A stretch of 64,000 nucleotides of DNA, from NCBI RefSeq assembly GCF_016801775.1, contig NZ_CP069004.1:2852001-2916000 (forward strand), read 5' to 3'. How positions within the stretch are numbered: the stretch's first letter is position 1; every line of letters begins with the position of its first letter. The notes beneath the pieces are model-generated. The model did not search any database and had not been told where the DNA came from. It was given only the letters and a program-made list of their open reading frames with translations. The stretch is from Sulfitobacter mediterraneus. GTDB taxonomy: Bacteria; Pseudomonadota; Alphaproteobacteria; Rhodobacterales; Rhodobacteraceae. Shown here in pieces: positions 1 through 64,000 of this stretch. Made by a program: the position numbers and the translations under genes.

Positions 1-5
1 AACAT

Positions 6-32
6 CCCGCACGTCAGCCTGCGGGGTTTTTT
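6..32 (+). terminator. Intrinsic terminator of the gene upstream of the window
   Basis: A hairpin with arms CCCGCA (6-11) and TGCGGG (20-25) and an 8-nt loop is followed by a run of six T. It would end a plus-strand transcript entering from the left edge. From 33 to 183 I see no supported gene, only the leader of the RNase R gene. Confidence 0.75.
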
Positions 33-183
33 GCCGGTGTGCGTTGGTCCAGCCCTCATGCGCTTTCGGACAGCCGGGCAACGCTTTCGGGCCACCGGAT
101 TGCGGAAATTACGCCGCTGCGTGACATAGACACCGCCGACGATTTGCGATGACGCGCCGCAGGTCGCGTGCTACCTGAGGGAT

Positions 184-2439
184 ATGAGCAAAATCCCCTC
201 CAAACCCGAAATTCTCGAATGGATCACCCAGAACCCGACCCTGACCGCCAAGCGTGACATCGCCAAGGCGTTCGGGATCAAAGGGGCCGCGCGTATCGAC
301 CTCAAGCGCGTGCTGAAAGAGCTGGAAGCCGAAGGCCATCTGGAAAAACGCAATCGCAGCTATCAAGACCCCGACCGTCTGCCACCGGTCTCCGTTTTGG
401 TGGTCACTGGTCCGGACCGTGACGGCGATCTTTATGCCAAGCCGATGGAATGGCAGGGCGAAGGGCAGGAACCGCGTGTTCTGGTCTTGCCGCGTGCCTC
501 TGATCCGGCGCTGGGCGAAGGGGATCGTATTCTGGCGCGGCTTACGCTGATCAAGAACGAAGAACATCACTATGAGGCGCGGCTGATCCGGCGCATCGGG
601 ACCAATCCCAAGAAGGTGTTGGGCATTTTCCGCAAGCGCACCGAAGGCGGACGTATCATTCCCATCGACAAAGGGTCTGACAAGGAATGGATCGTGGCTG
701 ATGACGCCACTTACGGCGCCAAGGACGGTGAGTTGGTCGAGGGTGAACTGGCCGGTCCAAAGGGCCGAATGGGCCTGCCACGGGCACGGATTGTTGACCG
801 TCTGGGTGACCCGTCCGCGCCCAAAGCTGTGTCACTGATCGCAATTCATCAACACGGCATTCCAGACCAGTTTCCCGATGACGTGATCGCGCAGGCCGAT
901 GCGGCCAAACCTATGGGCCTGAAAGGGCGCGAGGATCTGCGGGAGATGCCGCTGATCACCATCGACCCATCTGATGCGCGGGACCACGATGATGCCTGTT
1001 ACGCCCATGCGGATGATGACCCCAAGAACGAAGGTGGTCATGTCGTCTGGGTCGCGATTGCGGATGTGGCGGCCTATGTCACACCCGGATCGCCACTGGA
1101 CCAAGAGGCGCGTCGGCGGGGCAATTCCACCTACTTCCCAGACCGGGTGGTGCCGATGCTGCCGGATCGCCTTTCGGGGGATCTATGCAGCCTGCATGAA
1201 GGCGTGCCGCGGGCCTGTATTGCCGTGCGCATGGTGCTTGACCCAAAGGGCAACAAGTTGCGGCACAGCTTTCACCGGGGGTTGATGAAATCTCCGGCAT
1301 CGCTGCACTATCAAGAGGTGCAGGACGCCGTGGACGGCCAGCCGAATGATCGCACCGAAGCATTGTTGGAGCCGGTGCTCAAACCGCTATACGCCGCCTA
1401 CGAGGCGTTGAAGCAGGCCCGCGCAGAGCGCCAGCCGCTCGATCTCGATTTGCCGGAACGACGAATCGAACTTGATGCAGACGGGACGGTCAGATCCGTG
1501 AATTTCAAGGATCGGCTGGACGCGCATCGGTTGATCGAAGAATTCATGGTGCTGGCCAATGTGTCCGCGGCGGAAACCTTGCTGGCAAAGAAGGTGGATC
1601 TGCTGTTCCGGGTCCATGAGGAACCCTCACCCGAAAAACTTGAAAGCCTCCGGGAAACCGCGCAGGCGGCCGGATTCAAACTGGCCAAGGGGCAGGTGCT
1701 GCAGACCGCGCACTTGAACAGGTTGTTGAACGATGCGGCGGGTAGTGACGAGGCGGAGCTGATCAACATCTCGACGCTACGCTCGATGACGCAGGCCTAT
1801 TACGCGCCGCAGCATCTTGGCCATTTTGGGCTGGCATTGCGGTCTTATGCACATTTCACCTCGCCCATTCGCCGCTATGCCGATTTGATCGTTCACCGTG
1901 CTTTGATCACGGCGCATGGTTGGGGTAAAGACGGGTTGAGCCCCGAAGAGATTGAGCGACTGGAGCAAACAGCGGCGCATATTTCGGACACCGAGCGCCG
2001 CTCGATGATGGCGGAGCGGGATACGACAGATCGCTATCTCGCGTCATATCTGTCCGAACGTGTAGGCAGCGAGATGACTGGCAGGACCAGCGGGATCGCC
2101 CGGTTTGGCGTGTTTGTGAAACTGGACGAAACCGGCGCGGATGGGCTTATTCCGATGCGCAATCTGGGGCGCGAATATTTCCATCATGATGCGGATAGTC
2201 AGACCCTGATGGGGTCTGACACCGGAATGACTATTGGCTTGGGTCAGCGGGTCAAAGTACGGCTTTCCGAAGCGGTGCCGGTCACGGGCGGGATCGCACT
2301 GGAGCTGCTTGAGATCGAGGATCAGAAGGTCAAACAAGGCTCGCGCAACCCCGCGGGCCGCAGCCCACGCGGCAAAGCGCATAAAGCCAAGCGCAAGAAA
2401 GACAAGATCAAGCGCAAAGTGACGCGGAGCCGTCGGTGA
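184..2439 (+). CDS. rnr: Ribonuclease R (3'-5' exoribonuclease)
   Basis: A 751-residue RNase II/R-family enzyme that degrades structured RNA processively from the 3' end in the cytoplasm. An N-terminal winged-helix segment (about 1-60) and cold-shock/OB domains lead into the RNB catalytic domain. The motif IDPSDARDHDD at about 260-270 supplies the metal-binding aspartates (D261, D267, D269, D270). An S1 domain (about 640-725, GRTSGIARFGVFVKL) precedes a lysine/arginine-rich tail typical of RNase R rather than RNase II. The ATG follows TGAGGG at a suitable distance. Its 3' end overlaps the convergent GST-like gene by 32 nt. Confidence 0.96.
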   Translation: MSKIPSKPEILEWITQNPTLTAKRDIAKAFGIKGAARIDLKRVLKELEAEGHLEKRNRSYQDPDRLPPVSVLVVTGPDRDGDLYAKPMEWQGEGQEPRVLVLPRASDPALGEGDRILARLTLIKNEEHHYEARLIRRIGTNPKKVLGIFRKRTEGGRIIPIDKGSDKEWIVADDATYGAKDGELVEGELAGPKGRMGLPRARIVDRLGDPSAPKAVSLIAIHQHGIPDQFPDDVIAQADAAKPMGLKGREDLREMPLITIDPSDARDHDDACYAHADDDPKNEGGHVVWVAIADVAAYVTPGSPLDQEARRRGNSTYFPDRVVPMLPDRLSGDLCSLHEGVPRACIAVRMVLDPKGNKLRHSFHRGLMKSPASLHYQEVQDAVDGQPNDRTEALLEPVLKPLYAAYEALKQARAERQPLDLDLPERRIELDADGTVRSVNFKDRLDAHRLIEEFMVLANVSAAETLLAKKVDLLFRVHEEPSPEKLESLRETAQAAGFKLAKGQVLQTAHLNRLLNDAAGSDEAELINISTLRSMTQAYYAPQHLGHFGLALRSYAHFTSPIRRYADLIVHRALITAHGWGKDGLSPEEIERLEQTAAHISDTERRSMMAERDTTDRYLASYLSERVGSEMTGRTSGIARFGVFVKLDETGADGLIPMRNLGREYFHHDADSQTLMGSDTGMTIGLGQRVKVRLSEAVPVTGGIALELLEIEDQKVKQGSRNPAGRSPRGKAHKAKRKKDKIKRKVTRSRR

Positions 2440-3139
2440 TCCAAGGCTTTCCCAATGCAGTGCTGACCCGATCAATGTAACGGCAAAGCACTTCATCCTC
2501 GGCGACACGGGTCTTGAGCGGGGTCTTGCCCGGCGTGGCTCTCATATTGGCGAGCATCGCCGCAACCGATGCATCCGCTGCCGTGGGCCTGTCGCCAAAC
2601 AGACAGGCCCCGAGCCACAGGCGGGTTGAGATGGCTTGTAGATCCGGCTCAAGCCTTGCGAGGCGGTCGTCCTCGGACCAGCGTCCAAGGCCCTGAAATT
2701 GCATGCCCTGAATGACTGACTTTCGCAATTTGTTGGTGATCAGGCCGCGCAAGATTTTGGGAATGCTGTCAAAATACGTTTCCCGGATCGCCGGCCAAAC
2801 CGCATCGTTGCACCACCTATCCGCGACAATGTGGAAATACATATGCTCTTCCGCCATGCGTATGAACGCCCGCGAGGTTGCCTTTTCCATATCGGATAAT
2901 CCGGCATCGAAGTCGGCGCCAAGACCCTCCAGATGGCGTCTTATGTTGTCGCTGTCATGGATCAACCGGTCATCGGCCTTGATCGCCGGCAGCTTCTGGT
3001 TGGGCATTTTACGTGGATCGGCGAGGTCTTTGCGCTGCCATTCCTGCCCGGACATATTCAAAAGCCAAATGGCTTTGGTACAGAACGGGCTGGCAGCAGG
3101 TTCGCCAAATGCGGGTTTGTAGGTGTAGAGGGTGATCAT
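2408..3139 (-). CDS. Glutathione S-transferase-fold protein
   Basis: 243 residues. The N-terminal thioredoxin-like GST domain starts MITLYTYKPAFGEP, with SPFCTKAIWLL at about 17-27 and a DSDNI segment near 63 in the usual glutathione gamma-glutamyl contact position. An all-helical C-terminal domain follows. The layout recalls metaxin/Fax-like GSTs, but the substrate cannot be read from sequence. I place the start at 3139 because an upstream in-frame extension to 3172 adds a non-homologous 11 residues and runs into the promoter. It is divergent from the WYL regulator, which probably controls it. Confidence 0.8.
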   Translation of the reverse strand: MITLYTYKPAFGEPAASPFCTKAIWLLNMSGQEWQRKDLADPRKMPNQKLPAIKADDRLIHDSDNIRRHLEGLGADFDAGLSDMEKATSRAFIRMAEEHMYFHIVADRWCNDAVWPAIRETYFDSIPKILRGLITNKLRKSVIQGMQFQGLGRWSEDDRLARLEPDLQAISTRLWLGACLFGDRPTAADASVAAMLANMRATPGKTPLKTRVAEDEVLCRYIDRVSTALGKPWITDGSASLCA

Positions 3140-3178
3140 CGCAGTCTCCTGTTTCTGATGCTGGAGTAACATTCGATA

Positions 3179-3195
3179 CTGTCAATTTCTGACAG
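3179..3195. promoter_or_regulatory. Inverted repeat, candidate operator between GST and regulator
   Basis: CTGTCA (3179-3184) and TGACAG (3190-3195) form a perfect 6-bp inverted repeat with a 5-nt spacer in the 75-nt divergent gap. WYL/DeoR-like regulators commonly bind such dyads next to their own genes, so this is a plausible site for the adjacent regulator. Binding is inferred. Confidence 0.5.
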
Positions 3196-3214
3196 GATAG
3201 GATATGTTTCGGAA

Positions 3215-3958
3215 ATGACCCGCACCCATCGCCTTTTCCAGATGATGACGACTTTGCGCCGCCTGCCGGCGCCCGTTCGGGCGGTGCAGTTGGCGAATGA
3301 AATGGATGTATCGTTGCGCACGGTTTACCGTGACATTGATGCGTTGCGCGGGTTGGGTGCGGTGATCGATGGTGAGGCTGGGTTTGGCTACACCCTGATC
3401 GAAGATGCCGCCTTGCCACCGCTTGGTTTTGAGGATGATGAGCTTGAGGCGCTGGTGCTGGGCCTACGCGATGTTGCGGTGATCGGTGACCCGGCCCTGT
3501 CACGCGCTGCCGAATCAGCGCTTGCCAAGCTGACCGCGCGGGTGCCGCCCCGGCAGGCCCATCGCCTGCAACACGCAATTCTGGATGCCCGCCGTTTCTT
3601 TCGTCCCGAACCGCCGCGTATCGACGTGGCGGATCTGCGGGCGGCGACATGGGCCGAAGAAACTGTGGCGTTTTCATATGTGGATGCGAAAGGTGCCCCG
3701 TCGATACGCGAGGTCGATCCATTGGGGATCGTCTATATGCAGGACACCAATATGCTGATGGCGTGGTGTCATCTGCGCCGGGATTTCAGGGTGTTTCGCC
3801 TTGACCGGATGGATGATCTGCGGCGCACAGGGCAAAGTTTCCGGCCACGCAGGGTGCCGATGTTGCGTGAATATATGCAACAACTGCGAGCTGAAGCGGA
3901 GGAGCGGGCAAGATGCCGCCCAAGCGGAACCGACACTTCTGCGGATGACAAAAGCTGA
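3215..3958 (+). CDS. YafY-family transcriptional regulator (HTH_11 + WYL)
   Basis: 247 residues. The N-terminal helix-turn-helix (about 1-60) contains LANEMDVSLRTVYRDIDALR, the classic recognition helix of the DeoR-like HTH_11 family, followed by GYTL. The C-terminal half holds a WYL-type ligand domain (about 135-215; EVDPLGIVYMQDTNMLMAWC and the conserved arginines RRDFRVFRLDRM). Such proteins usually sense small molecules or nucleotides. It is divergent from the GST-like gene with an inverted repeat in between, which suggests local autoregulation. The effector is unknown. Confidence 0.85.
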   Translation: MTRTHRLFQMMTTLRRLPAPVRAVQLANEMDVSLRTVYRDIDALRGLGAVIDGEAGFGYTLIEDAALPPLGFEDDELEALVLGLRDVAVIGDPALSRAAESALAKLTARVPPRQAHRLQHAILDARRFFRPEPPRIDVADLRAATWAEETVAFSYVDAKGAPSIREVDPLGIVYMQDTNMLMAWCHLRRDFRVFRLDRMDDLRRTGQSFRPRRVPMLREYMQQLRAEAEERARCRPSGTDTSADDKS

Positions 3959-3990
3959 TAAGATGGCCATTTAGGCAGCAGGAAAAATTG

Positions 3991-5253
3991 ATGCGGATCA
4001 GCAGTATTATTTGTGCGATGTCATTGGTCATGGCGCCGGTTCTGGCGCTGGCGGCGGGGCCTGAAACGTCGTCTCGGCCACCGGGTCAACGCAGTGCCAT
4101 GGTTGCCGTTGCAGGAGTGTCCGCGCAAGAGCCTGCAGGGCTGCAAGATTGGATTGCGGATTTTCGCCCGCGCGCGATGGCGCAAGGTATTTCTGCCCAG
4201 ACCTTCGACAGCGCGATGACCGGGCTGCGCTATGATGCACAGGTGATCAAACGCGATCGGAACCAATCGGAGTTTACCAAGACGATCTGGGATTATCTGG
4301 ATACCGCCGTGTCGGATCTGCGCATTGCAAACGGGCGCAAGGCCATGGCCGAATGGCAGGAGACACTGACACAAATCGAAGCGCGTTACGGTGTTGAAAA
4401 AGAAGTGGTCACCGCGATCTGGGGATTGGAAAGCGCCTATGGCACCTTTCGCGGCAGTGATAATGTCATCAATTCGCTGGCGACTTTGGCCTACGATGCC
4501 CGCCGCGCCGCTTTCTTTGAGGCGGAACTGATCCATGCGCTGACCATTTTGCAATCGGGTGACACAGACAAATCGCGGTTGCGTGGCAGTTGGGCGGGGG
4601 CGATGGGGCATACGCAATTTATGCCTTCATCATTTCTGGCCCATGCGGTGGATTACGATGGCGACGGAAAGCGGAACATCTGGGAGGATGACCCGAAGGA
4701 TGCGTTGGCCTCTACCGCCGCATATCTCAAACATTTCGGATGGGCCAAAGGGCAGCCTTGGGGTGTTGAAGTGTCATTGCCCAATGGCTTTGATTACACG
4801 CTGGCCCGGCGTGATCTTGCCAAACTGCCAAGCGAATGGGCCGCGCTGGGTATCGCGGGAGCAAACGGACCGGTGGCCGATTACGGCATTGCATCGGTGT
4901 TGTTGCCCGGCGGTGCACAGGGTGCGGCATTCCTGGTGTTCGATAATTTTGAAGTTCTGGAAAGGTACAACACGGCGGATGCCTATGTGATTGGTGTCGG
5001 ACATCTCAGTGACCGGATAAAGGGTGCGGGACCGATCCGCCATGATTGGCCTCGTGGCGACCGCGCCCTGACTTATGATGAACGGATTGAGCTCCAAAAA
5101 CGGCTAACGGCGGCCGGATTTGACACCATCAAAATTGACGCGAAAATGGGGCCGCTGACCATCAATGCGGTGCGCAATTTTCAAAAGGCCAAAGGTTTTT
5201 TGCCAGATGGCTATCCCTCCTTGCGCCTGCTTGAGCGTTTGAGGGCGCTGTAG
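3991..5253 (+). CDS. Lytic murein transglycosylase, MltB family
   Basis: 420 residues, starting at the ATG after CAGGAAAA. A signal peptide (about 1-23, ending ALAA) exports it to the periplasm. The SLT_2/MltB domain carries the catalytic glutamate in WGLESAYGTF (E147), then GAMGHTQFMPSSFL and YDGDGKRNIW, the family signature. The last 60 residues are a PG_binding_1 domain (RLTAAGF...KMGPLTINAVRNFQ), the arrangement of alphaproteobacterial MltB homologues. It would cleave the MurNAc-GlcNAc bond to form 1,6-anhydro products. No lipobox is seen, so it is probably soluble rather than a lipoprotein. Confidence 0.93.
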   Translation: MRISSIICAMSLVMAPVLALAAGPETSSRPPGQRSAMVAVAGVSAQEPAGLQDWIADFRPRAMAQGISAQTFDSAMTGLRYDAQVIKRDRNQSEFTKTIWDYLDTAVSDLRIANGRKAMAEWQETLTQIEARYGVEKEVVTAIWGLESAYGTFRGSDNVINSLATLAYDARRAAFFEAELIHALTILQSGDTDKSRLRGSWAGAMGHTQFMPSSFLAHAVDYDGDGKRNIWEDDPKDALASTAAYLKHFGWAKGQPWGVEVSLPNGFDYTLARRDLAKLPSEWAALGIAGANGPVADYGIASVLLPGGAQGAAFLVFDNFEVLERYNTADAYVIGVGHLSDRIKGAGPIRHDWPRGDRALTYDERIELQKRLTAAGFDTIKIDAKMGPLTINAVRNFQKAKGFLPDGYPSLRLLERLRAL

Positions 5254-5276
5254 GCCGAGAAATGCCCGGCCTACAG
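5248..5276. terminator. Bidirectional hairpin between convergent genes
   Basis: A perfect 10-bp inverted repeat, CTGTAGGCCG (5248-5257) and CGGCCTACAG (5267-5276), with a 9-nt loop, sits between two convergent stop codons. It has no T-run on either side, so it may act as an mRNA 3'-end stabiliser or a weak bidirectional terminator. Confidence 0.5.
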
Positions 5277-5285
5277 GGATGCTTC

Positions 5286-6683
5286 TTATGATGCTGCCTT
5301 AAGCATGTCTTTTTCCTGAAGCTCAGCATAGGTCGCATCCAATGCTGCCTTGGCGCGGGTGGCCAAAACCTCGATCTCTTCAGGGGTGATGACCAAGGGC
5401 GGGGAGACAATCATCCGGTCACCCACGTGGCGCATCACGAGATTTTGCGCAAAACAGTTCTCGCGGCAGATATAGCCCACTGCCCCTTGCTCGCCTGCAA
5501 AGGGGGCGCGGCTGCCCTTGATGGGTGCCAGTTGAATGGATGCCATTAGGCCGGACATATTGATGGTGCCCACCAGCGGATGCTCCGCCAGTTTGTCAAA
5601 AGCAGCCTTGAGCGCCGGCGCTGCAACATTGCGGACGTGGTCGAGAATCTTCTCTTCCTCGATGATGCGCAGGTTCTCAAGCGCGACAGCGGCGCACACG
5701 GGATGTCCCGAATAAGTATAACCATGGTTAAACTCACAAGCGCTGATCACTGCGGCCACTTCGTCACTGACGATGGACCCGCCGATGGGCGCATAGCCAG
5801 AGCTGAGACCCTTGGCGACAGTCATGATATCGGGCTTGATACCAAAAGTTTCGGACCCAAACATGTTCCCGGTCCGCCCAAAGCCGCAGATCACCTCATC
5901 GGCAATCAGCAGAACATCATATTTCTTACAAATCCGCTGAATCTCGGGCCAATAGGTGCTGGGTGGCACAACCACGCCGCCCGCGCCTTGCACAGGTTCG
6001 CCGATAAAGGCCGCGACCTTGTCTGCGCCAAGCTCAAGAATTTTCGCTTCAAGTTCTTGGGCACAGGCAAGACCAAAGTCTTCGGGCGTCTGATCGCCGC
6101 CTTCGGCCCACCAATCGGGTTGTGCGATGTGGTGAATGCCGGGAATGGGCATACCGCCCTGTTCGTGCATGTAGGTCATGCCACCCAATGATCCGGACCC
6201 GACGGACGAGCCGTGATAGGCGTTTTTACGGCTGATCACATGGCTTTTTTCCGGCTGGCCCTTCTGCGCCCAATAGGTCCGCACCATCCGCAGGTTGGTG
6301 TCATTCGCCTCAGAGCCGGAACCGGCAAAAAACACATGGTTCAGATCACCGGGGGCGATCTCTGCCAGTTTTGCAGCCAATGCGATGACCGGCACGTGGG
6401 TTGTCTGAAAGAAAGTGTTGTAGAACGGCAGTTCAAGCATCTGCCGGGCTGCGACCTGGCTCATTTCTTCGCGCCCGTATCCGATGTTGACGCACCACAG
6501 GCCCGCCATTGCATCCAGTATCTCGTGGCCTTCGCTGTCGGTCAGATAGACGCCATCGGCACGGGTGATGACGCGCGCGCCCTTTTTGCCCAGCGCCTCG
6601 TTCTCCGAAAATGGATGCAGGTGATGCGCGGCATCCAACGCCTGCAATTCATCAGTCGGGAGGTGATTGGAGATGATAGACAT
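5286..6683 (-). CDS. spuC: Putrescine/polyamine:pyruvate aminotransferase (class III)
   Basis: 465 residues, the usual length of omega-aminotransferases. It matches the SpuC pattern: LDAMAGLWCVNIGYGREE near 56-73, GSGSEAND (121-128, cofactor phosphate contact), AYHGS (155-159), ADEVICGFGRTG with D262 for the pyridine nitrogen, and the PLP lysine K291 in TVAKGLSSGYAP. It would transaminate putrescine to 4-aminobutanal using pyruvate. Its neighbours are a GntR regulator and a putrescine ABC transporter, which fits this substrate better than beta-alanine or taurine. The promoter must lie in the 73-nt gap upstream, which holds an operator-like sequence shared with potF. Confidence 0.85.
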   Translation of the reverse strand: MSIISNHLPTDELQALDAAHHLHPFSENEALGKKGARVITRADGVYLTDSEGHEILDAMAGLWCVNIGYGREEMSQVAARQMLELPFYNTFFQTTHVPVIALAAKLAEIAPGDLNHVFFAGSGSEANDTNLRMVRTYWAQKGQPEKSHVISRKNAYHGSSVGSGSLGGMTYMHEQGGMPIPGIHHIAQPDWWAEGGDQTPEDFGLACAQELEAKILELGADKVAAFIGEPVQGAGGVVVPPSTYWPEIQRICKKYDVLLIADEVICGFGRTGNMFGSETFGIKPDIMTVAKGLSSGYAPIGGSIVSDEVAAVISACEFNHGYTYSGHPVCAAVALENLRIIEEEKILDHVRNVAAPALKAAFDKLAEHPLVGTINMSGLMASIQLAPIKGSRAPFAGEQGAVGYICRENCFAQNLVMRHVGDRMIVSPPLVITPEEIEVLATRAKAALDATYAELQEKDMLKAAS

Positions 6684-6729
6684 GATTCTGCGCCTTTCAA
6701 TAATGGCCTAACGGATTGAGCGCAGAATA

Positions 6730-6740
6730 TGATCAAATTA
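6730..6740. promoter_or_regulatory. Operator-like 11-mer upstream of spuC
   Basis: TGATCAAATTA lies about 47 nt upstream of the spuC start. The same 11 bases recur at 7551-7561, about 45-55 nt upstream of potF. It contains the near-palindrome TGATCA. The adjacent GntR/FCD regulator is the obvious candidate protein; this is inference. Confidence 0.45.
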
Positions 6741-6756
6741 TCCGAAGTCAATCGAA

Positions 6757-7458
6757 TCAGTTGGCCTGCTGACCTTCTTCAAAAGCAGCCTGAACCTGAA
6801 GCATCCCCTGTTCGACGTCTTCTGCCATGGCCGCCACCGCCGCCTCTGTGTTGTTCTGTGCGAGTGCTTCAAGCAGGTCTTTGTGTTTGTCCGGTAGGTT
6901 GCTGGTTCCGAACCGCCCGCAGATGACCCGCAAAGAAGGCCCAAAGCGCAGCCAAAGCCGATCCACGGTGGCACTCATGATCGGGGCATCTGCACCGTCG
7001 TAGATCATACTGTGAAACCGATAGTTATGCGTCAGATACCCCCCCACATCGCCCAAAGCGATGGCTTGGTTGAGGTCTCTGTCGCAGGATCGAAGTGCCG
7101 CAAGCCGTTCTGGCGTCATGCGTTCCGCCGCGCGACGGGTCAGTTCCGATTCAAGCGTTTTTCTCATAAAATAAAGCTCATCGGCGCAGCTTTCCGATAA
7201 CTCTGGTACGCTAACGCGGCGGTTGCCCTGATGGGTAAGCGCCCCTTCGGAGATCAATCTGCGCAACGCTTCGCGCACTGGGGTCATCCCTGCGCCCAAT
7301 TGTTTGGTCAATCCCTGAATTGTTACCGCCTGGCCGGGGGCCAGGTCACCAAAGAGAATCATTTGGCGCAGCTCTTCATAGACATGTTGATGCGCCGGTG
7401 TTTTTACGGAAGTGTCCGCACCGTTTTCGCCACTGGCCGAGATCACGTCTTTCGTCAT
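6757..7458 (-). CDS. GntR-family regulator, FCD (FadR-like) subfamily
   Basis: 233 residues from the ATG at 7458; the open frame extends upstream to 7557, but the extra 33 residues look unlike the family. The winged helix-turn-helix (about 15-80) includes VYEELRQMILFGDLAPGQ and the recognition segment LGAGMTPVREALRRL. The helical FCD ligand domain (about 95-215) shows the metal/ligand histidines in THNYRFHSMIYDGA. It lies between spuC and potF and faces both promoters, so it probably represses the polyamine genes and releases on binding a polyamine or its breakdown product. Confidence 0.85.
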   Translation of the reverse strand: MTKDVISASGENGADTSVKTPAHQHVYEELRQMILFGDLAPGQAVTIQGLTKQLGAGMTPVREALRRLISEGALTHQGNRRVSVPELSESCADELYFMRKTLESELTRRAAERMTPERLAALRSCDRDLNQAIALGDVGGYLTHNYRFHSMIYDGADAPIMSATVDRLWLRFGPSLRVICGRFGTSNLPDKHKDLLEALAQNNTEAAVAAMAEDVEQGMLQVQAAFEEGQQAN

Positions 7459-7550
7459 TTTCTGTTGCCCAATTTCTACGCTGTAACGGCACCTTGCACC
7501 AATGCGTCGTGCGTGAAACCATAAATCATCTTGCTCGAAGACGCAAAACT

Positions 7551-7561
7551 TGATCAAATTA
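7551..7561. promoter_or_regulatory. Operator-like 11-mer upstream of potF
   Basis: This is the second copy of TGATCAAATTA; here it is preceded by T, giving the perfect 8-bp palindrome TTGATCAA. It sits in the 146-nt gap between the divergent GntR gene and potF and would overlap either promoter. Assignment to the GntR protein is inferred. Confidence 0.45.
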
Positions 7562-7604
7562 ACGTAAGGCCGGGGTCAACCCGGTCACTTGATGGGAGCT
7601 TACT

Positions 7605-8690
7605 ATGAAAAACCGAATTCTTGGCGGCCTTGCCGTGACGGCTTTGACGGCGGTCAGTGCCATGGCCGAAGAAGTACGCGTGTACAACTGGTCCGATTAT
7701 ATCGACGAAAGTCTGTTGGAAAAGTTCGAGACCGAAACCGGCATCGAATTGATCTATGACGTGTTTGACAGCAACGAAGTGCTGGAAACCAAAATGCTGG
7801 CCGGTGGATCCGGTTATGACGTTGTTGTGCCCTCCGGCACCTTCTTGCAGCGCCAGATCAGCGCAGGTGCGTTTCAGAAGCTGGATATGTCCAAGCTGCC
7901 GAACAAAGACAATCTTTGGGACGTCATCGAAGACCGTCTCAAGAAATATGACCCAAGCAACGAATATGCGATCAACTACATGTGGGGCACCACAGGTATC
8001 GGTGTGAACATCGGCAAGGTCAAAGAAGTATTGGGTGAGGATGCGCCGGTCGGTTCGCTTTCACTGATTTTTGATCCCGCCAATATGGAAAAACTGGCGG
8101 GTTGCGGTGTGCATTTCCTTGATGCCCCAGCGGAGATGATCCCTGCGGCGCTGGCCTACATCGGTGAAGACCCCGATAGCCAGGACAAAGACGTGATTGC
8201 AAAGGCCGAGGATGTTCTGACCCCGGTCGCGCCCTTTGTGCAAAAATTCCACAGCTCTGAATACATCAATGCTCTGGCCAATGGTGACATCTGCGTCGCA
8301 TTCGGCTGGTCCGGTGATATTCTTCAGGCGCGCGATCGTGCGGCCGAAGCGGAGAATGGCGTTGAGATCGAATATTACGCGCCATCCGAAGGTGCGCTGA
8401 TGTGGTTTGATAACATGGCAATTCCGGTGGATGCGCCGAACCCTGATGCCGCGCATAAGTTCCTGAACTTTATCTTGGACGCGCAAAACATGGCTGCGGC
8501 CTCCAACTACGTTTACTACGCCAATGGCAATCTGGCGTCTCAGGAATTTCTTGAGGAAGACGTGATCGGGGATACCGCGATTTACCCTGATGCCGCGACA
8601 CTTGAAAATCTCTACACCACATCGCCTTACGGCCCCAAGACCCAGCGTCTGGTGACCCGGATGTGGACCAAGATCAAGTCCGGTACCTAA
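7605..8690 (+). CDS. potF: Putrescine-binding periplasmic protein (PotF family)
   Basis: 361 residues with a Sec signal peptide (about 1-21, ending SAMA). The mature start EEVRVYNWSDYIDESLLEKF is the hallmark of PotD/PotF-type polyamine-binding proteins. Also visible are VFDSNEVLETKMLAG, GYDVVVPSG, and the late MWFDNMAIPVDAPNP ligand-site segment. It binds extracytoplasmic putrescine or spermidine and delivers it to the PotGHI importer encoded immediately downstream. The RBS ATGGGAGC precedes the ATG. A strong terminator follows the stop, so this gene is expected to be expressed above its transporter partners. Confidence 0.93.
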   Translation: MKNRILGGLAVTALTAVSAMAEEVRVYNWSDYIDESLLEKFETETGIELIYDVFDSNEVLETKMLAGGSGYDVVVPSGTFLQRQISAGAFQKLDMSKLPNKDNLWDVIEDRLKKYDPSNEYAINYMWGTTGIGVNIGKVKEVLGEDAPVGSLSLIFDPANMEKLAGCGVHFLDAPAEMIPAALAYIGEDPDSQDKDVIAKAEDVLTPVAPFVQKFHSSEYINALANGDICVAFGWSGDILQARDRAAEAENGVEIEYYAPSEGALMWFDNMAIPVDAPNPDAAHKFLNFILDAQNMAAASNYVYYANGNLASQEFLEEDVIGDTAIYPDAATLENLYTTSPYGPKTQRLVTRMWTKIKSGT

Positions 8691-8700
8691 AATCTAAACG

Positions 8701-8729
8701 GGGCAAGGCAGCAATGCCTTGCCCTTTTT
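8701..8729 (+). terminator. Intrinsic terminator/attenuator inside the pot operon
   Basis: A perfect 10-bp stem, GGGCAAGGCA (8701-8710) and TGCCTTGCCC (8715-8724), with a GCAA loop is followed by TTTTT. It lies between potF and the ATPase gene. Partial read-through would give excess binding protein, a common arrangement in ABC importers. Confidence 0.88.
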
Positions 8730-8769
8730 ACATGCCCGATCAAATGGGCCGAACGAAGGATTGCCAGCC

Positions 8770-9897
8770 GTGAGCCAAACCGTTTTTGCGCCTTGGGATG
8801 ATCCCAATGAAAAGCCTCTCATCCGCTTTCAGAATGTCACCAAGAAGTTCGGTGAATTCGTCGCGATTGATGATTTGACGCTGGATATCTTTGAACAGGA
8901 ATTTTTTGCCCTGCTTGGTCCATCTGGCTGCGGCAAGACCACCATGATGCGGATGTTGGCCGGGTTTGAAACGCCAAGCGATGGCCGGATCGAACTGGCC
9001 GGTCAGGACATCGGCCCGGTGCCGCCAAACAAGCGGGCCGTGAATATGATGTTTCAATCCTATGCACTGTTTCCGCACCTTTCGATCTGGGAAAACATTG
9101 CATTTGGCCTCCGCCGCGATCGCAAATCAAAAGAAGAGATCAGTGCCCGTGTTGAGGAAATGCTCAAACTCACCCGGCTCGAAAAATTTGCACAGCGCAA
9201 GCCGCACCAGATTTCTGGTGGCCAGCGGCAGCGTGTGGCACTGGCCCGGTCTTTGGCCAAGGCACCAAAACTGTTGCTGCTGGATGAACCTTTGGGCGCA
9301 CTGGACAAAAAGCTGCGGCAAGATACGCAATTTGAGCTGATGGATATTCAAGAGACCACCGGCACGACCTTTGTGATTGTGACCCACGATCAGGAAGAGG
9401 CCATGACAGTTGCCTCCCGCGTGGCGGTCATGGACGAAGGCCGCATCATTCAGGTGTCCACGCCCGCCGCAATTTACGAATACCCCAACTCCGTTTATGT
9501 GGCGGATTTCATTGGCGATGTGAACATCATTCAGGCGACGGCAAAGGCCTCTGGTGAAGAGATGTATGATCTCAACTGGGCCGATGGTCAGTCCCCGATC
9601 AAGGCCACCTCGGCCAAACCATTTACCGAAGGGCAGCAGGCCCATTTGGCCATTCGCCCCGAGAAAATCCGTATTTCGACCGAAAAGCCGGAAGATGCGC
9701 CAAACGCGATGCAAGGCAAGGTACTTGATATCGCCTATCTCGGGAATCTCAGCACCTATCACGTCGAATTGCCCGGCGGTCAGATCATCAAAGCCCAAAC
9801 GGCCAACACGCGCCGCCTGGCCCGCCGCGACATCACTTGGGAAGATCCGGTGTGGATCTCATGGAGCGCCACCGCCGGCGTTTTGCTGGACCAATGA
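8770..9897 (+). CDS. potG: Polyamine ABC transporter ATP-binding protein
   Basis: 375 residues from a GTG at 8770 preceded by GAAGGA. An upstream TTG at 8719 lies inside the terminator hairpin and is rejected. The nucleotide-binding domain has Walker A GPSGCGKTT (50-58), Q-loop MMFQSYALFPHLS, signature ISGGQRQRVALARS (from 148), Walker B LLLLDEP and the switch histidine VTHDQEEAM. A C-terminal TOBE-like domain (about 290-375) follows. It powers putrescine import with PotH and PotI, whose genes overlap it by ATGA junctions. Confidence 0.93.
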   Translation: MSQTVFAPWDDPNEKPLIRFQNVTKKFGEFVAIDDLTLDIFEQEFFALLGPSGCGKTTMMRMLAGFETPSDGRIELAGQDIGPVPPNKRAVNMMFQSYALFPHLSIWENIAFGLRRDRKSKEEISARVEEMLKLTRLEKFAQRKPHQISGGQRQRVALARSLAKAPKLLLLDEPLGALDKKLRQDTQFELMDIQETTGTTFVIVTHDQEEAMTVASRVAVMDEGRIIQVSTPAAIYEYPNSVYVADFIGDVNIIQATAKASGEEMYDLNWADGQSPIKATSAKPFTEGQQAHLAIRPEKIRISTEKPEDAPNAMQGKVLDIAYLGNLSTYHVELPGGQIIKAQTANTRRLARRDITWEDPVWISWSATAGVLLDQ

Positions 9898-10772
9898 TGC
9901 GCCGCGCCGCCCTGATCGCAGTTCCTTATCTGTGGCTCTTGCTGCTGTTTCTGGTGCCGTTCCTGATTGTATTCAAGATCTCGCTGTCGGACACCGCCCT
10001 TGCGATCCCGCCCTATTCACCAACCATGCGGGATGGATTATTTGCCCTTCTGGCCGAGTTGGATTTTGAGAATTTTGTCTTCCTGACCGAAGATGATCTT
10101 TACTGGAAAGCCTATCTCAGCTCTCTCAAGATCGCGGTTATCTCTACCGTTTTGACACTGGTCGTGGGCTATCCCATTGCCTACGGCATGGCCCGCGCGC
10201 CCGAAGAATGGCGGCCAACCTTGATGATGTTGGTGATTCTGCCGTTCTGGACCTCATTCCTGATCCGCGTTTATGCGTGGATGGGCATTCTGAGCAATGA
10301 GGGTCTATTGAACCAGTTCTTACAATGGCTGGGTCTGATCAATGATCCGCTGACGATTCTGAACACGACCACCGCCGTCTATATCGGCATCGTCTATACC
10401 TATCTGCCGTTCATGATCCTGCCGATTTATGCCGCATTGGACCGGCTCGATGATTCATTGAACGAAGCGGCCGAGGATTTAGGCTGTTCCCGGATGCAGG
10501 CATTTTGGCTTGTGACCATTCCACTGTCCAAAAACGGCATCATTGCAGGATCGTTCCTTGTGTTCATTCCGGCGCTGGGTGAATTTGTGATCCCATCGCT
10601 TTTGGGCGGATCAGGGACACTGATGATCGGCAAGGTTCTGTGGGAGGAATTCTTTAACAACCGCGATTGGCCGGTCGCCAGCGCCGTTGCGGTTATCTTG
10701 TTGCTGATCCTTGTGATCCCGATTGTGCTGTTCCAGCGCAACCAGCAGAAACAGGCGGAGGCAGAGCAATGA
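9894..10772 (+). CDS. potH: Polyamine ABC transporter permease PotH
   Basis: 292 residues, six predicted transmembrane helices, beginning MMRRAALIAVPYLWLLLLF. The inner-membrane permease EAA loop is seen in LNEAAEDLGCSRMQAFWLVTIPLS (about 202-225). LPFWTSFLIRVYAW is typical of PotB/PotH. The start ATG at 9894 overlaps the stop of the ATPase gene, indicating translational coupling. It forms the heterodimeric channel with PotI. Confidence 0.93.
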   Translation: MMRRAALIAVPYLWLLLLFLVPFLIVFKISLSDTALAIPPYSPTMRDGLFALLAELDFENFVFLTEDDLYWKAYLSSLKIAVISTVLTLVVGYPIAYGMARAPEEWRPTLMMLVILPFWTSFLIRVYAWMGILSNEGLLNQFLQWLGLINDPLTILNTTTAVYIGIVYTYLPFMILPIYAALDRLDDSLNEAAEDLGCSRMQAFWLVTIPLSKNGIIAGSFLVFIPALGEFVIPSLLGGSGTLMIGKVLWEEFFNNRDWPVASAVAVILLLILVIPIVLFQRNQQKQAEAEQ

Positions 10773-11590
10773 GGCGCTTAAGCTGGTTCAACGTCACGTC
10801 GCTGACCCTCGGGTTTGCCTTTCTGTATTTGCCGATGGTCATTCTCGTGATCTACAGTTTCAACGCATCCAAACTGGTCACGGTTTGGGCCGGTTTCTCG
10901 ACCAAATGGTATGGCGAGTTGATCCAGAATGAGGCGTTTTTGGATGCCGCGTGGGTCACGCTGAAAGTTGCAGTGATTTCCTCGACCTTTGCGACCGTTC
11001 TGGGCACGATGGCGGCCTACGTTTTGGTGCGAGGCGGGCGGTTTTTGGGGCGCACCTTGTTTTCCGGTATGATTTACGCACCGCTTGTGATGCCCGAAGT
11101 GATCACCGGCCTGTCGCTGCTGCTGCTGTTTATCGGGATTGGGCTGGATCGCGGTGTTTTGACCATTGTTCTGGCGCATACGACATTTTCGATGTGCTAC
11201 GTCTCTGTCGTTGTTTCATCGCGGCTGGTCTCCTTTGACCGATCCTTGGAAGAGGCCGCGCTCGATCTGGGATCATCCCCCTGGGAGGCGTTTCGCCTTG
11301 TGACCCTGCCGATTATTGCACCCGCTGTTATCTCCGGATGGCTTTTGGCCTTTACGCTCAGCCTGGACGATCTGGTGATTGCGTCCTTCACATCTGGCCC
11401 CTCCGCGACAACGCTGCCGATCAAGATCTTCAGCGCGGTGCGTTTAGGTGTCTCGCCAGAGATCAACGCACTTTCCACGATCATGATTGCCATCGTGACA
11501 GTGGGTGTGATCAGCGCCTCTTTGGTCAGCAAGCGCAACTCGCTCCGTGCCCAAAAGGATGCGCAAGCCGCGGAACGCGCCAACGGATGA
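10769..11590 (+). CDS. potI: Polyamine ABC transporter permease PotI
   Basis: 273 residues with six transmembrane helices. The EAA motif is LEEAALDLGSSPWEAFRLVTLP (about 160-180), and FTLSLDDLVIASFTSGP is the conserved PotC/PotI segment. Its ATG overlaps the potH stop (ATGA at 10769). It completes the PotFGHI importer and is itself followed, with another ATGA overlap, by an amine oxidase gene. Transport and catabolism are therefore translationally coupled. Confidence 0.93.
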   Translation: MRRLSWFNVTSLTLGFAFLYLPMVILVIYSFNASKLVTVWAGFSTKWYGELIQNEAFLDAAWVTLKVAVISSTFATVLGTMAAYVLVRGGRFLGRTLFSGMIYAPLVMPEVITGLSLLLLFIGIGLDRGVLTIVLAHTTFSMCYVSVVVSSRLVSFDRSLEEAALDLGSSPWEAFRLVTLPIIAPAVISGWLLAFTLSLDDLVIASFTSGPSATTLPIKIFSAVRLGVSPEINALSTIMIAIVTVGVISASLVSKRNSLRAQKDAQAAERANG

Positions 11591-12915
11591 CACGCATCTA
11601 TCCTGACTTTGCTTATGGCGACGGTCCCCGTGCGGGCTGTTGGTGGAATGAAACCTGCGCCGCCCCGGACAGGTCTTCATTGACTGGAGAGCATCGATGC
11701 GACGTTGCCATCATCGGTGGCGGGTTCACCGGCATTTCCGCGGCGCTGCATCTGGCGCAAGCAGGCGTTTCTGCGACAGTCCTTGAAAGCCATTATGTGG
11801 GATGGGGTGCATCCGGTCGGAATGGCGGGTTCTGCTGTCTGGGCGGAGGTATGTTGGAAGATGCGGCGCTCGATAAGGCATTTGGCCGGCAAGGCAGAGC
11901 GGATTGGCGCGGGGCAGAACTGGCGGCGGTCAAACTTGTCGAAGACCTGATTGCGCGTTTTGGCTTGGAGGTGGATCGCCATTCCAAGGGCGAAACCATG
12001 TTTGCCCACCGCGCCCGCCATTTCGAAGCCATGAAGGGCGCTGCAGATTACTACGCTGAAAATTTCGGCGTTAAGGTTGATCTTGCCGGTCCGCAGGATC
12101 TGCAGGATGCGGGGATGAACGCAGGGTATCAGGGGGCGTTGACCGTCCCGATTGGATTTGGATTGAACCCGCGAAAATACATCACCGGATTGGCAGCGGA
12201 GGCTGAAAAAGCAGGCGCAATGATTTGTCACGACAGCCCAGTGGCCTCGGTACGCCGCACAGCGAAAGGGTTCTCTGTGGTGACGCCAGCTGGCAAAGTG
12301 ACGGCAGACAGGGTGATTGTTGCAACCAACGGGTATTCCTCCGAAAACCTGCCACCCTGGTTCGCCGGTCGCTATATGCCGACGCAGTCCAGCATCATCG
12401 TGACGCGGCCATTGATCCAAGAAGAGCTGACTGCGCAAAACTGGACCAGTCGGCAAGCCAGCTATGATACCCGTAGTCTGCTCCATTACTTTCGGCTTAT
12501 GCCCGACAACCGTATGCTGTTTGGGGTGCGCGGCGGCTTGATGGCAACAGCCGGTTCTGAGGCCCGCGCGATGAAGCGCGCCCGTGCTGATTTTGACCGT
12601 ATGTTCCCGGCATGGCGTCACGTGGAAACGCCGCATGCCTGGTCAGGGATGGTCTGTATCGCCCGCAAGATGATGCCATTTATTGGCGAAGTCCCCGGTG
12701 AGCCGGGGATGTTCGCGAGCCTGTGTTACCACGGCAATGGTGTCGCCATGGCAAGTTATTCAGGTGCCCTGCTGGCCGATCTGGTGCAGGGAAAACCGCC
12801 GCACCATATTTATCCCGAGGCCGTACAACGCCCCTTGGCAAAATTTGAATTGGGCCGATATCGCAGGGCCGTCATGCCCTTCGCCTATGCCGGATTTGCT
12901 TTGACGGATCTTTAA
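11587..12915 (+). CDS. FAD-dependent amine oxidoreductase, PuuB/OrdL-like
   Basis: 442 residues of the DAO superfamily. The ADP-binding Rossmann motif is DVAIIGGGFTGISAALHLAQ (about 39-58), and WGASGRNGGFCCLGGG follows at about 75-90, as in gamma-glutamylputrescine oxidase and related sarcosine-type oxidases. The C-terminal SGMVCIARKMMPFIGEVPG and CYHGNGVAMASYSG are the family FAD-site segments. It is coupled to potI, so it probably oxidises putrescine or its gamma-glutamyl conjugate. No glutamylputrescine synthetase gene is present nearby, so the exact substrate is open. Its stop abuts the convergent flgD stop with no gap. Confidence 0.85.
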   Translation: MTRIYPDFAYGDGPRAGCWWNETCAAPDRSSLTGEHRCDVAIIGGGFTGISAALHLAQAGVSATVLESHYVGWGASGRNGGFCCLGGGMLEDAALDKAFGRQGRADWRGAELAAVKLVEDLIARFGLEVDRHSKGETMFAHRARHFEAMKGAADYYAENFGVKVDLAGPQDLQDAGMNAGYQGALTVPIGFGLNPRKYITGLAAEAEKAGAMICHDSPVASVRRTAKGFSVVTPAGKVTADRVIVATNGYSSENLPPWFAGRYMPTQSSIIVTRPLIQEELTAQNWTSRQASYDTRSLLHYFRLMPDNRMLFGVRGGLMATAGSEARAMKRARADFDRMFPAWRHVETPHAWSGMVCIARKMMPFIGEVPGEPGMFASLCYHGNGVAMASYSGALLADLVQGKPPHHIYPEAVQRPLAKFELGRYRRAVMPFAYAGFALTDL

Positions 12916-13581
12916 TCAGAGCAACGGCGGGCTGCGCAAGCCCGTCACCGCATCCGCCGCCACAATTGATCCCCCCTCCAGCACCAAGAGCGTCTGGCCT
13001 GCATGTATCTGTGCTTCTGTGATTGTGCCGTATGTTTCCGCAGGCTCTGACAAGACAAGTTCGCCCTGCGCACGGCTTTCCACTTCGAACCGATAAAGGC
13101 CGGGCGGAAAGGGTGCGCCGCCTGAGGTGACGCCAGCCCAATGAACCGGTTCGGCTGAGGTCGGGATCGTCAACCGCTGAACCTCGGCCCCGACAGAGTC
13201 ATAGACGACAAGCTGCACATTGTCGGCAACCGCCGCCGGGTTTGGCGCGACAGTCAGCGGCGCACCGTCAAAATGCACTGGCGCCGTTGTCCGGGCTTCC
13301 ATGCCGATCCACCCTGACATCTGCGCCATGTTGCTGGCCCCCAATTGCGCGGTCAATGCGGAAAGCAGATCATTGGATTTCACCTGTTGTTCCACCATGG
13401 AGAACTGCGCAAGTTGGGCGGCATATTCCGAGGAATCAATGGGCTCTAGCGGGTCTTGGTATTTGGCTTGCGCGGTGAGCATTTGCAAAAATGTCTCAAA
13501 GTCCGAGGACAGGACAGCATTGGCCTGTGGCGATGCGGCGGTCCCGCCTGTGGCTGGGGATGTGGCAGAGGTGATTTCCAT
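12916..13581 (-). CDS. flgD: Flagellar hook-capping protein FlgD
   Basis: 221 residues. The N-terminal region has the FlgD signature DFETFLQMLTAQAKYQDPLEP followed by SSEYAAQLAQFSMVEQQVKSND. The C-terminal FlgD Ig/Tudor-like part (about 105-190) contains VYDSVGAEVQRL and GLYRFEVES. It caps the growing hook and is secreted by the flagellar export system, so no Sec signal is expected. It lies 11 nt downstream of fliK and is co-transcribed with it. Confidence 0.92.
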   Translation of the reverse strand: MEITSATSPATGGTAASPQANAVLSSDFETFLQMLTAQAKYQDPLEPIDSSEYAAQLAQFSMVEQQVKSNDLLSALTAQLGASNMAQMSGWIGMEARTTAPVHFDGAPLTVAPNPAAVADNVQLVVYDSVGAEVQRLTIPTSAEPVHWAGVTSGGAPFPPGLYRFEVESRAQGELVLSEPAETYGTITEAQIHAGQTLLVLEGGSIVAADAVTGLRSPPLL

Positions 13582-13592
13582 GTCGGACCTTT

Positions 13593-15566
13593 CTATAGGC
13601 GCAAATCAAGACCACCTTCGCGCGGCAGCGTGGCGGGCGCGGGTGGTGTCTCAGCGGGCGCAAGCGGATCCGCAATCTCGCCCTGATGTTCGGGTGACTG
13701 GCCGTTGGACGGGTCTGCTTGATCCTGTGGCCCTTGTCCCCCGGCAAACGAGAATGCCACATCCTCAAACCCAAGCTTCAGAAACTCTTGATCCAAAATG
13801 CCAATGTGGCGGCGCAACAGGTCCATTGTTTCCGGCCTCTCTGCGGAGACATGCACAGCGATACCCGCCTCGGACGTGACCAGATGCAACTTGAGACGTC
13901 CTAACTCTTCAGGGTTCAAGCTGATCTCGACTGGTCGATTGGGAAGGGTCTTCGCCACATCTACAATCTGCTGTGCGACGTGGTTTGCAAGCTCTGGTTT
14001 GGCTGCCGCGGGTGTAGCCGGGTTTGGCGCGGCTGTCACATCCGTTCGCGCTGCCATCCCAAACTCCACGCTTGAGGATGCCATATGACCATGGGCTGAT
14101 CGTTGGTCAGTGAGAAACGTCGCCGAGGGCTCGGTCAGGGGCGGAACGCTGACCTGTGCCGTGGGCCGGACGGCGATCTTCGCCTGTTGTTGCATCGGTG
14201 CCGTTGGCTGGCTTTCGATTGTCCGGTGACTCTCCACAGCTCTTGAAACATGTGGCATTGGATTGAGGGGTGCTTGATACCCGCGCAACATTTGTTTGAG
14301 GGGCGCGCTGTTGGCCGGTTCGGTTTCGGCCGTCTTTGTTGTTGTCGTGCGGCGATGATCAGGAACAAGTCCTGCAACCGTGATGTTCTGAGCTGGCGTC
14401 GCAATTGGTACCCCCATGTTGGCGGTGATATGCGTAGAACTTGCGGTCAAAGCCGAAGCCGGTCGTGCACCTGTCGGCGCAGTGGGGTTGGTTTTGGGAT
14501 GGATAGAAAAGTCGCTTCTCTCTGGTACTGGCCGAATTGGAGTATGGGTCTTGGGATGTGTGGCAAGCGGCATATCCCTGTCAGGGATTGGGGTTTGCGC
14601 GACGGCTTTTTCTGCATTGGACTTGGGCATGGCTGCAGCGATGCCTTGCGCTCGGATTTCGTGATAGGCAGGTGTCGAAGGCTCACGTAACTGCGCCGCC
14701 GCAGGCACAATCGGTGCCCGATTTGGCGTGAGGGCAGCGTGCTTGGGCTGAACAGTTTCGGCAGTATGGGCTGCGTTTGGTTGTTCAAGCTTAACTTTGA
14801 CGTTTGCTAGATGTGCAAGCGGAACCGCCTCTTTTTGATGCGCGGCTGAAGGTTGGTTTACATTGACGGTGGCAGGGTTCGCCAGCGGAATTTCTGTTTC
14901 AGCCATTGCAGGCGGGGTCTGCAATCCCGGCCAAGGGTGCCTGATCGTCTGGACCGTTGCAGGCAGCATCTGCGCTGGCGGTGCCGGTTGATGGACGGGC
15001 CTTATCGCGCCGGGAGTATTCAGCGTTTCTGGTTGTGCATCACCGCGCGTCACGGCGGCGGATGGGTTTTTCGGTTGGACCACCGTCGTGCGGGCTGGAG
15101 CTAGAATAGGTGCCCGCAATTCGGTGCCGGTCCGCGCCGAAGGAGCGAGCGGTTTGGTCTGATGAACCGCAGCCCCTTCTTCGATATTGGGCTGCGAAGC
15201 TTTCATCACTTTTGCAGCAATTTCATCTTGTGGAGAGAGTGAAGCAGGATCGTGTTTTAACTTGGCCTGGTCCTCATTTTCGGCTTCTTGGGTGAATGTC
15301 CCTTCTCCGGCGATTGGAGGCGCCTCTGGATCATCAGCGGAATCAGACTGAGAGGTGATTACGTCTGTATCATTCTCGGTCAGAGCCATTTCGATGCTTT
15401 CTGGGACTGTTGGCTCCTCAGTAGGCATTAGCGTCCTGAACAGATCACCAAACGTGGCCCCGGCCCCGTCTGCCGGAACGTCAACAGGGGCAAGGTGGGT
15501 AAGTGGACCCTGCTTGGCGGATTCAACCGTGCCTGTGCCTGTAAGTATACCCATCAACGATTGCAT
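13593..15566 (-). CDS. fliK: Flagellar hook-length control protein FliK
   Basis: 657 residues. The long, low-complexity Pro/Thr/Ala-rich N-terminal 520 residues are typical of the secreted molecular ruler. The C-terminal Flg_hook domain (about 535-620) contains PVEISLNPEELGRLKLHLV and the following IAVHVSAERPETMDLLRRH, the conserved export-specificity switch core. The RBS GGAGG precedes the start. It measures hook length and switches the export gate from hook to filament substrates. It is divergent from the flgJ-like gene. Confidence 0.9.
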   Translation of the reverse strand: MQSLMGILTGTGTVESAKQGPLTHLAPVDVPADGAGATFGDLFRTLMPTEEPTVPESIEMALTENDTDVITSQSDSADDPEAPPIAGEGTFTQEAENEDQAKLKHDPASLSPQDEIAAKVMKASQPNIEEGAAVHQTKPLAPSARTGTELRAPILAPARTTVVQPKNPSAAVTRGDAQPETLNTPGAIRPVHQPAPPAQMLPATVQTIRHPWPGLQTPPAMAETEIPLANPATVNVNQPSAAHQKEAVPLAHLANVKVKLEQPNAAHTAETVQPKHAALTPNRAPIVPAAAQLREPSTPAYHEIRAQGIAAAMPKSNAEKAVAQTPIPDRDMPLATHPKTHTPIRPVPERSDFSIHPKTNPTAPTGARPASALTASSTHITANMGVPIATPAQNITVAGLVPDHRRTTTTKTAETEPANSAPLKQMLRGYQAPLNPMPHVSRAVESHRTIESQPTAPMQQQAKIAVRPTAQVSVPPLTEPSATFLTDQRSAHGHMASSSVEFGMAARTDVTAAPNPATPAAAKPELANHVAQQIVDVAKTLPNRPVEISLNPEELGRLKLHLVTSEAGIAVHVSAERPETMDLLRRHIGILDQEFLKLGFEDVAFSFAGGQGPQDQADPSNGQSPEHQGEIADPLAPAETPPAPATLPREGGLDLRL

Positions 15567-15681
15567 CGCATCCTCCGGAAGTTTCTGCCCGTGGCTGCTG
15601 GTATGCGCGATCCTCCTTACCTGTTGTTTACCGAAACAGCGGATAACCGAGAAATATACGCAGCAATTTAAGGATCACGCG

Positions 15682-15966
15682 ATGCAAATCCTGCCATCCC
15701 ATCAACCCCAGACTGCGGTCGAACGAGACCAGAAATTGCGTGCCGCAGCACATGATCTTGAAACGACGTTTTTGGCTGAAATGCTCAAATCTGCTGGCTT
15801 GGGGCAAACGCGCGGCGCCTTTGGCGGCGGTGCGGGAGAGGATCAGTTCGCGTCTTTTTTGCTACGTGAACAGGCCGCCGCAATGGTGCGCAGCGGAGGT
15901 ATCGGACTAAGCGAAACGATTTTTGAATCCCTAAAGGAGAGAAACGATGCAACCCCAATTGACTGA
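15682..15966 (+). CDS. FlgJ N-terminal-like rod-binding protein
   Basis: 94 residues from the ATG at 15682; the longer frame from 15355 overlaps fliK and is not used. The segment AAHDLETTFLAEMLKSAGLG and the following EDQFASFLLREQAAAMV match the Rod-binding family (N-terminal half of FlgJ). There is no muramidase domain, which is usual in alphaproteobacteria, where a separate enzyme opens the wall. It probably scaffolds rod assembly in the periplasm. It overlaps the FlgN-like gene by 20 nt. Confidence 0.8.
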   Translation: MQILPSHQPQTAVERDQKLRAAAHDLETTFLAEMLKSAGLGQTRGAFGGGAGEDQFASFLLREQAAAMVRSGGIGLSETIFESLKERNDATPID

Positions 15967-16309
15967 CCTTGCGCTGGAAGATCTGAGCACCCTGTTGGAC
16001 GCAGAACGTGAGGCGCTTCTTGGCGGTGATCTTGAACGCCTTGCTGACATGTATTCAGCCAAAGAAGCCCTTATCGGATCGGTGAATGAACATCCGGAGA
16101 AACATGATCTGAGAACTCTCGAAGCACTGGACAGAAAAGTGCGCCGAAACCAGCTTTTGCTCGACGGGGCACTTGAGGGCATTCGCGAGGTCGCGCGCCG
16201 CATGGCAGCTCTACGCGAAACCAGGGGATCGCTTGAAACCTATGGCGCAGATGGTCGCAAGCACCGCATCGAGATGGATGCAGAAGCCTCAGTGGAAAAA
16301 CGCGCCTGA
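15947..16309 (+). CDS. FlgN-like flagellar export chaperone
   Basis: 120 residues, almost entirely helical and charged. It begins MQPQLTDLALEDLSTLLDAE with the pattern LDAEREALLGGDLERL, characteristic of FlgN-type chaperones that escort the hook-filament junction proteins FlgK and FlgL. An RBS AAAGGAGAG sits just before the start, inside the end of the flgJ-like gene. The assignment rests on size, helix pattern and context rather than on an invariant motif. Confidence 0.6.
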   Translation: MQPQLTDLALEDLSTLLDAEREALLGGDLERLADMYSAKEALIGSVNEHPEKHDLRTLEALDRKVRRNQLLLDGALEGIREVARRMAALRETRGSLETYGADGRKHRIEMDAEASVEKRA

Positions 16310-16527
16310 GGGGCGGATTTGGGCGTTTAAATAAAAATCGGGGTACTCCGTCGCAGCGCATTCAGAAGGTATTAACGCTCCGGACGGCAAGTTGTCCCTG
16401 CATCCGAGGTCGGATGGCGCAGCCTCTTCATTAGGCGTTTGCACAGGTCAGAACGACATTTCGTCCAGCCCCAGGGGGGTGGGACCTCACGGACGCAAAG
16501 CGTCAATGACTGAAGGACTATGCTTAT
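16310..16527. other. Non-coding stretch between flgN-like gene and motB remnant
   Basis: Together with the motB remnant and the leader of the next gene this makes about 450 nt without an intact gene. I recognise no coding homology, tRNA or insertion-sequence end here. It is probably decayed flagellar-locus DNA beyond the motB breakpoint. Confidence 0.4.
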
Positions 16528-16620
16528 GGCAACTTTCCAAGCACCACCATGATGCCCGCCACCTGCGATGACCTTTTTCTTCTTGATGATGACCGGCGCC
16601 GCGTTTGCTTGCGCACTCAT
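16528..16620 (-). pseudogene. motB: Truncated motB 5' remnant
   Basis: From the ATG at 16620, which has its own RBS (GGTGGTGGAG/AAGAGG), 31 codons encode the conserved N-terminus of the MotB/OmpA-type stator protein: MSAQANAAPVI then a Lys-rich stretch and GGGHHGGAWKVA. In the family KVA is followed by YADFVTAMMAFFLLMWLL, the proton-channel helix. Here the frame continues as ISIVLQSLTLC with no similarity and ends at 16372. The plug, channel and peptidoglycan-binding domain are all absent, so this cannot be functional. The breakpoint marks a deletion or rearrangement. Confidence 0.75.
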
Positions 16621-16762
16621 CTCCACCACCTCTTTTCACCCGACGACAGGTTTAAGACAGGAGGGCTTACTGCCCGCTTAACAACTTCAATTGTCACGAT
16701 TTGCCTGCGGCCCTTGCGCTTTGCCCCTCCCTGACGCCAGATGGCACGAACGGAGAACGGCC

Positions 16763-17983
16763 ATGCAAAGCATTGAAACTGACAGCGGATATTCCTGGTT
16801 CAGGCTGGTCCTGACGCTGCTTGTGGCGACCATCGCAAACGCAGGCATGTGGGCAATTATTGTGATCATGCCGGCGGTTGAGGCCGAATTTGGCACAACA
16901 CGGGCCGAAGCGTCCTTGCCCTATACACTCACCATGATCGGCTTTGCCCTCGGCAACTATTATCTGGGCCGCGCGGTGGATCGGTTTGGGGTGTCTCTTT
17001 CCCTGATCGTTGCCGCCATGACTGTGGTGCTTGGCTTAATCTTGGCGGTCCTGTCTCATTCCATTGTCCTGCTGTCCGCAGCGCAGTTGATCATCGGTTT
17101 TGCATCAGCCATCGGATTTGGGCCGCTCATCGCCGACATATCCCACTGGTTTGTACGCCGGCGCGGGATTGCGGTGGCGCTGGTCGCAAGCGGCAATTAT
17201 CTCAGCGGTGCAATCTGGCCGATGCTGCTGGCGGGCGTGTTGCAAGACAGCGGCTGGCGTGCGGTCTATCAAGTGATGGCGGTTGCCACCCTGATTGGGG
17301 TGATCCCGCTGGCCCTGGCCCTGCGGCGTCAAGTTTCAGAGGCCGCCCATGAGGCCGCGCAATTGGCCTCATCCCTGAACGCACAATCATCCGGGCTCAG
17401 CCCGCGTGCGTTGCAGTACCTTCTCGGGCTGGCCGGGATCGGCTGTTGCGTGGCGATGTCCATGCCGCAGGTTCACATCGTGTCTTACTGCGTTGATCTG
17501 GGGTTCGGCCCGGTTGTTGGGGCCGAGATGCTGTCGCTGATGTTGCTCGGCGGGGTTGGCTCACGTGTGGTCTCAGGGTTGCTGGCGGATCGGCTTGGCG
17601 GAGTGCGGACGCTGTTGATCGGGTCCACGTTGCAATGCCTTGCATTGTTCCTCTACCTGCCTGCGGGCGGACTGGTCTCGCTTTATGTGGTCAGTCTGGT
17701 CTTTGGCCTGTCACAAGGCGGCATCGTGCCGAGCTATGCTTTGATCGTTCGCGAATATATGCCCGCGCGGGAGGCTGGCGCGCGCGTCGGCTTTGTGATG
17801 ATGGCGACCATCATGGGCATGGCGCTGGGCGGATGGCTGTCGGGCCAGATCTACGACCTGAGTGGATCTTACCATCTGGCCTTTATCAATGGCATTCTGT
17901 GGAACGGCCTGAACATTGCAATCATGCTATGGCTCTTGCTGCGCAGCAAGCCACGTGCGCCGCGCGGCGCAGTAACGGCCTAG
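16763..17983 (+). CDS. MFS transporter, monocarboxylate/OFA-like
   Basis: 406 residues with 12 predicted transmembrane helices. The start at 16763 follows GGAGAACGG. Features are the loop 2-3 pattern GRAVDRFGVSL (about 76-86), DISHWFVRRRGIAVALVASGNYLSGAIWP, and in the C-half SGLLADRLGGVRTLLIG. These resemble the oxalate/formate and monocarboxylate branch of the major facilitator superfamily. The substrate is unknown; no adjacent metabolic gene gives a hint. It follows the degraded end of the flagellar block. Confidence 0.8.
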   Translation: MQSIETDSGYSWFRLVLTLLVATIANAGMWAIIVIMPAVEAEFGTTRAEASLPYTLTMIGFALGNYYLGRAVDRFGVSLSLIVAAMTVVLGLILAVLSHSIVLLSAAQLIIGFASAIGFGPLIADISHWFVRRRGIAVALVASGNYLSGAIWPMLLAGVLQDSGWRAVYQVMAVATLIGVIPLALALRRQVSEAAHEAAQLASSLNAQSSGLSPRALQYLLGLAGIGCCVAMSMPQVHIVSYCVDLGFGPVVGAEMLSLMLLGGVGSRVVSGLLADRLGGVRTLLIGSTLQCLALFLYLPAGGLVSLYVVSLVFGLSQGGIVPSYALIVREYMPAREAGARVGFVMMATIMGMALGGWLSGQIYDLSGSYHLAFINGILWNGLNIAIMLWLLLRSKPRAPRGAVTA

Positions 17984-18014
17984 ATATCCAACCCATTGAG
18001 CCTGCAGCAGACAC

Positions 18015-18031
18015 CCGGGGCTTTGCCCCGG
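18015..18031. repeat. GC-rich hairpin at the trhO 3' side
   Basis: CCGGGGC (18015-18021), TTT loop, GCCCCGG (18025-18031): a perfect 7-bp stem. It adjoins the larger inverted repeat at 18033-18102 and lies between the convergent ends of the MFS gene and trhO. Confidence 0.6.
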
Positions 18032-18032
18032 A

Positions 18033-18102
18033 CCCCAGAGGTTTAAGGGCCAAATGAAGAAAAAGGCGCTTTGTCTTCATTTGGCCAGAAAAACCTCCGG
18101 GG
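18033..18102. repeat. Long inverted repeat, two facing CTTCATTTGGC half-sites
   Basis: The perfect 13-bp arms GGCCAAATGAAGA (18048-18060) and TCTTCATTTGGCC (18074-18086) flank a 13-nt loop. Outer pairings AGGTTT/AAACCT and CCCC/GGGG extend the hairpin to about 70 nt. The half-site recurs at 38967 and 39811, each time just after a gene end. It probably serves as a bidirectional terminator or mRNA 3'-end element and belongs to a dispersed repeat family. Confidence 0.75.
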
Positions 18103-18172
18103 GAATCGACGCGCAGCGGCGATGGGGGCTGGCCCCCATTTCCCGCCGGAAATCAGGTGACGGTGCCGACGA

Positions 18173-19066
18173 TCAGGCCAGTTCGCCGCGTTCCTGGGCC
18201 AGCCGGATCTGTTTCTGCCGCTCTCGGAAGCGTTTCTTGTCCCAGTCCGATGTCTTGTCATGACATTTGTGGCAACTCACGCCCATCTCATATTCCGGCC
18301 GTTTCATATCTTCCGGCAGAATAGGCTGGCGGCATCCGTGGCACAGAACATGCGGCCCTTCAGCCAGCCCATGTCCAACGCTCACCCGGTTGTCAAAAAC
18401 AAAGCATTCGCCGTTCCAGGTACTCTCATCCTGAGGCACCTCTTCGAGATATTTCAGGATACCGCCCTTGAGGTGATAAACCTCCTCAACACCCTGGCCG
18501 AGCAGGTAATTGGTTGATTTTTCACAGCGAATGCCGCCCGTGCAGAACATCGCGACTTTCTTATTGTGGAACCGGTGCTTGTTCTCCTCCCACCAGGCCG
18601 GAAATTCGCCAAAGGTCTTGGTCTGGGGATCAACCGCACCGTCAAAGGTGCCAATCGCCACCTCATAGTCGTTGCGGGTGTCGATCACTGCCACATCGGG
18701 GCTTTGGATAAGCTCATTCCAGTCTTGCGGATCGACATAGTGCCCGACACTTGCACGCGGATCGACATCGGGCTGACCCATTGTCACGATCTCTTTCTTC
18801 AGGCGCACTTTCATCTTGCCAAATGGCGCACGATCACTGGTGGCTTCTTTCCACTCCAGATCCTTGCACCCCGGCAGAGCCTTCAGATGGGCGATCACTG
18901 CATCAATACCTGCCCGAGGGCCGGCAATGGTGCCGTTCACCCCTTCGCGGGCCAACAACAATGATCCCGATACATCCTGTGCGAGACAAAGCTCAAGCAA
19001 GGCAGGTTTCAACGCAGCCGGATCATCGAACCGGGTGAAATGGTAAAGAGCAGCGATAATATACAT
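18173..19066 (-). CDS. trhO: tRNA uridine(34) hydroxylase TrhO (rhodanese family, YceA)
   Basis: 297 residues starting MYIIAALYHFTRF, the conserved family start; an ATG three codons upstream is possible. The N-terminal acylphosphatase-like domain has SGSLLLAREGVNGTIAGP (33-50). The rhodanese domain has the catalytic loop CTGGIRCEKS with C175 and C181. A C-terminal pair of CxxC motifs (CHGC and CHKC) could bind zinc. The family uses O2-dependent chemistry to form 5-hydroxyuridine at position 34 of certain tRNAs. A repeat-type hairpin follows its stop codon. Confidence 0.92.
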   Translation of the reverse strand: MYIIAALYHFTRFDDPAALKPALLELCLAQDVSGSLLLAREGVNGTIAGPRAGIDAVIAHLKALPGCKDLEWKEATSDRAPFGKMKVRLKKEIVTMGQPDVDPRASVGHYVDPQDWNELIQSPDVAVIDTRNDYEVAIGTFDGAVDPQTKTFGEFPAWWEENKHRFHNKKVAMFCTGGIRCEKSTNYLLGQGVEEVYHLKGGILKYLEEVPQDESTWNGECFVFDNRVSVGHGLAEGPHVLCHGCRQPILPEDMKRPEYEMGVSCHKCHDKTSDWDKKRFRERQKQIRLAQERGELA

Positions 19067-19156
19067 GGCCTGCAATTACGGCTTTGGGGGGCTGTTCTGC
19101 AAGAGGGGGCTGGGCTAGTTTCCCCCTAGCACGCCCTAAAAACGAAGGAATCCGCC

Positions 19157-19750
19157 ATGAAAGCCCTGATCGTGATCGACCAGCAAAACGATTTTTGCCC
19201 CGGTGGTGCCCTCGCCGTGCCAGAGGGGGATCTGATCGTGCAGGGGATCAACGCCTTAATGGCGGATTTCGATGCGGTGATTCTCACGCAGGATTGGCAT
19301 CCGGCGGGGCATTCATCCTTTGCCTCCAGCCACGATAGCAAGACCCCTTATGACATGATCGAGATGCCATATGGGCCGCAGGTGCTCTGGCCGGACCATT
19401 GCATTCAGGGCAGCATGGGTGCGAAGTTTCATATGGAATTACAGCAAGACCGTGCTGATCTGATCATTCGCAAAGGGTATAACCCGGCCATCGACAGCTA
19501 TTCCGCGTTCTTTGAGAATGATCACAGGACAGCCACTGGTCTTGAAGGATATCTGCGCACGCGGGGCATCTCCGAGCTGACCATGGTCGGGCTGGCGTTG
19601 GACTTTTGTGTGAACTTCTCGGCAGTGGATGCCGCGACCCTTGGCTTTGACGTGACCGTGCGCCGCGATCTGTGCCGCGCGATTGATCTGGATGGATCAT
19701 TGGCCGCTGCGATTGAGGGTATGGAAAACGCCGGTGTGACGCTGGCCTAG
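19157..19750 (+). CDS. pncA: Nicotinamidase (bifunctional with pyrazinamide)
   Basis: 197 residues of the isochorismatase-like fold. The catalytic triad is visible: D8 in VIDQQNDF, a lysine in IRKGYN (about 108) and the nucleophilic cysteine in ALDFCVNFSA (about 153). The metal-binding set is DWHPAGHSSF (about 50-59). It deamidates nicotinamide to nicotinate for NAD salvage. The next enzyme of that route, nicotinate phosphoribosyltransferase, is encoded about 0.9 kb downstream on the same strand, separated by a nuclease gene on the other strand. Confidence 0.95.
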   Translation: MKALIVIDQQNDFCPGGALAVPEGDLIVQGINALMADFDAVILTQDWHPAGHSSFASSHDSKTPYDMIEMPYGPQVLWPDHCIQGSMGAKFHMELQQDRADLIIRKGYNPAIDSYSAFFENDHRTATGLEGYLRTRGISELTMVGLALDFCVNFSAVDAATLGFDVTVRRDLCRAIDLDGSLAAAIEGMENAGVTLA

Positions 19751-19760
19751 GAGCCTGAAC

Positions 19761-20417
19761 CTAAAGTCCCTCAAAAATCGGCTTGCCCCGTGCGATGATC
19801 CCTTTGACCAGCTTCAGTCCGCGGGTCTGTTCATGCCGATCGCCAAAACGGTCATTGGACACAACAGGCAGGGATTGTTCTCGGGCGAATTTCAGAATGA
19901 AGGCATCCGCTTCGGTTTTGGCCGGGCACACCCGCACACGGCTTTGCGGAAGGCCTAGCGCCTTGGCAAAGCTTTTTTCGGTCATGGATGTGTCGTTCAG
20001 ATGGTGCCGGGAGGAGGCATCCAAAAAGACAAACGGTGCATAGCTGCGTCGGCGCAGATCATCCACGACCATACACAACGTGGACAGCTCGGCCTGCTCC
20101 CCGTCCCAATACAGGACGTTGGTGCCGTCAATGACGATTTCCTTGCTGTCAGGTTGCGGACCTTGTGGTGCAGACCGGTCCTGGGCCGAAGTACGGGTTT
20201 TGCCCAGCCGCGCGCCAAGGGCGAGGATCAACACAAACAACGTCGCGCCGATCCAATAGGGCTGATAGACCCCGGTGAGCGGATAAAACTGGGACAAATA
20301 GGCACCGAACAGCGCCGTGAGGATCAAGGTGATCAGACCAAAGCGGGCAAGACAGGCGAAATAGCCGACAAACGCCAGTACAACAGTGCCAAGCCGGATA
20401 ACATCGAACTGATCCAT
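19761..20417 (-). CDS. Membrane-anchored NYN/PIN-fold nuclease (Zc3h12a-like)
   Basis: 218 residues from the ATG at 20417. Two or three transmembrane segments occupy the first 75 residues (GTVVLAFVGYFACLARFGL, LILTALFGAYLSQF, WIGATLFVLILALGA), followed by a short linker. The cytoplasmic domain is a NYN/Zc3h12a-type PIN fold with acidic active-site positions in IVIDGTNVLYWDG, FLDASSRHHLND, KTEADAFIL and VSNDRFGD. It is expected to be a metal-dependent endoribonuclease at the inner membrane. It sits between pncA and pncB on the opposite strand. Target RNA unknown. Confidence 0.78.
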   Translation of the reverse strand: MDQFDVIRLGTVVLAFVGYFACLARFGLITLILTALFGAYLSQFYPLTGVYQPYWIGATLFVLILALGARLGKTRTSAQDRSAPQGPQPDSKEIVIDGTNVLYWDGEQAELSTLCMVVDDLRRRSYAPFVFLDASSRHHLNDTSMTEKSFAKALGLPQSRVRVCPAKTEADAFILKFAREQSLPVVSNDRFGDRHEQTRGLKLVKGIIARGKPIFEGL

Positions 20418-20531
20418 AAACCTGCCTTTCAGAACGCCGCTCTGGCATTGGGGTATCCGCACTCTGTCGGATCAATAGGGGAATAATGTGGCAGCCCTAT
20501 CACCGTGAGTTGAAAAAATGCAATGCCCCCT

Positions 20532-20581
20532 GCGCGGGAACCTGTCTTGCATCGACGCCGAGCAGGTTCCATGAACCGCGC
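20532..20581 (+). promoter_or_regulatory. Stem-loop in the pncB 5' region
   Basis: GCGCGG (20532-20537) pairs with CCGCGC (20576-20581), and the inner GAACCTG (20538-20544) pairs with CAGGTTC (20563-20569), leaving an 18-nt loop and one 6-nt bulge. It lies 65 nt before the pncB start in a 229-nt divergent gap. It may be a leader structure or an operator dyad; its role is unknown. Confidence 0.4.
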
Positions 20582-20646
20582 TGAGCCTGCTTGCCAGTGC
20601 CGCCCGGCTTTGCTTTAACCGACAAACCTAATTGCCGGAGCCTCTC

Positions 20647-21939
20647 ATGGTCGATATCGCAACCCGCGTCTGGAACCACAAATGGAAGATCGACCCGATT
20701 GTCCGGTCCCTGATCGACACCGACTTTTACAAGCTGTTGATGTGTCAGTCGATTTTTCGCAACAAGCCAGACACGCAGGTCACTTTCAGTCTGATCAACC
20801 GGTCCAAACATGTGCCACTGGCCAAACTGATTGACGAGGCGGAGCTGCGCGAGCAACTGGATCATGTGCGCACTCTGTCGCTGAGCCGGGGGGAAAGCAC
20901 CTGGCTGCGCGGCAACACCTTTTATGGCAAGCGCCAGATGTTCAGCCCCGAGTTTATGGAATGGTTCGAGGGGTTGCGCCTGCCGCCCTATCAGCTTGAG
21001 CGGCGCGGCGATCAATATGAGCTGACTTTTGAGGGGAAATGGCACGAGGTCATGCTGTGGGAAATTCCCGCCCTTGCTATCTTGATGGAACTGCGCGGCC
21101 GTGCCGTGCTCGATGAAATGGGCCGGTTTGAACTGCAGGTGCTTTATGCCCGTTCCATGACCCGCGTTTGGGAAAAGATCGAGGTTCTGCGCGATATTCC
21201 TGATCTGTCGATTGCCGATTTTGGCACGCGGCGCCGGCATTCCTATCTATGGCAGGACTGGTGTGTGCAGGCCATGCACGAAGGTCTTGGAGATGCGTTC
21301 ACCGGCACGTCAAACTGCAAGATTGCCAAAAGCCGCGAAGTTGAGGCGATCGGCACCAATGCCCATGAGCTGCCTATGGTCTACGCGGCCTTGGCCAAAG
21401 ATGACGCCGCGCTGGCCCAAGCACCGTATGACGTTCTGTCCGATTGGCATGATGAGCATGAAGGCAACCTGCGGATTATCTTGCCTGATACCTACGGCAC
21501 CAAGGGTTTTCTCGACAATGCGCCAGATTGGCTTGCGGGCTGGACCGGCATCCGCATCGACAGCGGCGATCCGGCAACCGGCGCGCAAACGGCGATTGAT
21601 TGGTGGAAGTCACGCGGTGAAGACCCCTTGGAGAAACGGGTGATCTTTTCGGACGGATTGGACGTGGACAAGATCCGCACCCTGCACGCGCAATTTGCGG
21701 ACAAGGTGAAAGTATCATTCGGCTGGGGTACGCTGTTGACCAATGATTTTCGGGGCCTGGTGCCCAATGACGCGCTTGCGCCGTTCTCGCTGGTCTGCAA
21801 GGCGGTGTCGGCCAATGGGCATCCCACGGTCAAACTGTCGGACAACCCGAACAAGGCCATGGGACCGCAAGACCAGATCGACCGATACAAGCGCGTTTTT
21901 GGCGTTGGCGATCAGGCGGCAGAGGATGTGGTGGTTTAA
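20647..21939 (+). CDS. pncB: Nicotinate phosphoribosyltransferase
   Basis: 430 residues from the ATG at 20647, which follows GCCGGAG at good spacing. Family motifs are SLIDTDFYKLLMCQ near the N-terminus, FGTRRRHSY, FTGTSNCKIAKS, GTNAHELPM (site of the phosphorylated histidine in the family), and DTYGTKGFL with RIDSGDP. It converts nicotinate and PRPP to nicotinate mononucleotide with ATP hydrolysis. Together with PncA upstream it gives a two-step nicotinamide salvage route. Its stop overlaps the convergent transporter gene by 4 nt. Confidence 0.95.
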   Translation: MVDIATRVWNHKWKIDPIVRSLIDTDFYKLLMCQSIFRNKPDTQVTFSLINRSKHVPLAKLIDEAELREQLDHVRTLSLSRGESTWLRGNTFYGKRQMFSPEFMEWFEGLRLPPYQLERRGDQYELTFEGKWHEVMLWEIPALAILMELRGRAVLDEMGRFELQVLYARSMTRVWEKIEVLRDIPDLSIADFGTRRRHSYLWQDWCVQAMHEGLGDAFTGTSNCKIAKSREVEAIGTNAHELPMVYAALAKDDAALAQAPYDVLSDWHDEHEGNLRIILPDTYGTKGFLDNAPDWLAGWTGIRIDSGDPATGAQTAIDWWKSRGEDPLEKRVIFSDGLDVDKIRTLHAQFADKVKVSFGWGTLLTNDFRGLVPNDALAPFSLVCKAVSANGHPTVKLSDNPNKAMGPQDQIDRYKRVFGVGDQAAEDVVV

Positions 21940-22832
21940 TCCCCTTCCGCCTGCCTCAACCGCCGTTCGCGCCAGATGATCAGCAACCCGCCGACGATGA
22001 TCAACAACGCCCCGGGGAAAAGTTCGCCCCATGGGGTCTCATCAAAGAACGCCCAGCCAAAGACAAAAGCGATGGGGATACCGAAATAGCTGAACGGGGC
22101 CAGATCGCTTTGTTCGGCCATGCGGTAGGCGGCGATCAGCAACAAAACGGCGGTACCGCCAAAGGCGCCCATCCCGCCGATCCAGATCAGGTCACCGGTG
22201 TCTCTGAGCGGCGAAAAACCCGTTGTCAGCACCGCAAGCAAAAGCGCCCCGATTGCCGCCAATGCCGATGAATAAAGGTTGATCAAACCCGTTGGCACAT
22301 CTGCGTCCATCATCCGTGCTGTGACGCCGGTGAGCGCATAACAGACCGCCGCCGCCAAGGGCAAAAGTGCGGCTGGGGTAAAGGTATCGCGCCCTGGGCC
22401 GACCACCAAAATCACACCGACAAAACCCACCAGAACGGCCGCCCACCGCACCGGCCCAACCTTCTCACCCAACAAAACGGCCGCGAGTGCGACCATGAAC
22501 AACGCATTGGCGTAAGTGATGGTCGATGCGGTGGCAAAGCTGAGCAACCCGAGGGAAAGATAGAAGAAATACTGCGCAAAGGTCAGAACAAACCCGCGAA
22601 ACAAGGCCAGTTTCCATTGCCGCAGATGCCAACGCCGCCCGGCTTGATGCCATGCTCTTGAGGACCATAGCGCAATCGCGGCGGGGATCAGGCCAAAGAG
22701 GTTGCGATATGCCGAAAGTTCCGCCGCACCATAGGGGCCGGACAGGTATTTGATGATCAATCCCATGGAATCGAAAAGGACAAGCGCGATCAACGAATAA
22801 CATATCGCGAGGGTCGTTCGGCTGAGGTGCAT
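21936..22832 (-). CDS. EamA/DMT-family transporter
   Basis: 298 residues with ten predicted transmembrane helices as two EamA repeats. The first repeat ends in SFATASTITYANALFMVALAAVLLGE, a typical RhaT/DMT helix pair; the second contains DLAPFSYFGIPIAFVFGWAFFDE. The start at 22832 (MHLSRTTLAICYS) is chosen over an upstream extension without membrane character. It is probably a drug/metabolite exporter; the substrate is unknown. It is divergent from the riboswitch-controlled operon. Confidence 0.85.
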   Translation of the reverse strand: MHLSRTTLAICYSLIALVLFDSMGLIIKYLSGPYGAAELSAYRNLFGLIPAAIALWSSRAWHQAGRRWHLRQWKLALFRGFVLTFAQYFFYLSLGLLSFATASTITYANALFMVALAAVLLGEKVGPVRWAAVLVGFVGVILVVGPGRDTFTPAALLPLAAAVCYALTGVTARMMDADVPTGLINLYSSALAAIGALLLAVLTTGFSPLRDTGDLIWIGGMGAFGGTAVLLLIAAYRMAEQSDLAPFSYFGIPIAFVFGWAFFDETPWGELFPGALLIIVGGLLIIWRERRLRQAEGD

Positions 22833-22989
22833 AGGGCTCCGTTCTGGCGGGCACGATTCGCGTGGCGCAGTGCCCGTGGAGAGATTTATCTGCACATTCC
22901 ACCGATAAGGCCAGCAAAGATGCGTTTTAGGCTGTTGGCTTGTCGCAAATCTACCTTGCCAACGATCTGGTCAAATGCGACATTCGCCG

Positions 22990-23185
22990 GGCTTGGTGTT
23001 CCGAAGCGCGTCCAATCTGGGCGTGGAACCGAACAGGGAATTCAGTAAGGATCCTCCGCGATCCGAAGCCGAAGCCGCCCCCGCGACTGTAAGCGGTGAG
23101 CCTGCGCCCAACATGCCACTCGTCCTCGGACGGGGAAGGCGGGCAAAGGCCACGACCCGCGAGCCAGGAGACCTGCCAAGCAAAT
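22990..23185 (+). ncRNA. Cobalamin (AdoCbl/B12) riboswitch
   Basis: The class signature appears in order: a P1/P2 strand TTGGTGTTCC near 22993 with its partner GGAACC, AACAGGGAA (23032-23040), the core GCCGCCCCCGCGACTGTAAG and CGG (23074-23096), ACATGCCACT with GGGGAAGGC (to 23140), and the B12 box GAGCCAGGAGACCTGCC (23161-23177). It lies 45 nt before cbtB and heads the cobalt uptake/cobalamin synthesis operon, which it should switch off when cobalamin is abundant. Confidence 0.95.
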
Positions 23186-23230
23186 GAAACGCAATATGCC
23201 GTCGGGTGTGACGGTAAGGAGAAAAAGAAG

Positions 23231-23401
23231 ATGACAACAACAACCAAGACACGCGCAATCAGCACATCCCGTTTTGTTCCTGCGGTTTTCGCAGTGGCAC
23301 TGGGTGTGGCACTGATCACCCTGACCGGCCACGTTCAGGCAGCTGCCCTGCACGATGCGGCACATGATGTCCGCCACGCCACAGGCTTTCCCTGCCACTA
23401 A
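23231..23401 (+). CDS. cbtB: Cobalt transporter subunit CbtB
   Basis: 56 residues, the normal size. One transmembrane helix (about 14-34, FVPAVFAVALGVALITLTGH) is followed by the diagnostic His/Cys tail HDAAHDVRHATGFPCH, a likely cobalt ligand set. It works with CbtA, encoded 208 nt downstream. It is the first gene after the B12 riboswitch. The spacer to cbtA contains a GC-rich stretch followed by TTTTT (about 23470-23478), which may allow partial termination. Confidence 0.92.
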   Translation: MTTTTKTRAISTSRFVPAVFAVALGVALITLTGHVQAAALHDAAHDVRHATGFPCH

Positions 23402-23609
23402 ACGCGATTGCGTTCAGGTTTTCTGCGGCCTCACCTTGTTGGGTGAGCCGTTGAGATAGTCTTCCCTTCGCGGGGTTTTTGGCGTTTCCGTATTCTGATT
23501 GCTTGGAGTGGCGGCCGTTCAGCGGCTGCTTTCTTTGCGTTATGGCAACCGCTTTTTTATATCCCGCATCTCGCGCCACAGGCGCTCTACCACAAGGATT
23601 TAGGTTCCT

Positions 23610-24287
23610 ATGTTGTCCCGCTTTATCATCAGCGCCGTTTTTGCCGGTGCCGCGGCCGGTCTTTTGACCGGTCTTCTACAGCTTGTTTTTGTACAGCCTG
23701 TTCTTTTGCATGCCGAACTCTATGAAGGCGGCGATCTCGTTCACTTTGGTGCCGAAGCCGTCAGCGCCCATCCGGAACTGCCGGGATTTGACCTGATGCG
23801 CGATGGCCTCAGCGTGATCTTCACGATGCTCACCTATACCGGCTACGCGCTGATCTTGATCGGCGCGATGAGCTTTGCCGAAGAGCGCGGCACGCCCATC
23901 ACGGCCCGTTGGGGAATCCTCTGGGGGGTCGCCGGTTTTGTCGCTTTCCATCTTGCCCCTGGCTTTTCGCTTGCCCCCGAGGTGCCGGGGGTTGCTGCCG
24001 CTGACGTGACCGCGCGTCAAATCTGGTGGTTCGCGACCGTGGGCGCCGCGGCGGTTGCTCTTTGGTTGATCGCATTCGGGCGCTCGCCGGTCATGATCTT
24101 GATCGCTGCAGCCCTGTTGGCCGCGCCTCACCTGGTCGGTGCACCGGAACCTGACAGCTTCTCCGGACCGGTTCCAACCGAAATCGGTGCCTTGTTTGCC
24201 GCCCGTGCATTGGGCGTTGGCTTGGCGGCGTGGGTCATGCTGGGTGCTTTTGCGGCGTATTTCTGGCAGCGCGAAGGGCAACAGTGA
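23610..24287 (+). CDS. cbtA: Cobalt transporter subunit CbtA
   Basis: 225 residues with about five transmembrane helices. The first, SRFIISAVFAGAAAGLLTGL, and the following QLVFVQPVLLHAELYE match the CbtA family. FHLAPGFSLAPEVPG in the middle carries the conserved His in a helix break. CbtAB systems are found next to cobalamin genes under B12 riboswitches and are taken to be secondary cobalt importers; the mechanism is not established. The gene is followed one base later by a His-rich exported protein. Confidence 0.9.
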   Translation: MLSRFIISAVFAGAAAGLLTGLLQLVFVQPVLLHAELYEGGDLVHFGAEAVSAHPELPGFDLMRDGLSVIFTMLTYTGYALILIGAMSFAEERGTPITARWGILWGVAGFVAFHLAPGFSLAPEVPGVAAADVTARQIWWFATVGAAAVALWLIAFGRSPVMILIAAALLAAPHLVGAPEPDSFSGPVPTEIGALFAARALGVGLAAWVMLGAFAAYFWQREGQQ

Positions 24288-24288
24288 C

Positions 24289-24807
24289 ATGAGCCGCACG
24301 CTTTCTCTTTTTGTCATAGGTCTCGTTTTCGGTGGCGGTCTGGGTTTCTCGATTGCCGCCGGAAACGGCGTCACATTTGACGGCCATGACCATGCTGACC
24401 CGTCCGCCCATGGCGGCGCGATGGATCATGCAGCTATGGGGCACGGCAGCGGCAGTGACCACGAAATGATGCATGACACGCCCATCGACCTGCCTGCCGC
24501 AAATGCGCCAACGGTTGCGATGGAATTGACCGCTGATCCGATGGCCGGCCACAATCTGCACATCATCACCAGCAATTTTGCCTATGCCCCGCAGCAAGCC
24601 AGCCTTGGCCATGTACCGGGTGAGGGGCACGCGCATGTTTATATCAACGGTGAGAAATTGGGCCGCGTTTATGGCCCTTGGCTGCACATCGCCAGCCTGC
24701 CCAAGGGCGAAGTCACGGTCGAGGTCACATTGAACAGCAACGATCACCGGCCCCTGTCGGTGAACGGCACCGCCATTTCCGCCAGCACGACGCTGACGGT
24801 GGACTAG
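24289..24807 (+). CDS. His/Met-rich exported protein of the cobalt operon
   Basis: 172 residues. An N-terminal signal or anchor helix (about 5-25) is followed by a His/Asp/Met-rich linker (about 30-65: HDHADPSAH, HAAMGHGSGSDHEMMHD) and a compact beta-rich domain (about 75-170) with HNLHIITSNF, GEGHAHVYINGEKLGRVYG and LNSNDHRPLS. I do not recognise a named family with certainty. The histidine content, export and position between cbtA and the cobalamin genes suggest a periplasmic metal (cobalt or copper) binding protein. Its ATG starts one base after the cbtA stop. Confidence 0.6.
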   Translation: MSRTLSLFVIGLVFGGGLGFSIAAGNGVTFDGHDHADPSAHGGAMDHAAMGHGSGSDHEMMHDTPIDLPAANAPTVAMELTADPMAGHNLHIITSNFAYAPQQASLGHVPGEGHAHVYINGEKLGRVYGPWLHIASLPKGEVTVEVTLNSNDHRPLSVNGTAISASTTLTVD

Positions 24808-24878
24808 GGGCCGCTTGCCCCGATCACATCGGTGGGCTAGGCCGTTCGCCAGCCGCCGAAATTTGAAAGGTCAGTCCC

Positions 24879-25253
24879 ATGACCACGACACTGCATGTTT
24901 GCACCACCTGCCGCGCTGGTGAAGTGCTCGAAGAAGACGCCCCGCGCCCCGGCGCGCAGCTCTATGCAGCGCTCATCGAAAAAGGCGCACCTGACGGCGT
25001 ACAGATCATCGGCGTTGAATGTCTGTCGGCCTGTTCCCAAGGCGCGGCGATTGCCCTGTCCGAACCCGGTAAATGGAGCTACGTCTATGGCCGTCTGACC
25101 AAGGCGGATGTGGATGACATCCTTGCCGGTGCAGCCGCCTATGCCGCAACCCATGATGGCCTGGTGCCGTGGCGCGAACGCCCCGTTATTTTCCGCAAGC
25201 AAAGCCTTGCGCGTATTCCCTCTCTGACCCTCCCCGAGGAGCCAAAAACATGA
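24879..25253 (+). CDS. DUF1636 Cys-rich (ferredoxin-like) protein, copy 1
   Basis: 124 residues. The pattern CTTC (residues 9-12) and CLSAC (about 49-53) gives four cysteines spaced like a thioredoxin-fold [2Fe-2S] ferredoxin. DUF1636 proteins are known mainly from cobalamin clusters and have no proven role. It overlaps the cobW start by ATGA, so the two are translationally coupled. A paralogue lies at 37884-38198 in the same operon. An electron-transfer or metal-handling function is inferred only. Confidence 0.75.
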   Translation: MTTTLHVCTTCRAGEVLEEDAPRPGAQLYAALIEKGAPDGVQIIGVECLSACSQGAAIALSEPGKWSYVYGRLTKADVDDILAGAAAYAATHDGLVPWRERPVIFRKQSLARIPSLTLPEEPKT

Positions 25254-26284
25254 ACGACCTGTCCAAAATCCCCGTCACTGTGATCACCGGCTTTCTCGGG
25301 TCCGGCAAAACCACGCTGATCCGCCACTTGATGACCAATGCGGGTGGTCGCCGCCTTGCGGTGTTGGTCAACGAGTTTGGCACCGTTGGCGTCGATGGCG
25401 ATATTCTCAAATCCTGCGCGATCCCAGATTGCCCCGAAGAGAACATCGTAGAGCTGGCAAATGGCTGTATCTGCTGCACCGTGGCTGACGATTTTATCCC
25501 GACCATCGAGGCACTGATGGAATTGCCGACGCGCCCCGATCACATCCTGATTGAAACCTCCGGTCTGGCCCTGCCCAAACCGCTGCTGAAGGCGTTTGAC
25601 TGGCCCGCGATCCGGTCCAAGATCACGGTGGATGGGGTCATTGCCCTTGCAGATGCCGAAGCTGTCGCTGCTGGCCGTTTTGCCGCTGACGAACATGCGG
25701 TGGATGAACAACGCAAGGCGGACGACTCACTGGACCACGAAACGCCGCTATCCGAGGTGTTCGAAGATCAGATTTCCTGTGCCGACATTATCCTGATGTC
25801 CAAGGCCGATCTGGCAGGTGAGGATGGCTTGTCCAAAGCCCGCGCCGTGATCGAAGCCGAAAGCCCGCGCCAGATCCCGATCTTGCCGATGAGCGAAGGC
25901 GTGATTGATCCAAACATCGTACTGGGCCTCAACGCCAAGGCCGAAGACGATCTGGCTGCACGCCCCTCGCACCACGACGGTCACGACGATCACGAACATG
26001 ACGATTTCGAAACCATCGTCGTGCCAATGCCCGAAGTCGATGATGTGGATGCCCTGGTGGCCGCCATCGAAAAGCTGGCCAACGAACAGCATATTCTGCG
26101 CGTCAAAGGCTACGTCGCTGTCACCGGCAAACCGATGCGTTTGTTGGTGCAGGCCGTGGGTGCACGGGTGCGTCAACAGTTTGACCGCCCATGGGGCAGC
26201 GATGCGCGGCAGGGCCATCTGGTGGTGATCGCTGAACACGATCACATCGACACCGCAGCCATTCGCGGCGTTTTGGGGGCCTGA
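25250..26284 (+). CDS. cobW: CobW, G3E-family metal-handling GTPase
   Basis: 344 residues. P-loop GFLGSGKTT (14-22), the family metal-site motif GCICC with C73, C75 and C76, the G-domain SKAD motif, and a His/Asp-rich loop (about 241-255, HHDGHDDHEHDD). A C-terminal CobW_C domain (about 262-344) follows. CobW is required for cobalamin synthesis and is believed to deliver cobalt to the CobNST chelatase; here it sits 3 nt before cobN. The start at 25250 is set by the ATGA overlap with the DUF1636 gene. Confidence 0.93.
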   Translation: MNDLSKIPVTVITGFLGSGKTTLIRHLMTNAGGRRLAVLVNEFGTVGVDGDILKSCAIPDCPEENIVELANGCICCTVADDFIPTIEALMELPTRPDHILIETSGLALPKPLLKAFDWPAIRSKITVDGVIALADAEAVAAGRFAADEHAVDEQRKADDSLDHETPLSEVFEDQISCADIILMSKADLAGEDGLSKARAVIEAESPRQIPILPMSEGVIDPNIVLGLNAKAEDDLAARPSHHDGHDDHEHDDFETIVVPMPEVDDVDALVAAIEKLANEQHILRVKGYVAVTGKPMRLLVQAVGARVRQQFDRPWGSDARQGHLVVIAEHDHIDTAAIRGVLGA

Positions 26285-26287
26285 TCC

Positions 26288-29200
26288 ATGCATGTGGTCT
26301 TCCGCGAAAGCCATGGGCTGGAGGATACTGAAACTCCGTTTGATCCGGGGCAAACCCCTGCGGATCTGGTGGTGCTTTCGTTTTCCGACAGCGACCTTGG
26401 CGCTTTCGCGGCAGGCTGGCATCGGGGCGGCGGCGTTGAGGGCAAATTGCCGACGTTGCGCCTGTGCAATCTTGTGGCATTGCGCCATCCGGCCTCTGTC
26501 GACAACTACGTGGAACAGACCCTAACAGCGGCCAAGGGTATCTTGATCCGTCTGATTGGCGGGGAAAACTATTGGCCCTATGGCATCATGCAAGTACAGG
26601 ATTTTGCCCGCCGCAATGACATCGCCTTGGCGGTCTTGCCTGCTGATGGCCGCGAAGACCCGGCGCTTGACGCCCATTCGACCTTGCCTGTGTCCACCCT
26701 GCGGCGGTTGCAGCACCTGTGTGACACCGGCGGGACCGTGGCCGCGCAAGCGGCATTGGCACAGCTGGCACTCGCGGCGGGTTTCTATGCTGGTCCGGTC
26801 AAAGGCACGAAGACGGTGCCGCCCTGCGGTGCCTACGATCCCGAATTGGGCGTGATCCCCTTGCCGGAAGCCGCGGCAAACGTCGTCGCCGTCACCTTTT
26901 ACCGCAGCTATCTCACGGCCGCTGATACCGCGCCAATTGATCAGTTGATGCAAACACTCCGCGACCGGGGCTTTGCCGCAGTGGGGCTTTTTGCACCCTC
27001 CCTGAAGGACGAGACAGGCCGCGCATTCTTAGACGATGCCCTGGCCCACTTGAGGCCCGCCGCAATCATCAACGCCACCGCATTTTCCGGGCGCGGCAGT
27101 GATGGCACGTCGCCCCTCGATGGCACCGGATGTCCGGTGTTTCAGGTCGCCCTCTCGACCGCGCGGCGCAAGGATTGGGACACATCCGAACGCGGCCTTT
27201 CCCCTGCTGATCTGGCCATGCATGTTGTGTTGCCCGAAGTGGACGGGCGCATTTTCACCGGTGTTGTCAGCTTCAAAGCGCCGGACAAGAAAGACCCACA
27301 CCTGCAATATTCCCGTTTTGCCCATAGGGCAGAGATGGACCGGATCAATGCTGTTGTAGACCGCCTTGAGGGCTGGCACCGGCTGGCCCGCACGCCGGTG
27401 CAAGACCGAAAACTTGCGCTGGTCCTGTCCACCTATCCCGGACGCGCCGACCAAATTGCCCATGCCGTTGGCCTGGATGCGCTCGCCTCGACAGAGGCGA
27501 TGCTCACCGCGCTTGGCGAGGCCGGCTACAACACCGCCCAAGCCAGCGGTTTTGGTGAGATCCTGACTCGAGAAACCATCGCTTGGGATATCGCCGATTA
27601 CACCGCGGCGCTCGCTTCGTTGCCGCAAACTTTGCGCGATGATCTCGCAACAGCATGGGGTGATCCACAGGACGATCCACTGTTCCGCGACGGGGCTTTC
27701 CATTTCCCCGCGCGGGCTTGCGGAAATGCATTGGTGGCGCTGCAACCCGAACGTGGCAGCATAGATGCCCGTGACAGCGATTATCACGATCTCGAACGGG
27801 TGCCGCGCCATTCCTATGTTGCGTTTTACCTCTGGCTGCGGACGCAAGGCCATCACGCGCTGATCCATATCGGCGCGCATGGCACCCTCGAATGGCTGCC
27901 GGGCAAGGCCGTGGCTCTGTCAGATAATTGCTGGCCCGAGGCGCTGACGGGCGATTTGCCGGTGATCTATCCGTTTATCGTCAATGACCCTGGGGAGGCC
28001 GCGCAGGCCAAACGCCGCATTGGCGCGGTGACGCTTGGGCATCTTCCACCGCCAATGAAAGACAGCGAAACACCTGATGGCCTTTTGCAACTGGAACGGC
28101 TGCTGGACGAATATTCGACCGCCGATGGCCTTGATCCGGCCCGCCGGGACCGTCTGATTGATACGATCCGGTCCGAGGCCCAGGCCGCCGGTGTGGAAAA
28201 GGATCTGGGGCTGGACGATGATGCCAGCGCCGCCGAGGCGATCACCCGCATTGACCGTTTTGTCTGTGACATCAAGGAAAGCCAATATGGCGATGGGCTG
28301 CATATCTTTGGCGCGGGGCAGGGCGAGTTTGATGGGCTTCTGACCGCGCTGGATGGCAAGCGGGTCACCTCTGGCCCGTCCGGCTCCCCTTATCGCGGGC
28401 GGTCCGATGTTCTGCCAACCGGGCGCAACCTTTATGCCGTGGACCCGCGCAGCGTGCCCAGCCGCGCCGCTCATGCCCAAGGGGTCAAACTGGCCGAAGA
28501 GCTGATCCGCCGCCATCTGCAGGACGAAGGGGATTACCCCAAGGGATTGGTCATCGATCTATGGGGCTCCGCCACCATGCGCACGGCTGGTGAAGAGGTT
28601 GCCATGGCGCTGCATCTTGCCGGGCTGTCGCCGAAATGGGACGCGGGCAGTGAACGGGTCAGTGGCTTTGAAATCCTCCCGCTCGCGTTGTTGAACCGTC
28701 CGCGTATCGATGTGACATTGCGGGTGTCCGGCTTGTTTCGCGATATCTTTCCCGGACTGTCGCAATTGTTCGAATCCGGTGCCGCCGCCCTTGCGGACCG
28801 CGAAGAAGCGGCGGATATGAACCCCTATCTTGAGCGCAGCCCACGTGTCTTTGGCCCCAAGCCGGGGCTTTACGGGATGAACATGGAAACGGCACTGCAG
28901 GACTATTCGGACGATGGGCGCACTGCCGCGGGGCAGGCGTGGCTGAAGGGTTCGGAATGGGCGATCAACGCCAAGGGCGAGGCCCATCAGGACCGCGCCG
29001 CGCTGGAGCGGCGTTTGCACAAGGCCGACGGTTTTGCGCATGTGCAGGATCTTCTTGAAAGCGATGTTTTGCTGGCCTCTGACTATGCCAGCCACGAGGG
29101 CGGATTTGCCGCCGCGATGGCCCATCTGGGCGCGGCCAAGCCTGCGATGTACCATGTCGACAGCACCCGTCTGAATGCCCCCAAGGCCCGGACCATGCCC

Positions 29201-29530
29201 GAAGAGATCGCCCGCGTGGTCCGTGCCCGCGCCGCCAATCCCGCGTGGGCCAGCGGTATGATGAGTCACGGGTTCAGAGGCGCGGCAGAGGTCGCGGCAA
29301 CCCTCGACAATCTGGCGGCCTTTGCACATTTGACCCGCGATGTGCCGGGGCATCTGTTTGATCTTTACTACGACGCTACGCTGGGCCGCGATGATCTTGT
29401 CGCCTTTATGCAGGAGGAGAATCCGCTGGCACTCGAAGAGATGCGCAACCGGTTTGCCGCCCTGCGTGATGCCGGTCTTTGGGTGACCCGCCGCAATTCG
29501 ATCAACGCTGAAATGGACGGTGTGCAATGA
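26288..29530 (+). CDS. cobN: Aerobic cobaltochelatase large subunit CobN
   Basis: 1080 residues of the CobN/magnesium chelatase H family. Recognisable blocks are LIRLIGGENYWPYG (about 81-94), HIGAHGTLEWLPGKAVALSD (about 525-544), and DLWGSATMRTAGEEVAMAL (about 758-776). It inserts Co2+ into hydrogenobyrinate a,c-diamide with ATP hydrolysis, together with CobS and CobT, neither of which is in this window. It is shorter than the roughly 1275-residue Pseudomonas denitrificans enzyme. It overlaps cobG by ATGA. Confidence 0.95.
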   Translation: MHVVFRESHGLEDTETPFDPGQTPADLVVLSFSDSDLGAFAAGWHRGGGVEGKLPTLRLCNLVALRHPASVDNYVEQTLTAAKGILIRLIGGENYWPYGIMQVQDFARRNDIALAVLPADGREDPALDAHSTLPVSTLRRLQHLCDTGGTVAAQAALAQLALAAGFYAGPVKGTKTVPPCGAYDPELGVIPLPEAAANVVAVTFYRSYLTAADTAPIDQLMQTLRDRGFAAVGLFAPSLKDETGRAFLDDALAHLRPAAIINATAFSGRGSDGTSPLDGTGCPVFQVALSTARRKDWDTSERGLSPADLAMHVVLPEVDGRIFTGVVSFKAPDKKDPHLQYSRFAHRAEMDRINAVVDRLEGWHRLARTPVQDRKLALVLSTYPGRADQIAHAVGLDALASTEAMLTALGEAGYNTAQASGFGEILTRETIAWDIADYTAALASLPQTLRDDLATAWGDPQDDPLFRDGAFHFPARACGNALVALQPERGSIDARDSDYHDLERVPRHSYVAFYLWLRTQGHHALIHIGAHGTLEWLPGKAVALSDNCWPEALTGDLPVIYPFIVNDPGEAAQAKRRIGAVTLGHLPPPMKDSETPDGLLQLERLLDEYSTADGLDPARRDRLIDTIRSEAQAAGVEKDLGLDDDASAAEAITRIDRFVCDIKESQYGDGLHIFGAGQGEFDGLLTALDGKRVTSGPSGSPYRGRSDVLPTGRNLYAVDPRSVPSRAAHAQGVKLAEELIRRHLQDEGDYPKGLVIDLWGSATMRTAGEEVAMALHLAGLSPKWDAGSERVSGFEILPLALLNRPRIDVTLRVSGLFRDIFPGLSQLFESGAAALADREEAADMNPYLERSPRVFGPKPGLYGMNMETALQDYSDDGRTAAGQAWLKGSEWAINAKGEAHQDRAALERRLHKADGFAHVQDLLESDVLLASDYASHEGGFAAAMAHLGAAKPAMYHVDSTRLNAPKARTMPEEIARVVRARAANPAWASGMMSHGFRGAAEVAATLDNLAAFAHLTRDVPGHLFDLYYDATLGRDDLVAFMQEENPLALEEMRNRFAALRDAGLWVTRRNSINAEMDGVQ

Positions 29531-30672
29531 CAGACGCCGCCCGCCCTGATGATCCCCTGATCAAGGGCTGGTGCCCTGGTGCGCTGCGCCCGATGTTGTC
29601 GGGTGACGGTCTGGTGGTGCGGGTGCGCCCTTTTGGCGGTCGCCTGCGCCGTGCACAGGCGGATGGGCTGGCCTCGCTCGCGGCGGCACATGGCAACGGG
29701 CTGATTGATCTGTCCAGCCGGGGCAACCTGCAATTGCGCGGCGTGCGTGAGGACAGCTTTGAGGCGCTGATCGAAGGATTGCACGGGCTGAGGCTTCTGG
29801 ACGCCAATGCCGAAGTTGAAGGTCGCCGCAATATTCTGACCACACCGTTTTGGTCCGTTGGCGATGAAACAGAATACCTCACTGCGGCTCTGACCGATGC
29901 TCTGGCAAAAGAAGATGCGCCGAACCTCCCAGCGAAGTTTGGCTTTGCCGTCGACACGGGGGATCAGCCTGTCTTGCAAAGGGCATCTGCCGACATCCGG
30001 CTGGAACGCGAGGCGCAGGGTGGTTTGATCCTGCGCCCGGATGGTGCGGCGCTGGGCAAACAGGTGGATGTGAACACCGCGATAGGCGAAGCGATGCAAC
30101 TGGCACACTGGTTTGCAGCAAATCGCGGCACGCACAAACGCATGGCAAAGTTGCTGGCCACGGGCCAGTCACTTCCGACTGGGTTCACCCGCTCAATGCA
30201 GGAACAGACCTATACGCCCACGCCGGGCCTATCTGAACAGGGTGTTCTGGCTGGCCTCGCCTTTGGGCAGCTGACCGCACAAACCCTAGCTGGTCTTGCC
30301 AAACATGGCGCATTGCGCATGACGCCGTGGCGGATGGTATTGATCGAAGGCGCACAAGACATGCCGCAGTTGCCCGGTTTGATCGCAGCGCAAGATGACC
30401 CGCTGTTGCGGATCGCCGCCTGCACCGGTGCGCCCGGTTGCCCGCAAGCCCTGATTGAAACACGCGCCCTGGCCCGTGCCCTCGCACCACACTTGCCAGT
30501 CGGGCAAACCTTGCACGTGTCTGGTTGTGCCAAGGGCTGCGCCCATCCCAACCCCGCCGCTTTGACCATCACGGGCACTGCCCAGGGTCTGAGCCTTATT
30601 CACAATGGCCGCGCCTCTGACGATCCGGCGCAAACCGGCCATTCCCCGCACTCCATCCTCAAGGCGATCTGA
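29527..30672 (+). CDS. cobG: Precorrin-3B synthase CobG
   Basis: 381 residues, nitrite/sulfite-reductase-like. The N-terminal ferrodoxin-like half contains LIDLSSRGNLQLRGV. The Fe-S/haem cysteines appear as CTGAPGCPQA (near 299-308) and HVSGCAKGCAHP (near 328-339). CobG is the O2-dependent monooxygenase that converts precorrin-3A to precorrin-3B, so this organism uses the aerobic route. It overlaps cobN by 4 nt and shares one base with the cobH start. Confidence 0.92.
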   Translation: MTDAARPDDPLIKGWCPGALRPMLSGDGLVVRVRPFGGRLRRAQADGLASLAAAHGNGLIDLSSRGNLQLRGVREDSFEALIEGLHGLRLLDANAEVEGRRNILTTPFWSVGDETEYLTAALTDALAKEDAPNLPAKFGFAVDTGDQPVLQRASADIRLEREAQGGLILRPDGAALGKQVDVNTAIGEAMQLAHWFAANRGTHKRMAKLLATGQSLPTGFTRSMQEQTYTPTPGLSEQGVLAGLAFGQLTAQTLAGLAKHGALRMTPWRMVLIEGAQDMPQLPGLIAAQDDPLLRIAACTGAPGCPQALIETRALARALAPHLPVGQTLHVSGCAKGCAHPNPAALTITGTAQGLSLIHNGRASDDPAQTGHSPHSILKAI

Positions 30673-31301
30673 TGCCCCATACCTACATCACCGACGGCGC
30701 GGAAATTTACCGCCAGTCCTTTGCCACGATCCGTGCCGAGGCGGATCTGGCCCGTTTCACACCCGAAGAAGAGATCGTGACCGTGCGCATGATCCACGCC
30801 GCAGGCATGGTCGGGTTGGAGCAGCATGTGCAGTTTTCCCCAGATATGGCCATTGCGGCCCGCGCGGCGCTGGAAGACGGCGCGCCAATTCTGTGTGACG
30901 CCTATATGGTCAGCGAGGGCATCACACGCAAACGCCTGCCGCGCGAGAACGAGGTGATTTGCACCCTGCGTGACGAACGTGTGCCGGGCATGGCCAGAGA
31001 AATGGCGAACACCCGCTCTGCTGCCGCGCTTGAATTGTGGCGCCCAAATCTGGCCGGGGCGGTTGTGGCGATTGGCAATGCGCCGACAGCGTTGTTTCAC
31101 CTTCTCAACATGCTCGAAGATCCGGATTGCCCGCGCCCCGCGGCAATCATTGGCTGCCCGGTCGGCTTTATCGGCGCGGCAGAAAGCAAGGACGCCTTGA
31201 TGCAGGATTTGCCGGTGCCATCGATGATTGTCAAAGGGCGGCTGGGCGGATCGGCCATCACGGTGGCGGCGGTCAACGCCCTCGCCAGCCGGGTGGAGTA
31301 G
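30672..31301 (+). CDS. cobH: Precorrin-8X methylmutase CobH
   Basis: 209 residues. The catalytic histidine is H42 in VRMIHAAGMVGLE. The segments ILCDAYMVSEGITRKRLP and AAIIGCPVGFIGAAESKDAL are conserved in CobH/CbiC. It shifts a methyl group from C-11 to C-12, turning precorrin-8 into hydrogenobyrinate. The start codon overlaps the last base of the cobG stop, and cobI follows after 3 nt. Confidence 0.95.
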   Translation: MPHTYITDGAEIYRQSFATIRAEADLARFTPEEEIVTVRMIHAAGMVGLEQHVQFSPDMAIAARAALEDGAPILCDAYMVSEGITRKRLPRENEVICTLRDERVPGMAREMANTRSAAALELWRPNLAGAVVAIGNAPTALFHLLNMLEDPDCPRPAAIIGCPVGFIGAAESKDALMQDLPVPSMIVKGRLGGSAITVAAVNALASRVE

Positions 31302-31304
31302 ACC

Positions 31305-32036
31305 ATGGGAAAAGTGATCTGCGCGGGCCTCGGCCCCGGCGACCCGGACCTGATGAGTGTCAAATCTGACCGCACCATTCGCGGGGCAAAGCATCTTGCG
31401 TTCTTTCGCAAGAAAGGCCGCGCCGGACAGGCCCGGACCATTGTCAAAGACATGCTGCGCGAGGATGTGATCGAATATCCAATGGAATATCCGGTCACCA
31501 CCGAGCTGCGATTTGACAGCGATGAATACCGCCAGCTGATGGTCGATTTTTATGCCGAATGGGCGGACCGGCTGGCCGAACTGGCAAAAGATCACGAAGT
31601 TGTCGTGCTCTGCGAGGGTGATCCGTTCTTCTATGGATCTTTCATGCATTTGCACACCCGTCTGCAGGGCCGCGCCGAGGTGGAGGTTCTGCCCGCAATC
31701 CCAGGCATGGTCGGCTGCTGGAACGCATTGGACACGCCCTTCACATGGGGCGATGACGTTATGACCGTGTTGATGGCGACCTTGCCGGATGACGAATTGG
31801 TGGCGCATATGGATCGCGCTGATGCGCTGGTTGTGATGAAAACCGGGCGCAACATGCCCCGCGTTCGCGCCGCGCTGGAACAGGTTGGCCGTCTGGATGA
31901 TGCATGGCTGGTCGAGAAAGGCACCATGCCCGGACAACGCGTTGCCAAACTGGCTGATGTGGATGTGGACGATTGCCCCTATTTCGCGATTGTTCTGGTC
32001 CATGGCCAAGGTCGCCGGCCGGAGGCAGACACATGA
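31305..32036 (+). CDS. cobI: Precorrin-2 C20-methyltransferase CobI
   Basis: 243 residues of the tetrapyrrole methylase family. The glycine-rich start VICAGLGPGDPDLMSVKSDR, the VVVLCEGDPFFYGSFMHLH motif (about 101-119) and VLPAIPGMVGCW mark SAM binding. It converts precorrin-2 to precorrin-3A, supplying CobG. It is coupled to cobJ by an ATGA overlap. Confidence 0.94.
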   Translation: MGKVICAGLGPGDPDLMSVKSDRTIRGAKHLAFFRKKGRAGQARTIVKDMLREDVIEYPMEYPVTTELRFDSDEYRQLMVDFYAEWADRLAELAKDHEVVVLCEGDPFFYGSFMHLHTRLQGRAEVEVLPAIPGMVGCWNALDTPFTWGDDVMTVLMATLPDDELVAHMDRADALVVMKTGRNMPRVRAALEQVGRLDDAWLVEKGTMPGQRVAKLADVDVDDCPYFAIVLVHGQGRRPEADT

Positions 32037-32767
32037 GCGGCTGGATCGCCATTGCCGGTTTGGGACCGGGAGATGAGGCACTGGTCACACCGGAAGTGAC
32101 CGATGTATTGGGTCAGGCCACCGATGTGATCGGATATATCCCCTATGTTGCCCGTGTGGCACCCAGAGAGGGGTTGAACCTGCACCCGACTGACAATCGG
32201 GTGGAACTGGACCGCGCCCTGCACGCCTTGCAACTGGCCGCAGATGGGGCGCGTGTTGTTGTGGTCTCCTCCGGTGATCCGGGTGTGTTCGCGATGGCCT
32301 CCGCCGTTTTCGAGGCGCTTGAAAAGCACCCTGAATATCAAGACACGGATATTCGTGTCTTGCCGGGCATAACGGCGATGCTTGCCGCCGCCGCGCATGC
32401 CGGTGCGCCCTTGGGGCACGATTTCTGCGCGATCAACCTCAGTGATAACCTCAAGCCTTGGGATATGGTCGAACACCGCCTGCGCATGGCCGCGCGGGGC
32501 GACTTTGCGATGGCGTTCTACAACCCCCGCTCCAAGTCCCGACCGCATCAATTTGAACGCACCCTTGAGATATTGCTTGAGGAATGCGGGCCAGAGCGCC
32601 TGATTATCTTTGCCCGCGCGGTCAGCACCAAGGACGAGGTGATCAGAACGGTGCCTCTGGGCGAGGCGACACCTCAGATGGCCGATATGCGCACGGTTGT
32701 TCTGGTCGGCAATTCCGCGACCAAACGCATTGGCCGCTATGTCTACACCCCGCGCAGTGCCACCTGA
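32033..32767 (+). CDS. cobJ: Precorrin-3B C17-methyltransferase CobJ
   Basis: 244 residues from the ATG that overlaps the cobI stop. Motifs are IAIAGLGPGDEALVTPEV, VVVVSSGDPGVFAMASAVFE and VLPGITAMLAAAAHAGAPLG, followed by FAMAFYNPRSKSRPHQ specific to CobJ/CbiH. It methylates C-17 and contracts the ring to give precorrin-4. Its 3' end overlaps the convergent cobK gene by 25 nt. Confidence 0.95.
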   Translation: MSGWIAIAGLGPGDEALVTPEVTDVLGQATDVIGYIPYVARVAPREGLNLHPTDNRVELDRALHALQLAADGARVVVVSSGDPGVFAMASAVFEALEKHPEYQDTDIRVLPGITAMLAAAAHAGAPLGHDFCAINLSDNLKPWDMVEHRLRMAARGDFAMAFYNPRSKSRPHQFERTLEILLEECGPERLIIFARAVSTKDEVIRTVPLGEATPQMADMRTVVLVGNSATKRIGRYVYTPRSAT

Positions 32768-33495
32768 TCATGGTCCAGCCACGTCATTACCGCGCCAATG
32801 TCGGCGGCGATATTCTGCCCCGGCAAAGCGGGGCGATCCGCGAGGATGACAGGCAGGCCGAGCTGCCGTGCGGCGGTCAGCTTGGCCTCCGCACCGCGCC
32901 CGCCTGCGTTTTTGGCAACGATATGCGTGATGTCATGATCGCGGAGAAGTGCCAGATCCTGCGCGATATCAAACGGGCCCCGCGCCAACACGACAGATGT
33001 TTTTGGCAAAGGCAGATCACGTTCAGGCGGATCCACCAGTCGCAGCAGGTAATGATGCTGCGGCTTGGCGGCGAAAAGACCAATCTGTTGTTTTCCAATC
33101 GCCAGAAACACCCGCGCGTCGGCGTCCGGCAGGGCCGTGGCGGCGGCTTCCAAGGTCGGAACATGGGTCCAATTGTCACCGGACTGCGCCTGCCACGCCG
33201 GGCGTTCCAAACGGATCAAAGGCGTGTCGGTTTGAGTGCAGGCCGCAAAAGCATTGCGGCTCATGCCCGCCGCAAAAGGATGTGTGGCGTCGATCACATG
33301 TGTGATAGCCTCGCGGCGCAAATAGGCCACCAACCCTACCACGCCGCCAAAGCCGCCGATCCGTGTGGGCAAGGGTTGCGGCACCGGTGCATTTGTGCGC
33401 CCGGCATAGGAAAAGACGCTGTTTACGGCGGCTTGGGACAGGGCTTTGGCCATCTGGCTGGCTTCACTTGTGCCACCCAACAAAAGGACGCGCAT
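32743..33495 (-). CDS. cobK: Precorrin-6A reductase CobK
   Basis: 250 residues starting MRVLLLGGTSEASQMAKALS; the frame is open further upstream, but that part is antisense to cobL. Family segments are VFSYAGRTNAPVPQPLPTRI, THVIDATHPFAAGMSRNA and THIVAKNAGGRGAEAKLTAA. It reduces precorrin-6A to 6B with NADPH. It is the only minus-strand gene in the cobalamin run. Its start codon overlaps the divergent cobL start, and its end overlaps cobJ, so its promoter must lie inside cobL. Confidence 0.93.
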   Translation of the reverse strand: MRVLLLGGTSEASQMAKALSQAAVNSVFSYAGRTNAPVPQPLPTRIGGFGGVVGLVAYLRREAITHVIDATHPFAAGMSRNAFAACTQTDTPLIRLERPAWQAQSGDNWTHVPTLEAAATALPDADARVFLAIGKQQIGLFAAKPQHHYLLRLVDPPERDLPLPKTSVVLARGPFDIAQDLALLRDHDITHIVAKNAGGRGAEAKLTAARQLGLPVILADRPALPGQNIAADIGAVMTWLDHDQVALRGV

Positions 33496-34678
33496 GATGG
33501 GTGATCCCTGGCTTGATATCATCGGAATGACAGACGATAGCGCGGCGGCGCTGCCCTCTGCAAGCCGTGCTGCGATTGATGCGGCGGAAGTGATCATTGG
33601 CGGGCCGCGCCATCTGGAGCGGGTTGGGGCCGGAGATCGCGGACAGCCCTGGCCTGTGCCATTTTCCATAGATCCGGTGCTGGCCCTGCGCGGGCAAAAA
33701 GTGGTGGTGCTGGCCTCGGGTGATCCATTCTGGTTCGGTGCGGGGGGCAGCCTGTCGGCCCATCTGAAGCCGGGTGAATGGCGGGTGCTGCCCGCGCCCT
33801 CCACCTTTGCCCTGATTGCGGGCCATCTGGGGTGGCGCATGGAAGAGATCACCTGCCATGGGTTGCATGCCGCGCCTTTGGCACAGTTGCGGTCTGTCCT
33901 TTCCCCCAATGGCCGCATGATTTGTTTGCTGCGGGATGGGGATGCCCCCGCGCTGCTGGCCAAATGGTTGGTAGATCAGGGTGCCGGAGAGGCCAGGCTC
34001 TGGGTCTGTGAACGGATGGGGGGCCCGGATCAGCGGGTTCGCCAGACCACAGCGCAGGGCTTTGACCTCAAGGATGTAGCGGCTCCCGTCGCGGTGGCGG
34101 TGGCTTTGCCCACAAATGCCGGTTTGCCCCGCGCCTCGGGTCTGCCCGATGACAGCTTTGCCCATGACGGCCAGATCACCAAACGGCCCGTGCGGGCCTT
34201 GACCCTTTCTGCCTTGGCGCCCCGGCCCGGTGAAACCCTTTGGGACATCGGTGCGGGATCAGGGTCGATCTCGGTTGAATGGTGCCTCGCGGGGGGCCGC
34301 GCCACCGCCTTTGAGATCAAGCCCGCCCGCGTTCAGAATATCCGCCAAAACATCAGCGATTTTGGCATTGATCACCGGATGCGGGTGATTGAAGGCGCGT
34401 CACTTGACCAGATTGCAGGTCAACCGACCCCCGATGCGGTGTTCGTGGGTGGCGGTGGTTCCGCGGCGCTTTTTGATCGCTTGTTTGAGATTCTGCCCAA
34501 GGGCACGCGGCTTATCGCAAACGGTGTAACGCTGGAAACCGAGACACTGTTGATGGGCCTGCACACAGCCAAAGGCGGTGATCTGCTGCGCGTTGATCTA
34601 TCGCGCCCCGAACCTCTGGGCCGGATGCGCGGATGGCATGCCGCCCGTCCCGTCCTGCAATGGAGCGTGGTTCTATGA
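33494..34678 (+). CDS. cobL: Precorrin-6B methyltransferase/decarboxylase CobL (CbiE-CbiT fusion)
   Basis: 394 residues. The N-terminal CbiE-like tetrapyrrole methylase (about 1-200) shows VVVLASGDPFWFGAG and VLPAPSTFALIAGHLGW. The C-terminal CbiT-like class I methyltransferase (about 225-394) has the SAM loop ETLWDIGAGSGSISVEW and VFVGGGGS. It methylates C-5 and C-15 and removes the acetate carboxyl. ATG codons at 33494 and 33497 are both possible. Transcription must either pass through the antisense cobK region from the upstream operon or start inside cobK. Confidence 0.93.
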   Translation: MMGDPWLDIIGMTDDSAAALPSASRAAIDAAEVIIGGPRHLERVGAGDRGQPWPVPFSIDPVLALRGQKVVVLASGDPFWFGAGGSLSAHLKPGEWRVLPAPSTFALIAGHLGWRMEEITCHGLHAAPLAQLRSVLSPNGRMICLLRDGDAPALLAKWLVDQGAGEARLWVCERMGGPDQRVRQTTAQGFDLKDVAAPVAVAVALPTNAGLPRASGLPDDSFAHDGQITKRPVRALTLSALAPRPGETLWDIGAGSGSISVEWCLAGGRATAFEIKPARVQNIRQNISDFGIDHRMRVIEGASLDQIAGQPTPDAVFVGGGGSAALFDRLFEILPKGTRLIANGVTLETETLLMGLHTAKGGDLLRVDLSRPEPLGRMRGWHAARPVLQWSVVL

Positions 34679-35043
34679 GAGTGGCCGGTATCGGATTTCG
34701 CGGCGCGGCGGGCTTGGCCAGCCTGCAAGACGCCCTGCAGCGCGCATTGGATGCGGCGGGTGGCGGCACGCTTGACGCACTGGTCAGCGAGGCGGCCAAA
34801 TCCCGCGAACCTGCGTTTCGCGAATTGGCGCAACTGATGCAACTGCCCGGCTTGGGGGTCACTCAAACCGATCTGGAGCAGATGATAACGCCCACGCAGT
34901 CTGAGCGCATTCAGGATCGTTTCGGCACCGGCTCTCTGGCCGAAGCCGCCGCGCTTGCCGCCGCTGGCCCACAGGCGCAGTTGGTTGTACAGCGTGTTAT
35001 CTCGGGCGATGGTATGGCGACTGCCGCCATCGCGGAAAGCTAA
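34675..35043 (+). CDS. cobE: Cobalamin biosynthesis protein CobE
   Basis: 122 residues related to the C-terminal domain of CbiG. It starts [17 protein letters not shown] after an ATGA overlap with cob[15 protein letters not shown] and the closing [20 protein letters not shown] match the family. CobE is required for cobalamin synthesis in P. denitrificans, but its reaction is unknown. cobM follows after 14 nt. Confidence 0.85.
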
Positions 35044-35057
35044 AGGAACCACTTCCC

Positions 35058-35843
35058 ATGACCGTTCATTTCATTGGTGCAGGCCCCGGCGCGCCGGATC
35101 TTATCACCCTTCGCGGGCGCGACCTGATCGCGGCTTGCCCGGTCTGCCTCTATGCCGGTTCGCTGGTGCCTGAGGCGCTGCTGGGCCATTGTCCGGAGGG
35201 GGCGAAGATCGTGAACACGGCTCGCATGTCGCTGGATGAAATCATGGAAGAAATCGCCGCCGCCCATGCAGAGGGTCATGATATTGCGCGGCTGCATTCG
35301 GGCGATCTGTCCGTCTGGTCCGCGATGGGTGAACAGCTGCGCCGCCTGCGGGCGCTGGACATACCCTATGACGTGACACCAGGCGTGCCATCGTTTGCCG
35401 CCGCCGCTGCCGCGCTCAATGCGGAACTGACCTTGCCGGGCGTGGTACAATCGGTTGTCCTGACCCGCACCTCTGGCCGTGCCACTGCGATGCCCGAAAC
35501 CGAAGCATTGGAGAACTTTGCCAAGACCGGCGCGACCTTGGCCATCCACCTCTCTGTCCATGTGCTCGACAAGGTCGTGGCAGATTTGACACCCCACTAT
35601 GGCGGCGATTGCCCGGTCGCCGTTGTCTGGCGGGCCAGCTGGCCGGATCAGCGCATCGTCAAGGCCACCCTCGCCAGTCTGAAAACCGCCATCGGCGCCG
35701 AGATGGAGCGCACGGCGCTGATCCTCGTCGGCCATGCCATCGGCGCAGAAGACTTTGGCGAAAGCCGCCTTTACGCAGGCGATTATGACCGCCGCTTCCG
35801 CCCTGTCGGCACCGATCCCCGCTTTCCGGAGACTGCCGAATGA
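35058..35843 (+). CDS. cobM: Precorrin-4 C11-methyltransferase CobM
   Basis: 261 residues of the tetrapyrrole methylase family: [20 protein letters not shown] at the start, [29 protein letters not shown] and [18 protein letters not shown]. It makes precorrin-5 from precorrin-4. It is coupled to cobB by an ATGA overlap. Confidence 0.95.
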
Positions 35844-37165
35844 TCCCCCCCGGCCTGCTGATATCTGCGCCGTCCTCCGGCACTGGCAAAACCACCCTGA
35901 TGCTGGGTCTCCTGGCCGCATTGCGCGGGCAGGGCGTGAATGTACAGCCCTTCAAGAGCGGCCCGGATTACATTGATCCGGCTTTCCACACGGCTGCCTC
36001 TGGCCGCGCGTCCTTTAACCTCGACAGCTGGTCCATGGACCGTGCCATGATCGACGGTTTGGTTGGCAACGCCGATGGTGCCGATCTTATCCTTGCTGAA
36101 GGGTCCATGGGTCTGTTCGATGGCGTGGCTGTGCCCGGTGCCTGCGGCAACGGGGCCAGCGCGGATACCGCGGCCTTGATGGGATGGCCTGTTATTCTGG
36201 TTCTGGATGTCTCCGGCGCTGCGCAATCGGTGGCGGCCACGGCGCTTGGCTTCAAACAGATGCGCCCTGATGTGACCTTGGCCGGAGTGGTGCTGAACCG
36301 TGTTGCATCCCCGCGCCACGAAACATTGGTGCGGGTCGGCATGGATCAGGTGGGCGTACGTGTTCTGGGATCCCTGCCGCGCCGCAAAGAGATCGAAATG
36401 CCCGAACGCCACCTTGGTCTGGTACAGGCGGGTGAACAGGAAAACCTGCCTGAACTTCTGGCCGAAGCTGCGACCTTTGTTGCCGAACATGTTGATCTGG
36501 CCGCCCTGCGTGCAGCCGCGGCAGGCACAATGAAGGAGGCGCCGCTACCAACAAGAATCACGCCTCCTGGTCAGCGCATTGCACTGGCCCGCGATGATGC
36601 CTTTGCCTTTGTCTATCCGCATCTGCTGGCCGGTTGGCGGGCGGCAGGGGCCGAGGTTCTGCCATTCTCGCCGCTTGGCGATGAGGCACCGGACGCCAGT
36701 GCAGATATTTGCTGGTTGCCCGGCGGTTATCCCGAATTGCACGCTGGAAAGCTGGCAGCGGCGGAGACTTTCCGCACCGGTCTGCAAGCTTTTGTCCAAA
36801 CCAAACCCGTGCATGGCGAATGCGGTGGCTATATGGCCATGGGCGCGGGACTGGTGGATAAAGAGGGCAATCGCCACCAGATGACCGGACTTTTGGGTCT
36901 GGAGACATCTTTTGAGAAACGCAAGTTCCACCTCGGGTATCGCAAGGCGGATCTGAACGCGGCGATCCCCGGCCATAGCGCCCGAAGCCAGTTGCGCGGG
37001 CATGAGTTTCACTATGCTACCATTCTGGACGAACCTGACGCACCCCTCGCCGCGATCAGCGACAGCAATGATCTGGCCGTGCCAGAAACCGGATCGGTCC
37101 GCCCCTTTGAGGGCGGCGGCGTTGCCACAGGCACGTTCTTTCACATGATCGCGGAGGCCACATGA
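35840..37165 (+). CDS. cobB: Hydrogenobyrinic acid a,c-diamide synthase CobB
   Basis: 441 residues. The N-terminal dethiobiotin-synthetase-like ATPase has the P-loop [15 protein letters not shown] (9-23) and [13 protein letters not shown]. The C-terminal glutamine amidotransferase domain has [14 protein letters not shown] and the nucleophile C328 in [12 protein letters not shown]. It amidates the a and c side chains in an ATP- and glutamine-dependent reaction to provide the substrate of CobNST. It overlaps cobM and cobA by 4 nt each. Confidence 0.95.
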
Positions 37166-37887
37166 CCGGTTTTGTCTCCTTTGTGTCCTCTGGCCCCGGT
37201 GATCCTGATCTGCTGACGGTCAAGGCGGTGGATCGTCTGCAAAAGGCCGAGGTGATCCTGTTTGATGACCTCAGCGCCGGACCGATCCTTGAACATGCAC
37301 AACCCGATGCGGATCTGATCGGTGTCGGAAAACGTGCCGGGCGGGCCTCCCCCAAACAAGACCACGTCAGCCGCGTTCTGGTTGACCATGCCGAAGCGGG
37401 GCTGCGCGTTGTACGCCTCAAATCCGGCGACAGCGGCATGTTTGGCCGCCTCGAAGAAGAGATCACCGCCCTGCAAGCGGCGGGCATCCCGTTCGAGATC
37501 ATCCCCGGCGTAACCTCCGCTTCTGCCGCCGCCGCCACGGCAGGCATCCCGCTCACCCGACGGCTGAGTGCAAGGCGTGTGCAGTTTATCACCGGCGCTG
37601 ATGTCACCGGCGCTTTGCCCCCTGATGTGAACATGGCGGCACTGGCCGATCCGCTGGCCACAACCGTGATATACATGGGCAAACGCACCTTTCCGGGCCT
37701 CGCCGCACGTTTGATCGAACATGGCCTGCCCGGCGACACGCCTGCGATGTTGGCCGAGGCTGTCTCAACCCCCGATGAAAAGCTGCACCGCTTTACCATC
37801 GCAACACTGGCGGAACATCTCGATAGCACCAGCAGCACCACACCTGCGCTGATCTTCTACGGCCCTCTGGCGGAACTGAACGGATGA
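37162..37887 (+). CDS. cobA: Uroporphyrinogen-III C-methyltransferase CobA (SUMT)
   Basis: 241 residues, the stand-alone SUMT without CysG oxidase/chelatase domains. Motifs are VSSGPGDPDLLTVKAVDRLQ, VVRLKSGDSGMFGRLEEEI and IIPGVTSASAAAATAGIPLT, then the specific TRRLSARRVQFITG. It methylates C-2 and C-7 of uroporphyrinogen III to give precorrin-2, the first committed step. It overlaps the second DUF1636 gene by ATGA. Confidence 0.93.
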   Translation: MTGFVSFVSSGPGDPDLLTVKAVDRLQKAEVILFDDLSAGPILEHAQPDADLIGVGKRAGRASPKQDHVSRVLVDHAEAGLRVVRLKSGDSGMFGRLEEEITALQAAGIPFEIIPGVTSASAAAATAGIPLTRRLSARRVQFITGADVTGALPPDVNMAALADPLATTVIYMGKRTFPGLAARLIEHGLPGDTPAMLAEAVSTPDEKLHRFTIATLAEHLDSTSSTTPALIFYGPLAELNG

Positions 37888-38198
37888 GCACGCCTGTGCA
37901 ACTTCTTGTATGCCGGACCTGTAGCCCCGATGGCAGCTTTGTCGATGTGGCGCGACGGGCGCTGCCAGAACTTGAGGTGCGCGGCGTCGATTGCATGTCC
38001 GGTTGTACCCGCGCCCAAACGGTGGCCTTTCGCAGCCCCGGAAAGGTGGCCTATCTCTTTGGTGAAGTAACCGAAGCCAACATTGAAGAATTGCGCAGCT
38101 TTGCGCGGCTCTATGACGCTTCGGACGACGGCACATTTGCCGACGCCCGTGTGCTGGGCGAGCTGCGGACCCGTGCTATCGCGCGTATTCCGGGATAA
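37884..38198 (+). CDS. DUF1636 Cys-rich (ferredoxin-like) protein, copy 2
   Basis: 104 residues. The cysteine pattern CRTC (about 10-13) and CMSGC (about 38-42) is the same CxxC...CxxxC arrangement as in the copy at 24879. Both share the region GKxxYxxGxxTxAxxxxL and a terminal IARIP. The similarity between the copies is partial, so they look like old paralogues with distinct jobs. It lies between cobA and cobF in a tightly packed operon. Function unknown; a [2Fe-2S] cluster is inferred from cysteine spacing. Confidence 0.72.
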   Translation: MSTPVQLLVCRTCSPDGSFVDVARRALPELEVRGVDCMSGCTRAQTVAFRSPGKVAYLFGEVTEANIEELRSFARLYDASDDGTFADARVLGELRTRAIARIPG

Positions 38199-38203
38199 CA
38201 ACG

Positions 38204-38953
38204 ATGCAAAAACTCACCCTCATCGGCATTGGCACAGGCAATCCCGAACACCTGACCTTGCAGGCGATCCGCGCGATCAATGCGCAGGATCTGATCCTGA
38301 TCCCGCACAAGGGCGAAGGAAAAGCCGATCTTGCAGAACTGCGCCGTGCAATCTGTGATGAGGTGCTGAGCAACCCAAAAACCCAAATCGCTGGCTTTGA
38401 CCTGCCCGTTAGGGACGAGGCAACCCGCGATTACCGACAACGGGTCGATGATTGGCACGATGCCATTGCGCTGTGCTGGCAAGACGCCATTGCCAGATAT
38501 CCGACGGCCAAGAATGTGGCCCTGCTGGTATGGGGCGATCCATCGCTTTACGATAGCACCCTTCGCATCGCTACGCGCCTGTCTCCGGTTCCGCAAATCG
38601 AAGTGATCGCGGGCATCACATCGCTGCAAGCCCTGACCGCCGCCCACGCCATCCCGGTCAACGAGATCGGCGCGCCTTTCGTGGTCACAACCGGCCGCCG
38701 CCTGCGCGACGAAGGCTGGCCCCAAGGCATCGACACATTGGCGATCATGCTGGACGGCACCTGCGCGTTTCAATCCCTGCCGCCGCAGGACATCCACATC
38801 TGGTGGGGCGGATATGTGGGTATGAAAGAGCAAATTCTCTGCGCTGGACCACTGGCAGAAGTGGCCGAACAGATCATCGAAATGCGGGCTGCGGCCCGTG
38901 CCGAACACGGCTGGATCATGGACATCTACATCCTGCGCAAAGCGGGTGTTTAA
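38204..38953 (+). CDS. cobF: Precorrin-6A synthase (deacetylating) CobF
   Basis: 249 residues of the tetrapyrrole methylase family: LTLIGIGTGNPEHLTLQAIR, NVALLVWGDPSLYDSTLRIA and VIAGITSLQALTAAHAIP. CobF methylates C-1 and releases the extruded acetyl group and occurs only in the aerobic pathway. It is the last gene of the cobalamin run. A CTTCATTTGGC repeat half-site starts 14 nt after its stop. Confidence 0.94.
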   Translation: MQKLTLIGIGTGNPEHLTLQAIRAINAQDLILIPHKGEGKADLAELRRAICDEVLSNPKTQIAGFDLPVRDEATRDYRQRVDDWHDAIALCWQDAIARYPTAKNVALLVWGDPSLYDSTLRIATRLSPVPQIEVIAGITSLQALTAAHAIPVNEIGAPFVVTTGRRLRDEGWPQGIDTLAIMLDGTCAFQSLPPQDIHIWWGGYVGMKEQILCAGPLAEVAEQIIEMRAAARAEHGWIMDIYILRKAGV

Positions 38954-38966
38954 GCGCTGTTCCCTT

Positions 38967-38987
38967 CTTCATTTGGCAAGAAAAACT
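38967..38987 (+). repeat. Dispersed gene-end repeat half-site (after cobF)
   Basis: CTTCATTTGGC followed by AAGAAAAACTC. It matches the half-site at 18075-18085 and its reverse complements at 18048 and 39811. It lies just downstream of the cobF stop. Confidence 0.65.
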
Positions 38988-39017
38988 CAAGAGTGGCCTC
39001 GCGGCCAAACGGTTTGA

Positions 39018-39440
39018 TCAGCTGTCGGGATCGACCTTACCGCGCAGTGATTTGACTTCGCCGCGCACCTTCTTTGCTTTCAATCGGCGTTTCTTGGAGC
39101 CCAGCGTTGGCCGGGTCGCGATGCGGCGCTTGGGAGCCACGAGGGCTTTGCGGATCAACTCGGCAAGCCGCTCGCGGGCAATGTCGCGGTTGCGGGCCTG
39201 GCTGCGGGTTTCGTCACATTGCAGGATCAACGCACCCTCATTGGTCCAGCGCCGCCCGGCCAGCCGCCGCAACCGGGTTTTCACTGGATCGGTCAGCGAA
39301 GGCGAAGTTGCCGCTTCGAAACGCAGTTCCACCGCTGTTGCGACCTTGTTCACGTTCTGCCCGCCCGGCCCGGAGGCGCGCACGAAGTTTTCAGTGATTT
39401 CCCAATCCTGCAGGGCGATATCGTTATTGATACGTAACAT
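39018..39440 (-). CDS. arfB: Alternative ribosome-rescue factor ArfB (GGQ peptidyl-tRNA hydrolase)
   Basis: 140 residues. The release-factor GGQ motif is at 26-28 in ASGPGGQNVNKVATAVEL. The basic C-terminal tail (TLGSKKRRLKAKKVRGEVKS) is the part that inserts into the empty mRNA channel of a stalled ribosome. It hydrolyses peptidyl-tRNA on non-stop ribosomes. The first codons MLRINNDIALQDWE fit the family. An intrinsic terminator ends the unusual upstream leader unit only 44 nt before the start codon, which may bear on its regulation. Confidence 0.93.
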   Translation of the reverse strand: MLRINNDIALQDWEITENFVRASGPGGQNVNKVATAVELRFEAATSPSLTDPVKTRLRRLAGRRWTNEGALILQCDETRSQARNRDIARERLAELIRKALVAPKRRIATRPTLGSKKRRLKAKKVRGEVKSLRGKVDPDS

Positions 39441-39483
39441 GAGCCCATAGTCGCATCCGGCCGCGCCAAGGTGAAGGGGCGCA

Positions 39484-39517
39484 AACGAAATGGGCCGCCC
39501 CTGTTGCGGAGCGGCCC
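39484..39517 (-). terminator. Intrinsic terminator between leader ORF unit and arfB
   Basis: Read on the minus strand, a 10-bp stem GGGCCGCTCC / GGGGCGGCCC (one G-U pair, 39517-39492) with a 6-nt loop is followed by ATTTCGTTT. It would end the minus-strand transcript starting near 39730 before arfB, so arfB needs read-through or its own promoter in the remaining 43 nt. Confidence 0.7.
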
Positions 39518-39532
39518 AATCGAATGGTTTGC

Positions 39533-39563
39533 GGAGGTGGGTCGGTTAGACGCCTGTCCACCT
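39533..39563 (-). ncRNA. Anti-SD copy and competing local hairpin
   Basis: On the minus strand CCACCTCC (39540-39533) can pair with the leader SD GGAGGTG (39659-39653). It can instead pair through CCACCT with the nearby AGGTGG (39563-39558) in a local hairpin. A third small hairpin, GGTTG-AAA-CAACC, lies at 39577-39565. The two uses of CCACCTCC exclude each other, as in riboregulators. This is structure read by eye, not by folding software. Confidence 0.4.
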
Positions 39564-39590
39564 GGGTTGTTTCAACCGCCAAGGGCTGCC

Positions 39591-39647
39591 TTAGCGGGCG
39601 ACCTCCCAAGCTGTTCCGACACCTCTCTCCAATACCTTTCTTGACAC
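39591..39647 (-). CDS. 18-residue leader-like ORF with extreme Shine-Dalgarno
   Basis: GTG at 39647 opens MSRKVLERGVGTAWEVAR and stops at TAA (39591). The region 39662-39647 reads AAAGGAGGTGATCCAG on the minus strand, complementary without mismatch over 16 nt to the 3' end of alphaproteobacterial 16S rRNA, with the GGAGG core 7 nt before the GTG. An ATGTAA start-stop pair overlaps the SD. A longer 74-codon frame from 39815 begins inside a repeat and is not preferred. I do not recognise the peptide. The SD strength, a terminator downstream and a TTGACA upstream argue that it is a real expressed unit. Confidence 0.55.
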   Translation of the reverse strand: MSRKVLERGVGTAWEVAR

Positions 39648-39730
39648 TGGATCACCTCCTTTACATTTGTTGAACTCACCTGAATCGTCGCACAGGTTTT
39701 TCAATTCGCAAAGTGTTTTTTTGGCGGCGA

Positions 39731-39736
39731 TGTCAA
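39731..39736 (-). promoter_or_regulatory. Possible -35 element of the leader unit
   Basis: TTGACA on the minus strand (39736-39731) matches the sigma70 -35 consensus, about 84 nt before the leader GTG. At 17-19 nt spacing no good -10 hexamer is visible (CTTTGC/TTTGCG), so the promoter is only tentative. Confidence 0.3.
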
Positions 39737-39774
39737 AAGGCGCGGCTGCACCGCAGTTGATTTTATTTTGGAAT

Positions 39775-39821
39775 GAGGGGCGTGGCCCCTCAAACGCCCC
39801 GAGTTTATACGCCAAATGAAG
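39775..39821 (-). repeat. Dispersed gene-end repeat half-site plus hairpin (after vut/yhhQ)
   Basis: On the minus strand, CTTCATTTGGC (39821-39811), then AAACTC (39806-39801) and GGGG, then the hairpin GAGGGGC-CAC-GCCCCTC (39791-39775). It begins 5 nt after the stop of the vut/yhhQ gene. It is the same element as at 18033-18102 and 38967. Confidence 0.65.
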
Positions 39822-39825
39822 AGGA

Positions 39826-40446
39826 TCAGGTGGCGCTGGTCAGCTTGGCTGTGATCAGTCGGAACGGGATCAACGCGATCAGCGCAAGGCTGAGTTTCAC
39901 GGCCCAGTCGGCCACGGCCAGTGAGACCCAAAGCGGGGCAATGGGGCCGCTGCCCAGCAGAGGCAGAGTTTCGGCCGCCCAGCTGACATCCGTGGCGGGA
40001 TGGATGAAGGAGAGGCCGCCGGAGAAGGCGATAGAGAAAAACAGGACTGTATCGACCGTGCTCCCGATCAGCGTGCTGGCCAGCGGCGCACGCCACCATG
40101 TGCCGCCGCGCAGGGCGGCAAAGATTGCAACATCCAGAAGTTGGGCAACAAGAAAGGCGATGCCCGATGCCACGGCGATGCGCAGTGTAACCAGCGGGCC
40201 AAATTCGCCCATGATCTGCGTACCGATCAAAGAACAGATCAGCCCAACCACAAAACCGACAAGCACGACTCGCCGGGCCGCAGATGCGCCATAGACACGA
40301 TTCATCACATCGGTGACGAGGAAGGCCAGCGGATAGGTGAATGCCCCCCAGGTGAGCCAGTCACCATAGAGAAACTGAACAAGGATATTGGAGGCCACGA
40401 CGATGATGGCCATGGCAAGGATGCCCGGAAGATATGTGCGTGTCAT
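39826..40446 (-). CDS. VUT/YhhQ-family transporter (queuosine precursor)
   Basis: 206 residues from the ATG at 40446 (MTRTYLPGILAMAIIVVAS), with six predicted transmembrane helices. WGAFTYPLAFLVTDVMNRVYG (about 34-54) is the family signature. VAQLLDVAIFAALR and STLIGSTVDTVLFFSIAFS carry the other conserved polar residues within helices. YhhQ imports queuosine precursors; substrate transfer to this homologue is by family only. A TTG seven codons upstream is a less likely start. Confidence 0.87.
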   Translation of the reverse strand: MTRTYLPGILAMAIIVVASNILVQFLYGDWLTWGAFTYPLAFLVTDVMNRVYGASAARRVVLVGFVVGLICSLIGTQIMGEFGPLVTLRIAVASGIAFLVAQLLDVAIFAALRGGTWWRAPLASTLIGSTVDTVLFFSIAFSGGLSFIHPATDVSWAAETLPLLGSGPIAPLWVSLAVADWAVKLSLALIALIPFRLITAKLTSAT

Positions 40447-40539
40447 TTGTAAAACCGTTTTTTGCAAGGGTGCGGCGACTTGGCCTGCGGGGATTCGCAG
40501 ACAGGGCGGGCTTTACGGTGTTGTGGGCGGCCCTGCAAG

Positions 40540-41430
40540 TTATTCCGTCAGGGCATATTCGATGATCTGGGTGTGTTGGATCGACAGGAAATTGTCGTCT
40601 GACACGAGGATCAGCCGGATTGCACCAGCAGGATCGCGCCAGATGGTGATGGCTTCGAGGTTGTCAAAGCGGGCGGGTCCAGTGCTCAGCAGGGTCTTCG
40701 GTCGCAGGGGCATTTGTGCAAGGTCCATGCGGCGGATGCGGCTACGAAAGCCAAGCGGTGTGGCAGCACGTTCGAGCAGGTAGAACAAACCGTCCGGGCC
40801 GAAATCCGCGCCTACAGGCAGGAATGGCCCGTGGCGGGGGATGTGATGCGTGATGGACCAAGCACCGTCCTTGAAGCGGAAAACCGGAAAGGGCCGGTCC
40901 ACTTTGCCTGAGCGTTCGGGGATGGCGTAGAGCGCCCCGTCCGGTCCGGCGGCGAGGGCTTCGATCCCGGAGTTGAGTTGAAACGCGGCAAACTCTTTGG
41001 CGCGGGGCAGCGAAGTGATCTTGCCGGTGTCCGCGTCCAGATGGGCCACGTGGTGATCATGTTCTGCAGACAGATATAGCACCCCGTCAGGCCTGCGGGC
41101 CAAGCCTTCTGCGTCGTGGTCGCCGGGGGTATCAGTTCCGTTCCAAAGGATCTGGCGGGACTGGAGTTGCAGCCGGTCGATTTGGCCCTCTGGTCCGCGA
41201 ACAATGCGGGCGATTGCCAGTGATCCACGGTCGCTGATCAGGGTGACCGTCTGTCCGTCCTTAGAAACCTCTGCCCCTGAAAACCCGCCAAACCATGGCG
41301 CGTCCTCGGCCCAGTTAAGCTTGGATACCAGCCGCAGCGTTGGCTCTGCCTGCGCCGAAAGTGCAGCGCAGGACAGGCAGAGTACAGCCAGACAAAGGCG
41401 CAGGGTCAGTTGCCCAGAACCGAGACGCAT
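40540..41430 (-). CDS. Esterase-like activity of phytase family protein
   Basis: 296 residues with a signal peptide (about 1-28, ending AQA). The mature part is a beta-propeller-like sequence with WFGGFSGAEVSKDGQTVTLI, SDRGSL, DHDAEGLARRPDGVLYLSAE (about 105-124) and GIEALAAGPDGALYAIPE, which are the repeating acidic/glycine blocks of this family. It is probably periplasmic. The substrate is unknown; phytase activity should not be assumed. Its start overlaps the end of mepA by 25 nt. Confidence 0.78.
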   Translation of the reverse strand: MRLGSGQLTLRLCLAVLCLSCAALSAQAEPTLRLVSKLNWAEDAPWFGGFSGAEVSKDGQTVTLISDRGSLAIARIVRGPEGQIDRLQLQSRQILWNGTDTPGDHDAEGLARRPDGVLYLSAEHDHHVAHLDADTGKITSLPRAKEFAAFQLNSGIEALAAGPDGALYAIPERSGKVDRPFPVFRFKDGAWSITHHIPRHGPFLPVGADFGPDGLFYLLERAATPLGFRSRIRRMDLAQMPLRPKTLLSTGPARFDNLEAITIWRDPAGAIRLILVSDDNFLSIQHTQIIEYALTE

Positions 41431-42332
41431 TGTGCGGGCAGATCAGCCAAAAGCAATTCGCGGCGCGGTTTGCGTTTGGGTGCGTTTGGATCAGGCGGTG
41501 GCGGATTCAGGATGTTGCGCTGCCATTGCCGTGCATCTGCGCAGCCATCACCCGCTGGTGGTGCCTTTTGGTCGACGCAGCCACGCAGCCCCTTGGGGCA
41601 ATTCAGCCGGACGTGGAAGTGGTAATGATGGCCGTACCAGGGGCGGATTTTGCGCAGATAGCTGCGGTCGCCTTTCTCGTCGGCACACATTTGCACCTTG
41701 GCGCCGGGGAAAACAAAGATGCGGGCCACGCGCGGGTCTTTGGCGGCGGCCTTCAGGATGTTGTGATGGGCGCGGGTCCAGTTTTCGTTCACATATGCAC
41801 CCTTGGCCCGGCGGGTGGAAATGGACGAGATATTCTCGCGTTGCTTGGCCGTCAGAGATAACGATTGCGGCGGCAGCATCCAGATATCGGCATCCAGACC
41901 AACCTGATGACTGCGGTGCCCGGTGAGCATCGGTCCACCGCGGGGTTGGCTGAGATCACCGACATAAAGACCTTTCCACCCCGGTTGAGTGGCGGCAAAG
42001 CTGGACAGTTTCTTGACCATGTCAATGGTTTCAGGATGTGCCCAGTTGCGGTTGCGTGACAGGCGCATGGCCTGCCAGGTCGGGCCGGATTCGGGCAATT
42101 GCTGTGCCCCGGCAAGGCAACCTTTGGCGTAGCTGCCATAGGCGGCAGGGCTCTGGCGTGAGGCAAGGCTTTGGGCGCCGAACAGCTTTTTCGCCTGCAC
42201 ATTGCTTTGAGCGCCGCCGGAGGAGCCAACCGTTGGCAGGACTTCGCGTTCACCGCTGATATCACGTGACCCGCCGCAGGAGGCGAGCAGCAAAGAAAGA
42301 GCCGCGCAAGACAAAAGGCGAGACAGGATCAT
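41406..42332 (-). CDS. mepA: Penicillin-insensitive murein endopeptidase MepA
   Basis: 308 residues. The signal sequence ends in LLLASC (about residues 13-18), a lipobox, so it is probably an outer-membrane lipoprotein, unlike soluble E. coli MepA. The LAS-type zinc site is visible: GHRSHQVGLDADIW (about 134-147) supplies His and Asp, and the late HYHFHVRLNCP supplies the third ligand. It cleaves D-Ala-meso-DAP cross-links in peptidoglycan. The ATG at 42332 overlaps the stop of the upstream MFS gene. Confidence 0.92.
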   Translation of the reverse strand: MILSRLLSCAALSLLLASCGGSRDISGEREVLPTVGSSGGAQSNVQAKKLFGAQSLASRQSPAAYGSYAKGCLAGAQQLPESGPTWQAMRLSRNRNWAHPETIDMVKKLSSFAATQPGWKGLYVGDLSQPRGGPMLTGHRSHQVGLDADIWMLPPQSLSLTAKQRENISSISTRRAKGAYVNENWTRAHHNILKAAAKDPRVARIFVFPGAKVQMCADEKGDRSYLRKIRPWYGHHYHFHVRLNCPKGLRGCVDQKAPPAGDGCADARQWQRNILNPPPPDPNAPKRKPRRELLLADLPAQCVSVLGN

Positions 42333-43702
42333 TTTGAAAAATCTCCTTGTGGTTTGACCCATGCTAACAAGATCAACCCTATGATGAACAGCCCCACAAC
42401 CGGTGTAATTCCCAAACGCTGGCTGCCTGTTACATCACTGGCGATGGCGATCAGGGCCGGGGCAAGAAAAGACGTGGCCTTGCCGGACAGGGCATAAAGG
42501 CCAAATGCCTCTGTCATCCGCTCGGGGTTGCCTTGGCGGGTCAACATGTTGCGGGACGAGGCTTGTAGCGCCCCACCAGCCGCGCCGATCAAGGCGCCTG
42601 CCACATAAAACAGGATATCCGGCAAGGCAGACCCTTCGGCCAAACTGATCCCCATGGCGGAGGTCGGAGTAAGCGAGATGATCAGACAAGCGGTCAGGAT
42701 CAGGATGATGCAGCAAGTGACAATGACAGGCATTGGCCCGACGGCCCGGTCCACACGGCCACCGATCCAGCAGAACACCGCGCCGGAAATCGCGGCCAGA
42801 ATGCCAAAGACACCAATTTCGATGATTGACCAATTCAGCACACCCAACGCGTATATGCCGCCGAATGTGTACATGCCGTTCAGCGCGTCGCGGTAAAACA
42901 TTGACGAGCCGAGATAAGCCAAAAGCGACGGATGCCGCGGCAGGCTGGCAAGGGTATGCCCAAGATCGCGCAGCCCTTTGCCAAGCTTATAGCGGTCGGC
43001 TTGCGGGGTCAGCGTGTCCCGGATGTAGAGGAAAAACGGTATCATAAAGACGGCAAACCAGATCGCGGTCAGCGGACCAACGATGCGGGTGTCTGCCTTG
43101 GTTTCCGGGTCGAGCCCGAAGAGCGGCGAAATACCAAGCATCGTCTTGCCGCTGTCGCCCGCCTGAAACAGCATCAGCATCGCGATCAATGCGACCACAC
43201 CGCCAACATAACCAAAGGCCCAGCCAGACCCGGAAATGCGGCCCAGTTCGGCGCTGTCCTCGTGCAGCTCGGGCAAATAGGAGTTGGTAAAGATTGTCGC
43301 AAATTCCATGCCGATCAGGCCGATCCCGAAAAAGAACAATGCCCAGATCACCGAGAAATCCTGCGGCGCGGTCCACCATGTGCCGGCGGCCCCGACGACA
43401 TAGAGAATGGAAAACAGCCAGATCCAAGGCAGTTTTCGGCCAGAGCTGTCTGCAATCGCGCCCAAAATCGGGGCAAGCACCGCAATCAGAATGCCGGTCA
43501 GGGTTAGCCCGTAACCCCAATAGGCCTGCGATTGTGCTTTGGCCGCGTCAAGGGTCATGCCGCCTTCAACCAAGGCAGCGGTGGCCGTTTGGGCAAAATA
43601 GGGTCCAAAAATAAAGGTCAGCATCAGGGTGTTGTAGGGCTGACTGGCCCAGTCAAAGAAATACCAACCCCAGATCCGCTTGCGCGCGCTTATGTTTGCC
43701 AT
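42329..43702 (-). CDS. MFS transporter, UMF1/Atg22-like family
   Basis: 457 residues, 12 predicted transmembrane helices. The N-terminal RIWGWYFFDWASQPYNTLML and FFFGIGLIGMEFATIFTNSY are typical of the bacterial UMF1 (BtlA-like) branch related to fungal Atg22 vacuolar effluxers. In the C-half GGRVDRAVGPMPVIV and QASSRNMLTRQGNPERMTEAF are the conserved loops. The substrate is unknown. It is coupled to mepA by ATGA, so it might handle a cell-wall-derived product; that is inference from context only. Confidence 0.85.
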   Translation of the reverse strand: MANISARKRIWGWYFFDWASQPYNTLMLTFIFGPYFAQTATAALVEGGMTLDAAKAQSQAYWGYGLTLTGILIAVLAPILGAIADSSGRKLPWIWLFSILYVVGAAGTWWTAPQDFSVIWALFFFGIGLIGMEFATIFTNSYLPELHEDSAELGRISGSGWAFGYVGGVVALIAMLMLFQAGDSGKTMLGISPLFGLDPETKADTRIVGPLTAIWFAVFMIPFFLYIRDTLTPQADRYKLGKGLRDLGHTLASLPRHPSLLAYLGSSMFYRDALNGMYTFGGIYALGVLNWSIIEIGVFGILAAISGAVFCWIGGRVDRAVGPMPVIVTCCIILILTACLIISLTPTSAMGISLAEGSALPDILFYVAGALIGAAGGALQASSRNMLTRQGNPERMTEAFGLYALSGKATSFLAPALIAIASDVTGSQRLGITPVVGLFIIGLILLAWVKPQGDFSK

Positions 43703-43808
43703 TGTCCCACCCCGTTTGTTCTAAACCAAAAGTAGAACAGGCAATGAGAGGCCGCGCAAGCAAAGGTTTCATGACGGTAGGGCGCAGGTCCCCGCTGGCC
43801 CCTGAACG

Positions 43809-44351
43809 TCACGCATCTTGCATCGGTGGCCATGGACGTTGGGCGTCTGATGCGCACCATGCGGCAACCCACTCGGGCATCGGCGGTGAGGTGACTGTCT
43901 GACCCAACGCGGCCAACACGCGGTCCGGCGTCACCAGCCCGTTTTTGTCAGTCACCGCAGAGCGGAACAGCACATGACTGGCGCATTCACCGTTCTTCTT
44001 CCACATGCTTTGCTCAAGATAGATGAATTTGTCATCCCAACACAGGGTTCGGCTGCGCATCTCGAACCGTTCAAACCCGTGGATCCGGCGGCGGAAGCGG
44101 GTGCTGACACCGGCCATTGTCATGCCCCAGCCTTCACGCCGCAAAATGCGGATCAATCCGCCACGTTGCGCCATGCCCATGCGCCCCAGATCATAAAGCG
44201 ACATGGCGCGACCATTGTTCAGCTCAAGCCAGAAATCCAGGTCATGCGGCCAGCAGATGTGATGGCTTACATGGGTGTCGGTCAATGATTTGAAGGGCGG
44301 TTGGCGGCTCGCCAGCCAGGTGTCTTTGATCATGCGGACAAATGGAAACAT
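43809..44351 (-). CDS. Hot-dog-fold thioesterase (THEM6/4HBT-like)
   Basis: 180 residues. The hot-dog fold is indicated by HICWPHDLDFWLELNNGRAMSL (split here: WPHDLDFWLELNNG at about 34-47), in which Asp and Asn occupy the catalytic-helix position, then RRRIHGFERFEMRSRTLCWD and IYLEQSMWKKNGECASHVLF. It probably hydrolyses an acyl-CoA thioester in the cytoplasm; the acyl chain is unknown. No neighbour gives a pathway. A 106-nt gap to the MFS gene shows nothing notable. Confidence 0.75.
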   Translation of the reverse strand: MFPFVRMIKDTWLASRQPPFKSLTDTHVSHHICWPHDLDFWLELNNGRAMSLYDLGRMGMAQRGGLIRILRREGWGMTMAGVSTRFRRRIHGFERFEMRSRTLCWDDKFIYLEQSMWKKNGECASHVLFRSAVTDKNGLVTPDRVLAALGQTVTSPPMPEWVAAWCASDAQRPWPPMQDA

Positions 44352-44476
44352 CGGTCTCTCCTTTCACGTGATAACCGCCACCACTTGACGTGGACGTCAA
44401 CCATGAACCTCGCGGCACCCTTGCGGTTTTTGGCCGCGGCGCTTAACTGAAAGGCACGTCTTTGAAAGGGCTCTTG

Positions 44477-44764
44477 ATGACATCGCTGTTCCAAATTCTG
44501 ATGCTGTTGCTCGACATCTTGTATTTTATCGTGATCGCCCATGTGATCATGTCATGGCTGATCAATTTTCAGGTTTTGAACCTGCGGCAGCAATTGGTGG
44601 CACAGATCTGGTACGGGCTGAATCGTTTGCTTGAACCGATCTATAGCCGCGTCCGGGCCATTATTCCGCAAATGGGTGGGCTTGATCTGGCGCCGCTGGT
44701 GGTGCTGATCGGTGTGGCGATCGCACGGATCGTGCTCATGAACAACGCGGCGCTGTTCTATTGA
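44477..44764 (+). CDS. YggT family membrane protein
   Basis: 95 residues from the ATG at 44477, preceded by GAAAGGG. Two transmembrane helices (about 5-26, and 69-90) flank the conserved loop LNRLLEPIYSRVRAIIP, the YggT signature. Such proteins sit in the inner membrane and have been linked to osmotic tolerance and to cell-division or cell-envelope contexts; the molecular role is unclear. A perfect 8-bp hairpin lies 22 nt after the stop. Confidence 0.88.
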   Translation: MTSLFQILMLLLDILYFIVIAHVIMSWLINFQVLNLRQQLVAQIWYGLNRLLEPIYSRVRAIIPQMGGLDLAPLVVLIGVAIARIVLMNNAALFY

Positions 44765-44786
44765 CCTGAGCTGGTTCAGCCCAGAG

Positions 44787-44811
44787 GCACGAATTGATCG
44801 ACCATTCGTGC
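44787..44811. terminator. Hairpin after yggT
   Basis: GCACGAAT (44787-44794) and ATTCGTGC (44804-44811) with a 9-nt loop form a perfect stem with no T-run. It is either a weak terminator or a dyad site before recQ. Confidence 0.4.
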
Positions 44812-44840
44812 GCAGGGACTTGTTCACCCATTATTAGTGT

Positions 44841-44881
44841 GGGAGTCTGCATAAAAAGAGCAGACAGTTTTAAGGACTCCC
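44841..44881 (+). promoter_or_regulatory. Possible RBS-masking stem in the recQ leader
   Basis: GTCTGC (44845-44850) pairs with GCAGAC (44860-44865). Alternatively GGGAGTC (44841-44847) pairs with GACTCCC (44875-44881), which overlaps the AAGGA Shine-Dalgarno and touches the recQ ATG. The two pairings share GTC and so compete. Function is inferred. Confidence 0.35.
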
Positions 44882-46927
44882 ATGACAGGCGCTGCCACGC
44901 TGCTTCGTGATGTATTTGGCTTTGACGCCTTCCGCCCCGGCCAACAAGAGATTGTCGAGGCGGTGACGGATGGCGAAAATGTGCTTGCCATTATGCCAAC
45001 AGGTGGCGGCAAATCCCTTTGTTTTCAATTGCCTGCGATGATGCGTGATGGTGTGACGGTGGTTATCTCTCCGTTGATTGCCCTGATGCGCGATCAGGTC
45101 CGGTCCTTGCAAGAGGCCGGTGTGGGCGCGGGGGCGCTGACTTCTGGAAACACCCCCGAAGAAACCGATGCTGTCTGGGAAGGGCTGGAGGCAGGCACAC
45201 TCAAGCTGCTTTATATGGCACCGGAACGTTTGGCGGCGGGTTCCGTCACCGGAATGCTCAAACGTGTGGGCGTCAGCCTGATTGCGGTTGATGAGGCCCA
45301 TTGCGTCAGCCAATGGGGCCATGACTTTCGCCCCGATTACCTGCGCATCGGCGAATTGCGCCGTGCATTGGACGTGCCGCTGGCTGCCTTTACCGCAACG
45401 GCGGACATCGAAACCCGCGCCGAGATTGTGCAAAAGCTGTTTGACGGCTCCCCACCCAAGAGCTTTCTGCACGGATTTGACCGGCCGAACATCCATCTGG
45501 CCTTTGCCGCCAAGAACAAGCCGCGCGATCAGATCCTCACTTTCGCTGCCGCTCGCAAAGGGCAATCCGGCATTGTCTATTGCGGCACCCGCGCCAAGAC
45601 CGAAGGGATTGCCAAGGCGCTGCGCGACGCGGGGCAAAAGGCGATCCACTATCATGGCGGGATGGAGGCCGAAGATCGCCGGATCGCTGAACGCCAGTTT
45701 CAGCAAGAAGATGGGCTGATCGTCTGCGCCACCGTGGCCTTTGGTATGGGGGTCGACAAACCTGACATCCGTTGGGTTGCCCATGCGGATCTGCCCAAAA
45801 GCATCGAGGCCTATTATCAGGAGATTGGCCGCGCGGGGCGCGATGGTGCGCCTGCCGAAACGCTGACGTTGTTTGGCCCTGATGACATCCGGTTGCGCCG
45901 GTCGCAGATTGACGAAGGCCTTGCGCCGCCGGAACGCCGCGCGGCGGATCATGGTCGGTTGAATGCATTGCTGGGGCTGGCCGAGGCGCTTGAATGCCGC
46001 CGCAAGACCCTGCTCAGCTATTTTGACGAAACCGATGTGACTTGCGGCCGTTGCGATCTGTGTGACACCCCCGCCGAGGTCTTCGATGGCACCACCGCTG
46101 TGCGCAAGGCATTGTCTGCCATTTTGCGCACCGAAGAATGGTTTGGCGCGGGTCATCTGATCGATATTTTACTCGGTGTGGAAACCGACAAGGTCAAGGC
46201 GCGTGGTCATGCCAGCCTGCCAACCTTTGGTGTGGGCGGTGAATACGACCGTCGCCAATGGCAGGCGGTGTTCCGGCAGATGATGGGCCATGATCTGATC
46301 CGACCAGATCCTGAACGCCACGGCGCTTTGCGCATGACCGATGCGGCCCTGCCGATCTTGCGCGACGAGGCCAAGATAAACCTGCGCCGCGACACGATCA
46401 AAGCGGCGGGTGCAACCCGCAGACCTGCCGTCAAAGCGATGGTCAGCGAAGAAGATGCGCCGCTGCTCTCCGCGCTCAAGGCCAAGCGACGGGCGCTGGC
46501 CGAGGTGGCCAAGGTGCCAGCCTATATCATCTTTACAGACCGCACCTTGATCGAAATGGCCGAAACGCGCCCCCGTGATCTGGATGGCATGGCGCGCATT
46601 GGCGGGGTGGGCGCGAAAAAGCTGGAAACCTATGGCGCGGCTTTCCTTGAAGTGATCAATGGAGAGGCTGAACAGATGCATCCCACCCGCCGCAAACTGG
46701 CCGGACGTGAGGCGGGCAATGTCTATGACCAGCTGTTGCAGGTGCAGGCCGATCTGGCGCGGGGTTTAGCGGGCACAGACAAACCGCTGAGCTGTTCTGC
46801 ATCCCAGCTTGCCAAGGTGGCACAACTGCGCAATGCCGATGAAACCGCATTGGAGCGACTGTTGGGGGAACGCCGGGCAGATCGTTTTGGGCCGGCCTTT
46901 CTGGACGTCCTGCGGGACGCGGGCTAG
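44882..46927 (+). CDS. recQ: ATP-dependent DNA helicase RecQ
   Basis: 681 residues. The helicase core has Walker A MPTGGGKSLCFQLP (about 39-52), motif II VDEAHCVSQWGHDFRPDY (about 138-155), and motif VI QEIGRAGRDGAP. A zinc-binding RQC subdomain follows (CRRKTLLSYFDE then CGRCDLC). A C-terminal HRDC domain covers about 515-595 (LRAKRRALAEVAKVPAYIIF-like segment). It unwinds 3' to 5' in RecF-pathway recombination and replication restart. The short stretch past HRDC is as in other alphaproteobacteria. Confidence 0.96.
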   Translation: MTGAATLLRDVFGFDAFRPGQQEIVEAVTDGENVLAIMPTGGGKSLCFQLPAMMRDGVTVVISPLIALMRDQVRSLQEAGVGAGALTSGNTPEETDAVWEGLEAGTLKLLYMAPERLAAGSVTGMLKRVGVSLIAVDEAHCVSQWGHDFRPDYLRIGELRRALDVPLAAFTATADIETRAEIVQKLFDGSPPKSFLHGFDRPNIHLAFAAKNKPRDQILTFAAARKGQSGIVYCGTRAKTEGIAKALRDAGQKAIHYHGGMEAEDRRIAERQFQQEDGLIVCATVAFGMGVDKPDIRWVAHADLPKSIEAYYQEIGRAGRDGAPAETLTLFGPDDIRLRRSQIDEGLAPPERRAADHGRLNALLGLAEALECRRKTLLSYFDETDVTCGRCDLCDTPAEVFDGTTAVRKALSAILRTEEWFGAGHLIDILLGVETDKVKARGHASLPTFGVGGEYDRRQWQAVFRQMMGHDLIRPDPERHGALRMTDAALPILRDEAKINLRRDTIKAAGATRRPAVKAMVSEEDAPLLSALKAKRRALAEVAKVPAYIIFTDRTLIEMAETRPRDLDGMARIGGVGAKKLETYGAAFLEVINGEAEQMHPTRRKLAGREAGNVYDQLLQVQADLARGLAGTDKPLSCSASQLAKVAQLRNADETALERLLGERRADRFGPAFLDVLRDAG

Positions 46928-46954
46928 ATCAGTCAGACCGAAGGGGAGAGTTCT

Positions 46955-47734
46955 ATGTTGGTGGTGATTTCTCCGGCCAAAAGGCTGGATTGGGCAGAGC
47001 GGGACGTGACAACAACGCAGCCCGATTTTCAGGATGATGCCGTGCGGCTGGCCAAGACCGCCCGCAACCTGACTTTGGGCAAACTCAAAGGTTTGATGGA
47101 TCTCAGCGATGATCTGGCTCGGCTTAACCGTGACCGGTTCAATGCCTTTGAATCGGAACCATCTGACAAGACCACCCGGCCTGCAGCGCTGGCCTTTGCC
47201 GGTGATACCTATCAGGGGCTGGAGGCTGCGAGTCTGGACGCCGATGAAATGGCATGGGCGCAGGAGCATCTGCGTATTCTGTCGGGCCTTTATGGTGTAT
47301 TGCGCCCCTTGGATGCGATCCAACCTTACCGTCTGGAAATGGGCAGTCGGCTCAAAACCCGGCGGGGTGCGAACCTCTATGACTATTGGCGTGACGGGCT
47401 GTCAAAGGCGCTGAATGCGCAGGCTGAACAGGTTGGAACGGATGTGCTGATCAATTGCGCCAGTCAGGAATATTTTGGCGCGGTGGCCCCAAAGGCCCTG
47501 AAACTGCGGGTGATCACACCGCAATTCATGGAGGACAAGGGCGACGGCAAAGGGCCCAAGATCGTCAGCTTTTTTGCCAAAAAGGCACGTGGTGCCATGG
47601 CGCGATTCATTGTGCAGAACCGGCTCACCGAGGCCGACGCAATCCGCGACTTTGATATCGGTGGCTATGCCTGGCAAGAGGCCGCATCGACGCCCGATAA
47701 ACCGGTGTTCGTGCGGCCTTACCCATCATCCTGA
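46955..47734 (+). CDS. yaaA: Peroxide stress protein YaaA (UPF0246)
   Basis: 259 residues. Conserved blocks are VVISPAKRLDWAER at the N-terminus, LYGVLRPLDAIQPYRLEMGS (about 113-132), INCASQEYFGAV, and KKARGAMARFIVQNRL. In E. coli YaaA lowers intracellular free iron during peroxide stress and binds DNA. It lies 27 nt after recQ and may be co-transcribed with it. Its end overlaps the convergent kinase gene by 16 nt. Confidence 0.93.
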   Translation: MLVVISPAKRLDWAERDVTTTQPDFQDDAVRLAKTARNLTLGKLKGLMDLSDDLARLNRDRFNAFESEPSDKTTRPAALAFAGDTYQGLEAASLDADEMAWAQEHLRILSGLYGVLRPLDAIQPYRLEMGSRLKTRRGANLYDYWRDGLSKALNAQAEQVGTDVLINCASQEYFGAVAPKALKLRVITPQFMEDKGDGKGPKIVSFFAKKARGAMARFIVQNRLTEADAIRDFDIGGYAWQEAASTPDKPVFVRPYPSS

Positions 47735-49983
47735 GGGGGGTGGAGCGGGGCAAGATCTGCCGTCCAGACCGCTTCGATTTGCTCAAGAATTTGCGGCTTT
47801 CGCAAGGGCTTGGTCAGATAATGATCCATGCCCGCCTCAATCAAAACCCTGTCATCTCCGGCCATGGCATGGGCGGTCATTGAGATGATCGGCACACGCT
47901 GCCCGGTTCCGGATTCCAATTGGCGGATTGCGGCGGTGGCTTCCTTTCCGTCCATTTTGGGCATGGAAATATCCATAAACACCAGATCCGGCACAATGCT
48001 CTGGAACAACTCCACAGCTTCTTCACCGTTGCTGGCAAATGTCAGGTCGATGTTCAGATCCTTGATCATTTTGCGAAACACCAATTGGTTGGTCTTGTTG
48101 TCTTCAGCCGCCAGAATGCGCATCACGCGTGGGAGGATAGAAATCGCTGGCGGTCCGTGATCCGGTTCGGAATGCAATTTTGTCAATTGATCGAGCAACG
48201 CCGCACGCGGCAGCGGTTTGGGCAAAATCCCTTGGACCAGCGGTGCCGACGGATCGATAAGGGCATCGGCAGGGTGATCGGAACACAAAAGGATCGGCAC
48301 GGGGAGGCCCTGTTCCCGCAGGGCCGCGCATAGTTCAAAACCGTCCATATTCGGCATGTTGTGATCGGTGATCAGCAGATCAATCTCCGGTCCAAAACAG
48401 GCCAAAGCCTCCTTGCCGCTGGCGCAGGATGTGACAGTCAAACCCAGTTGTGTCAGTTGCCGTTCCAGAATGGTGCGGTGAATGTCGACGTCATCGACAA
48501 TCAGGACGTTGCGCAGATCCGCAGGGCGGGCAAAGCCAGCCGCCATGGATGCGGCCTGCGGGACCATTGGCAGTTTCACGCCAAAGCACGAACCATTGCC
48601 TTCCTCGGACGTCACCCATATGTCGCCGCCCATCATTTCCACCAACCGTTGCGAGATCGCGAGGCCCAGCCCTGTCCCGTCAAACTGCCGGTTGCGTTCG
48701 TTTTCAACCTGATTGAATTCCCCAAAGATGTGATCGACCATATCGGCGGGAATGCCGATCCCGGTGTCTTCGATCACGATGTGCACCTGCGCGGTTTTTG
48801 CATCCTCATCGACGACACCGGTCACACGGACCAGAATATGCCCCTGTGCGGTGAATTTCACAGCATTGCCAATCAGGTTGGTCAACACCTGCCGAATGCG
48901 CCCCGGATCGCCGATCAATTGGCTTGGCAAGAACAGATCATAGTCCAGTGCCGTTCGCAGCCCCTTGTCCCGCACCGAAGGTTGCAACAACATCAACACC
49001 TCTTGAATGGCGCGTTCCAGATCAAAGGGCTCAGGGTGCAGATCCAGCCTTTTGGCTTCGATCTTGGAATAGTCCAACACGTCATTGATAATCACCAGGA
49101 GTGCTTCGCCCGAGTTCTTGATCGTCTGAACATAAAGCTGTTGTTCGGCGTCCAGTTCGGTATCGGCCAGCACCTCGGCCATGCCAACCACACCGTTCAT
49201 CGGCGTGCGTATCTCATGGCTCATATTGGCCAGAAACGCCGATTTGGCGCGGTTCGCACTTTCGGCAATGGCGCGGGCCTCTTTGAGCTTTTTCTCATAG
49301 GCAACCGTGGCCGTGATATCGAGGCCAAGCGAGACCATATCGCCCCCCGGTCCGCGTTGGTCATGCAGCTTGATCGACGCCCCGTTCCACAACTTGATGA
49401 TCACCGGATCCGGGTCTGTCGAATGCAATCGATCCGTCATCATCTTGCGCCAGGCACGGGCGGGCAGATCGCCGGTGTTCACGATACCCTCATCGGTGAG
49501 CACTTGCAGGATGGTGATGTAGTTGACGCCCGGTTTGACCACCTCAAGCCCGTCAAACACGTTCAGATAGGCGCGGTTTGCCATGATCATCTCGTTGTCG
49601 CCATTGAAAAAGGCAAAGCCGTCCTTGATCGTTTCAATGGAATACCACAGTCGCCTTTCGGTGATGGCGATGCGTTGATTGGCGGCACTCAGGTCGGACT
49701 TGACCCGCTGGTTCTCGCCCCGGATGCTTTCCACCTCGGCGCGGGTTTCGACGATCTCCTCGCTCAGCTGCTGGGCATGTCGGCCCAACTTGCGATTGGC
49801 GGCAAAAAGCTCGGCTTTCTTAAGCTCAAGCATCCGCTCCGCCGCGAGCCTGCTGCGCCGCTCTTCGGTCAGTTTGCTGGCAAGGCTCATCCGCCGCTCC
49901 GCCATGTTTCCGTGTTCGGGCGCAGACTGCGCAATCAGGGTGAACATCCGCTTAAGGTTTGCGGCAGACTTGTCTGATTTCAT
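47719..49983 (-). CDS. Hybrid sensor histidine kinase with two receiver domains
   Basis: 754 residues from the ATG at 49983; an upstream start at 50064 would overlap the divergent macroglobulin gene. There is no transmembrane segment, so it is cytoplasmic. Order: coiled coil (about 30-115), PAS (about 115-230), HisKA with the phosphoacceptor H256 in FLANMSHEIRTPMNG, HATPase_c (DTGIGIPADMVDHIFGEFNQ), receiver 1 (IVDDVDIHRT, ITDHNMPNMDG) and receiver 2 (AAEDNKTNQLV, FMDISMPKMDG). No separate HPt or output regulator is adjacent. The signal is unknown. Confidence 0.92.
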   Translation of the reverse strand: MKSDKSAANLKRMFTLIAQSAPEHGNMAERRMSLASKLTEERRSRLAAERMLELKKAELFAANRKLGRHAQQLSEEIVETRAEVESIRGENQRVKSDLSAANQRIAITERRLWYSIETIKDGFAFFNGDNEMIMANRAYLNVFDGLEVVKPGVNYITILQVLTDEGIVNTGDLPARAWRKMMTDRLHSTDPDPVIIKLWNGASIKLHDQRGPGGDMVSLGLDITATVAYEKKLKEARAIAESANRAKSAFLANMSHEIRTPMNGVVGMAEVLADTELDAEQQLYVQTIKNSGEALLVIINDVLDYSKIEAKRLDLHPEPFDLERAIQEVLMLLQPSVRDKGLRTALDYDLFLPSQLIGDPGRIRQVLTNLIGNAVKFTAQGHILVRVTGVVDEDAKTAQVHIVIEDTGIGIPADMVDHIFGEFNQVENERNRQFDGTGLGLAISQRLVEMMGGDIWVTSEEGNGSCFGVKLPMVPQAASMAAGFARPADLRNVLIVDDVDIHRTILERQLTQLGLTVTSCASGKEALACFGPEIDLLITDHNMPNMDGFELCAALREQGLPVPILLCSDHPADALIDPSAPLVQGILPKPLPRAALLDQLTKLHSEPDHGPPAISILPRVMRILAAEDNKTNQLVFRKMIKDLNIDLTFASNGEEAVELFQSIVPDLVFMDISMPKMDGKEATAAIRQLESGTGQRVPIISMTAHAMAGDDRVLIEAGMDHYLTKPLRKPQILEQIEAVWTADLAPLHPPQDDG

Positions 49984-50023
49984 GGCCCGTGGCACCTTTG
50001 CGGCATTTCTGAAGGAGATTGTG

Positions 50024-53000
50024 ATGCTGCGTTTGCGCCTGTTGAAGAGTTTGATCGTTTGCATTGCGGCCCTTGCCGCACCGGCACGGGGGCAAGATGC
50101 GCTGCCTGATCATCGTTACCTCTTCACGCGGGATGTGGATTTTTATGGTGCCGATCTGACCAATCTCTTTGATACCACGCAAGCGGCTTGCGAACGGGCG
50201 TGCAGCGCCCAAGACACATGCGTCGCTTTCACGTTCAACACCCGCTCCCACGCATGTTTCCCCAAGTCTGCCCTGTCTGACCGGCAACCCTATGTCGGGG
50301 CCATGTCTGCCCGAAAAGTGGCGACCGATCCCGCTGCGTTGGCCATGCAATCGGCCCGCACAGGCGCGTTGGATTTCTTGCGGCAGAATGATTTTGGCAA
50401 CGCCCGGCTGCAAGTCTTGGACAATGCCCGGCGGTTCACCTTTTCGGATGAAACCGCAGAGGAGCTGATCGGTGCGATGACGCTGGCAGAGCAGGGTGGG
50501 AATACAAACTCGGCGCTGCTTTGGGCCAGCCGGGCCGCCGCGTTGACAGATCGGGGCGATATCTGGGTTCGGGTTGCGGACCTGTCGCTGAAACAGGCAG
50601 ACGCCACGCAGGCCAGCGGCAAGAAACGGCAGTTTCGCCGTGAAGCACTGAAAGCCGCCGTGAACGCCTATTTGCGGGCACAAACCCCGGCCATTCAGGT
50701 GAATGCCCTTGAAGCCATGTCTCGCGCCTTGGAAGTAAGCCGCCGTGGCCGGGACATGATCCCGGCATTGCGCCTTGCGCTCTCCATCGCGCCGCGGGAC
50801 GATCTTGAGGCGGCCCTTGAAGATGCCATCGGGAAGTACGGGTTTCGCGTTGTTGAACACCGCGTTGACAATAACGCCGCTGCGCCGCGGATCTGTACGG
50901 AGTTTTCAGAGAAACTCGTCCAGGTCGGTGTCGATTACGACCCCTTTGTGCGCGTTGAAGGGCGCGGGCTGGCGGTGCAGTCAGATGGGAACCAGCTATG
51001 CATCGACGGGGTGGAACATGGTGCCCGATATGACGTGACCCTGCGCGAAGGCCTGCCCTCCGCCAGCGGTGAAGCCCTGCACCGAGATGTACGGTTGCGG
51101 CTTTACGTGCGGGACCGGTCCCCGCAAGTCAGGTTTGGCGGGCGGGCCTATGTGTTGCCGCGATCCGAAAAGGCGGGCATTCCGGTCGAGACAGTGAACG
51201 TAGACACATTGGACCTCAAGTTGCGCCGGGTCAGCGACCGCAACCTGGTGCGGGCGATCCGCGAAAGCTATTTTGGACGGCCGCTCAGCAAATATGAAGA
51301 CGACCAGTTCTCTCAGACATTGGCGCAGGATATCTGGGAAGGCACCGGCACGGTCCAGAACAACCTCAACGTGGACATGACCACCCGTCTGCCTTTGGGC
51401 GATATCCTTGGCCAACAGCCTGCTGGGATATACACGCTCAGCGCCTCGGTGCCGGGGCAGGATCCCTATGACAATCCCGCCGCGACCCAATGGTTTGTCT
51501 TGTCCGATCTTGGCATTTCCACCCTGTCGGGTGTGGACGGCCTGCATGTCGCCGTGCGCCGCCTGACCGACGCAGAGCCCCGCGCCGGTATCGAGCTGAG
51601 CCTGATTTCCCGCGCCAATGCCGTGCTTGGAAAGGCCACCACCGATTCAAGCGGGTTCGCCCAGTTTCCTGCCGGGCTCAGTCGCGGCAATGGTGGATCT
51701 GCCCCGGCATTGTTGATGGCGGAAGACGGCTCGCATGATGTTGCATTCCTGCCTTTGACCGATCCCGCCTTTGACCTGTCCGACCGGGGTGTCGAGGGGC
51801 ATCCACCCGCTCCGCCCATTGATGTGTTCATGACCACAGATCGCGGCGCCTACCGCGTGGGCGAGACGATCTATGCCACCGTCCTGACCCGTGATGCACA
51901 GGCGCAGGCGATTGATGAGCTGCCAGTGACCGCGATCCTCAAACGACCCGACGGTGTGGAATACAGCCGCAGCCTCAGCAGTGATGCGAAGGCGGGCGGT
52001 CATGTTTTTGCATTGCCCTTAGGGGCGGATGTGCCGCGCGGCGCTTGGCGGATTGACATACTGACCGATACAACAGAGCCCGCATTGGCCAGCCAGACCG
52101 TGCTGGTCGAAGACTTCTTGCCAGAGCGGATTGATTTCGACCTGTCCCTGCCGGACAGTCCATTGCGCCTGACATCATCGCCGTCGCTCAATGTTCAGGT
52201 GGACTATCTCTTTGGCGCGCCGGGGGCCAATCTGGACGTTGAAGGGGACGTGCGCCTGCGGGCCAAGCGCGGGATTGACGGTTGGCCGGGCTATCGCTTT
52301 GGCCGCCATGACAGCGCGTTCCGTACCCAAACCCGTTTTATCGGCAATGCCGTCACTGATGCGGCAGGCAAGGCGGTTCTGCCGCTGACACTGCCGAAGC
52401 TGGAACAAGATCCAGGACTGCCGATGGAGGCCGAGATAATCCTTCGGGTCGCCGAAGGATCAGGCCGTCCGGTCGAACGCCGCCTGACCAATGCGGTGGT
52501 CAGCGACATGCCGATGATTGGCATCAAGCCATTGTTTGAGGATGTTCTGGCAGAAGGCAGCGAAGCGGCGTTTGACCTGATCGCCCTGGGTTCGCAAGCA
52601 CAAGCGATGCCAATGCAGGTGCGCTGGACCCTGAACAAGGTCGAGACCCGTTATCAGTGGTATCAGCTTTACGGCAACTGGGAATGGGAGCCGACAACCC
52701 GTCGCACCCGTGCCGCTACTGGTGAGGTCACGCTGGGTGCAGAGCCTGTATCAGTATCCGCGCCAACTGAATGGGGCGAATATGAGCTGGTCGTGGAGCG
52801 GATCGGCAGTGATTACGCCGCCGCCTCGGTTGCGTTCTATTCCGGCTGGTATGGCGGAGATGGATCAACCGACACGCCAGACCGGCTTGAGATGTCGCTT
52901 GATGCCGAAAGCTACGCTGTCGGTGATCCGGTGCGCCTGCGCGTTGCTGCAAAAACCGGGGGTGTTGCGCTTGTATCTGTGCTGTCCAACCGGGTGATCG

Positions 53001-55465
53001 AACGCAAGGCGGTGATGGTGAACGCGGGGGAGAACATGATCCCGCTCACTGTGACGGATGCTTGGGGCAGCGGCGCTTATGTCACCGTGTCCTTGCTGCG
53101 CGGCATGGACGAAGCCGCCGGCCTGAACCCCGCCCGCAGTCTTGGTCTCGCCCATGCCTCGGTGCGCCCCGGAAAGCGGGCACTGTCCGTCAGTCTGGAC
53201 GCGCCAAAGGTGGTAGATGGGCAGGCCGGCACCCTGCGCGCCGCTGTGCAGGTCGAGGGCGTGCAACCGGGCGAGACCGCCTATGTGACGCTGGCCGCAG
53301 TGGACGTGGGCATTTTGAATCTCACTGGGTTCAGAGCCCCGGATGCAAGCGATCACTATTTTGGCCAGCGCCGCTTGGGTGTCGAAATGCGCGACATCTA
53401 TGGCCGCTTGATTGATGGGATGAACGGGGCGCTTGGCACGGTCAGATCCGGCGGGGATGCCGCCGCCAGCGCCCAGGTACAATCGCCGCCCCCGACCGAA
53501 GAGCTGATGGCGTTTTTCACAGGTCCGATCACGGTTGGCCCCGATGGCCGCGCCGAGGTTGAGATCATTCGCCCTGCCTTTAACGGCACAATCAAGTTAA
53601 TGGCGGTGGCATGGTCTCCCAGCGGGGTTGGGGAAGCCTCTGCCGATGTGGTCGCCCGCGATCCGGTTGTGGTCACGGCCTCCCTGCCGCGGTTCCTTGC
53701 CCCGGGCGATCAAAGCCGGATGTTGTTGGAGTTGGTCCATGCCGAAGGGTCAGCAGGGCAGATGTCACTGCAAGCCTTTGCAGACGCAGGTCTCTCCTTG
53801 GGTGACTTACCTGCGAATGTGACCCTGCCTGAAAAAGGCAGCCTGCGCATCAATGTGCCGGTCACCGGGCGCGAGATTGGCGATCACCTGATTACCGTTT
53901 CGCTCACCACGCCGGACGGTAAGGAATTGCGCAAAGTGCTGACTGTGCCGGTGCGCATCAATGATCCGGAAGTGGCAGTCACGCGTCAGTTCTCGCTGGG
54001 CCAAGGTGAAACCTTCACCTTTGATGGCAATGTGTTCGCGGGCCTGCGCCCGGGCACCGCGTCGGCCACGCTGACGGCTGGACCCTTGGCGCGGTTTGAT
54101 GTGCCCGGCTTGCTCCGCCAGCTTGACCGCTACCCTTACGGATGCACCGAACAGGTCACCTCAAGCGCGATGCCACTGCTGTATCTCAGCTCGGTCGCGC
54201 AATCGGCAGGTTTGGGGGAACCCGCGCGGATCAATGACAAGATCGGCAAAGCCATTGAACGGGTGCTGAACCGGCAGGCCAGTAACGGTGCCTTTGGATT
54301 GTGGCGTGCGCAATCGGGTGACTTCTGGCTGGATGCCTATGTCACCGATTTCCTGTCGCGGGCGCGGCATGAGGGGCATGCAGTGCCGGATCTGGCCTTC
54401 TCGCTGGCGATGGACAACCTGCGCAACCGGATCAATTATGCCCCCGATTTCGATGCGGGCGGCGAAGACGTGGCTTACGCCCTGTTGGTGTTGGCCCGTG
54501 AGGGCGCGGCGCAGATGGGCGATCTGCGCTACTATGCGGACACCAAGGCCGATGACTTCGGAACGCCGCTGGCTGCGGCGCAATTGGGTGCGGCGCTGGC
54601 CGCCTATGGTGATCCGGTGCGGGCTGATATGATGTTCCGCAAGGCAGGATTGCTGTTGTTGCGGGATCGTGACAGGCGCCAAGGCTGGCGCGATGATTAT
54701 GGCACCAACCTGCGGGACACGGCGGCGGTGCTCAAGCTCAGCGCCGAAGCCGGAAGCGCTGCTATTGATCCGGCAACCTTGATCAGTTGGACCCGCCGTG
54801 AGACGGGCCGCTTGTCCACACAAGAAGCGGCTCAGGTTGTGCTGGCGGCCCATGCCCTGACCGGCCCGCAAGCAGTTTCGGGGCTGGAGGTGGATGGCGC
54901 AGCGGTTGCTGGCCCGTTGGTAAAGCGATTGATCGACGCTGCACCGATATCCTCCAAGATCCGCAATGCCAGTGATGTGGCAATGGATGTGACCCTGACC
55001 GCCTTTGGCGTCCCCGAGGTCGCGCCAGAGGCGGGCGGTTATGGCTATAGCATGACGCGGCGCTATTTCACTATGGACGGCAATCTGGTCGAGGGGGCAG
55101 TGCAGACCGGAGAACGGATGGTCGTCGTGATCGAAGTGACCCCGTTTGAGGATATCGGTGCACGCCTGATCGTTGACGATCCCTTGCCCGCCGGGCTTGA
55201 GATAGACAACCCCAACCTGCTGCGCAGCGGCGAGATCGGCGCGTTAAGCTGGCTGAGCACCAAACCTGCCGAAAACGCCGAGTTCCGCAGTGACCGGTTC
55301 ATTGCCGCCGTTAATCACCGCAAAGCAGAGCCGTTCCAACTGGCCTATATCGTGCGGGCGGTGACACCGGGGCAATACCATCACCCGGCGGCTTTGGTCG
55401 AAGACATGTACCGCCCCGAATACCGCGCGACGACCGCCAGCGGCACGTTGACCGTTCTGCCATGA
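50024..55465 (+). CDS. Bacterial alpha-2-macroglobulin with N-terminal PAN domain
   Basis: 1813 residues from the ATG at 50024 (RBS GAAGGAG); the frame is open back to 49679 but that part is antisense to the kinase. A signal peptide (about 1-25, ending ARG) is followed by a Cys-rich PAN/apple-type domain (CERACSAQDTCVAFTFN, about 58-74), then MG domains. The A2M region contains the thioester motif PYGCTEQ with C1374, so protease trapping by covalent linkage is expected. No CAAX/lipobox is evident. It overlaps pbpC by ATGA, the standard pairing in which macroglobulin guards the periplasm while PBP1C repairs the wall. Confidence 0.93.
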   Translation: MLRLRLLKSLIVCIAALAAPARGQDALPDHRYLFTRDVDFYGADLTNLFDTTQAACERACSAQDTCVAFTFNTRSHACFPKSALSDRQPYVGAMSARKVATDPAALAMQSARTGALDFLRQNDFGNARLQVLDNARRFTFSDETAEELIGAMTLAEQGGNTNSALLWASRAAALTDRGDIWVRVADLSLKQADATQASGKKRQFRREALKAAVNAYLRAQTPAIQVNALEAMSRALEVSRRGRDMIPALRLALSIAPRDDLEAALEDAIGKYGFRVVEHRVDNNAAAPRICTEFSEKLVQVGVDYDPFVRVEGRGLAVQSDGNQLCIDGVEHGARYDVTLREGLPSASGEALHRDVRLRLYVRDRSPQVRFGGRAYVLPRSEKAGIPVETVNVDTLDLKLRRVSDRNLVRAIRESYFGRPLSKYEDDQFSQTLAQDIWEGTGTVQNNLNVDMTTRLPLGDILGQQPAGIYTLSASVPGQDPYDNPAATQWFVLSDLGISTLSGVDGLHVAVRRLTDAEPRAGIELSLISRANAVLGKATTDSSGFAQFPAGLSRGNGGSAPALLMAEDGSHDVAFLPLTDPAFDLSDRGVEGHPPAPPIDVFMTTDRGAYRVGETIYATVLTRDAQAQAIDELPVTAILKRPDGVEYSRSLSSDAKAGGHVFALPLGADVPRGAWRIDILTDTTEPALASQTVLVEDFLPERIDFDLSLPDSPLRLTSSPSLNVQVDYLFGAPGANLDVEGDVRLRAKRGIDGWPGYRFGRHDSAFRTQTRFIGNAVTDAAGKAVLPLTLPKLEQDPGLPMEAEIILRVAEGSGRPVERRLTNAVVSDMPMIGIKPLFEDVLAEGSEAAFDLIALGSQAQAMPMQVRWTLNKVETRYQWYQLYGNWEWEPTTRRTRAATGEVTLGAEPVSVSAPTEWGEYELVVERIGSDYAAASVAFYSGWYGGDGSTDTPDRLEMSLDAESYAVGDPVRLRVAAKTGGVALVSVLSNRVIERKAVMVNAGENMIPLTVTDAWGSGAYVTVSLLRGMDEAAGLNPARSLGLAHASVRPGKRALSVSLDAPKVVDGQAGTLRAAVQVEGVQPGETAYVTLAAVDVGILNLTGFRAPDASDHYFGQRRLGVEMRDIYGRLIDGMNGALGTVRSGGDAAASAQVQSPPPTEELMAFFTGPITVGPDGRAEVEIIRPAFNGTIKLMAVAWSPSGVGEASADVVARDPVVVTASLPRFLAPGDQSRMLLELVHAEGSAGQMSLQAFADAGLSLGDLPANVTLPEKGSLRINVPVTGREIGDHLITVSLTTPDGKELRKVLTVPVRINDPEVAVTRQFSLGQGETFTFDGNVFAGLRPGTASATLTAGPLARFDVPGLLRQLDRYPYGCTEQVTSSAMPLLYLSSVAQSAGLGEPARINDKIGKAIERVLNRQASNGAFGLWRAQSGDFWLDAYVTDFLSRARHEGHAVPDLAFSLAMDNLRNRINYAPDFDAGGEDVAYALLVLAREGAAQMGDLRYYADTKADDFGTPLAAAQLGAALAAYGDPVRADMMFRKAGLLLLRDRDRRQGWRDDYGTNLRDTAAVLKLSAEAGSAAIDPATLISWTRRETGRLSTQEAAQVVLAAHALTGPQAVSGLEVDGAAVAGPLVKRLIDAAPISSKIRNASDVAMDVTLTAFGVPEVAPEAGGYGYSMTRRYFTMDGNLVEGAVQTGERMVVVIEVTPFEDIGARLIVDDPLPAGLEIDNPNLLRSGEIGALSWLSTKPAENAEFRSDRFIAAVNHRKAEPFQLAYIVRAVTPGQYHHPAALVEDMYRPEYRATTASGTLTVLP

Positions 55466-57486
55466 TCCGCCGCTTTGGCCTTTTTGCCCTTGTTGGGTTA
55501 TTGGGCCTTGGTGCGGGTCTGCGTGACGGATTTGACGCTTGGGTTGACGGGACGGCTGTGCCGCCGGTCTTGGTCGAGACTTCCGCCGAAGTACGGGACC
55601 GACACGGCGCATTGATGCGGGTATTTCCTGTTGAGGATGGCCGGGTGCGGCTGGCGGTGGCTCTGGATCAGGTGGATCCAGAGTTTATTTCCATGTTGCT
55701 GCGCTATGAGGACAAGCGGTTTTATCGGCATAGCGGGGTTGATCCCCTGGCAATGCTGCGCGCGGCAAGCCAGGCCTTATGGCAAGGCGAGATCGTATCC
55801 GGCGGGTCGACCCTGACAATGCAGGTGGCACGGTTGTTGGAAAATTCCGGCACCGGGCGTTGGCAGGGCAAACTGCGGCAAATTCGGCTGGCACTGGCGC
55901 TGGAACGGCAGTTGGACAAGGACCAGATCCTGTCTCTGTATCTCCTGCATGCGCCCTATGGCGGTGCGGTTGAAGGGGTCCGTGCCGGATCGCTGGCTTG
56001 GTTTGGCAAGGAACCGGCGCGTTTGACCATGGCAGAGGCGGCCTTGTTGGTGGCCCTACCACAAGCGCCTGAGGCCCGCCGCCCCGACCGCCACCCGGCC
56101 CGCGCCGCTGCGGCCCGCACCCGCGTGCTGCAGCGCACCCAGCCCGCCGCTGGTGTCCATCTGTTAAAACTGCCAAGCAAGATGGTGCCCTTTGTCCGAT
56201 TAGCGCCGCATCTGACAGATCGGATCGCGGCGGAAGACCCTTTGCGGCAACGGTTCGACCTGACGCTGGATGCCCGGTTGCAAACCCAACTCGAAGCGCT
56301 GGCCGGCCATGCGGTCCGGGGCCAGCCACGCGGCGTATCAGCGGCGATATTGGTGGCCGATCACCGCACCGGCGCGATACTGGCCTCGGTGGGATCGCCG
56401 CGATATTCTGCAGGGGGCGGCGCCGCGGGGTTTGTCGATATGACCCGCGCGATCCGTTCACCGGGATCGACCCTCAAACCTTTTGTCTATGGATTGGCCT
56501 TTGATCAGGGTCTGGCACATCCCGACACGCTGATCAACGACGCTCCCGTGGCTTTTGGCCGCTACGCGCCCCAGAATTTCGACGGTCAGTTTCGCGGCGA
56601 GTTGACGGTGCGCGAGGCGCTGCAATTGTCTCTCAACATCCCGCCTGTCCTGCTCACTCAAGAGCTGGGCGCGGCGCGGTTGATGGCGGGCCTACGGGCG
56701 GGCGGTGCGGTGCCGCATTTGCAGGGCAAGCCGGGGTTGGCCGTGGCGCTGGGCGGTGTGGGCCTCACGCTGACGGATTTGGTGCAACTCTACGGGGCGC
56801 TGCCGCAGGGCGGTCGGGCTGCGCAGCTTTATGCATTGCAAGGCGGTGCGCAACAGTCCCAGCGGCGCATGATGACCCGCGCTGCCGCATGGCAGGTTTC
56901 CCATATCTTGGCCAGCATCACGCCGCCAAACGGCGCGGCCGCACGTGCCAGGCAGATCGCCTATAAGACAGGCACCTCCTACGGGCACCGGGATGCATGG
57001 GCGATCGGGTTTGACGGGGCACATGTGATTGGCGTCTGGCTTGGCCGGCCGGATGGCACGCCGGTGCCGGGGGTCTTTGGCGGTGATCTGGCCGCCCCGA
57101 TCCTGTTCGAGGCCTTTGGCCGTCTGAAAACCGCCCCCGATCCCTTGCCTGGACCGCCGCCCGAAACCCTGATCGTCAGCACCGCGTCCTTGCCCGCGCC
57201 CCTGCAAAGGTTCCGACCCCGCGACGCGGTGTTTGCCGGGGCCGCAAACTACCCCGTTGTGGCCTTTCCGCCGGATGGCGCGGTTTTGCAGCGTGGCCTT
57301 GATGGGGTTTCATTGAAACTGCGGGCCGGGGTATTGCCTTTGACCATACTGGTAGACGGGGCACCGATTGTCACCGGATTGCACCGCCGCGATGTGGTTC
57401 TGCCGCTGACATCGCCGGGGTTTTCACGCATTTCGGTGATTGACGCCATGGGGCAGGCCGTGCAGGTGCAAATCAGGCTGGACTGA
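55462..57486 (+). CDS. pbpC: Penicillin-binding protein 1C
   Basis: 674 residues. One N-terminal membrane anchor (about 3-22) precedes the GT51 glycosyltransferase domain (RYEDKRFYRHSGVDPLAM and SGGSTLTMQVARLL). The transpeptidase domain has the SxxK serine S336 in SPGSTLKPFVYG and the KTGTS triad (about 504-508). The BiPBP_C domain closes the protein (VAFPPDGAVL...). It polymerises and cross-links murein at the outer face of the inner membrane. It is translationally coupled to the macroglobulin gene. Confidence 0.94.
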   Translation: MIRRFGLFALVGLLGLGAGLRDGFDAWVDGTAVPPVLVETSAEVRDRHGALMRVFPVEDGRVRLAVALDQVDPEFISMLLRYEDKRFYRHSGVDPLAMLRAASQALWQGEIVSGGSTLTMQVARLLENSGTGRWQGKLRQIRLALALERQLDKDQILSLYLLHAPYGGAVEGVRAGSLAWFGKEPARLTMAEAALLVALPQAPEARRPDRHPARAAAARTRVLQRTQPAAGVHLLKLPSKMVPFVRLAPHLTDRIAAEDPLRQRFDLTLDARLQTQLEALAGHAVRGQPRGVSAAILVADHRTGAILASVGSPRYSAGGGAAGFVDMTRAIRSPGSTLKPFVYGLAFDQGLAHPDTLINDAPVAFGRYAPQNFDGQFRGELTVREALQLSLNIPPVLLTQELGAARLMAGLRAGGAVPHLQGKPGLAVALGGVGLTLTDLVQLYGALPQGGRAAQLYALQGGAQQSQRRMMTRAAAWQVSHILASITPPNGAAARARQIAYKTGTSYGHRDAWAIGFDGAHVIGVWLGRPDGTPVPGVFGGDLAAPILFEAFGRLKTAPDPLPGPPPETLIVSTASLPAPLQRFRPRDAVFAGAANYPVVAFPPDGAVLQRGLDGVSLKLRAGVLPLTILVDGAPIVTGLHRRDVVLPLTSPGFSRISVIDAMGQAVQVQIRLD

Positions 57487-57538
57487 CCTTTGCGCAGCTG
57501 TCACCAGTGGCACGCTGCCCCTAACCAAGAGCCTTTGT

Positions 57539-58456
57539 ATGTCCCTCGCCCTGTCTGTTCTTCCGCTGATCCTGATCATCGCCCTGGGGTATCTGCTGGC
57601 CAAAAGCGAGGTGCTGCCAAAAGCGGATTGGAAAGGCATCGAAACGCTGAGCTTTCGGGTGCTGATCCCTGCTGTACTGATCCTGACCCTGTCGCGCACA
57701 GATTTGTCCTTTGCCCTTTACGGCGGTGTCATGCAGGGGTTCTTGCTGACCTGGGCGGTGATTGCCATTCTGGCACTCATGCTACGCGTGTTGCCGCAAG
57801 CGCGGCTTGCCAACCCAGGTTTCACCACGATCTTTCAGACAGGCACCCGCTGGAATGCCTTTGTTGCCCTCGCTGCGGCAGAGCAGTTCCTGGGCGCCTC
57901 CGGACTTGGTGTCATCGCCATCGCGATTGCGCTTTTGATCCCGACGATCAATGTCACCTGCATCATTGTTCTCACGGCATTTGGCCCGCAATCGGCAAGC
58001 ACAGCGCAGGTGATCAAAACCGTCGCCAAAAACCCGTTGGTGCAGGCCTGCGCGGCAGGATTGATCATCTATTTCAGCGGCATCACCCTGCCAATGCCGG
58101 TGATCGAAGCCCTCGATATGGTCGGCAGAGGGGCCCTGGCCGTCGGCTTACTCGCCGTCGGTGCCGGCGTCAGCTTGCGGCGGCTGGGCCGGTGGGATTG
58201 GAGGCTGGGCACAGCGGTGGTGTTGCGGCCTCTGCTGGCTCCCGCGGTGTTCGCGACCATCGCCGCAGCGCTGTCCCTCAGCCCGGAACAAACATTGGCC
58301 GGCGTATTGGTCTTTGCCGCACCTGCCGCCTCCAATGGCTATATCGTGGCCAAGCAGATGGGCGGTGATGCTGACCTTTATGCAGATGTCCTGACTTGGC
58401 AAACCGTTTTGTCGCTGGCGGTTCTCCCGCTTTGGGCTGGATACATACTGGGCTGA
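57539..58456 (+). CDS. AEC-family transporter (auxin efflux carrier-like)
   Basis: 305 residues, about ten transmembrane helices in two five-helix bundles. It starts MSLALSVLPLILIIALGYLL at 57539; the frame upstream overlaps pbpC. GTRWNAFVALAAAEQFLG (about 102-119) and APAASNGYIVAKQMGGD (about 261-277) are the helix-break regions of the AEC fold. Substrates in this family are organic acids such as malonate or malate; here it cannot be specified. It lies 52 nt after pbpC. Confidence 0.87.
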   Translation: MSLALSVLPLILIIALGYLLAKSEVLPKADWKGIETLSFRVLIPAVLILTLSRTDLSFALYGGVMQGFLLTWAVIAILALMLRVLPQARLANPGFTTIFQTGTRWNAFVALAAAEQFLGASGLGVIAIAIALLIPTINVTCIIVLTAFGPQSASTAQVIKTVAKNPLVQACAAGLIIYFSGITLPMPVIEALDMVGRGALAVGLLAVGAGVSLRRLGRWDWRLGTAVVLRPLLAPAVFATIAAALSLSPEQTLAGVLVFAAPAASNGYIVAKQMGGDADLYADVLTWQTVLSLAVLPLWAGYILG

Positions 58457-58527
58457 GTCTTGCCCATGTCGAGACAGGGCGGACTGCAGATATTGCCCCG
58501 CTTTGCCGCGCTGGATAGAACACAGGT

Positions 58528-59178
58528 ATGAAACGCATTTTCCCATTGTTGATGGCGCTGGTGATCGCACAGCCACTTGGTGCACATCCGCATGTCTTTA
58601 TCGACACGGGGCTTGCCCTCGACTTTGGTCCCGAGGGCCGGTTGCAACGGGTAAAAGTGACATGGATCTATGATGCGTTCTATTCCCTGCTCATCACCCA
58701 GGACATGGAACTTGATCCGGACGGCGATGGGATCCTGAGCCCGGCTGAACAGTCAGAGCTCATTGGCTTTGACATGCAATGGGTGGAGGGGTTCAACGGT
58801 GATCTGGTGATCACCCAAGCCGGGCAGGAACTCGCTTTGTCAGGGCCGCAGGATGTGGGGGCCACTTTCGAGAACGGTCAGATCATCACCACTCACTGGC
58901 GCGATGTGACCCAGGATCAGCCTGGCAGCGGCAACTATGAAATCACGCCCTATGATGCCAGCTATTATACTGCCTATGAAGTCACCCAACCGGTGCAGCT
59001 TTCTGGCGCGGATCAATGCCGCAGCCGGATCGCGATGCCCGACATCACCGCCGATCTTGATGCATTGCGTCAGGAATTGTTTGCTCTCGACAGGCAGACC
59101 CAACCTGAGGACGCAGGCCTGCCGGATATCGGCGCAAAGTTTGCCACCAAGGTGATCGTGACATGCGCATCATCCTGA
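58528..59178 (+). CDS. DUF1007 exported protein, metal-transport partner
   Basis: 216 residues with a signal peptide (about 1-20). The mature N-terminus HPHVFIDTGLALDFG and the following WIYDAFYSLLITQDMELDPD are the DUF1007 signature; the HPH motif at the processed end is a likely metal ligand. Such genes usually stand next to NicO-type nickel/cobalt transporters, as here, where the two genes overlap by 16 nt. It probably passes the metal to or from the membrane protein on the periplasmic side. Confidence 0.85.
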   Translation: MKRIFPLLMALVIAQPLGAHPHVFIDTGLALDFGPEGRLQRVKVTWIYDAFYSLLITQDMELDPDGDGILSPAEQSELIGFDMQWVEGFNGDLVITQAGQELALSGPQDVGATFENGQIITTHWRDVTQDQPGSGNYEITPYDASYYTAYEVTQPVQLSGADQCRSRIAMPDITADLDALRQELFALDRQTQPEDAGLPDIGAKFATKVIVTCASS

Positions 59179-60068
59179 GTTTGGCCGCCGCTGCGGTGAT
59201 CTTGCTTTTGCTGGTGCTGTGGGCAGGAGGCGGCGTGGATGCCATTGGCCAATGGGCCGCCGCGCAGCAACGCAGTTTTCAAAACACCATCGCCCTTGCC
59301 TTGAGGGCAGCACGTGCAGGCGAGAGCGGCGCTGTTGTTGCGTTGCTTGGCGCTTGTTTTGCCTATGGTCTGGCCCATGCGGCGGGTCCGGGGCACGGGA
59401 AGGTTTTGATCGGCGGGTATGGATTTGGCCGTGCTGTGCCGATGCTGCGTCTGTCAGTGATTGCACTGCTGGCATCTCTGGGGCAGGCCGTGACAGCGGT
59501 GGCCTTGGTCTATGCCGGTGTGCTGATCCTGAACCTTGGCCGGGACAGCATGATCGGGTTTACAGAACAGATTATGGCTCCGGTCAGCTATGGCGCGATT
59601 GCCCTGATCGGTCTTTGGCTATTGTGGCGCGGTTTGCGCCGGATGTCTGGGCGCGGTGAAACCCATACTCAGGATCATGCCCACGACCATGGCGCAGAAG
59701 TGTGCGGGCACTGCGGCCATGCCCATGGCCCAACACTGGACCAGGTCGGGCAAGCCGGCGATCTGCGGACCGCCTTGGCATTGATTGCGGGTATCGCGGT
59801 GCGACCTTGCACCGGCGCGCTTTTTGTTTTGATCATCACATGGCAAATGGGCATCGGGTCGCTGGGCATTGCGGGTGCTTTTGCGATGGCCGTTGGAACG
59901 GCGTTGATCACCATCTCAGTGGGCTTGGCCGCCTCTGGCCTGCGCGGCGGTTTGCTGGCGGGCCTTGCCGGTTCCACCCGTCTGGCCCAGGTCGCATCGG
60001 TTGTTGAAACCCTTGCCGGAGCGGTGGTCTTCGCCATTGCGCTCACGCTGCTTTTGCGGGCGATTTAA
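59163..60068 (+). CDS. Nickel/cobalt transporter, NicO/RcnA family
   Basis: 301 residues with about six transmembrane helices. The key family motif is GLAHAAGPGHGKVLIGGYG (about 74-92) with conserved histidines. A His-rich cytoplasmic loop (HTQDHAHDHGAEVCGHCGHA, about 165-184) follows, and VRPCTGALFVLI is the second motif. The family includes both uptake (NicO) and efflux (RcnA) members. Pairing with DUF1007 favours transport in a periplasmic-assisted system, and direction is not decided by sequence. Confidence 0.87.
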   Translation: MRIILSLAAAAVILLLLVLWAGGGVDAIGQWAAAQQRSFQNTIALALRAARAGESGAVVALLGACFAYGLAHAAGPGHGKVLIGGYGFGRAVPMLRLSVIALLASLGQAVTAVALVYAGVLILNLGRDSMIGFTEQIMAPVSYGAIALIGLWLLWRGLRRMSGRGETHTQDHAHDHGAEVCGHCGHAHGPTLDQVGQAGDLRTALALIAGIAVRPCTGALFVLIITWQMGIGSLGIAGAFAMAVGTALITISVGLAASGLRGGLLAGLAGSTRLAQVASVVETLAGAVVFAIALTLLLRAI

Positions 60069-60087
60069 CACCGCCATGTCATTGTGA

Positions 60088-60540
60088 TCAGGATGGGCGA
60101 TCAAGCCGTAGGATCATCCCGTGCTTTTCATCGGCGTTGTATCCAAGGCGCTCATAAAATCCCTTGGCGTCATTGTCCCGTCCGGTCAATAGCATGATCT
60201 TGGAGGCTTTGGCGTCTTGCGCGGTGTCGGCAAGTGCCATCATCACCGCACGGGCAAATCCTTGCCCACGCGCGTCTGGGAGGGTCACGACATTTTCGAT
60301 CAATCCAAAAGGGCGTCCATGATAGGTCATGTTCGGCATCAAATGCAGGGTTGCCATGCTCACGATCCGTCCGTCATGCGCCGCACCCATGACGGTTGTA
60401 CCGGGATAGCTCAGCAACGCGGCAAATGCGCCGAGGCCGTCTTCAAAGTTGATCAGACTGTGACCTGTCGAAAGCGCCGCGTAAAGCTGCCGTGCGTCGG
60501 CGTAATCGGCAATCGTCAAAGGGCGGCAAAGGCCTGTCAC
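60088..60540 (-). CDS. GNAT-family N-acetyltransferase
   Basis: 150 residues from the GTG at 60540, which overlaps the upstream stop (GTGA) and follows GGGCGGAG; an open frame to 60603 lies inside the upstream gene. The acetyl-CoA pyrophosphate loop is VTLPDARGQGFARAVMMAL (about 87-105), and LTGRDNDAKGFYERLGYN is the usual motif B end. It acetylates an unknown amine. It is the last gene of the minus-strand membrane-protein operon. Confidence 0.87.
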   Translation of the reverse strand: MTGLCRPLTIADYADARQLYAALSTGHSLINFEDGLGAFAALLSYPGTTVMGAAHDGRIVSMATLHLMPNMTYHGRPFGLIENVVTLPDARGQGFARAVMMALADTAQDAKASKIMLLTGRDNDAKGFYERLGYNADEKHGMILRLDRPS

Positions 60541-62579
60541 CTCCGCCCTTCCCTCAGCCAGCCAGTGGTGATCAGCGCGGTTGCCAAAATCAGCACCAAC
60601 CATGGCGGCAGAATCGGGGTTTGTCGCACATCCAAGGTCTCGTAAGCGCCGCGCGGTGTCAGTCCGACCCAGCCGCGCCCGGCCGCCGGACGGCCCGCCC
60701 GCACATTGCGCAGGCGCGGCACGCCATCTTCAATCCGGGCAACACCGCCACGCAGCGCCGAGACAACCGGCTGTAGCGCTTCTTCACTCGCAATGGTCTC
60801 GACAAACTCGCGCGGGGCGGCAGGGCCAAGCCCGATCACCGCACCTTGTTCCCCGTTCGCCAACCGGTAGAGGCCAATTTCCGGCCCCTGGAAATTACCT
60901 TCAAAGGTGCCGGGGGCTATCTGGGTCATTGTGACCTCGCTGCTGTTGCCTGCAGGATCGGTGACCGTCACGGGCGCTACGGTTTCGCCCAAGGTGCGGC
61001 GCAGGATGCGCATGTTTTGCCCCTCGGCGGTTGCGGTGAGGGCTTCTTCTTCAAGCTCGGGTTCTTTCATCATCCAGTGGGCCAAGCGGCGCAGCAGTTC
61101 CAGTTGCGGCCCGCCGCCCTCGTAGCCACGGCTCCATAGCCATGCGTGATCCGAGGCAAGCAGCGCAACGCGCCCTTCCTCAACTCGATCCAGCACCAGC
61201 AAGGGCCGCCCGTCGATGCCTTCCATAACCACATGCCCCTGCGGATCGGCCACATCAATCTGGCGCAGCCAGCGGCCCCAATCACCATTGCCGGGCAGGT
61301 CCACGGTGACAGGATGGCGTTTGCCCAGATCTGTGACTTGCGGCAGATAAGGATCTTCGAGCACGCGGGCCGTCGGTGTCGCCGGCAATACCGATCCCAG
61401 TGGCGATCGGAAAATGCTATCAGCACTGGCAAAATCAGGTCCAGCGGCCACCAGAACTGCCCCGCCTTGGCGGATGTAATTGGCGACGTTGTCCAGATAA
61501 AGCGCCGGCAGTATGCCGCGCCGCTTATAACGGTCAAAGATGATCAGATCAAAATCGTCGATCTTGTCCATGAACAATTCGCGGGTGGGAAAGGCGATCA
61601 GAGAAAGTTCATTCACCGGCACCCCGTCTTGTTTTTCTGGTGGGCGCAGGATGGTGAAATGCACCAGATCGACGGAGCTGTCAGACTTTAGCAGGTTGCG
61701 CCATGTGCGCCCGCCGGGATGCGGCTCGCCGCTGACCAGCAGAACCCGCAACCGGTCGCGCACACCGTTTATCTGGATCAGGGCGGCATTGTTGCGGTCG
61801 GTCAGCTCACCCTCTGCTTGCGGTAGCGAAAACCGGATCACGTTGCGCCCGCCATGGGGCAAGGTCACAGGCAGGTCCAGATCCTGACCGATCGGCACCC
61901 GGAAACTCTGGGCCGGCTCGCCATCTATTGAGATGTCCAACACTGCCAATTCCTGTCCCGCGGGTGCCGCACCCAGATCGTCAATGCGCAAGGTGAGTGT
62001 CACGGGCTCACCAATAATCGCAAAGGCAGGCGCATTGCGCACGGTTAACCGGCGGTCCCAATCAGTGGATTGGCCAGACAGGATCAGATGCATCGGCGCG
62101 GGCAGGTCCACCGGCAAATCCGCGTCATGAATGCGCCCGTCGCTCAATGCGAGAATACCCGCCACCCGCGCAGAAGGTTCCTCGGCCAGGGCCTCCGCCA
62201 ATGCGGTCATCAATTCGGTTCCGGTATCGCCCTCGCCATCGCCCACAGTGATGCGGCGCAACTCCGTGTTCGGGCGGGCCGCCACAGCGGCGGCCAATGT
62301 TTCTTCCGCCCTTTGGGTTTGGCCTGCACGGGTGCCGAGTTTTTGGCTGGCGCTTTCATCCGAAACCAACAGCACAATGTCATTCAGCGGCGCGCGGTCC
62401 TCTTGTTGATAGGACGGACCCGCCAGCGCGCCCAACACAACCAAAGCCGCCAATGCCCGCAATGGCCAGCCGTTCAACCCCCGCAGGACCGCAAGGATGA
62501 TCCCCACGAGGGCCACCATAATCACCATCAGCAACAGTGGCAGCGGGATCAACGGGTCAAAAACAAGTGTTGCGGTCAT
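60537..62579 (-). CDS. Large membrane protein of a Bat-like (aerotolerance) operon
   Basis: 680 residues. Two N-terminal transmembrane helices (about 10-32 and 37-55) and one near the C-terminus (PPWLVLILATALITTGWL) anchor a large periplasmic part. The region LNDIVLLVSDESASQKLGTR with LALSDGRIHDADLP resembles a degenerate von Willebrand A fold, and the region about 285-470 resembles a glutamine-amidotransferase-like domain (LIIFDRYKRRGILPALYLDN, GGAVLVAAGPDF) without an obvious catalytic cysteine. It overlaps the DUF4159 gene by 4 nt. Exact role unknown. Confidence 0.65.
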   Translation of the reverse strand: MTATLVFDPLIPLPLLLMVIMVALVGIILAVLRGLNGWPLRALAALVVLGALAGPSYQQEDRAPLNDIVLLVSDESASQKLGTRAGQTQRAEETLAAAVAARPNTELRRITVGDGEGDTGTELMTALAEALAEEPSARVAGILALSDGRIHDADLPVDLPAPMHLILSGQSTDWDRRLTVRNAPAFAIIGEPVTLTLRIDDLGAAPAGQELAVLDISIDGEPAQSFRVPIGQDLDLPVTLPHGGRNVIRFSLPQAEGELTDRNNAALIQINGVRDRLRVLLVSGEPHPGGRTWRNLLKSDSSVDLVHFTILRPPEKQDGVPVNELSLIAFPTRELFMDKIDDFDLIIFDRYKRRGILPALYLDNVANYIRQGGAVLVAAGPDFASADSIFRSPLGSVLPATPTARVLEDPYLPQVTDLGKRHPVTVDLPGNGDWGRWLRQIDVADPQGHVVMEGIDGRPLLVLDRVEEGRVALLASDHAWLWSRGYEGGGPQLELLRRLAHWMMKEPELEEEALTATAEGQNMRILRRTLGETVAPVTVTDPAGNSSEVTMTQIAPGTFEGNFQGPEIGLYRLANGEQGAVIGLGPAAPREFVETIASEEALQPVVSALRGGVARIEDGVPRLRNVRAGRPAAGRGWVGLTPRGAYETLDVRQTPILPPWLVLILATALITTGWLREGRR

Positions 62580-64000
62580 TGGCCCAACCGATCCAGCAAG
62601 GCAGGCACATGCACCTGATCCGATTTATAATTCCCGGTCAGCACATGCATGACCAGATTAACGCCGAAGCGATGGGCAAGCTCACGCTGGCGCTCCCCCG
62701 CGTAGCCGCGCCCGACTGGCAACAAGGGCGCACCATCACCGCGCACAGCCCATGCCGCCGCCCAGTCATTCCCGCCGATCACCACCGGCGTCACCCCGTC
62801 ATTGAGGTTTCTAAATGGCATCCCTTCGATGCGTTCGGCATCGGGCGGCGCGGCCTCGACCCACACATCACGGCTGGAATGTCGGCCGGGGAAATCCTGC
62901 AGCAGATAAAAGGTCCGGGTCAGAACGTGATCCACGGGCAGCGGCTCCAGCGGTGGAATATCCAGCGGCGCGGCCAATTCCCGCAGTTTCCGGCCATTCG
63001 GGCTGGCGGCGCCATAACGGGAAATATCTGCATCCCGCGTGTCGAAGAGGATCAAGCCGCCAGACCGCAGATATGCGTTCAGCTTGCCGTAGGCTTCGCT
63101 GGACGGGCGCGGCTGATCGGGGGTGATCGGCCAATATAGGATTGGGAAAAATGCCAGCTCGTCTACTTCCAGATCGACGGATGTGGGCGGCGCAGGCTCA
63201 ACTGAGGTGCGGAAAAACAGGATATCCGACAACCCCTGCAAACCGGCAAAAGCAATGTCGTCCAGTTGCCTGTTCCCGGTGATTATATGGGCCAGCGATA
63301 CGTCCACCGTTGCAGCAAGGGCAAAATCGTCGCCATTGTCCTGCGCCTCGGCCGGGGTGGTCCAGCCAAATGCCGGAAGCAGAAGGGCCAGCGCCATCGC
63401 CGGTGCGTTTCGGCGCAAGAGGCGGCCGGACAGGGACAGGGTTGCCACCACATCGACCAATAACAGCAAGATCGAAAGGCTCAATAGCAGGCCCGCGATC
63501 GGCTGTTCCGGTGCAACGGCAAAGCCGCGCACGGGAACGCTGACAGGCCAGCTGGCTGGGGTCAAAGCACTGTCTTGAGTGAACACATTGCGGGCCAAGC
63601 GGCTGTCGCCGCTGCCGTAAACGCCCGGCCGCAGTGTTGGGCCAGCGGGGGCCGCGACCAGGTCCGCGCCGTCTACACCGGGCAGATTGCCCGCATCAAA
63701 CAACGCACCATATCCATCCATCACCCGCAGCGGTGTCCATGTGGTACCGGCCAAATCCTTGGCCTTGGGTGCTGCAGAAGCTGACGACACCGCCAGCCGT
63801 TCCATCATTTCGACAAAGAGACCGGACAAAGGCAAGGTGGACCATTCCGCCGTGGCGGTGACGTGGAATAGGACGATCTGGCCCTGGCCCACGGTCTTGC
63901 GCGTGACCAAAGGTGTACCATCGCTGAGCGCGGCAATCACCCGATTGGCCAAGGATGGATCGGGTTGCGCCACGACCTGAGCGGTGACAACAACATCATC
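62576..64000 (-). CDS. DUF4159/BatA-like membrane protein (5' end outside window)
   Basis: Partial: the frame runs open to the right edge, so about 475 C-terminal residues are seen and the start is missing. The first visible part (GQGQIVLFHVTATAEWSTLP) resembles the end of an aerotolerance-regulator (BatA) N-terminal region. A transmembrane helix (AGLLLSLSILLLLVDVVATL) follows, then a DUF4159 domain (VDELAFFPILYWPITPDQPR, SGGLILFDTRDADI, LTRTFYLLQDFPGRH). Such genes are usually with moxR and DUF58 genes, expected beyond the edge. Function unproven. Confidence 0.8.
   Translation of the reverse strand, partial: DDVVVTAQVVAQPDPSLANRVIAALSDGTPLVTRKTVGQGQIVLFHVTATAEWSTLPLSGLFVEMMERLAVSSASAAPKAKDLAGTTWTPLRVMDGYGALFDAGNLPGVDGADLVAAPAGPTLRPGVYGSGDSRLARNVFTQDSALTPASWPVSVPVRGFAVAPEQPIAGLLLSLSILLLLVDVVATLSLSGRLLRRNAPAMALALLLPAFGWTTPAEAQDNGDDFALAATVDVSLAHIITGNRQLDDIAFAGLQGLSDILFFRTSVEPAPPTSVDLEVDELAFFPILYWPITPDQPRPSSEAYGKLNAYLRSGGLILFDTRDADISRYGAASPNGRKLRELAAPLDIPPLEPLPVDHVLTRTFYLLQDFPGRHSSRDVWVEAAPPDAERIEGMPFRNLNDGVTPVVIGGNDWAAAWAVRGDGAPLLPVGRGYAGERQRELAHRFGVNLVMHVLTGNYKSDQVHVPALLDRLGQ

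Follow-up and report, generated by a model that had tools for sequence, protein, structure and literature searches.

A perfect complement of the 16S rRNA tail upstream of a short open reading frame

Why should an 18-codon ORF on the minus strand of Sulfitobacter mediterraneus DNA be preceded by a perfect complement of the 16S rRNA tail? The original prediction, drawn from the window (the whole 64-kb stretch analyzed here), described a 16-nt Shine-Dalgarno (SD) sequence fully complementary to the 16S 3′ end and reaching the GTG of the ORF, and proposed either a new small protein or an RNA that binds the ribosome. The complement is indeed present: AAAGGAGGTGATCCAG at 39647–39662 (−) is exact over 16 nt against the host's own 16S 3′ end. 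Both host rRNA copies (L067 and L069) terminate in ...GGCTGGATCACCTCCTTTCTAAGG, which sets the length of the match at exactly 16 nt. The ORF is likewise as described, with a GTG at 39645–39647 (−) opening 18 codons (VSRKVLERGVGTAWEVAR) that close at a TAA (39591–39593), for a full span of 39591–39647 (−). The expectation of about 3 in 100,000 for such a 16-mer was also correct (2 × 64000 / 4^16), and the host genome contains the exact 16-mer three times, at the two 16S ends and at this site. A search of the 64-kb window at ≤3 mismatches returned the site alone. Shuffled windows average 0.32 matches at the same stringency, so it is the exactness of the match that counts. The predicted pairing between the site and the 16S tail is −28.5 kcal/mol. 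For comparison, 47 long ORFs of the window, scored at whichever start pairs best, give a median of −13.2 and a best value of −20.5 kcal/mol, and 3000 random 20-mers give a median of −8.6 and a best value of −21.6 kcal/mol.

Distribution of the element

Conservation of the strong SD together with its ORF in close relatives, on which the original prediction had staked its case, was found. A longer genus pattern (≤3 mismatches) matches 52 of 58 genus genomes at 53 places, and an 18-mer ending in TG is present in 22 of 60 relatives. Across the class, AAGGAGGTGATCCNDTGTC occurs in 69 of 387 genomes (69 places), and a 20-mer with one mismatch in 61 of 241 (62 places, of which a few may be chance matches). 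When genomes were drawn from the whole phylum, the motif was present in 32 of 63 class genomes (by hand) and in 0 of 136 genomes outside the class. Among the matches listed are Ruegeria, Defluviimonas, Bradyrhizobium, Mesorhizobium, Methylobacterium, Sphingomonas, Novosphingobium, Brevundimonas, Azospirillum, and Roseococcus. The order of parts is a CA-rich leader, AAAGGAGGTGATCC, a start codon one base on, an ORF of 14–36 codons, and usually an intrinsic terminator. The module recurs through the class, usually once per genome; from the genera listed and the likeness to CC2171 (below), we take the class to be Alphaproteobacteria and the family Rhodobacteraceae. Genomes G047 and G609 each hold two copies.

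For comparative work we gathered 210 elements with the pattern AAGGAGGTGATCC.DTGTC. This pattern fixes the start codon and the following TC, so neither is free to vary within the set. A separate search with AAAGGAGGTGATCCAGD matched 19 of 289 genomes; judged by eye, three of its loci are 16S genes (L038–L040) and two look unrelated (L025 and L028), and these five were left out of the 210. Also outside the set are seven loci that do not fit the fixed pattern (L037, L046, L048, L050, L056, L059, and L060) and L151, which is cut by a contig end; L175, also flagged, was kept. The lineage groups named below (Rhodobacteraceae-type, Sphingomonadales-type, etc.) are defined by peptide patterns, not taxonomy.

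The predicted 16-nt match holds in the host, but its conserved core is shorter: the class-wide unit is the 14-nt AAAGGAGGTGATCC (39649–39662 (−)), and the base preceding the start codon is variable. Substitutions within this 14-mer, scored by hand at the one-mismatch places, are constrained. Of 19 transitions, 18 retain a wobble pair with 16S (50% expected; p 3.8e-5), as do 15 of 16 when counted per family (p 2.6e-4); five more changes are transversions that break a 16S pair. Outside the genus, no exact internal partner of the SD is kept (longest complement on average 5.27 nt vs 5.18 nt shuffled, n = 67), which leaves 16S as the common partner of the 14-mer. Within the genus, the longest internal complement averages 6.95 nt vs 5.29 nt shuffled (n = 20). 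Judged by these substitutions, the 14-mer tracks 16S.

The nearest described family is CC2171 of Caulobacter (RF01867), a resemblance that the original prediction missed, along with the class-wide recurrence. A permissive Rfam scan aligns the full-length CC2171 model (1–159) to 39492–39672 (−) at 32.5 bits (E 2.2e-5), short of the curated 75-bit cut-off; nothing but a Cobalamin riboswitch (22977–23194 (+), 115.3 bits) reaches the gathering threshold in the window. At E ≤ 0.001, CC2171 is found in 23 of 114 class genomes, four of them above the cut-off, and among 14 control genomes it exceeds the cut-off in one, the Caulobacter control. The CC2171 consensus opens with cAAcaAucGAAAGGAGGUGAUCCAGUGUCUCAU, sharing its leader, anti-16S motif and start with the window; its 5′ motif CAACAA..GAAAGGAGGUGAUCCAGUGUC corresponds to TTCAACAAATGTAAAGGAGGTGATCCAGTGTC in the window, and both RNAs end in an intrinsic terminator. 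However, the middle part and the long-range helix of CC2171 are unlike those of the window's element. This helix, P1, joins bases after UGUCUCAU to bases before the terminator, and an ungapped test did not recover it in the window's group (see next section). The Rfam description mentions neither an ORF nor a link to 16S. In the literature, the Mesorhizobium huakuii candidate MH_s33 is assigned to RF01867 (PMC5596092), and RF01867 is among families with improved structures (PMC11701678). Among the literature matches listed, drawn from openly accessible papers, none described a function for CC2171 or for an sRNA complementary to the 16S tail. What Rfam files as a Caulobacter sRNA appears to belong, as one of its branches, to a group that runs through the class.

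Leader, structure, and terminator

The putative small RNA would extend over approximately 39484–39680 (−), with a 5′ end placed from relatives and a 3′ end at the terminator tract. Its CA-rich leader, TTCAACAAATG (39664–39674 (−)), lies immediately 5′ of the SD. Of 210 elements, 177 have CAAC, AACAA or ACAAC within the 14 nt that precede the SD (shuffled mean 19.5; control window 11). Hexamers resembling a −10 box precede 86 of 210 relatives, vs 60 in shuffles, and 48 of the 86 sit 25–28 nt upstream of the SD; no −10 box was found for the window's own element. An intrinsic terminator is scored in 187 of 210 elements and, in the window, consists of a hairpin at 39492–39517 (−) with a T-rich tract to 39484.

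In an RNAalifold structure of 41 Rhodobacteraceae-type sequences, 95.6% of cells are paired and two-sided changes occur in 17 of 36 pairs. Its scores exceed all 500 shuffles and all slid versions, in a test on the alignment from which the structure was derived, which favours it. The fold of the window sequence itself has a z of −4.36. In the alignment structure, a 3′ CCTCC is the partner of the SD core, and the start codon lies inside hairpin P0 (TCCAGTGTC / GGTATTGGA, 39628–39651 (−)). The anti-SD-like segment CCGACCCACCTCC (39533–39545 (−)), predicted to be able to pair with the SD core, takes part in helices 1 and 3, and GAGGTGTCGG (39616–39625 (−)), whose GTCGG part falls within helix 3, may be an alternative partner for it on a reading of the sequence. 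P0 is paired in 99.7% of cells and has no pair with changes on both sides among the 41 sequences; in 15 of 53 genus matches it shows the linked changes CTAG..CTGG (by hand). P3 and the terminator covary, with two-sided changes in 6 of 7 and 8 of 9 pairs, respectively. P3 (CCCGCTAAGG-CAGC-CCTTGGCGG, 39576–39598 (−), 85.0% of cells paired) carries the stop codon in its 5′ arm and closes on a CAGC loop.

Hairpins with such CARC loops occur in 54 of 210 elements, 53 of them at +54 to +61, against a shuffled mean of 0.95; among comparison loops, the GNRA type scores 30 and six other patterns 0–6. They are found in 25 of 40 Rhodobacteraceae-type elements and in some elements of several further groups, and so link the window's version with the wider group. 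The near-fixed distance of this tetraloop hairpin from the start codon is seen in L051, L058, L113, L128, L132, and others, and the hairpin may be a protein-binding site.

The long-range helix P1, which joins bases after the start codon to bases before the terminator, has compensating variants in the VSH group and appears less sharply in the Sphingomonadales-type group. Without gaps, it forms 7.43 of 8 pairs in the VSH group (5.83 shuffled) and 7.03 in the Sphingomonadales-type group (5.89 shuffled; p ≤ 0.05 in just 2 of 32). Over 187 elements the ungapped mean is 6.19 of 8 pairs vs 5.44, with p ≤ 0.05 in 37. It does not rise above shuffles in Rhodobacteraceae-, Rhizobiaceae- or Bradyrhizobium-type elements, and 39 Rhodobacteraceae-type elements average 5.28 of 8 pairs vs 5.13 shuffled. 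A gapped duplex test gives p ≤ 0.05 in 109 of 187 elements and p 0.07 for the window, where a weaker, gapped P1 may form.

Folding gave no support for an SD that is generally free. Over all 210 elements, the SD core is mostly predicted to be paired (0.25 unpaired vs 0.30 with shuffled downstream sequence); the values for Rhodobacteraceae-type elements are 0.03 vs 0.33. Internal sequestration of the SD was rejected as a class-wide switch, given that the exact partner is not conserved outside the genus, so gating as described for the window would not be class-wide in that form. Within the window's own group, predicted internal sequestration stands.

The start codon, reading frame, and peptide

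When the bases of the start codon are left free, the motif matches 43 of 241 genomes, and the triplet at that position, read by hand, is ATG in 22, GTG in 14, TTG in 5, CTG in 0, and another triplet in 2; start codons thus occupy 41 of 43 places, and two exceptions are about the number predicted by chance on our own estimate. The RF01867 loci, which were also collected with the start codon free to vary, show one where expected in 22 of 25. One further locus, L060, has it one base closer to the SD with the ORF still in frame (by eye), and in L062 and L066 the motif was not found by script. With the motif fixed, an ORF of 14–36 codons follows in 204 of 210 elements. Of 105 cluster representatives, 103 had sufficient length; among these non-redundant elements, 98 of 103 have an ORF in this length range, whereas the other two frames give 33 and 25, and mononucleotide shuffles 35.7.

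The position of the stop is also kept in the window's lineage, by comparison of its ORFs. Codon 19 of 40 Rhodobacteraceae-type ORFs is TAG in 25, TGA in 8, TAA in 6, and TTG in 1, and never TGG, i.e. a stop in 39 of 40 (Fisher p 4.9e-5, uncorrected for relatedness). Locus L008, which lacks the conserved stop, has an ORF extending to 22 codons. In Sphingomonadales-type ORFs, codon 19 is a stop in 31 of 33, and the same test returns p 1.0, which is uninformative in a set where TAG and TGG are rare.

Amino acids are another matter. Mean entropy at the three codon positions is 0.75/0.65/0.57 in the Rhodobacteraceae-type group and 0.85/0.92/0.62 in the Sphingomonadales-type group, and neither these nor two smaller sets show excess variation at third positions. 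Peptides from different orders have little in common beyond M-S, of which the S is fixed by the gathering pattern; the underlying TC can pair in P1 in several lineages. Within lineages the peptides are alike (e.g., MSHGSA.., VSRKVLERGVGT.., KRCHLAGIAR). A conserved peptide with a conserved Trp (TW or TAW in several lineages) was considered and rejected because the codons vary. Comparison argues that the ORF is probably translated, and that its peptide is probably dispensable. Set beside dual-function sRNAs, the element has comparative evidence for translation in its start codon, stop, and ORF length, and the absence of protein-level conservation counts against a functional peptide, short of exclusion. 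That start, stop, and ORF length are kept and amino acids are not suggests that catching or hosting a ribosome, not peptide production, is the purpose. Of the two options originally offered, the ribosome-binding RNA is therefore the better reading, and a new small protein is not supported.

Two groups of loci depart from the typical ORF. At L079, L082, L135, L136, and L214, the motif and start precede ORFs of 55–59 residues that look by eye like small exported proteins, with a terminator 22–24 nt past the stop in all four that were scored; here the throwaway ORF may have acquired a protein or lengthened into one. Bradyrhizobium-type elements (L120, L183, L193, L197, L201, L220, L241, and L246) carry a 14-residue ORF ending in KRCHLAGIAR, with identical codons in seven distinct ORFs followed by three different stop codons.

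Proposed function and alternatives

Comparison across the class shows that the anti-16S core, the start codon, and the ORF length are conserved and the amino acids are not; hairpins specific to each lineage and, in most cases, a terminator accompany them. We put at roughly even odds the proposal that this is a stand-alone, CC2171-like small RNA, one of a group running through Alphaproteobacteria, that acts in trans as a ribosome-gated small RNA. The RNA would be made, bind 30S, and be translated. A CA-rich leader and a 14-nt 16S complement one base before the start would be expected to recruit 30S with exceptional strength, leading to translation of the short ORF. In the window's version, the SD core would pair with CCACCTCC while P0 holds the start codon, so an engaging ribosome would have to open both the SD:CCACCTCC helix and P0, refolding the RNA. 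The output would then be exerted in trans, with free 30S as the signal. We infer that ribosome loading is the point of the RNA; loading may serve to gate a regulatory RNA or to tie up 30S. In its fullest form, the proposal is an RNA with the ribosome as its ligand, in which the 14-nt complement reads the 16S tail, the ribosome is parked on, or run along, a throwaway ORF whose length is fixed, refolding senses free 30S, and the output is in trans; we hold this specific version to be less likely than not. Counted against the best explanation are the presence of the motif in just a quarter or so of class genomes even with one mismatch (61/241) and the mostly paired SD core predicted over all 210 elements.

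Gating is the most likely variant, and a plain 30S sink is its main rival. Here the RNA would merely occupy 30S, or stall or recycle ribosomes on a minigene, and so lower initiation elsewhere or protect 30S, all without regulatory refolding. Exceptional 16S complementarity, the leader, the unconserved peptide, and the lack of an internal SD partner outside the genus would all suit a sink, but it requires very high RNA abundance and leaves P0, P3, P1, and the fixed stop position of the window's lineage unexplained. We consider it unlikely. We are somewhat more doubtful of an ordinary small mRNA that uses a strong SD for high output of a functional peptide. Its start, frame, and ORF length are conserved, peptides are alike within lineages, and five members have the 55–59-residue, exported-looking ORFs; yet the third-position excess is absent in the groups tested, and peptides of different orders share little beyond an M-S whose TC is fixed by the pattern and possibly pairs in P1. 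A non-translated regulatory RNA with an incidental ORF, in which the 16S-like complement pairs elsewhere (with an internal anti-SD or with the tail of pre-16S), would fit the likeness to an Rfam sRNA family and the internal SD pairing of the window's group. It is improbable given that ATG, GTG, and TTG alternate at one position, that ORF length is held in a single frame, and that the internal partner is not conserved outside the genus.

If the fullest form of the proposal is true, the ribosome would be the signal and the RNA a riboswitch-like sensor that encodes no product. More broadly, what the group conserves best is a place for the ribosome to dock, a start codon, and the length of an ORF, and no protein is conserved. 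This sets translation of an RNA apart from the making of a product, and it offers a testable natural case of ribosome loading as function. It could give a handle on how Alphaproteobacteria measure or buffer free ribosomes.

Genomic neighborhood

Synteny with arfB, raised in the original prediction, holds within one lineage: among 23 distinct Rhodobacteraceae-type loci, arfB and yhhQ are each present in 22, and neither is in the flanks of the 41 other loci compared. Around the 210 elements, 631 neighboring ORFs (called crudely, at ≥80 codons within 1.5–1.7 kb) form 63 similarity groups of at least two members, of which 22 span more than one sequence cluster. The large groups are Rhodobacteraceae-type; elsewhere, the largest lineage-spanning group has five loci, on both strands. 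Because neighbors differ between lineages, we conclude, on this comparison of flanks, that the element is a stand-alone gene. A leader peptide or attenuator acting in cis on arfB or another downstream gene would match the succession of short ORF, hairpins, and terminator, and the proximity of arfB in the window's lineage. However, arfB is confined to Rhodobacteraceae-type loci, of 197 next downstream ORFs 91 share the element's strand and 106 lie opposite, an extra opposite-strand ORF intervenes in L008, L009, and L011, and the neighborhoods of the 210 elements contain no conserved regulated gene downstream. A cis role for arfB was therefore rejected, and attenuation of any downstream gene is highly improbable. 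A chance match, which has nothing in its favor beyond the one window, can be dismissed for an element found in 52 of 58 genus genomes and 69 of 387 class genomes.

Comparison with other described RNAs

The Bradyrhizobiaceae sRNA BjrC80 (RF02354) matches the window weakly (21.5 bits, far under its 80-bit cut-off), perhaps through the terminator, and was rejected as an identity on that score. CcnA of Caulobacter is likewise an alphaproteobacterial non-coding RNA involving ribosome-binding sites; it is described as CCNA_R0094, lies at the origin, and acts via a CCCC loop, and it was set aside on this description (PMC8959179). Sinorhizobium rnTrpL/peTrpL also has a short translated ORF on a small RNA; rnTrpL is leaderless, attenuates trp, and has a functional peptide, whereas the window's element has a leader and hyper-SD, no class-wide downstream operon, and no conserved peptide (PMC10117765). 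The Caulobacter sRNAs SisA–D similarly act via SD/anti-SD sequence; they bear the anti-SD signature, which pairs with mRNAs, whereas the window's element bears the SD side and matches 16S (PMC12559287). In Staphylococcus aureus, extended SD:anti-SD pairing in an initiation complex likewise reaches beyond the canonical SD toward the start codon; it concerns ordinary protein genes and, in the structure described, adds two pairs, compared with 14–16 nt on a small RNA here (PMC13009471).
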